A DNA stretch of 21,425 bases from a virus: positions 1 through 21,425 of IMG/VR virus record IMGVR_UViG_3300004807_000152; one strand, given 5' to 3'. Each line of letters starts with the position of its first letter. Position 1 is the first letter of the stretch. Shown here in pieces: positions 1 to 21,425 of this stretch. Under the pieces are notes generated by a model. The model saw only the letters and a list, made by a program, of their open reading frames with translations. It was not told the origin of the DNA and did not search any database. A program made the translations under genes and the position numbers.

Positions 1-134
1 TTCTTCCTTGATCCGCCCTCGGGTTGGGGAGGCTTTAAATGCATCCCCTCCTTCGCGGCTGACGCTCTTCCTTTGGCGTTTAGACCGCCATTCGGATTCT
101 TCCCTTCTTTGCGTTGCCATGCGGGGGTGGCCAT
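1..134 (-). CDS. DUF6321-like small phage protein (partial, C-terminus outside window)
   Basis: Reading leftward from an ATG at 134, the 44 visible codons are open to the window edge. The protein begins MATPAWQRKEGKNPNGGLNA and continues with KGRAS and a KPPQPEGGSRK segment. I recognise this Lys/Gly-rich pattern (TPAWQRKEGK...GGLN.KGR) as a small basic phage family annotated DUF6321; its function is unknown. The start is one base past the stop codon of the 849-residue virion gene, so the two are probably co-transcribed. No clear Shine-Dalgarno sequence sits at the normal distance, which suits translational coupling. The family name is from memory; the reading frame is directly visible. Confidence 0.75.
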   Translation of the reverse strand, partial: MATPAWQRKEGKNPNGGLNAKGRASAAKEGMHLKPPQPEGGSRK

Positions 135-135
135 A

Positions 136-2685
136 TTAAGCCATCGCTTCCTGGCAGACCACGTTTACCTGCAACGTCACACCGCCACTGTTTGCACAAG
201 TCACGGCAACCGTCAGAATATCCGCTATATTGCCTTTGATGTTGGTCAAGACAGGAAAGAAGTTTGACAAATCAAGCTGTTGCAATCCATTGGGGGGCGT
301 AGAGAATGCATACACAACCTCTCCACCAGACAATGATGTGGAGGTTAAATCTTGCTCGGCAAATGAGTTATAAGAACCCAGAGTGTTCAAAGGAACAAAG
401 TTTGCCTGAGACAAAGACACCTGATTGGTTGGTGTGGATGCAATCAACTCAACCAAACATGTTTGCGAAGAGTTAAGTAGCAATGTGTTTGGCAATAATT
501 GACCGCGATCAATCAGACCAATCTGATAGCTATTGCCAGATGCAGGACCATTGGCCAAAGGCAAGCCAGTCACAATATCACCGAATGTCAAAACGCTGGT
601 TGTGTTTCCGGTAACACGGCCTGTATAAGGACTCACAGCAGAAGCGCCAGATGTATAGTTGCCAGGATTTACATTGCCCCAGTTAACCGTAATCGTTGTG
701 GTTGGGTTTGATACTGGGATGCTTACTGAGTAAATACCATTCATTGCAGCAGGAGTTGATCCGCTAATAATGATCACATCACCTTGCTTCAGTCCATGTG
801 CTGAACTGAATGTAATGGTAGATGTGTAATTTGTCAGACCAGCAATTGTAGAACTAGCGGGATTGCTAATTGCACTGATTGAAGGCAAGCTGGCTTGATA
901 ATAAACAAACTTGCCAACCCACTGATTCACGCCCCAATACGTTGCCGTTGGCGTAGAGGTCAATGTTGCACCATTTACCAATTGGATTGGCAAAATCATG
1001 GTTGTCGTTGTTGGCACTTGTTGAATCAACCAAGTTTGAGCGGCGTATGTGGTGGTGGCTGTCAAGGTTCCTGTACCAGTAGTCTGGCTGGAACTCACTT
1101 GATATGTGCCCAATCCGCCTGGTGCATATGATGTCACAGTGCCTGAAACCTGAGCAGTAAATGCTTGGTTTACAGTGATTGTGGCACCATTAACAGCAGT
1201 GATAAACGTGCTTGCAGGAATGCCTGTTCCAGCAATCAATTGGCCTACCGCAAACGATGTGCCTGCGGCCAACACAACAACGCTTGAACCAGCTGCACCG
1301 CCGCTTGAATAGGCCTGAGAGCCAACAGCAGAGCTTGTTGCAGTTAATTGCTTAACAATGGTGGGTGAACCTGTAACGCCTGTACCCGTCAAAACCTGAC
1401 CGGGCTGGAGCGCTCCAGTAGCCACAGCTGTGGTCACGGTCAAAGTTGTTGTGGAGAAAGCGTAATTTCCCGTCGCAATTGTTGCCACTTCAGTAAAAGA
1501 ACTTAGCGTAACATATTGGGATGGGTTGTTGGCTTGAGCAGTATTTGTTACCGCATATCCATGTGCAGATGCAAAAGTGACCAATGCTTGTCCGCCATTA
1601 GGTTGACCAACAACAGAAGAAATTGCAGGAGTTGCAGCGCTGATTGTCAATGTCGTAGCAGAACCGCCTGTAGCGGCAGCATTGGTTTGATCAAAAATAT
1701 CAGAACCAATAGCTCTCATGCGGAAAGACATCGCGGGATAGCGAGTAATTGCAGTAGAAGGAGCTCTGGTTTGTGTCTTAGCATCATTGCCGTATGAATA
1801 TGTAAAACCACGCTGCGGATCAATACGGCCTTCAATCAATACTGATACGCCATAGTGCGTCATCAAAGATGCAGCACTGCTTCCGTTGTCTCTTTGCTCA
1901 TAGCGCACAGGCAAATTACCTGTACGGCTCCAAGGTTTAACTTGTGCAATACCGTTAACAATTCCGTTTCCAGTACCAACTTGGTGTAAAACCCAGGGCT
2001 CACCGTTAAGAACAACGCCCCAACGCAAAGCACCAGCTCCATACCATGCGTATTCCATCCAAATCATTTGGACTTTGGTCCAATCAAGTGCATTGATAAT
2101 GTTTTTATTACCATTCCACTGATCGCAAGGAATAACTTGATCTATAACGCCAGCCGAACCAGAGTCAGAACGAATAACAGCATACATGGCGCCAGAATTT
2201 CCTGGGTATGCAGTACCTTGCTGTAAAAAGAAAATACCGTTGGAGTCATCAAAAATACCAACGCGTTGTGTTTGTCCGCTTACAGATGTACCAAAGTTAA
2301 CGTTGGAAGCCATGTACATGGTCTTACCAGGTTGGTATCTGTGATAAGGACGTGACTGACGAATCGTAATATCACCGGGTGTATTGCCGCCGCCAATGTT
2401 CATTGACACGCCACCAAGCCCGGGGTTTTGAACAATGTATGCTTGACCAGATACATTACTAATAATCTGTTCCCAACGCAAAGGCTGAACGCCATATTCA
2501 AAGTCGGCGTCGTAAATATTTTGTGATTGGCTTACTTTTAATTTACCAACAACATCGCGTAAGCGTTGTGGAGGAATAAACTCAGCAGCACCATCAATAC
2601 CTTGCCAAGCGGTACTTGGGGTTTGCGTCCCCATGCTTGCCGTCTGGTTGTTAGGCGAGAAAAAATTAAAAAGATTCAAACCCAT
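136..2685 (-). CDS. Large beta-rich virion structural protein
   Basis: This 849-residue protein is rich in Thr, Ser, Gly, Val and Asn and has no signal peptide or membrane segment. Residues about 60-330 form an aromatic, non-repetitive domain. Residues about 340-700 are a string of beta-type modules: one of the form LTVTTAVATGALQPGQ..TGTGV (about 413-440), one with VLAAGTSFAVGQLIAGTGIP and a following ITAVNGATITV (about 470-505), and two 'F.SAHG' segments (about 371 and 627). The C-terminus (about 720-849) is again non-repetitive. Such composition is typical of phage tail, neck or decoration proteins, but I cannot assign the exact part. It starts at an ATG preceded by AAGGAG and lies just downstream of an intrinsic terminator, so its expression depends on read-through or a local promoter. 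Confidence 0.65.
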   Translation of the reverse strand: MGLNLFNFFSPNNQTASMGTQTPSTAWQGIDGAAEFIPPQRLRDVVGKLKVSQSQNIYDADFEYGVQPLRWEQIISNVSGQAYIVQNPGLGGVSMNIGGGNTPGDITIRQSRPYHRYQPGKTMYMASNVNFGTSVSGQTQRVGIFDDSNGIFFLQQGTAYPGNSGAMYAVIRSDSGSAGVIDQVIPCDQWNGNKNIINALDWTKVQMIWMEYAWYGAGALRWGVVLNGEPWVLHQVGTGNGIVNGIAQVKPWSRTGNLPVRYEQRDNGSSAASLMTHYGVSVLIEGRIDPQRGFTYSYGNDAKTQTRAPSTAITRYPAMSFRMRAIGSDIFDQTNAAATGGSATTLTISAATPAISSVVGQPNGGQALVTFASAHGYAVTNTAQANNPSQYVTLSSFTEVATIATGNYAFSTTTLTVTTAVATGALQPGQVLTGTGVTGSPTIVKQLTATSSAVGSQAYSSGGAAGSSVVVLAAGTSFAVGQLIAGTGIPASTFITAVNGATITVNQAFTAQVSGTVTSYAPGGLGTYQVSSSQTTGTGTLTATTTYAAQTWLIQQVPTTTTMILPIQLVNGATLTSTPTATYWGVNQWVGKFVYYQASLPSISAISNPASSTIAGLTNYTSTITFSSAHGLKQGDVIIISGSTPAAMNGIYSVSIPVSNPTTTITVNWGNVNPGNYTSGASAVSPYTGRVTGNTTSVLTFGDIVTGLPLANGPASGNSYQIGLIDRGQLLPNTLLLNSSQTCLVELIASTPTNQVSLSQANFVPLNTLGSYNSFAEQDLTSTSLSGGEVVYAFSTPPNGLQQLDLSNFFPVLTNIKGNIADILTVAVTCANSGGVTLQVNVVCQEAMA

Positions 2686-2701
2686 TACAAACTCCTTACG
2701 T

Positions 2702-2723
2702 TAAAGAAAGGGGCCGAAGCCCC
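2702..2723 (-). terminator. Intrinsic terminator after the 239-residue virion gene
   Basis: On the minus strand GGGGC and GCCCC pair around a stable UUCG tetraloop, followed by a TTTCTTT run. It lies 8 bases past the stop of the upstream virion gene and just before the ribosome binding site of the next gene, so it probably lowers rather than abolishes downstream transcription. Confidence 0.85.
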
Positions 2724-2731
2724 CCTGACTA

Positions 2732-3451
2732 TCAGTCAAAATTACCGTATGGGTAAGTTGTAAGGTTGCCAATTGTAGGATCAGCTTGTGTGTAACGCAC
2801 AATAAAATTCAATTTGCCGCCAGTAGGAGCTGCAACGCTTGTACCAGTAATGGACAAGGTGAGCACCAACTGAGAGAAGAAGCTAGGCTGTGTACCAACT
2901 TGTGGGTTCTGAATATCAGAAGTTGTTGCCATCATGTTGATCAAGTTAGTCGCTGTGTAAGTGGTTGACAAACGACCAGCTGTACCAACGCCTGTGCTTG
3001 AAGAAATAACAGCAGTACCATATGTAGGTGTGCCGCCACCAGCTGTGTAGTTATTGGAAATAAATACGCTGGTGTTGCTGAGTGTAGCGCCACCTTCACC
3101 AGTAATGGCCAACTGATAGTCAACGATGATGTCTTGAATTGCACTGTTGATTGGCAAATACATCACAGCGCCGCGATACACCTGAGTTGATGTGTCAGCA
3201 GGAAGTGTCTGTACGACTGGGCCTGTTGTGGTGAATGTAGAGCTAGGTGTATAAACAACACCTTGCAAATTAGGAATGGTATTGGAAGAAACAAACTGTC
3301 CTGAACCACCGCTGTAACCAGCAGTACCAACTGTAGAGTTGGAGAGGTCAATGTAACATTCTTGAACTAACTCTGTGTAACCAACGTCACGCAAAGGGCC
3401 AAAACGGTTGTCGCCCGATAGGATTGGGCCTTCAAAGGTGGAACGTGCCAT
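2732..3451 (-). CDS. Virion structural protein, beta-rich (239 aa)
   Basis: The N-terminus MARSTFEGPILSGDNRFGPL is followed by a Thr/Ser/Gly-rich, beta-type sequence with no charged clusters, signal peptide or membrane segment. Its position directly downstream of the major capsid gene and its own strong promoter point to an abundant virion component, such as a head-decoration or tail-tube-like protein. The exact part cannot be decided. The ATG is preceded by AAGGAA at a normal distance. The gene is isolated as its own unit: a terminator and consensus promoter lie upstream and another terminator downstream. That arrangement is common for proteins needed in many copies per particle. Confidence 0.65.
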   Translation of the reverse strand: MARSTFEGPILSGDNRFGPLRDVGYTELVQECYIDLSNSTVGTAGYSGGSGQFVSSNTIPNLQGVVYTPSSTFTTTGPVVQTLPADTSTQVYRGAVMYLPINSAIQDIIVDYQLAITGEGGATLSNTSVFISNNYTAGGGTPTYGTAVISSSTGVGTAGRLSTTYTATNLINMMATTSDIQNPQVGTQPSFFSQLVLTLSITGTSVAAPTGGKLNFIVRYTQADPTIGNLTTYPYGNFD

Positions 3452-3471
3452 GATAATTCCTTATGCAAAAG

Positions 3472-3522
3472 TCTCTTGTTAATCGTTGCATCGTGACCCC
3501 TGGGCGGGTTGGCAACAAGAGA
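3472..3522 (-). other. Hairpin-forming mRNA leader of the 239-aa virion gene
   Basis: The untranslated leader (about 85 bases between the predicted start point and the ATG) contains a perfect 9-base inverted repeat: TCTCTTGTT at 3472-3480 and AACAAGAGA at 3514-3522, separated by 33 bases. The minus-strand RNA could form a stem ahead of the ribosome binding site. I see no match to a known riboswitch. It may stabilise the message. Confidence 0.45.
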
Positions 3523-3543
3523 TAAAAGTCCCAGACAACCCAC

Positions 3544-3571
3544 AATATACACTATTTTTTAAACGTGTCAA
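3544..3571 (-). promoter_or_regulatory. Sigma70-type promoter for the 239-aa virion gene
   Basis: On the minus strand a perfect -35 TTGACA (3566-3571) is separated by 16 bases from a -10 TATATT (3544-3549). It begins immediately past the U-tract of the capsid terminator and reads into the 239-residue virion gene. It is the best housekeeping-type promoter I found in the window. Confidence 0.8.
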
Positions 3572-3572
3572 C

Positions 3573-3602
3573 AAGAAAAAAGGGCCCCTTTTGAGGGCCC
3601 TT
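3573..3602 (-). terminator. Intrinsic terminator after the major capsid gene
   Basis: On the minus strand AAGGGCCC and GGGCCCTT form an 8-bp stem around a 7-base loop, followed by a T-rich tract (TTTTTC). It lies 26 bases past the capsid stop codon and abuts the next promoter. Confidence 0.9.
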
Positions 3603-3628
3603 CCAAACAGGCTTGTGACCTGGTTTGT

Positions 3629-4531
3629 TTAATAGGAACCGTAGATTCCCAATGGATCTGACCAGCCAAACGAATAACGCTCGCGTGATTTATAACGCAC
3701 GTTCCCTGTATCGAAGTCACCATCCATTGAATTTTGCAACGGTGTACGCTCAAAATGCTTGAGGCCGTTAGGCACATCAGTAGTCAAGAACCATGCATTG
3801 GTAGCGGTCAAGAAGTGGTTAACTGTGTAACCTTCTGGAACGGAACCGTTGTTCTTGATAGCGTTGATGTCGTTGTTGTTTGTACCAACGCGCAATTCTG
3901 TGTCGAGCAAACGTGTTGCAACGAACATTAGTGCTGGTGGAACAATCAACTTCTTGGGGCGTGCGGCGATCAAAAGACCACGCTCGTCTGTCCAAGCGGC
4001 GATTTGAATGACGGCATTCTCAAGAGAAGTCTCGTTCAAGTCAGCAGCTGTCGAAGGAGTGTTGGCGTTTGTGCCACCGTTCACCAAGGGGTGAGCAGAG
4101 TTCAACAAAGATACACCGTCGCCACCAACGTATTGAGCGTTGTAAGCGTTGTTCAAAACTGCGGCAGCTTTGACTTGCTTGGTGTATGCCATAGCACGGG
4201 CCAAACCTTTGGTGTAGCGAGCAGACAAGCTGTCGTACAAGTTATCTTCAATCGCTTCTTCAGTGATTGAGAAACCCAAAGCAATGGTTTCGTGGTTATA
4301 GCGAGCTGTAAATGCCTCTTGCGCATTGTCGTAGCTGATGGCTGTGCCCTCGGCCTTGACTGGTGCGGCTGAGAAGCCTGACAGTTTTGTCTCTTCTTCA
4401 AAGCTACGCTCTGATTTCTCAGTTTCGTAGATCTCTTTGTGCTCTTCGCCGTAGCGGGCGTACTCTAGACCGAACAATGCGTTCAAACCAGGGAGCAACT
4501 CTTTAAGCAGTTGTGCGCGTGAAATAGCCAT
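3629..4531 (-). CDS. Major capsid protein (Mu gpT-like, HK97 fold expected)
   Basis: The product is 300 residues long, usual for this type. It begins MAISRAQLLKELLPGLNALF and continues with a GLEYARYGEEHKEIYET segment. In the middle it has an 'ALGFSITEEAIEDNLYDSLS' region like Mu-type major head subunits and other HK97-fold capsid proteins. The C-terminus (YKSRERYSFGWSDPLGIYGS) is the typical end of these proteins. No protease-cleaved delta domain is obvious, which fits the separate scaffold-like gene upstream. The ATG follows AAGGAG. It forms a short unit with the 289-residue decoration-like gene upstream (15-bp gap) and ends at a strong terminator. I assign it from sequence style and position; no alignment was run. 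Confidence 0.88.
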   Translation of the reverse strand: MAISRAQLLKELLPGLNALFGLEYARYGEEHKEIYETEKSERSFEEETKLSGFSAAPVKAEGTAISYDNAQEAFTARYNHETIALGFSITEEAIEDNLYDSLSARYTKGLARAMAYTKQVKAAAVLNNAYNAQYVGGDGVSLLNSAHPLVNGGTNANTPSTAADLNETSLENAVIQIAAWTDERGLLIAARPKKLIVPPALMFVATRLLDTELRVGTNNNDINAIKNNGSVPEGYTVNHFLTATNAWFLTTDVPNGLKHFERTPLQNSMDGDFDTGNVRYKSRERYSFGWSDPLGIYGSY

Positions 4532-4546
4532 TTAAGTGCTCCTTAA

Positions 4547-5416
4547 TTAAACACCAGCAGTATTGGTCATGCCTTGGAATGTTGCATTCCAGGTCACCAA
4601 AACTTCAGGATAACCAACAAAAGAAAGTGCAGTACCAGCAGGAACGGTAACACTGGCAGACAACGTCAAGGTTGTGCTGCTGATGTTTGTTACTGTTAGG
4701 TAATTACCTTGAGCCATACCAGTCACGCCAGGAGCAATGATTTGCATGCCAGGCTGAATGTTTGAATTGGCTGCGGTAATGGTCAATGTTGAGCTACTGG
4801 AAGTTGCTGTACCGCTTGTGGCAGTATAAGTAACGGCAGTATCTTGAACGAGACCAACAACACGGAAGGGCAACAAAGTAGCAATACGAGTATTACCAGA
4901 TGTACCAGAGCTAATAACTGCACCAGATACGGCCATTGCTGAGTCACCAGTTGTGGTATTACCGGCTGTACCTGTGACGGCATAGACGTTTGTACCAATA
5001 AAAGTTGCGCTAGCATAACCAACTGTTGAAGCTGTGTTGGACAAGGAAGTACCTTGAGCAACCATCACTGCTTTGAACACAGTGCGGGGATCATCAATAA
5101 CGTAGCCGACGGCATAGTTAGATGTTGTGTTTGCAGGCCAGTATTGACCGCGAACGATCTGACTGGATGAGTTTGTGTACTCAGCACCAACGAAGATACC
5201 TAGTGTACCGGCTACAGCAGTAGCGGGGCTAGAGGCAGCAGACATTGTTGTTGTTACGATAGTACCACCTGACAATTGAACAATGTCGCCATTGAACAAA
5301 GAGGTGCTATAGCCAGTAGCGATGGGATACATGCGAGTAGAACCAGCATAGGGTAAACCACCAAACTCACTGACCGCCTTGAACCCGTAAGGGGCGGGAA
5401 TGATTGGATATGCCAT
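4547..5416 (-). CDS. Putative head decoration / capsid-associated protein
   Basis: This 289-residue protein begins MAYPIIPAPYGFKAVSEFGG, then LPYAGSTRMYPIATGY and a FNGDIVQLSGG segment. That N-terminal signature is one I associate with a gene placed just before the major capsid gene in many uncultured tailed phages. Residues about 75-190 are Thr/Ser/Gly-rich. Residues about 205-265 form a beta module (STLTITAANSNIQPGMQI, then LTVTNISSTTLTLS) resembling modules in the 849-residue virion protein. No membrane or signal segment is present. Position and composition favour a decoration or capsid-stabilising role. The start is an ATG preceded by TAGGAGTC. Confidence 0.65.
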   Translation of the reverse strand: MAYPIIPAPYGFKAVSEFGGLPYAGSTRMYPIATGYSTSLFNGDIVQLSGGTIVTTTMSAASSPATAVAGTLGIFVGAEYTNSSSQIVRGQYWPANTTSNYAVGYVIDDPRTVFKAVMVAQGTSLSNTASTVGYASATFIGTNVYAVTGTAGNTTTGDSAMAVSGAVISSGTSGNTRIATLLPFRVVGLVQDTAVTYTATSGTATSSSSTLTITAANSNIQPGMQIIAPGVTGMAQGNYLTVTNISSTTLTLSASVTVPAGTALSFVGYPEVLVTWNATFQGMTNTAGV

Positions 5417-5434
5417 TAAAGACTCCTAAAAAGT

Positions 5435-5878
5435 TTATCTTGCGCCAAATCCAGCACCGCGAGTTGTCGTCGATGTTTTCTCCGAAAACTTGCGCATCCT
5501 GGGATCATTGTCTTTCATGAAACTGTTGTCCACTGATTCCATCTGGTCTTGTGCTTGCTTGGCATAATAGCGCTGGTAGGCGTCAAAGTTCTCTTGTGTG
5601 TTTTTGCACAGAATCAAACCACCGACTTCTACGTTGCCCTCATTATTCCCATCAAGCATTAGCTCAGGATGGTCTGCCGCCTTTACTGGTTCCCATCCGT
5701 CACGTCTCATGCGAGACAATCTGGTGTGATCCGCCTTACCAAGTATGTGCGTCATGATGTAACGATACACATATCCAGGCTCGGGTGTAGGGTCGGGCAG
5801 CTGGCTCGAAGGTTTGTACTCCTTGCGAACCTCTTTTTCACGAACTTCAATCTCACGAGTTTTCTTAACATCAACCAT
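5435..5878 (-). CDS. Head-region protein of unknown function (147 aa)
   Basis: I chose the ATG at 5878 (MVDVKKTREIEVREKEVRKE) because GGAGG sits seven bases upstream; a longer reading from 5926 lacks a good site and would overlap the previous gene further. The protein is charged and soluble, with a strongly basic/acidic N-terminus (about 1-22), a central 'HTRLSRMRRDGWEPVKAADH' segment, and a 'VGGLILCKN' segment near residue 86. It ends in a basic tail (TTTRGAGFGAR). I recognise the pattern as a recurrent neighbour of phage scaffolding and capsid genes but know no function. Its first eight bases overlap the end of the scaffold-like gene, indicating coupling. Confidence 0.7.
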   Translation of the reverse strand: MVDVKKTREIEVREKEVRKEYKPSSQLPDPTPEPGYVYRYIMTHILGKADHTRLSRMRRDGWEPVKAADHPELMLDGNNEGNVEVGGLILCKNTQENFDAYQRYYAKQAQDQMESVDNSFMKDNDPRMRKFSEKTSTTTRGAGFGAR

Positions 5879-6806
5879 TTTGTGCCTCCAATTTCTGTTG
5901 TTCAAGGTAATATTTCTTGGGATCAAGATTAAACTTCTTCACTAACGCAGCTTGCGTCGGAGTCAGTTGAACCTTTTTTACGCCCGTAGATCTAGACGCT
6001 GGAGCAACAACATTCGAAGGACGCTTTGCGGCTTGTGCCGGTTTTTGTTCGCCGAATACTTCCGGGAACGTGTTCTTAATGCGTGAATCTATCTGTTGAT
6101 AGTATTCATCGGAGCGCGGGTCTATACCCGAATTGACCAGTTTTTGATGCAGCCCTAGTGCGAAGCTGGTAACTTCTTCAAACCCGTTCGATCCAAACCA
6201 CTGGTTTTTTGCCTGCCAGCGCAGGGATTTTTCGTCTGGTTGAACAGTTTGTGTCTGTCTAGGTTGAGTTTGTACCGGATTTTCACGCTCTTGTAAAGCG
6301 GGACGGTAATTTTTCAATGACTCAATACGCCATTTTGCCTCCGTTAAAGCCTCTTGAGCAGCAATAATAGCGTCAGTATCGTAGGCCTCTTGAGCTTCTT
6401 TATACTGTTTTCTAGCTAATATTAGATCTGCTTCTGCTTTCTCTTTGGCTGAAGACGCAATAATTTGATGGCCTTGCTGCACGTTGTTTTTAAGAGACTT
6501 GTTCTCTTCTAAAAGCTGTTGCGTAAGGTGCTCAAGTTCTTGCTTTTCACGCATGGCCGCCTCGGCTTTACGTCTCTCATCATGTCTGGCGTGCGTCAAT
6601 TCCTTGATGCGGCTTTGGACATTCTGTGAGTAACTGGCGATCTCGTCCTCTGTGGGATCGGCAACTTCCTTGTTTAAAGGTTGTTTGCCTTTATCCCGGT
6701 CTGGTGTGTCATCGATGATTTCAATTTCAATTTCCTCTTCCCCCTCAACTTGTTGGGGACTGGAAGTGTCTTCGGTTTCATCGGGAAACTTAAATTCTTC
6801 GTTCAT
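5871..6806 (-). CDS. Scaffold-like protein (acidic, coiled-coil)
   Basis: The 311-residue product has a very acidic N-terminus (about 1-45, including EGEEEIEIEIIDD) and a long charged helical region (about 60-170) with heptad-like spacing (KELTHARHDERRKAEAAMRE, then KQELEHLTQQLLEENKSL). A more folded C-terminal part follows, ending in a basic, Lys-rich segment. This architecture, and its place between portal and capsid genes, is usual for internal scaffolding proteins that direct procapsid assembly and leave before DNA packaging. The basic C-terminus could be the capsid-binding part, as in P22-type scaffolds. The role is inferred from architecture and position, since scaffolds share little sequence. 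Confidence 0.65.
   Translation of the reverse strand: MNEEFKFPDETEDTSSPQQVEGEEEIEIEIIDDTPDRDKGKQPLNKEVADPTEDEIASYSQNVQSRIKELTHARHDERRKAEAAMREKQELEHLTQQLLEENKSLKNNVQQGHQIIASSAKEKAEADLILARKQYKEAQEAYDTDAIIAAQEALTEAKWRIESLKNYRPALQERENPVQTQPRQTQTVQPDEKSLRWQAKNQWFGSNGFEEVTSFALGLHQKLVNSGIDPRSDEYYQQIDSRIKNTFPEVFGEQKPAQAAKRPSNVVAPASRSTGVKKVQLTPTQAALVKKFNLDPKKYYLEQQKLEAQNG
6746..6755. repeat. CAACTTGTTG repeat copy (in scaffold-like gene)
   Basis: One of eight copies of a 10-base word with 4+2+4 dyad symmetry. This copy is flanked by CCCCT and GGGG. It is inside coding sequence (Gln-Gln-Val codons), so it could be coincidental. Confidence 0.4.
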
Positions 6807-6815
6807 GATGGTCCT

Positions 6816-7250
6816 TTATGCGCGGCTTATTCCGCGTGGGTCTTCGACGACGGCATCGACTTGGTCATCATTAATGAGCCTAAATTCTTTGCCGAATATT
6901 TTGAATCGCGTACCAGAATAGGTACGGGTTAGCACAAAATCTCCAGGTTTACACCACGCGCCGGTGGGGTACTTTTCTGGATCTTTATATGCGTCGGGAC
7001 CAACTTTCAACACAAACAATACGGTTGTGGCGTGCTGTTCTTGTGCTGCAAATTGGGATGGCCTTATCAGATCTAACGTGGTTCCATCGATCTTTTCGGA
7101 GATGTCGGGCACCCCGCAAAGTATCTTGTACCCAGTCGGCTCTGGTAACACAGTGGCTTTTTCTTCATTGCTTGCATCCTCTTGTGGTGCCTCCACGGGT
7201 TGGATGGTTTCTGGCATAGAAACACCAGCGGGTAAAATCAAATCACTCAT
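6816..7250 (-). CDS. GroES-like co-chaperonin (capsid assembly)
   Basis: The product is 144 residues from the ATG at 7250; a GTG at 7262 would add four residues and cannot be excluded. After a loose N-terminus (about 1-38) the sequence follows a Cpn10 plan: a first strand (TGYKILCGVP, about 39-48), a mobile-loop-like stretch, a strand (VLFVLKVGPDAY, about 77-88), the turn 'TGAWCKPGDFVL' (about 96-107) and a closing 'FRLINDDQVDAVVEDP' (about 123-138). Phage co-chaperonins such as T4 gp31 replace GroES so the host GroEL can fold the capsid protein; its place in the head block fits. The start overlaps the upstream gene. Similarity is by pattern only. Confidence 0.6.
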   Translation of the reverse strand: MSDLILPAGVSMPETIQPVEAPQEDASNEEKATVLPEPTGYKILCGVPDISEKIDGTTLDLIRPSQFAAQEQHATTVLFVLKVGPDAYKDPEKYPTGAWCKPGDFVLTRTYSGTRFKIFGKEFRLINDDQVDAVVEDPRGISRA

Positions 7251-7437
7251 CGTCTTCTTCACTTTCTTTCAGCAGGTCTAGGAGATAACGCTCTGCCAAT
7301 GCCAGACCTGAAATTAGCCCGCAGAGTTTTTGGTATTCTTCAAAAGAGCGACAAGCACCACCAGCCATGTCATCGGCGTAGTTGTTCATGTCGGTGCGTA
7401 ATTTGTCGCGCAATACGCGTGCGAAGTCTTGGATCAT
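7243..7437 (-). CDS. Small portal-linked protein of unknown function
   Basis: A 64-residue, helix-prone acidic protein (MIQDFARVLRDKLRTDMNNY ... LLDLLKESEEDDE). Its ATG overlaps the portal stop codon by four bases (ATGA), and its end overlaps the co-chaperonin-like gene, so it is tightly coupled into the head operon. It contains a 'GGACRSFEEYQKLCGLISGL' segment. Small proteins of this style are frequent right after P22-type portal genes, but I know no function. Confidence 0.7.
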   Translation of the reverse strand: MIQDFARVLRDKLRTDMNNYADDMAGGACRSFEEYQKLCGLISGLALAERYLLDLLKESEEDDE

Positions 7438-9923
7438 TCTTTGCCTTTCAATCTATCAGCTAAATCAACGCCATGTTGTAGAGCGGCCTGGCGTGCCGTG
7501 AGATCTTGCTGTGCTTTGTGCTTTCCAATATCAACTCCCAACTTGACTCCAGTTTGGTTCTCTTGGGAGGCAATCAAAGCTTGTTTGTGCTTCATATCAA
7601 TACCGGTCTTCATCGCATTAAGCTGTATGTCGGCAGTGGCTTTTTGTTCCTCGAGAGCCAATCTAGCCGTAGCAATAGCCGCCTCGGCTTTTTGTTTCTG
7701 CGCTTTGATCTGGACTTCTTGTTGGGCAATTTGCAACTCTTGCTGCTGCATTTGCAATACTGGGTCTTGCGCTTGCTGTTGTGCCTGCTGTTGAGCAGCT
7801 TGTGCTTGATGCTGTTGGGCAACTTGTTGGGCGGCTTGAGCCATCATGCCTGACAATGCCGCTTCCAATTGAGGCGTCATCTTGTCGTCTTCGGGCGGTA
7901 GTGCCATGCCAAGTTGTTCTTCGATCTGCTGTCTATATAAGTAGCCCATATGTTCGGCCATGTGGGCTTGCAGTGCTCCCATGATGGCTTGCGCTTGTGG
8001 GTTCTGTCCAACGATGGCCATAATTGTTGGGTCTTGCATCATCGACTGATGGACTTGGATATGCGCCTGATGGTTTTGGAACAGAAAAGCTTTTAGCGGT
8101 TTGCCTTTAAGCGCCGCTTGATTCTCAGATACAGGATCCGCAGGCTTCTGATCATCGGGTAATGGTACAAGCTTATCCGCATTTTTAATCCCCAAAACAT
8201 CTAACATTGATCGGTGTAACTGCGGCAGATCATAGATCTGGGGGGCCATCTGCGCCATCTGTATCACAGCTTGATACTGAACTACACGCTGTGAAAGAGT
8301 GGCTGCATTAGGATCTGATACGGGAATGATGTCAACTTTATCGTAGTCATCTTTCTTGGATTTTTTGCCGCCGTACTCTGGATCATATGAGTAATCTGGG
8401 TCTGTGTAATCTCGAATGATGTCTTTGAGTAGTTTTAATTCCTGCTTCAAAGCAAAGTGAGTACGCGCTTGGACTGCACTCAATACCTTTAGCTGTCTCT
8501 CCAATAGAGCAAGTGTGGTTCCGACTGGCGTCTGTGAGGACATGTCCGACACACTCATATCGGCAGTAGCAGCAAATCGGCGTCCCTCTTCGACAATACT
8601 TCCCAAGAGAGTCATCAATACCTGGCTCGGCTCCTTATAAGGTAGCGGCAGGATGGAATCCCGAATATTCCCAGAGGCAACGTCTACGTCTCTAAATTCC
8701 CCTGGAGCAATTGGGGTATCATCGCCCTTAATGCGTAAGCCCCTGGACTTGAGTCCCCCAGGCAAGTTCGATAGAGTTCCAGCATCAATGAGCTGTCGCA
8801 TGATGCTGGTGGCAGATTTAGCAAAGCCGCCAATGAGGTGGAACAATCCGAACCCGTAAGCGCCAAAGCCGGGTATGTATTGGTAGTGGACAAAATGCTG
8901 CCTTTTAAGCTTGAGCGTGTCGCCTTCATTCCAGTTTCTCCTTATGGACAGGATATCATGCGTGCCTTTAATTAGCGTGACAACATATGGAACCATGATA
9001 CCGGTTTCTTCACCGTCATCATTTTGATCCTCAAATCCTTCAATATCAAGATCAACGTGGCATTCATAAAGAGTGTATCGTTCATCGGTAAGGTCACTGA
9101 ATCCGGTCTCCCTATCTTTTGCCGACTGGATTTCTTCTTTAGATCTGCTGGGATCGGGCAACTCTATATCGCGGTAAAAGCCGGCATTCTGTAGCTTTAC
9201 GATTTCATTCTTTGTCTTGCGCATGACGTGCGTCACACGGTAGCAGGTATCCATATCTGTTGTGCCGTAAGGCAACACGATATCTTCGGCAGGGATAAAG
9301 ATGGATACTTGGCGTCCTAAATTGGGATCGTAGTACACCTTCTTGAATGCAGAGCCAGTCGCCGGCAAAGACCAAAGCATGCGCTCGTGTTCTGGTCGAA
9401 ACTCCTTCATTACCTCTGTCAGTTCGTTATTCATGTCGTCTTCGACATTGATAGCGATTTCTTTCATCTGAGGAGATTCTTTACCGATCAGCTTGGTTCG
9501 TACCGGCCCTCTGGCGGGGAAAGTCTCGGTGATCATCTCAGACTGAAACCGTACTACAGCCTCGGTAATCATGGGATGGAACACACCAGACGCTCCATTC
9601 CAGGGCTCTGTGCGCTCTTCTATATGTAAGCCGAGTAATTTAAGCCCTTCTGTATAGGCTTTCTCCCAGTCTTTTCTGGAGTTTTTGTCTTGTTCAATGC
9701 TCTTATCTAGATCGCCAGCCAGCGTTACCAGTACAGACTCATCAACTTCATCGGCCAGATTGTCGTCAAAACCCTCATCCTCCCCCTTGCCCACATCGAT
9801 CTCAAGATCACCGGCCTTAATGTGGACTTCTTCTGGGTCAACAATTTCTATCTCCACGGGCTCCTGATCTTGAGCTAAACTCTCTAGTCCGGCTGGTGCT
9901 TGGTTGAGTGACTTTTCAATCAT
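7434..9923 (-). CDS. Portal protein (P22-like, podovirus type)
   Basis: The 829-residue product fits the large P22-type portals. It has an acidic N-terminal extension (about 1-60). The core begins near residue 85 with a 'SRKDWEKAYTEGLKLLGL' segment and then 'TEPWNGASGVFHPMITEAVV', which is characteristic. Next come 'RFQSEMITETFPARGPVRT', a 'PATGSAFKKVYYDPNLG' motif, and 'YIPGFGAYGFGLFHLIGGFA', all typical of the clip and wing region. A long Gln/Ala-rich helical C-terminus (about 690-790) resembles the extended coiled-coil barrel of P22 portals. The portal forms the dodecameric DNA channel at one capsid vertex and docks the terminase. It starts eight bases past the terL stop, behind AAGGATC, and is part of the packaging operon. 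Confidence 0.93.
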   Translation of the reverse strand: MIEKSLNQAPAGLESLAQDQEPVEIEIVDPEEVHIKAGDLEIDVGKGEDEGFDDNLADEVDESVLVTLAGDLDKSIEQDKNSRKDWEKAYTEGLKLLGLHIEERTEPWNGASGVFHPMITEAVVRFQSEMITETFPARGPVRTKLIGKESPQMKEIAINVEDDMNNELTEVMKEFRPEHERMLWSLPATGSAFKKVYYDPNLGRQVSIFIPAEDIVLPYGTTDMDTCYRVTHVMRKTKNEIVKLQNAGFYRDIELPDPSRSKEEIQSAKDRETGFSDLTDERYTLYECHVDLDIEGFEDQNDDGEETGIMVPYVVTLIKGTHDILSIRRNWNEGDTLKLKRQHFVHYQYIPGFGAYGFGLFHLIGGFAKSATSIMRQLIDAGTLSNLPGGLKSRGLRIKGDDTPIAPGEFRDVDVASGNIRDSILPLPYKEPSQVLMTLLGSIVEEGRRFAATADMSVSDMSSQTPVGTTLALLERQLKVLSAVQARTHFALKQELKLLKDIIRDYTDPDYSYDPEYGGKKSKKDDYDKVDIIPVSDPNAATLSQRVVQYQAVIQMAQMAPQIYDLPQLHRSMLDVLGIKNADKLVPLPDDQKPADPVSENQAALKGKPLKAFLFQNHQAHIQVHQSMMQDPTIMAIVGQNPQAQAIMGALQAHMAEHMGYLYRQQIEEQLGMALPPEDDKMTPQLEAALSGMMAQAAQQVAQQHQAQAAQQQAQQQAQDPVLQMQQQELQIAQQEVQIKAQKQKAEAAIATARLALEEQKATADIQLNAMKTGIDMKHKQALIASQENQTGVKLGVDIGKHKAQQDLTARQAALQHGVDLADRLKGKE
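7820..7829. repeat. CAACTTGTTG repeat copy (in portal gene)
   Basis: A copy of the recurrent 10-base word, here within the Gln-rich coding segment (Gln-Gln-Val codons). The Gln-rich context makes chance likely for this copy. Confidence 0.3.
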
Positions 9924-9931
9924 GATGATCC

Positions 9932-11428
9932 TTAATAATAGGCAGCTTTGCGACGATAACTAGACGGCTCGTCTTTCTCGTCAGAATTTAAAGATAGAAA
10001 CCCGCCCTTCCTGAATCTTAACAATGCCTGTGTTGTTGAGTCCACAAGGTCATCGTGGTCTGAATTGGGGAAAGCAGCGAGCTCTTCGATTACTTCATCC
10101 GCCCATCTTGTAGGCGGCGCCCAGACCTTTCCGCTTGCGAAAAGATCGGACACTGAGTTAATCCTCACCATCTTATCATTTCCCCTACTGGGCGTAAACT
10201 CCTGCACCGGTATCCCCATCGCCCTTAATTCATAAATAAGTGGTGCTCCGGATGCCTTGGCCTCGACGATAAACGCGTCTGGCTCCCAATTCCTATATTC
10301 CTCCAACGCTACCTGCTTTAGTTCCGGAAACTCCATCCGTCTTTTAAACGCATCCAACAATATGACGTGTGGATCTCTGACGTTCTCGTTGAGATAGAAC
10401 ACCCCCCAGGTCGTGCATGCAGAGTAATCGCTTCGTTCGTTCTTGGTAAACGCAGTATCCCAGGACTGTATGACATACTCACACACGGGAACCTTATCCT
10501 CATCCCATATCTTCCACCACTCCCGCTTGACGATAGCCCCTTCCTCCGAGGTTGGGGACTGCATGTACTGGGCATTCCATTTCGCAACGGGAAGTTCGGA
10601 CTTGAGGGCTTCCAGCTCTTCTAACTTCCAAAACTCTGGCCACAGTGGAATACCAGACGGCATAATCGCCGGCAGCTGTATAACCTCCCACTTCTCCCCA
10701 TCCCTGTCGATCATGGACTGGATGATCTTACCGGTTAGGTCTTTCTTGGCCCACCTGGTCATCACCACCACAATAGACCCTCCCGGCTGTAGACGCTGGC
10801 GAGGACCGGATGTGTACCACTCATACACTTTATCAAATACTGTAGGGTCTCCTTGGGCTAAAGCTGCTTCTTGTTCCGAGTGTGGGTCGTCGATGATAAG
10901 CAGATCCGCACCTTTACCGGTCACAGTACCGCCCACACCGATAGCGAAGTATTCGCCATTCTGATTTGTTGACCACCGTCCCGCGGCCTTAGAGTCTGAC
11001 CGTAGATTCACATTGGGGAATATTCGATGGTATTGATCTGACGCCACCAGGTTCCTGACTTTCCGGCCAAACCCGACCGCAAGTTCTGCTGTATTAGACG
11101 TCTGGATAATTTTCTTCCCAGGATACTTCCCCAGATACCAAGCCGGCAAAAGAAAAGACGCAAACTCAGACTTGGTATGACGAGGCGGCATATTAATAAT
11201 CAGCCTCTTTATCTTCCCAGTCGCAATCTCCTCAAACTTCTCCGCCATCAACTCATGATGTCTCCCATGTATAAACCCAGGCCACATCTCATTTACAAAC
11301 TGCAAGAAGTCGTCACTGGCCTTCTCAACATCCAAACTCTGTTTATAGAACTCAAACATCTCCCACATCTCAGACGCCATCTCCGGCGGCATCTTCTCTA
11401 TCGCTTCCATCAAGGCAGCTTCATTCAT
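9932..11428 (-). CDS. terL: Terminase large subunit (ATPase and nuclease)
   Basis: The 498-residue protein is the phage packaging motor. The ATPase half has a Walker A-like loop MPPRHTKSE (about 80-88), Walker B LLIIDDP (about 176-182) and a coupling motif VVVMTRW (about 220-226). The RNase H-like nuclease half has its expected acidic residues: D324 in SWDTA, E389 in IVEAKASG, and D459/D460/D463 in SDHDDLVD. All key residues are present, so it should be active. It would cut concatemeric DNA and drive it through the portal encoded next door. Its ATG overlaps the stop of the LexA-like gene by four bases. The length is typical. Confidence 0.96.
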   Translation of the reverse strand: MNEAALMEAIEKMPPEMASEMWEMFEFYKQSLDVEKASDDFLQFVNEMWPGFIHGRHHELMAEKFEEIATGKIKRLIINMPPRHTKSEFASFLLPAWYLGKYPGKKIIQTSNTAELAVGFGRKVRNLVASDQYHRIFPNVNLRSDSKAAGRWSTNQNGEYFAIGVGGTVTGKGADLLIIDDPHSEQEAALAQGDPTVFDKVYEWYTSGPRQRLQPGGSIVVVMTRWAKKDLTGKIIQSMIDRDGEKWEVIQLPAIMPSGIPLWPEFWKLEELEALKSELPVAKWNAQYMQSPTSEEGAIVKREWWKIWDEDKVPVCEYVIQSWDTAFTKNERSDYSACTTWGVFYLNENVRDPHVILLDAFKRRMEFPELKQVALEEYRNWEPDAFIVEAKASGAPLIYELRAMGIPVQEFTPSRGNDKMVRINSVSDLFASGKVWAPPTRWADEVIEELAAFPNSDHDDLVDSTTQALLRFRKGGFLSLNSDEKDEPSSYRRKAAYY

Positions 11429-11739
11429 TCGATGTTCCTGAAGTTAATATACACCGGCCTAACACTCCTGTCTTTCCCTGCGAGCTTCTTACACACCCCA
11501 ATCTTACATAAGTTATCAATCACCCGTACAAGATTAGCCCGCCCCTTATCCCCAGTCGCTCTCATAATATCCTCATAAGACGGCCCATATCCCATCTTCT
11601 TCCAATGCTCATCTATCACTAAAAACACATTCCTCTCCTTGGGCGTCATCTCTTTCTCCAAACAATCTTCTTCCGTCAACCGACCAGGCCGTGACATCGC
11701 CAACAATTCTTTTTTAGAATGCACATATTTTCTCTTCAT
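11425..11739 (-). CDS. LexA-like winged-helix DNA-binding protein
   Basis: From the ATG at 11739 the product has 104 residues; an upstream TTG at 11769 is possible but lies inside the operator-like repeat. Residues about 35-95 match the LexA N-terminal winged-helix domain: 'TPKERNVFLVIDEHWKKMGY' then 'GPSYEDIMRATGDKGRANLV' (compare LexA's 'PPTRAEIA...' recognition region) and a wing 'GVCKKLAGKDRSVRPVYI'. The self-cleaving serine protease half of LexA is absent, so this is a stand-alone DNA-binding module. It sits between the two terminase genes. A predicted promoter and a CAACAAGTTG repeat lie directly upstream, suggesting autoregulation (inference). No strong Shine-Dalgarno sequence is visible. 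A role in packaging-site binding is an alternative. Confidence 0.7.
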   Translation of the reverse strand: MKRKYVHSKKELLAMSRPGRLTEEDCLEKEMTPKERNVFLVIDEHWKKMGYGPSYEDIMRATGDKGRANLVRVIDNLCKIGVCKKLAGKDRSVRPVYINFRNIE

Positions 11740-11763
11740 AATCAACAACTTACGAGAGCCCCC

Positions 11764-11773
11764 CAACAAGTTG
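11764..11773. repeat. CAACAAGTTG operator-like repeat upstream of the LexA-like gene
   Basis: This intergenic copy, in context CCCCAACAAGTTGACCCC, lies 25 bases upstream of the LexA-like ATG. It is about 10-20 bases downstream of the start point expected from the predicted promoter at 11790-11818. That is a plausible repressor position. Function is inferred from placement and recurrence. Confidence 0.5.
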
Positions 11774-11789
11774 ACCCCTTTTCAGAAAA

Positions 11790-11818
11790 AATATACCCCC
11801 CACCCTATTTTGTTTCAG
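11790..11818 (-). promoter_or_regulatory. Predicted promoter for the LexA-like gene and terL operon
   Basis: On the minus strand a -35 CTGAAA (11813-11818, 4 of 6 consensus bases) and a -10 TATATT (11790-11795, 5 of 6) are 17 bases apart. It lies at the end of terS and would make a leader of roughly 44 bases. Quality is moderate. Confidence 0.5.
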
Positions 11819-12540
11819 AGAGTGACGGGGGGGGTTTCCAGGTCAACAAGTTGGGGAGGGTCAATGGTATTTTCTAAGGATTGAGTGAGTGGAATAGTAT
11901 GCGTAGGATCCCCCGCCGCCTCGCTCGCGCTCGCGGGGGGTGGGGCGTGGGTGGGGTCGAGCGCCTCTGAAATCTCCGCCAGTAGACTCGCGCCTCCGGT
12001 ACGCGCCGGCTTTGCGCTCACATCAACGACCGCCTTGATGCGCTCGAGTAGCTGGGCTTTGATGTCTCCGCTCTTTTGATGAATCACTGTGGTGGTCTTG
12101 CGCTCTTCGAAGGCGCCCACTTCGTAGAGTTTGCCAATCAACTCGAGCGCCTTCATTCGCTGGGCTGGTGGGAAGTCCTCATCGATGGAATGCTTGACTA
12201 GCTGGTGGATTAGCAAAGCCTTCAGTTGAACGGGGGTTCGCAGTTTCTCCGCCTCTATTGCCAGCCTGTACGCCTCTATTTCTTTTGACACTCTTGAGTC
12301 CCTCGCCAGCATATAAGGCGCATTGTTCAGTGTATGCTCGCTTTGGGCGTTATACGTTGTCTTGTATGCCTCTCTCTTACTCATGACACCTTGTGCTACC
12401 TTATGCGCGTACTCTCTCTGTTTACTGGTGAGCGGTTGTTTTACACCTAATATGCTCTCGATGGGTGTGTTGTCTAGTGTATCTTTGATTTGCGCCCTCG
12501 ATAATCTTTTGACTGGCGCGCGCTTACTTGTTTCCGGCAT
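11815..12540 (-). CDS. terS: Terminase small subunit (putative)
   Basis: The 241-residue product has a basic N-terminus and then a helix-turn-helix-type segment (about 38-90): 'LTSKQREYAHKVAQGVMSKR', 'EAYKTTYNAQSEHTLNNAPY' and 'MLARDSRVSKEIEAYR'. This plan is typical of DNA-recognition domains in phage small terminases. A helical middle (about 95-175) could form the oligomer ring, and a low-complexity Pro/Ala-rich C-terminus follows. Small terminases bind the packaging site and present DNA to TerL; position at the head of the packaging operon supports this. The C-terminal coding stretch is unusually GC-rich (about 11900-11960) compared with its neighbours. A predicted promoter lies upstream. 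A general regulator is an alternative. Confidence 0.7.
   Translation of the reverse strand: MPETSKRAPVKRLSRAQIKDTLDNTPIESILGVKQPLTSKQREYAHKVAQGVMSKREAYKTTYNAQSEHTLNNAPYMLARDSRVSKEIEAYRLAIEAEKLRTPVQLKALLIHQLVKHSIDEDFPPAQRMKALELIGKLYEVGAFEERKTTTVIHQKSGDIKAQLLERIKAVVDVSAKPARTGGASLLAEISEALDPTHAPPPASASEAAGDPTHTIPLTQSLENTIDPPQLVDLETPPVTL
11844..11853. repeat. CAACAAGTTG repeat copy (end of terS)
   Basis: This copy sits in the extended context GGTCAACAAGTTGGGG, identical over 16 bases to the complement of the copy at the convergent junction (17292-17301). It is in the terS coding end (Gln-Leu-Val codons), about 25 bases upstream of the predicted promoter for the LexA-like gene. Confidence 0.45.
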
Positions 12541-12553
12541 GGTGTGTGACCCC

Positions 12554-12563
12554 CAACTTGTTG
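12554..12563. repeat. CAACTTGTTG operator-like repeat upstream of terS
   Basis: This intergenic copy (context CCCCAACTTGTTGG) overlaps or abuts the start point expected from the leftward promoter at 12573-12601, and is 13 bases upstream of the terS ATG. Such a position would block transcription or initiation if a protein bound. Function is inferred. Confidence 0.5.
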
Positions 12564-12572
12564 GATTGCATG

Positions 12573-12601
12573 AGTATAAACCGAAACGTCTGAACCCACA
12601 A
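12573..12601 (-). promoter_or_regulatory. Predicted leftward promoter for terS
   Basis: On the minus strand a -10 TATACT (12573-12578, 5 of 6 consensus bases) is 17 bases from a weak -35 TTGTGG (12596-12601). The poor -35 suggests dependence on an activator or low basal activity. The operator-like repeat lies immediately downstream. Confidence 0.45.
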
Positions 12602-12735
12602 TCACCCCCAAAATCAAATAGACTCCCTTATAAATCAACAACTTACAAGCGCTGGCACGATTTTTTCCACATATAAGGTATGGGGTATCAAAAACAGAGC
12701 CTCATATTTTCAACAACAACTAAGGAAACAACACT

Positions 12736-13047
12736 ATGTATTCACAATTCAAAACAATCGATAACTTAATTGAATATCACTCTACCAGTGAGCAAACCAT
12801 GTTCCTTTGCGACTTGACCGGCGTCAGCGTCAACGATCGCTGTTTCGACTCACTGCAACACTGGTTCGACATTAACGACCCATTTCACACCGCCTCGAGG
12901 GTCATGCGCGAATCCGGTGGATCGTTTGCCGGTGCTATTGGCGACGCCTACCAATGCGCCGACTCTCACAACCGCTGGTTGTTGATTCAGGCCTTCCAAG
13001 ACCTATTCAAGCGCTTTATGCCCACCAGTGTGACTGATGAGGTCTGA
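12736..13047 (+). CDS. Small phage protein of unknown function (103 aa), first gene of ribozyme operon
   Basis: A soluble 103-residue protein starting behind AAGGAAA. Its C-terminal half ('SGGSFAGAIGDAYQCADSHN' followed by RWLLIQAFQDLFKRF) matches a small-protein pattern I have seen repeatedly in phages, without a known function. Its last codons (ACT GAT GAG GTC TGA) are also the core and stem II of the first hammerhead ribozyme, and the stop codon lies in ribozyme loop II. The 3' end of this gene is therefore under a double constraint. Confidence 0.8.
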   Translation: MYSQFKTIDNLIEYHSTSEQTMFLCDLTGVSVNDRCFDSLQHWFDINDPFHTASRVMRESGGSFAGAIGDAYQCADSHNRWLLIQAFQDLFKRFMPTSVTDEV

Positions 13048-13079
13048 TTGACCGAAACCGGCGAGAGCCGGTCTCACAC
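13028..13079 (+). ncRNA. Type I hammerhead ribozyme 1
   Basis: Stem I GUGUGA (13028-13033) pairs with UCACAC (13074-13079). The core CUGAUGA is at 13034-13040. Stem II GGUC/GACC (13041-13044, 13050-13053) has loop UGAUU. The invariant GAA is at 13054-13056. Stem III A-CCGGC/GCCGG-U (13057-13062, 13067-13072) is closed by a GAGA (GNRA) tetraloop. The cleavage-site nucleotide is C13073. Every conserved hammerhead nucleotide is present. Cleavage would release a 23-base leader before the gene at 13097. The 5' half overlaps the end of the upstream gene. Confidence 0.95.
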
Positions 13080-13096
13080 AACTACTAAGGAAACCA

Positions 13097-13321
13097 ATGA
13101 AAACCGTTCAATTAAAAATATATCAGCCCTATGGTGGGCGCGGATACTGTGTTGATCTTTTCTACCGCGGTCGACTCATTACCGGCTTTATGTCCAATGA
13201 TTTGGTCGAGGCGCGCGCCAATGCGTTGACTTACGCCAAGAACCGCGGTTTCACCCATGCAGAATTCAGATGTGAGGGTTTGCCCTTGCCAGTACTGCCA
13301 AGCATAACTGATGAGTCCTGA
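13097..13321 (+). CDS. Small phage protein of unknown function (74 aa)
   Basis: A 74-residue, beta-leaning protein (MKTVQLKIYQPYGGRGYCVD ... ITGFMSNDLVEARANALTYA). The layout of short strands followed by an 'EARANALTYAKNRGF' helix resembles small beta-alpha phage accessory proteins, but no family is recognised. It begins behind AAGGAAA in the leader released by ribozyme 1. It ends ...ACT GAT GAG TCC TGA, giving C-terminal TDES encoded by ribozyme 2, with the stop codon in loop II. Confidence 0.75.
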   Translation: MKTVQLKIYQPYGGRGYCVDLFYRGRLITGFMSNDLVEARANALTYAKNRGFTHAEFRCEGLPLPVLPSITDES

Positions 13322-13353
13322 TTGGACGAAACGCCCGAAAGGGCGTCTTATGC
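13302..13353 (+). ncRNA. Type I hammerhead ribozyme 2
   Basis: Stem I GCAUAA (13302-13307) pairs with UUAUGC (13348-13353). The core CUGAUGA is at 13308-13314. Stem II GUCC/GGAC (13315-13318, 13324-13327) has loop UGAUU. GAA is at 13328-13330. Stem III A-CGCCC/GGGCG-U (13331-13336, 13341-13346) is closed by a GAAA (GNRA) tetraloop. The cleavage nucleotide is C13347. All three stems differ in sequence from ribozyme 1 yet keep pairing. Cleavage leaves a 26-base leader before the ATG at 13374. Confidence 0.95.
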
Positions 13354-13373
13354 AACTAACCAAGGAAACAAAA

Positions 13374-13607
13374 ATGAACAATGTAATCGTAAACTTCGAA
13401 TCATGCGAACTCAACAACTCCTATCAAATTGTTGATGACATGGACGAATATGGATCGCTGATTTATTCCATTTGGATTTCAACAGGCCCAATCACCGGAT
13501 ATTACCTCAAAGACCTCAACAACGAAGAGTGCCACTTCAATACCATCGTAGAAGCCATGAAAGCATTGGTCGAACTGGTGGAGGAATACGAGCCCCAAGT
13601 AGCATAA
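13374..13607 (+). CDS. Small acidic phage protein of unknown function (77 aa)
   Basis: I chose the ATG at 13374 because it follows AAGGAAACAAAA in the ribozyme leader; an in-frame ATG at 13311 would lie inside ribozyme 2. The product is acidic, begins MNNVIVNFESCELNNSYQIV, and ends in a helix (VEAMKALVELVEEYEPQVA). No family is recognised. Its TAA stop is the last three bases of the 5' strand of ribozyme 3 stem I, so here only that strand is shared with coding. Confidence 0.75.
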   Translation: MNNVIVNFESCELNNSYQIVDDMDEYGSLIYSIWISTGPITGYYLKDLNNEECHFNTIVEAMKALVELVEEYEPQVA

Positions 13608-13654
13608 CTGACGAGCCCTAATGGGCGAAACTGGCACTTGTGCCAGTCTTATGC
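13602..13654 (+). ncRNA. Type I hammerhead ribozyme 3 (variant CUGACGA core)
   Basis: Stem I GCAUAA (13602-13607) pairs with UUAUGC (13649-13654). The core is CUGACGA (13608-13614); the U-to-C change falls at position 7, the one core position known to tolerate any base. Stem II GCCC/GGGC (13615-13618, 13623-13626) has loop UAAU. GAA is at 13627-13629. Stem III A-CUGGCA/UGCCAG-U (13630-13636, 13641-13647) is one pair longer and has a CUUG loop instead of GNRA. The cleavage nucleotide is C13648. The leader to the ATG at 13676 would be 27 bases. Confidence 0.93.
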
Positions 13655-13675
13655 AACTACTAAGGAAACAAAACC

Positions 13676-13852
13676 ATGGTTATCGCTTACCACGCAAAAC
13701 ATGAGCGCCACGGCTGGCGCGAGATATGTCGCCACCCTATCGATTGGGACGGCTGGCACGATTTCGACCGCTCCATGATCGACGAATTAATCAAGGGCGG
13801 GTCGCACGTTGTAACGTGCGGGTGGAATATGTACCAACTAATTGAGGGTTAA
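13676..13852 (+). CDS. Small phage protein of unknown function (58 aa)
   Basis: Begins behind AAGGAAACAAAACC in the leader of ribozyme 3. The 58 residues (MVIAYHAKHERHGWREICRH ... MYQLIEG) are rich in His and Trp, with an 'HPIDWDGWHDFDRSMIDELI' segment. No family is recognised. It ends three bases before the gp88-like gene, so the two are likely co-translated. An 8+2+8 inverted repeat lies inside its coding end. I accept it on its ribosome binding site, spacing and operon fit. Confidence 0.7.
   Translation: MVIAYHAKHERHGWREICRHPIDWDGWHDFDRSMIDELIKGGSHVVTCGWNMYQLIEG
13803..13820. repeat. Perfect 8+2+8 inverted repeat inside the 58-aa gene
   Basis: CGCACGTT, GT, AACGTGCG. The two-base centre is too tight for a full-length RNA hairpin (the stem would lose pairs near the loop). 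The symmetry looks more like a protein-binding site or a coincidence of codons (Ser-His-Val-Val-Thr-Cys). Confidence 0.5.
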
Positions 13853-13855
13853 GCC

Positions 13856-14503
13856 ATGCGAGTAATTATGTTGAAAAAAGAGGCGAGCGCGCTCACTGGT
13901 GGGCTCACCGAAACCTCGAAGATGCCATGCAAGTCTTACAGTCTACCGACCGAGGCGTGCGCGACCGGTTTCAAAATGGCTCAAATTGAGGGATCGATCT
14001 GTTTTTACTGCTACGCTAATTCCGGCTTCTACCAACTTTATCAGAACACCATTAAACCCGCCCAATTTGCTAGATTAGACTCAATCAATGATCCTCACTG
14101 GGTGGACGCGATGGTGACTCTAATCGGTTCGGATCAGTACTTTAGATGGCACGATTCCGGCGACCTTCAGGGGCTTGAACACTTTAAAAAGATCGTAGAA
14201 ATCGCACAATTGACGCCGAAAACAAAACACTGGCTTCCAACGCGCGAGTACTCGATCATCAAAGACTTTATCTCAGCCGGTGGAGTAATCCCCAAAAACT
14301 TGATTGTCCGGCTCTCCGGTATGTATCCCGACAAGGCCGTGAAGGTACCCAAGAGCCTCGAAGGCGTGCGAGGCGTGACAACGTCCAACGTCCACACTAA
14401 AAAGCCTCTAGGGCTCGCCTGTAAAGCCCCCAGCCAAGCCGGCGAGTGTCGCGACTGTCGCGCTTGCTGGACGAATAAAACTGTATCTTACTTAATGCAC
14501 TAA
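13856..14503 (+). CDS. Gp88-like Cys-rich phage protein
   Basis: A 215-residue protein with the pattern I associate with the mycobacteriophage 'gene product 88' family: 'SKMPCKSYSLPTEACATGFK' then IEGSICFYCYANSGFY (Cys 25, 35, 49, 52), a central RWHDSGD motif (about 97-103), and a C-terminal cluster CKAPSQAGECRDCRACW (Cys 189, 198, 201, 204). Eight ordered cysteines suggest bound metal or an iron-sulphur cluster. The biochemical activity is not known to me. It follows the 58-residue gene by three bases and has no ribozyme of its own, sitting in the middle of the longest ribozyme-bounded segment. It is the only gene of the rightward operon I can place in a family. Confidence 0.72.
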   Translation: MRVIMLKKEASALTGGLTETSKMPCKSYSLPTEACATGFKMAQIEGSICFYCYANSGFYQLYQNTIKPAQFARLDSINDPHWVDAMVTLIGSDQYFRWHDSGDLQGLEHFKKIVEIAQLTPKTKHWLPTREYSIIKDFISAGGVIPKNLIVRLSGMYPDKAVKVPKSLEGVRGVTTSNVHTKKPLGLACKAPSQAGECRDCRACWTNKTVSYLMH

Positions 14504-14513
14504 AAGGGAAATC

Positions 14514-14681
14514 ATGAAGAATTTAACCAAAAAAGAACTAATCGCCATCATGAAAATAGCAAGTGTCGCGCTTGAGCACGTTGCCAGCGAGCAAATAATT
14601 GCACGCGAGCTTGACTTGACTGAGCCCGAGATTTCCCGAATTTACGCGATCATTCAAAAAAGCATGACTGATGAGGCCTGA
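14514..14681 (+). CDS. Small helix-turn-helix-like protein (55 aa)
   Basis: Starts at an ATG behind AAGGGAA. The 55 residues are almost all helical and include 'SEQIIARELDLTEPEISRIY', which has the spacing of a helix-turn-helix (helix, LDL turn, recognition helix). A small DNA-binding regulator is therefore plausible; this is a pattern call only. It ends ATG ACT GAT GAG GCC TGA: the last codons form the 5' half of ribozyme 4, giving C-terminal TDEA, with the stop codon in loop II. Confidence 0.7.
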   Translation: MKNLTKKELIAIMKIASVALEHVASEQIIARELDLTEPEISRIYAIIQKSMTDEA

Positions 14682-14713
14682 GAGGCCGAAACCCTCGAGA
14701 GGGGGTCTCATGC
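14662..14713 (+). ncRNA. Type I hammerhead ribozyme 4
   Basis: Stem I GCAUGA (14662-14667) pairs with UCAUGC (14708-14713). The core CUGAUGA is at 14668-14674. Stem II GGCC/GGCC (14675-14678, 14684-14687) has loop UGAGA. GAA is at 14688-14690. Stem III A-CCCUC/GGGGG-U (14691-14696, 14701-14706) includes one U-G wobble and has a GAGA tetraloop. The cleavage nucleotide is C14707. The leader to the ATG at 14730 would be 22 bases. Confidence 0.94.
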
Positions 14714-14729
14714 AACTACAAGGGAAATT

Positions 14730-14897
14730 ATGAAATATACAGAGTTTGACTACATACAAGCCGGTTATCTTTTTGAGACAAACCGCATTAAACTGGCGCG
14801 CTTTCAACGAATGCTTGCGCGCGAGTATCAGGAACACAAAAACAAGGCCGTGTTTCTTTTTAACCGCGGTCGATTGGAGGCGCGCTCATGTATCTAG
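14730..14897 (+). CDS. Small basic phage protein of unknown function (55 aa)
   Basis: Begins behind AAGGGAA in the leader of ribozyme 4. The 55 residues (MKYTEFDYIQAGYLFETNRI ... NRGRLEARSCI) are basic and helix-prone, with a 'LARFQRMLAREYQEHKNK' segment. No family is recognised. Its end overlaps the next gene by 10 bases and carries that gene's GGAGG ribosome binding site. Confidence 0.65.
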   Translation: MKYTEFDYIQAGYLFETNRIKLARFQRMLAREYQEHKNKAVFLFNRGRLEARSCI

Positions 14898-15070
14898 TTT
14901 TTAACCACAATTCTCGCTTGTTGGGCGAGTTTAAGACAATGCACAGGGCACAAGAAGAGGCCATGACCTACATGGGCATGACCGGAAACCCAGCTTACAT
15001 CAAGCCGGTTAACCTCTTGAACACGCTCGAGCGCGAATATTACGATCAATTTTTGGAGATACACGAATGA
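14888..15070 (+). CDS. Small phage protein of unknown function (60 aa)
   Basis: A 60-residue protein (MYLVFNHNSRLLGEFKTMHR ... YYDQFLEIHE) behind GGAGG. A short strand followed by an 'AQEEAMTYMGMTGNPAYIKP' region suggests a compact beta-alpha fold. No family is recognised. The ATG overlaps the end of the previous gene, and its own stop overlaps the next start by four bases (ATGA). Confidence 0.7.
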   Translation: MYLVFNHNSRLLGEFKTMHRAQEEAMTYMGMTGNPAYIKPVNLLNTLEREYYDQFLEIHE

Positions 15071-15300
15071 CAACTATAGCAACAAAATACAACTGGTTAC
15101 TGGTGGACAAGGATGGCGTGGCAGTCCCCAAGGGCGCGATCATCAAAACCCGCAACGGCGAAGAGTTCGAGCTCACTGGGGGGAGACCCCCGCACAATGA
15201 CGGCTCAACCGGTCGCGTATGGGTTAAGCCCGTGGGCGAACCCGAAACCACGCAAGAGCTCTACCCGACAGTTTTTGATCTGAAATGGGAAATAGTCTAA
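15067..15300 (+). CDS. Small phage protein of unknown function (77 aa), beta-rich
   Basis: A 77-residue beta-leaning protein (MTTIATKYNWLLVDKDGVAV then PKGAIIKTRNGEEFELTGGR). The 'GAIIKTRNGEEFELTGGRPP' and 'GSTGRVWVKP' segments recur in small phage proteins of unknown function. It is translationally coupled to the previous gene by an ATGA overlap. Its TAA ends exactly one base before ribozyme 5 begins, so here gene and ribozyme do not overlap. Confidence 0.75.
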   Translation: MTTIATKYNWLLVDKDGVAVPKGAIIKTRNGEEFELTGGRPPHNDGSTGRVWVKPVGEPETTQELYPTVFDLKWEIV

Positions 15301-15352
15301 GCGCAACTGATGAGCCCTGACTGGGCGAAACCCGCGCGAGCGGGTCTTGTGC
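15301..15352 (+). ncRNA. Type I hammerhead ribozyme 5
   Basis: Stem I GCGCAA (15301-15306) pairs with UUGUGC (15347-15352), with one G-U wobble. The core CUGAUGA is at 15307-15313. Stem II GCCC/GGGC (15314-15317, 15323-15326) has loop UGACU. GAA is at 15327-15329. Stem III A-CCCGC/GCGGG-U (15330-15335, 15340-15345) is closed by a GCGA (GNRA) tetraloop. The cleavage nucleotide is C15346. Cleavage leaves a 24-base leader containing AGGAGG before the ATG at 15371. It is the last ribozyme of the array. Confidence 0.95.
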
Positions 15353-15370
15353 AACTACAGGAGGCCAAAA

Positions 15371-15589
15371 ATGGCACGATTAATTAAGACTGAGAAACAA
15401 TGGGTTATCCGTGATGAATGGTGCGAGGACGATATAACAGACCAGTGCGAACAGATTGGCGAGGAGCTCACCCTAGAAGAAACCCGCAAAGTGTTGGAGA
15501 TCATCGTTAAATCACACGATGCTGAAATTGGCATTAACTGGAATTCTATAAATTCTGCAATCGATGACGTGGTGGGGGCGAGAAAATGA
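15371..15589 (+). CDS. Small acidic phage protein of unknown function (72 aa)
   Basis: Starts at 15371 behind AGGAGG in the leader of ribozyme 5; an in-frame upstream ATG at 15347 lies on the ribozyme's cleaved strand and is unlikely. The product (MARLIKTEKQWVIRDEWCED ... AIDDVVGARK) is acidic, with an 'EELTLEETRKVLEIIVKSHD' helix. No family is recognised. It overlaps the next gene by four bases (ATGA). Confidence 0.75.
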   Translation: MARLIKTEKQWVIRDEWCEDDITDQCEQIGEELTLEETRKVLEIIVKSHDAEIGINWNSINSAIDDVVGARK

Positions 15590-15774
15590 ACACACTCACA
15601 CTCATTCAGGAGCTCTACTTTGACGTGTGCGATCTGTCCTATGGGCAATCGTACCAGTCACTGGGATACAAGAACAAAATTGAATTTTTAGCAGAGTTTA
15701 AGAGAAAACTCGAAATCATCGAGCAAGATTACCAAACAACACGAGGCCAAAATCATGACACTATCACCAACTGA
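15586..15774 (+). CDS. Small helical phage protein of unknown function (62 aa)
   Basis: A 62-residue helical protein (MNTLTLIQELYFDVCDLSYG ... KIEFLAEFKRKLEIIEQDYQ). ATGA overlap with the previous gene, and a 20-base overlap with the next, indicate translational coupling. No family is recognised. Confidence 0.65.
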   Translation: MNTLTLIQELYFDVCDLSYGQSYQSLGYKNKIEFLAEFKRKLEIIEQDYQTTRGQNHDTITN

Positions 15775-15949
15775 ACAAGCATTTTATGACTTGTACTCTA
15801 GTCGCATTTCCGAGTGCGACGATGAAACCATTTTGCGGTTCCTAAAAGACAACGATTCGGTTAGCTCTTTGGAAGGATACACACATCTGATGGATACCTA
15901 TATTGCATTCGAGGCCGGTATTGAGTACGCAAGGGAGAATCCAAAATGA
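15755..15949 (+). CDS. Small acidic helical phage protein (64 aa)
   Basis: A 64-residue acidic protein (MTLSPTEQAFYDLYSSRISE ... AFEAGIEYARENPK) behind a GAGG site within the previous gene. The closing 'YIAFEAGIEYAREN' resembles the end of other small phage accessory proteins, without known function. Its stop overlaps the next start by four bases. Confidence 0.65.
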   Translation: MTLSPTEQAFYDLYSSRISECDDETILRFLKDNDSVSSLEGYTHLMDTYIAFEAGIEYARENPK

Positions 15950-16185
15950 TGGAGACTGACTGGGACTGGGGTGAAACAAGCAACAAAAAACTCAGGCAAG
16001 TGTTTTCCGTCCCCCAAGACGCGCCTTTGACTTCTTGCGAGCGACTCGACGATTTTGTGGAGTTTTTGCTCAATGAGATAGACGTCCAAGAGATGGTGAG
16101 CAAGTTTTTATACTACGCGCCCATTGAAGACATTGAATATTTTGCAAAAATTTATGATTTTCTGCCCAAGGAGAGCGAAAAATGA
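15946..16185 (+). CDS. Small acidic phage protein of unknown function (79 aa)
   Basis: A 79-residue acidic protein (MMETDWDWGETSNKKLRQVF ... IEYFAKIYDFLPKESEK). The middle 'CERLDDFVEFLLNEIDVQEM' looks helical. ATGA overlaps link it to both neighbours. No family is recognised. Confidence 0.65.
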   Translation: MMETDWDWGETSNKKLRQVFSVPQDAPLTSCERLDDFVEFLLNEIDVQEMVSKFLYYAPIEDIEYFAKIYDFLPKESEK

Positions 16186-16466
16186 CTTACGAAGAATGGG
16201 AAGAAAAATACAAACCAATCGTAAACACTTTTGGTCAAAATGAAGAAACTCAACTTTTTGAAACATATGGACAAGAGTACGAATTCATCAAGAAAACTGA
16301 CCCAAAGAAAATTTGGACATTAGTAGATGGAAATATTGGCACTTTTATAGTCGATGGGTGGCATTATGTAAACAGAATCGGCTACTTTGTAACTGAAGTA
16401 CCGCATGATGACGAAGGTATTGAAGTTTTGGATATGCTTTATGGCGAAGAGGAGAATGAAGAATGA
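16182..16466 (+). CDS. Acidic phage protein of unknown function (94 aa)
   Basis: A 94-residue acidic protein (MTYEEWEEKYKPIVNTFGQN ... EVLDMLYGEEENEE). A helix is followed by strands 'KKIWTLVDGNIGTFIVDGWH' and 'YFVTEVPHDDEGIEV'. This resembles small phage proteins with an 'IWT.vdgd.g..i..G.h.vNr.GY..T..p' pattern, for which I know no function. Its coding sequence is more AT-rich than its neighbours. It is coupled at both ends by ATGA overlaps. Confidence 0.75.
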   Translation: MTYEEWEEKYKPIVNTFGQNEETQLFETYGQEYEFIKKTDPKKIWTLVDGNIGTFIVDGWHYVNRIGYFVTEVPHDDEGIEVLDMLYGEEENEE

Positions 16467-16585
16467 CCGCACAAGAACTATACGAGGCCTTAGAAAAAGC
16501 CGGCATTGACTTCGAGGTTGTCGAGATTTTCGAGGGATGCCGGTGGCTTAGATTTGACGTTGAAGAACAGGAGAATGAAGAATGA
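16463..16585 (+). CDS. Very small acidic phage protein (40 aa)
   Basis: Forty codons (MTAQELYEALEKAGIDFEVV ... FDVEEQENEE) between ATGA overlaps on both sides, behind GGAGAATGAAGA. The same GGAGAATGAAGAATGA string ends both this gene and the one before, so a small duplication of the end/start segment is likely. It is accepted because of the strict overlap pattern in this operon. Function unknown. Confidence 0.6.
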   Translation: MTAQELYEALEKAGIDFEVVEIFEGCRWLRFDVEEQENEE

Positions 16586-16725
16586 TAACCATATTTTTTG
16601 AGATCGATGGCCACGTCTTTGAGTCGGCCACATTCGCGAACGAAGTCCTTTATGAGGCGTGCTACGATGCCCTCGAGCAGTACGCGCGCCTCTACAATTT
16701 CGAAATGACGGAGGTGTCAACATGA
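16582..16725 (+). CDS. Very small acidic phage protein (47 aa)
   Basis: Forty-seven codons (MITIFFEIDGHVFESATFAN ... YNFEMTEVST), starting in an ATGA overlap behind the duplicated GGAGAATGAAGA site and ending in another ATGA overlap. A strand-helix layout is likely. No family is recognised. Its last codons carry the GGAGG site of the next gene. Confidence 0.6.
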   Translation: MITIFFEIDGHVFESATFANEVLYEACYDALEQYARLYNFEMTEVST

Positions 16726-17054
16726 CTTGCGAACAATGCACGAGCGGGAAAGTACACCCAACAGTTTGCGAATGCCAGTATGTAAAGGTCGACCCCATGC
16801 TCAGGGCAAAGATTTTGGCTAAACTGGCGCCACGAGAACTCGATCCGGATTCGTATGATGGCATGGAATCATGGGACTGGACGGAGGTGGACGGCGTCCA
16901 GTACGACCTTAATTTTTGGTTTGATGGGGATGATTTCATTATCACCGCCTACTTTTTAACCGAAGAAGATGGAAAGGTTGTTAGAGACAACACGAAATTT
17001 TTTAGGATTTTGAACAAAACCTACAAACTGGGGGATGCATATGACCATGCTTAA
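16722..17054 (+). CDS. Phage protein with N-terminal Cys cluster (110 aa)
   Basis: I chose the ATG at 16722, behind GGAGG and in an ATGA overlap, over an in-frame upstream start at 16659. The N-terminus has CEQC (Cys 3, 6) and CEC (Cys 16, 18), a possible zinc knuckle. The remainder is acidic, with 'SWDWTEVDGVQYDLNFWFDG' and 'DDFIITAYFLTEEDGKVV', probably beta. No family is recognised. A metal-binding role is only suggested by the cysteine spacing. Confidence 0.7.
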   Translation: MTCEQCTSGKVHPTVCECQYVKVDPMLRAKILAKLAPRELDPDSYDGMESWDWTEVDGVQYDLNFWFDGDDFIITAYFLTEEDGKVVRDNTKFFRILNKTYKLGDAYDHA

Positions 17055-17238
17055 ACGACGATACAAGGTGAGCGCCACCTACACGACCCTGTGCCACGTC
17101 TATGTGACCGCCTTGGATGAGGATGACGCCCACGAGGTCGCGGTCAATCTAGATTATGAGCTCTTCAATGTAGACGATATCACCGACCTACAAACAACTG
17201 ACATTGAGCGGTGCAATATCCGCGAGGAAGAGGTTTGA
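17041..17238 (+). CDS. Small phage protein, last gene of the rightward operon (65 aa)
   Basis: Three in-frame ATGs lie at 17035, 17041 and 17047; I take 17041 because GGGGG sits at a suitable distance. The product (MTMLKRRYKVSATYTTLCHV, then YVTALDEDDAHEVAV) has a strand-strand-helix plan like small DpnD/PcfM-type phage and plasmid proteins ('..v.atyt....v.A.dedeA...a'). That resemblance is weak and no function follows from it. It overlaps the end of the previous gene by 14 bases and is the last plus-strand gene before the convergent junction. Confidence 0.65.
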   Translation: MTMLKRRYKVSATYTTLCHVYVTALDEDDAHEVAVNLDYELFNVDDITDLQTTDIERCNIREEEV

Positions 17239-17254
17239 CTCGGTGCGAGGAACT

Positions 17255-17291
17255 GGGGGTCTGCCAATCTATCGGTTGCGCAGACTGCCCC
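17255..17291. terminator. Hairpin at the convergent junction (possible terminator)
   Basis: GTCTGC (17259-17264) pairs with GCAGAC (17280-17285), extended by GGGG/CCCC (17255-17258, 17288-17291) across a two-base bulge. It lies between converging operons, where a bidirectional terminator is expected. There is no U-tract on either strand, so it would not be a classic intrinsic terminator. Confidence 0.4.
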
Positions 17292-17301
17292 CAACTTGTT
17301 G
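17292..17301. repeat. CAACTTGTTG repeat copy at the convergent junction
   Basis: Intergenic copy, context CCCCAACTTGTTGACC, whose complement equals the 16-base context at 11841-11856. It directly abuts the hairpin at 17255-17291 and is three bases past the primase stop codon. A bound protein here could block converging polymerases (inference). Confidence 0.5.
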
Positions 17302-17304
17302 ACC

Positions 17305-18081
17305 CTACAACAATTTCACAAGAGACTCACCAGCCTCCCGAGCCCCCACCCGAGTCTCAAAATCATTAAAATCCTCCCCAGCCTCACCCACCCAATAGCA
17401 CGAGGCTATTTTTTGAGCAGTGCTCAGGCCAACAGGGTCGTTATCCGCAACCACAAGAGGCCGATTCAGACCCCTCGCGATTTCAAGCATATTAGAGGCC
17501 GAGAAACAGACGTGTATCCTATACCTAGCCTTCATGAGTTTAAGCGCTCTACGCACCGATAAACCAGTCGCATAGCCCTCTACCAGTATGTCCCGCCCTT
17601 TATTGTCTATCACGAGGCTTGCTCCCTTGGTGATCTGCCCCGACAGGAACTTTTTGTTGCCGATCTTATCGATTAGCTGGCATCCAACAAGTTGACCCCC
17701 CGCTCGCATTGTGACCACGAGCAACTCTTTCCAAACAAGACCGCGCTCGGGAAACCCCTTGCGAATCAAGTAAGGATGGGTGGACAAGACGCCTGACTTG
17801 ACGATGTAGACCGCCTTCCGGCGCGCTTCTTCCTGACGATCCAACCGCTCCTGATTGACGCGCTTGATCTTGTCATGGTCGATCACATAAGGCTTATCGG
17901 ATTTAAAGATAGCGTGTTTCTCCATAGTGGCAAAGTTGATGACCGCCCCGCCCTGTCCATCAAAGACATAGGCGCCATTCAACTTGTTGGGTTTGTCCAA
18001 AGTCTTGACTCGAATCCACTTATCAAGAGACAGATTGTCGATCACGAGGCCGTGTTCAAATGCAAATTCTTCAAATCTCAT
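17305..18081 (-). CDS. TOPRIM-domain primase-like protein
   Basis: The 258-residue product has a TOPRIM catalytic domain in its C-terminal half: the glutamate motif LVEGYATGLS (E168), a 'VCFSASNMLEIA' strand, and the DxD-type motif LVVADNDPVGLSTA (D213, D215), then 'GEDFNDF' (about 235-241). This plan is found in phage and plasmid primases of the TraC/DnaG-related group. The N-terminal half lacks an obvious zinc-binding cluster, so priming may need a partner. Its ATG overlaps the helicase stop by four bases, as expected for a primase-helicase pair. Two copies of the CAACTTGTTG/CAACAAGTTG word lie inside it. Confidence 0.85.
   Translation of the reverse strand: MRFEEFAFEHGLVIDNLSLDKWIRVKTLDKPNKLNGAYVFDGQGGAVINFATMEKHAIFKSDKPYVIDHDKIKRVNQERLDRQEEARRKAVYIVKSGVLSTHPYLIRKGFPERGLVWKELLVVTMRAGGQLVGCQLIDKIGNKKFLSGQITKGASLVIDNKGRDILVEGYATGLSVRRALKLMKARYRIHVCFSASNMLEIARGLNRPLVVADNDPVGLSTAQKIASCYWVGEAGEDFNDFETRVGAREAGESLVKLL
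17685..17694. repeat. CAACAAGTTG repeat copy (in primase gene)
   Basis: Copy in context CCAACAAGTTGACCCC, sharing the flanking GACCCC of the intergenic copies. Inside coding sequence (Gln-Leu-Val codons). Confidence 0.4.
17980..17989. repeat. CAACTTGTTG repeat copy (in primase gene)
   Basis: Copy in context TTCAACTTGTTGGGTT, inside coding sequence (Asn-Lys-Leu codons). Its flanks differ from the intergenic copies, so it is less convincing. Confidence 0.3.
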
Positions 18082-19553
18082 GCTTTTTGTTGGCCTTTAG
18101 CCCATGCTATTTGCCTTGATCTAATCCAGTTAACAGTCTTTTGTGAAGTTGGGATCGGCGTGTGATCACCACGAGGCGGGAAAGCCCCGAACTTTTCCTT
18201 GTATTTGTGTGCCGCCCAGCCATCTTTATAACCTCTTGAGCGGGAATAGTGCAAGAGCTCGGCATAAAACGTCTTGTTGATCTCCATCGACGCCTTCTGT
18301 ATGCCCGCCAACTCGATGAGCTCTCCAGGAACGCTTGCAACGCCACGCAACGGCCTGGTGAACCCACAATGCACGCAATTGAGCTCGCCAGCCACCCACA
18401 ATCCACCGCACGATGGACATTTCGAGTCTTTCTTTTCCTTCTCGGTCGGCTCTTTCTTAGCTTTCTCGCCGTCTCCATTCTCGAGCTCCGTCACGCCCTC
18501 AGTGAAGAGTTTGTCCCAATCGTTTCTGAATCGGAGATAGTTACCGGAGTGATCCAGCCAAACGCCAAAGGTTTTGTTGGGCGATGGACGCATGATCCTG
18601 CCCATCTGCTGGACGTGCGAGCTGAATGACTTGGAGAAAGGCCTCGCCGAGACGCCTATCAGCACGTCAGGGACGTCGAATCCGCGGGTGAGTATGTCTG
18701 TGGCTATCAGGCCATGAATCTTTGTGTCGGGCTTGCCAAAGTCCTCGATGATCTCTCGCTTGTAATCGTCTTCCTCGAGGTAAGAGATTGATTTAAAGTT
18801 ATACCCTTGCGATTTAAATTGTTGCTCGAGGTCTCTGCCGTGGGCAACCCCAGCACAGAACACAACAGTCTTTTTGGGTGCGCCAAAGATGTCGTGCGTT
18901 TTCTTGATCCATTCTGTGACGATATCGCCGGTGATCTTCATGCCCCGCTCCGTCACTTGATCCTGTGACCACTCGCCAGCAACCTTGGTCACGCCCGTCA
19001 TATCGATTTCTTTTGAGATAAAAATCTTCATGGGCATCAACCAGCCCTTGTCGATCAAATCCTCTGTGGAGCTCGCACCAACCACATGGGAGTACACGTC
19101 GCCGAGCCCCGCGGTAAACGGCGTGGCGGTCAATCCAATGACTCTCAGCTCAGGGTTTTGCTCAATGAACTTAACAACACTTCTGCGCTGAACGTGACAC
19201 TCATCGATGATGAGGTAATCAAGATCAGGAAAGGTGTCACGTTTCTCGAGGGTTTGGGCGGAGCATATCTGTATGCGCTCTGTTGGGCGGTAGCGCCAAT
19301 GATCGGACTGCATGACGCCATGTTGAATCTGATACCGCGCAAGGCGTGTACTGGTTTGATTCACCAACACAATGCGATCCATCACCATAGCAACACGTTT
19401 GTATTGCTTGGCAATGTTCTGCATAAGTTGGATGGCGACCTCGGTCTTACCGAATCCTGTTGGAGCATAAAGCAGTTGAGCTCTATGTCCATCAAGAAAG
19501 CCCTGATTGATTTTTTCTACCACCTCAATCTGGTGGGGTCTTAGTTCTAGCAT
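18078..19553 (-). CDS. Superfamily 2 DNA helicase
   Basis: A 491-residue SF2 (DEAD/DEAH-like, SSL2/type III restriction style) helicase with all main motifs: Walker A APTGFGKT (about 30-37), DECH (about 117-120), TAT in GLTATPF (about 142-144), motif V ATDILTRGFD (about 284-293) and motif VI QQMGRIMRP (about 315-323). A four-cysteine zinc ribbon follows (CPSC at about 379-382, CVHC at about 393-396). The C-terminus has an 'AAHKYKEKFGAFPPRG' segment common to phage versions. It likely unwinds DNA at replication forks with the overlapping primase-like gene. It begins behind GGAG, 29 bases past the ParB-like gene. Confidence 0.92.
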   Translation of the reverse strand: MLELRPHQIEVVEKINQGFLDGHRAQLLYAPTGFGKTEVAIQLMQNIAKQYKRVAMVMDRIVLVNQTSTRLARYQIQHGVMQSDHWRYRPTERIQICSAQTLEKRDTFPDLDYLIIDECHVQRRSVVKFIEQNPELRVIGLTATPFTAGLGDVYSHVVGASSTEDLIDKGWLMPMKIFISKEIDMTGVTKVAGEWSQDQVTERGMKITGDIVTEWIKKTHDIFGAPKKTVVFCAGVAHGRDLEQQFKSQGYNFKSISYLEEDDYKREIIEDFGKPDTKIHGLIATDILTRGFDVPDVLIGVSARPFSKSFSSHVQQMGRIMRPSPNKTFGVWLDHSGNYLRFRNDWDKLFTEGVTELENGDGEKAKKEPTEKEKKDSKCPSCGGLWVAGELNCVHCGFTRPLRGVASVPGELIELAGIQKASMEINKTFYAELLHYSRSRGYKDGWAAHKYKEKFGAFPPRGDHTPIPTSQKTVNWIRSRQIAWAKGQQKA

Positions 19554-19582
19554 TTAAAACTCCGATGGGATAGTGCCCAACT

Positions 19583-20344
19583 TCACTTTGATTTCTCTGC
19601 CTTACGTTTCCAATATTTGATTTGATTGATAGCGTCGGCAGCCTTTTGCTGGAAGTCATTCCTACTGATAGTCATGGCGTCCAATAAAGATTGTAAGCGA
19701 GAAACTTCAGCGCGCAACGATTCCACAGTTTCTTGTATGGTTATTTTTTCTTCGTCATCGATTTCTAAAATACCAATCGCCATCTGATCTCTGAGTTTAG
19801 TATTCTCTGTGAGTAGCGCCTGATTCTCTGTGCGGAGCTCATGCACTTCGTCTTGAACGTACTCCTCTTCAATCTCAACAGGCTTGGCTTTTGGTTTCTT
19901 CTTGACCTCTTTCAACAACTCGATTTCTTTGCGAATGCGACCGATCGTCATGTCTGATACATCGCATATCTTTGCCAGCTCAATGTTTGATTTATCACAC
20001 AGCTCAATATCATTGAGAGCACGCATCACACTTCTGCGCTTGTCTTCGTTCGATCTTGGTAGTCCATGCTTGCCGTTGGCTTTCAATGAATACAACCACG
20101 CATCGCGCTTTGTGCCGTTAATGATGTCGGCCTCAATCGTATTGATCTTTGCGCGTTTGTGAGCAAAGTATCTGTGAAACCCATCGGCCAGCCACCAGTC
20201 CTTGCCATCGTAAACTATCCTGATGGCGGTGAATGCCTCGCCGTCCAATAGTTTCTCGGTGTACTCTTGAACCGTTACCTCCCTAAGTGACTCTCTTGAT
20301 TGTGTGTCACCATCAATTCTGATTTTTTCTAAATTAATCTTCAT
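19583..20344 (-). CDS. ParB-like nuclease-domain protein with HTH and coiled coil
   Basis: I use the ATG at 20344 (MKINLEKIRIDGDTQSRESL), behind AAAGAG; a TTG at 20374 would add ten residues. Residues 1-85 are a ParB/Srx-like domain with the motif WWLADGFHRYFAHKRA (about 50-65), the counterpart of the GERR box. Residues about 118-140 form a helix-turn-helix (IELAKICDVSDMTIGRIRKE). The remainder is a charged coiled coil (about 165-250). In phages such proteins act as DNA-binding regulators, nucleases or partition-like factors. The repeated CAACAAGTTG word is a possible target, which is speculative. The start overlaps the previous gene by 11 bases. Confidence 0.85.
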   Translation of the reverse strand: MKINLEKIRIDGDTQSRESLREVTVQEYTEKLLDGEAFTAIRIVYDGKDWWLADGFHRYFAHKRAKINTIEADIINGTKRDAWLYSLKANGKHGLPRSNEDKRRSVMRALNDIELCDKSNIELAKICDVSDMTIGRIRKEIELLKEVKKKPKAKPVEIEEEYVQDEVHELRTENQALLTENTKLRDQMAIGILEIDDEEKITIQETVESLRAEVSRLQSLLDAMTISRNDFQQKAADAINQIKYWKRKAEKSK

Positions 20345-20585
20345 AATCTCTTTCGTCCCAATCTGGATCTTCAAAACTAATCACCGGTGTATCAATACCG
20401 ATGTACGCGCCTATGACATTGAACTCAAGAAATTCATGAGCATCTTCTTCGTTCATGCCGTCTCTACTCATTAACAGATCGACCATCTCGTCGCCACTGT
20501 AAACCAGTACCTCAACAGTTATTTGGTCTCGCCAAATGCAAGCGGTGCCAATGACGCAATCGTCAAACCCGTACCATTTTTTCAT
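20334..20585 (-). CDS. Small acidic phage protein of unknown function (83 aa)
   Basis: Starts at the ATG at 20585 behind AAAGGAG; a longer reading from 20636 lacks a site and would run inside the upstream gene. The 83 residues (MKKWYGFDDCVIGTACIWRD ... PDWDERDYED) include 'MSRDGMNEEDAHEFLEFNVI' and 'GAYIGIDTPV'. I recognise this 'sRDGM..eeA.e..eFNv.GAyiG..TP' pattern as a widespread phage protein without known function. ATGA overlap with the upstream gene. Confidence 0.82.
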   Translation of the reverse strand: MKKWYGFDDCVIGTACIWRDQITVEVLVYSGDEMVDLLMSRDGMNEEDAHEFLEFNVIGAYIGIDTPVISFEDPDWDERDYED

Positions 20586-21019
20586 GTGTTCTTCTCCTTT
20601 AGTTTTGCTTGAACTGCAAGATATAAACTTTCCCAATCGTGTTGCTCTGCGGCTAATTTTTGTATGTCCTCATCCGTCAGTCCTACCCATGTGCGCTGTT
20701 GGTCTTTGTACAGCGGGATAGCGCAATCATCATTTTTGTTTGTTTCAAACCAAAGACGCAATGCCTCGTCATAGCCAAACCAACCCACGCAGTCTTGCTC
20801 GCGTTGCATTTCCTCAACCAGCACGGCCCCCTTAATCACATATTTTTCAGCACAAGCAACGCAATAAAGCGCATGGCCGCCACTAGCGCCACATTCAGCA
20901 CAGCCCACAGATTGGGTTTTGTCTAACGCCTTGTTCGCCATCTCCAGTGCGTTCTTCAAGCGGTGCAACTCAATCTCTATCTCTTTCAGTTTGTGGATTG
21001 CTTCAAATGTTTTTTCCAT
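20582..21019 (-). CDS. Phage protein with coiled coil and zinc-finger-like cluster (145 aa)
   Basis: The 145 residues begin with a helical heptad-like region (MEKTFEAIHKLKEIEIELHR, about 1-35). A CAEC...CVAC cluster follows (Cys 40, 43, 53, 56), likely a zinc site. The C-terminal part has 'PLYKDQQRTWVGLTDEDIQK', a segment frequent in uncultured-phage proteins. No function is known to me. It starts behind GGAGG inside the end of the preceding small gene. Confidence 0.78.
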   Translation of the reverse strand: MEKTFEAIHKLKEIEIELHRLKNALEMANKALDKTQSVGCAECGASGGHALYCVACAEKYVIKGAVLVEEMQREQDCVGWFGYDEALRLWFETNKNDDCAIPLYKDQQRTWVGLTDEDIQKLAAEQHDWESLYLAVQAKLKEKNT

Positions 21020-21176
21020 CTTTATCCTCCATCTCCCTCAGCATATTGCTTAAGGCAAACATCTTCTTTGTTGTATCCATCTGTTGCTTGTGCAGTTGAT
21101 TCATTGCCTCAATCAATGCTTGGTTTGCACCATACAATTCATTTATCTCGTCTTTGATTTCTTGTTTGGTTTTCAT
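21003..21176 (-). CDS. Small coiled-coil protein (57 aa)
   Basis: Fifty-seven codons starting behind AAGGGGAC (MKTKQEIKDEINELYGANQA ... LREMEDKDGKNI). The whole protein is a charged helix with heptad character. It begins in an ATGA overlap with the gene upstream and overlaps the next gene by 17 bases, whose GGAGG site it contains. Function unknown. Confidence 0.68.
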   Translation of the reverse strand: MKTKQEIKDEINELYGANQALIEAMNQLHKQQMDTTKKMFALSNMLREMEDKDGKNI

Positions 21177-21425
21177 TCTTGTCCCCTTGCTCGAATATCT
21201 TGAGTAATACTTTGTTGAGCATAAAAATATCCTTTTTTAATATTTTCATTTTTGTCATGCAAAATTCTGTTTTCTACAATCTTTGCACACGCCTCACGCT
21301 CACGCTCTGCTATTGCCTTCGCAAAAATAACCAAACCCGCTCCATCACCGTCCAAATAATCATCGGTATGGTTAAATCGTTTACCATCCCATTCATGTTT
21401 GGTAACTGCTATAACCCCGCATTGA
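21173..21425 (-). CDS. Phage accessory protein (partial, N-terminus outside window)
   Basis: The frame is open from the right edge to a TGA at 21173. It ends with 'AIAEREREACAKIVENRILH' and finally ARGQE. This 'a.EREREACAk..e......aI.aRg' tail is very common at the C-terminus of small phage accessory proteins of otherwise unrelated sequence. The start is outside the window; an internal TTG at 21355 is unlikely to be real. It leads a chain of overlapping leftward genes that runs into the ParB-like protein and replication genes. Confidence 0.75.
   Translation of the reverse strand, partial: QCGVIAVTKHEWDGKRFNHTDDYLDGDGAGLVIFAKAIAEREREACAKIVENRILHDKNENIKKGYFYAQQSITQDIRARGQE

Follow-up and report, generated by a model that had tools for sequence, protein, structure and literature searches.

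The window analysed here, a virus record of 21,425 bases, carries on its + strand between 12.7 and 15.6 kb small genes that are separated by five hammerhead ribozymes (HHRs), and some of these genes end inside the ribozyme that follows them, which raises the question of whether the overlap of stop codon and ribozyme is a regulatory device or has another origin. Among named phages, the closest matches to the terminase of the window were those of 023Pt_psg01 (62% identity) and Pelagibacter phage HTVC027P (55%). The answer that we consider likely is that the five are ordinary self-cleaving type I hammerheads that act as intercistronic mRNA processing sites and keep each stop codon; hundreds of other phages also place an HHR at the stop of the preceding gene, probably so that the cut never removes the stop signal.

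The anatomy of the five ribozymes could be read directly. With a strict finder, for which H17, all three stems (I, II and III) and the invariant core are obligatory, the window gave five type I HHRs and no more, all on the + strand and lying between genes: R1 (13028..13079; C3, the first base of the core, at 13034, predicted cut 13073^13074), R2 (13302..13353; C3 13308, predicted cut 13347^13348), R3 (13602..13654; C3 13608, predicted cut 13648^13649), R4 (14662..14713; C3 14668, predicted cut 14707^14708) and R5 (15301..15352; C3 15307, predicted cut 15346^15347). All five carry the core C3 U4 G5 A6 N7 G8 A9, G12 A13 A14 and A15.1-U16.1, with C at the cleavage-site position H17, and the three-way hammerhead junction was the MFE and the centroid fold in 5/5 (z -2.9 to -4.9), with three helices around the core and stem I open to the transcript in each. 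Compensatory changes that keep the pairing were seen in stems II and III of R1 in three relatives. The best family matches were Rfam Hammerhead_1 (RF00163) and Hammerhead_HH9 (RF02275), which have the same core, three stems and type I topology; however, the window HHRs differ from these families in an open 6-bp stem I with flanking unpaired A's and no visible closed loop I, and 0/5 reached the gathering score in cmscan (R2 30.0 and R3 27.2 bits against 34; R5 23.3 and R1 20.9 bits, both with HH9, against 52), R4 not being reported at all.

Scores below gathering would agree with inactive, chance hammerhead-like sequences at gene ends. This reading is already refuted by sequence comparison, and we give it practically no weight: in the first 1.9 Mb of loci, the strict finder returned 212 HHRs with the real core but 0 with six mutated cores, which places hammerhead identity far beyond chance, and the 6-bp stem I was formed in 341/412 related HHRs without being required, with several pair types seen at each of its positions. 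The base before this stem (13027, 13301, 13601, 14661 and 15300 in the window) was A in 83% of viral HHRs among the matches listed. This conserved A at -7 commonly faces an A after the stem I 3' strand (A.A in 280/412 HHRs), and the A.A beside stem I together with a U-N-A loop II suggests a tertiary contact formed without a closed loop I.

Stop positions were counted relative to C3, so that +1 is the core's own UGA and +11 is loop II. The genes at 12736-13047, 13097-13321 and 14514-14681 end on the + strand with TGA stops at 13045..13047, 13319..13321 and 14679..14681, in loop II of R1, R2 and R4, respectively (all +11). Their proteins end in ...TDEV*, ...TDES* and ...TDEA*, the stop codon making up the first three loop II bases, and we confirmed from frames and positions the original prediction that the core is read as Thr-Asp-Glu with a loop II UGA stop in these three ribozymes. 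Its placement of the other two stops was also correct: the gene at 13374-13607 ends with a TAA at 13605..13607 (+ strand) within the 5' strand of R3 stem I (-3), and the gene at 15067-15300 with a TAA at 15298..15300 (+ strand) just before stem I of R5 (-9), R5 lying beyond the interval 13028-14681 of that prediction. An A before C3 makes the conserved CUGAUGAG readable only as ACU-GAU-GAG in that frame, so TDE is not independent evidence, and a shared protein motif was rejected because the core forces these residues in one frame. Three of the five window stops in loop II are weakly above the ~21% expected for a random frame, in a pattern that was noticed post hoc.

Conservation of the overlap, which the prediction would lead one to expect, was found in part. 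The loop II stop of R1 was kept in three relatives with 74-82% protein identity, in which stem II changed from GGTC/GACC to GGCT/AGCC with pairing kept and the last residue went from V to A; because stem II covaries while changing the last residue, it is the RNA that is conserved. The R4 and R5 placement differed between orthologues, however. The R4 ribozyme follows the GP88-family gene directly in three relatives (L063, L242 and L280), and that gene stops there at -8 or -9, whereas in the window (14480-14760) a 55-residue gene with its stop in loop II lies between the GP88-family gene and R4; the presence of this gene in the window only argues that genes are exchanged next to ribozymes. The R5 stop was found at -9, -9 and -8 in close relatives and at +11 in two distant homologues. 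Stop placement is labile between orthologues, though not random. As a side observation, the product of 13856-14503 matches Pfam GP88 (PF17338, E 1.2e-21), and its relatives, most of which have no HHR beside them, were common in the fetched contigs.

Genes between ribozymes also differ among close relatives, and R2 and R3 (13302-13657) have an identical stem I (GCATAA/TTATGC) and similar leaders, so that homologous recombination could swap the gene that they enclose. For prophage hammerheads, too, the flanked genes are described as not constant (PMC3088659). These points are consistent with HHRs being mainly short homologous segments for swapping phage gene cassettes, RNA cleavage being secondary, but recombination alone would call for neither the intact core, stems and H17 nor the divergence of stems under preserved pairing, and we regard such a role as very unlikely.

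Another proposed origin is a passive overlap, in which gene ends received HHR modules by insertion or recombination and each gene simply extends until the ribozyme sequence offers a stop in its frame. Such an origin would fit the window R4, which follows a gene missing at that place in three relatives. It would also fit R2, since relatives more than 90% identical to its upstream protein over residues 1-55 had another C-terminus and carried no HHR at that place. A further fitting case is L191, where a distant homologue of the protein upstream of R1 is without an HHR and ends about seven residues earlier. What this origin predicts about reading frames was compared with the distribution of stops across viral HHRs.

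Relatives collected by pattern scans and a terminase search yielded at least 353 non-redundant HHRs, at least 332 of them viral including the window, and the analysed set comprised at least 305 non-redundant viral HHRs with an identifiable coding upstream ORF. Some scan patterns fixed outer stem II bases and left loop II free, and the viral sample is thus partly stem II-selected; upstream genes in metagenomic contigs were called in this analysis by a codon score whose training set was the same loci, and de-duplication was by k-mers, a simple procedure without a tree that takes related phages as independent. Among the matches listed, the stop position in 305 viral HHRs was sharply clustered, with a median of -8 (interquartile range -12 to -3) and peaks of 46 at +1, 43 at -8, 40 at -3, 30 at -9 and 18 at +11, and the stop overlapped the HHR in 169 cases (55%). 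The upstream frame was closed before the predicted cut in 301/305 of the matches listed, and in the other 4/305 the genes appear to read through. In the 25 HHRs of the window and of loci found by terminase search only, the stop lay inside the ribozyme (-3, +1 or +11) in 17 and in loop II in 7. A scan of genome contigs gave 118 stretches with only 21 non-redundant HHRs meeting structural criteria among the matches listed, so that most of these stretches are pattern matches only; the 20 genomic HHRs for which an upstream gene was called showed, again among the matches listed, a similar spread of stop positions.

When a random-frame null was compared with the 203 genes still open at -9 among the matches listed, stops past the cut made up 1% instead of 22%, those in stem II or loop II 11% instead of 21%, and core stops 23% against 24%. 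Loop II is therefore not favoured, and the avoided outcome is running past the cut. Among the matches listed, the stem I codon at -3 was a stop in 40/42 genes reading it and in 81/263 (31%) otherwise (p 4e-16), and the loop II triplet was a stop in 17/22 genes reading it and in 118/250 (47%) otherwise (p 0.006), in tests that compare classes of the same sequences and with p-values that ignore remaining relatedness. Core stops at the chance level are as a passive origin would have them, but that origin predicts ~22% of frames past the cut, and it does not agree with the stem I codon being a stop so much more often in the genes that need it. Pure passive insertion is thus largely refuted by the lack of read-through, insertion followed by filtering is compatible with the data, and we hold a passive origin to be improbable.

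These numbers also separate the loop from its use. Loop II was mostly U-N-A whether or not it served as stop, and since a stop triplet is present in nearly half of the HHRs whose gene skips it, the U-N-A loop is structural and was co-opted as stop; the idea of a purpose-made loop II UGA was rejected on this ground. A reading of the loop II overlap as a selected device, which the original prediction would imply, was not supported, as the overlap is at or below chance, the triplet is common where it is unread, and the R4 and R5 placement varies between orthologues. Stops in relatives were clustered and not randomly placed relative to the core, yet this clustering was not tied to loop II. Gaps were short in gene pairs without an HHR as well; terminator-like hairpins in the same loci, however, overlapped the stop in only 5/225 cases, most beginning well after it, as against 169/305 HHRs among the matches listed. 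Compact genomes therefore contribute to the overlap but do not alone explain it, and compactness as its sole cause was rejected.

An alternative explanation is that cleavage is gated by termination, with a ribosome at the stop holding stem I and/or the core single-stranded so that cutting awaits, or is tuned by, upstream translation. With a terminating-ribosome footprint assumed to extend from stop-15 to stop+12, stem I 5' strands were touched in 262/305 and cores in 231/305 of the HHRs among the matches listed, which bears out the earlier claim that a ribosome terminating at the stop would cover ribozyme sequence, and an overlap with the stop is far commoner for HHRs than for terminator-like hairpins. 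Ribosome shielding is physically reasonable, and on this model it would apply to most phage HHRs, R3 and R5 included. The proposal that R1, R2 and R4 form a natural comparison series with R3 and R5 is weakened for this reason, because stem I would also be blocked with a ribosome at the stop of R3 or R5, leaving no clean contrast in the window. Phage HHRs might even be termination-gated in general: because nearly all of them sit on the upstream stop, terminating ribosomes would keep stem I open, and the polycistronic RNA would stay joined under heavy upstream translation and be cut as ribosome traffic thins. However, a translation-gated ribozyme would be expected to have its stop in the core or loop II above chance and conserved there, and across the viral HHRs this was not found: stem II/loop II stops fell below the random frame and core stops were at chance, as given above for the matches listed, and the R4 and R5 stops shift between orthologues. 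Stop retention and compact packing, moreover, predict the same stop distribution. We consider gating unlikely for the window, and its extension to phage HHRs at large equally doubtful.

Processing that keeps the stop, the explanation that we prefer and the simplest one, would work through a module ordered as upstream stop codon, HHR, a leader of ~20-30 nt with a ribosome-binding site, and the next ATG. After stem I of R1, the leader of the next gene occupies 13080..13096 (+ strand; AACTACTAAGGAAACCA) and is followed by the ATG at 13097; similar leaders follow R2-R5, and for viral HHRs among the matches listed the median distance from cut to start was 26 nt. Cutting would free an upstream mRNA with its own stop and a structured 3' end (the stem III hairpin and a 2',3'-cyclic phosphate), and the 5'-OH end of the downstream mRNA would be fixed, a short leader following it. 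Each gene would have to finish before the cut, because ribosomes would otherwise arrive at the cut end of an RNA that has no stop codon. Two things would bring stop and ribozyme to overlap, the packing of the module against the gene end and a structure that itself provides stop triplets, namely those using the A at -7 (TAA/TGA/TAG, at the stem I edge), the UAA of stem I, the core's UGA and a loop II U(G/A)A. Selection would retain combinations of frame and ribozyme that close the gene before the cut. What the sequences show is the anatomy of the modules, where the stops fall, closure before the predicted cut and lability among orthologues; that the RNA is cleaved in infected cells, and that retaining the stop is beneficial, we infer. 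RiboJ-type insulators in synthetic biology likewise place a hammerhead ahead of a gene, so that cutting leaves a uniform 5' leader, but they are engineered, placed after a promoter and not fused to an upstream stop codon.

Promoter-like matches in 12500-15700 were no more frequent than in shuffles, and internal promoters were rejected on this basis. The leader CAACAACTAAGGAAAC at 12710-12735, ahead of the first gene, resembles the post-ribozyme leaders and has no ribozyme. Use of the core AUG as the start of the next gene was also rejected: R1, R4 and R5 are without a joined open frame, R3 has ACG, and only R2 has such a frame (13311-13607), which joins the next gene to give 98 aa instead of 77 and would be expressible only from uncleaved RNA.

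Tandem HHRs are known in prophages of Agrobacterium, Azorhizobium and Clostridium scindens, where tandem phage HHRs were shown to cut in vitro and the Agrobacterium ones also in E. coli (Perreault et al. 2011, PMC3088659). As in the window, several of those HHRs flank single genes or short blocks, and processing of a long phage transcript was proposed; a relation to stop codons is not described in that part of the source, from whose text the term 'stop codon' is absent (PMC3088659). We found no description of a stop-codon link of phage HHRs in the open papers searched. Theta ribozymes of gut phages resemble phage HHRs in being small, self-cleaving and common in phage genomes, but they have an HDV-like fold and lie mostly next to tRNAs, unlike the HHRs here; 493/526 of their non-tRNA matches were non-coding, and intragenic matches served as the false-positive estimate (PMC10879173). 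In contrast, 55% of the phage HHRs among the matches listed here overlap the end of an ORF, and discarding ORF-overlapping ribozymes as false positives would lose about half of these sampled HHRs. Closure of the upstream frame before the cut is a quantitative rule across hundreds of phages, which points to mRNA processing as a safeguard of translation termination and turns interference between ribosome and ribozyme into a question that can be tested concretely.

Named phages were searched with the strict finder as well. No HHR was found by it in the stretches searched of 023Pt_psg01, PaP3, Bcep176, HTVC027P and DLP_6; core-variant HHRs in PaP3 and Bcep176 are nevertheless reported in PMC3088659. 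The cultured Agrobacterium phage OLIVR1 (L602) has one HHR at 3966, not adjacent to an annotated upstream gene, and neither this HHR nor that of the cultured Pelagibacter phage HTVC142P (L605) is annotated as such in GenBank records. HTVC142P was the only cultured phage found with both an independent annotation and a closely adjacent stop among the matches listed: its annotated gp3 (451-666) ends with a TAA at -5, in stem I of an HHR with C3 at 669.
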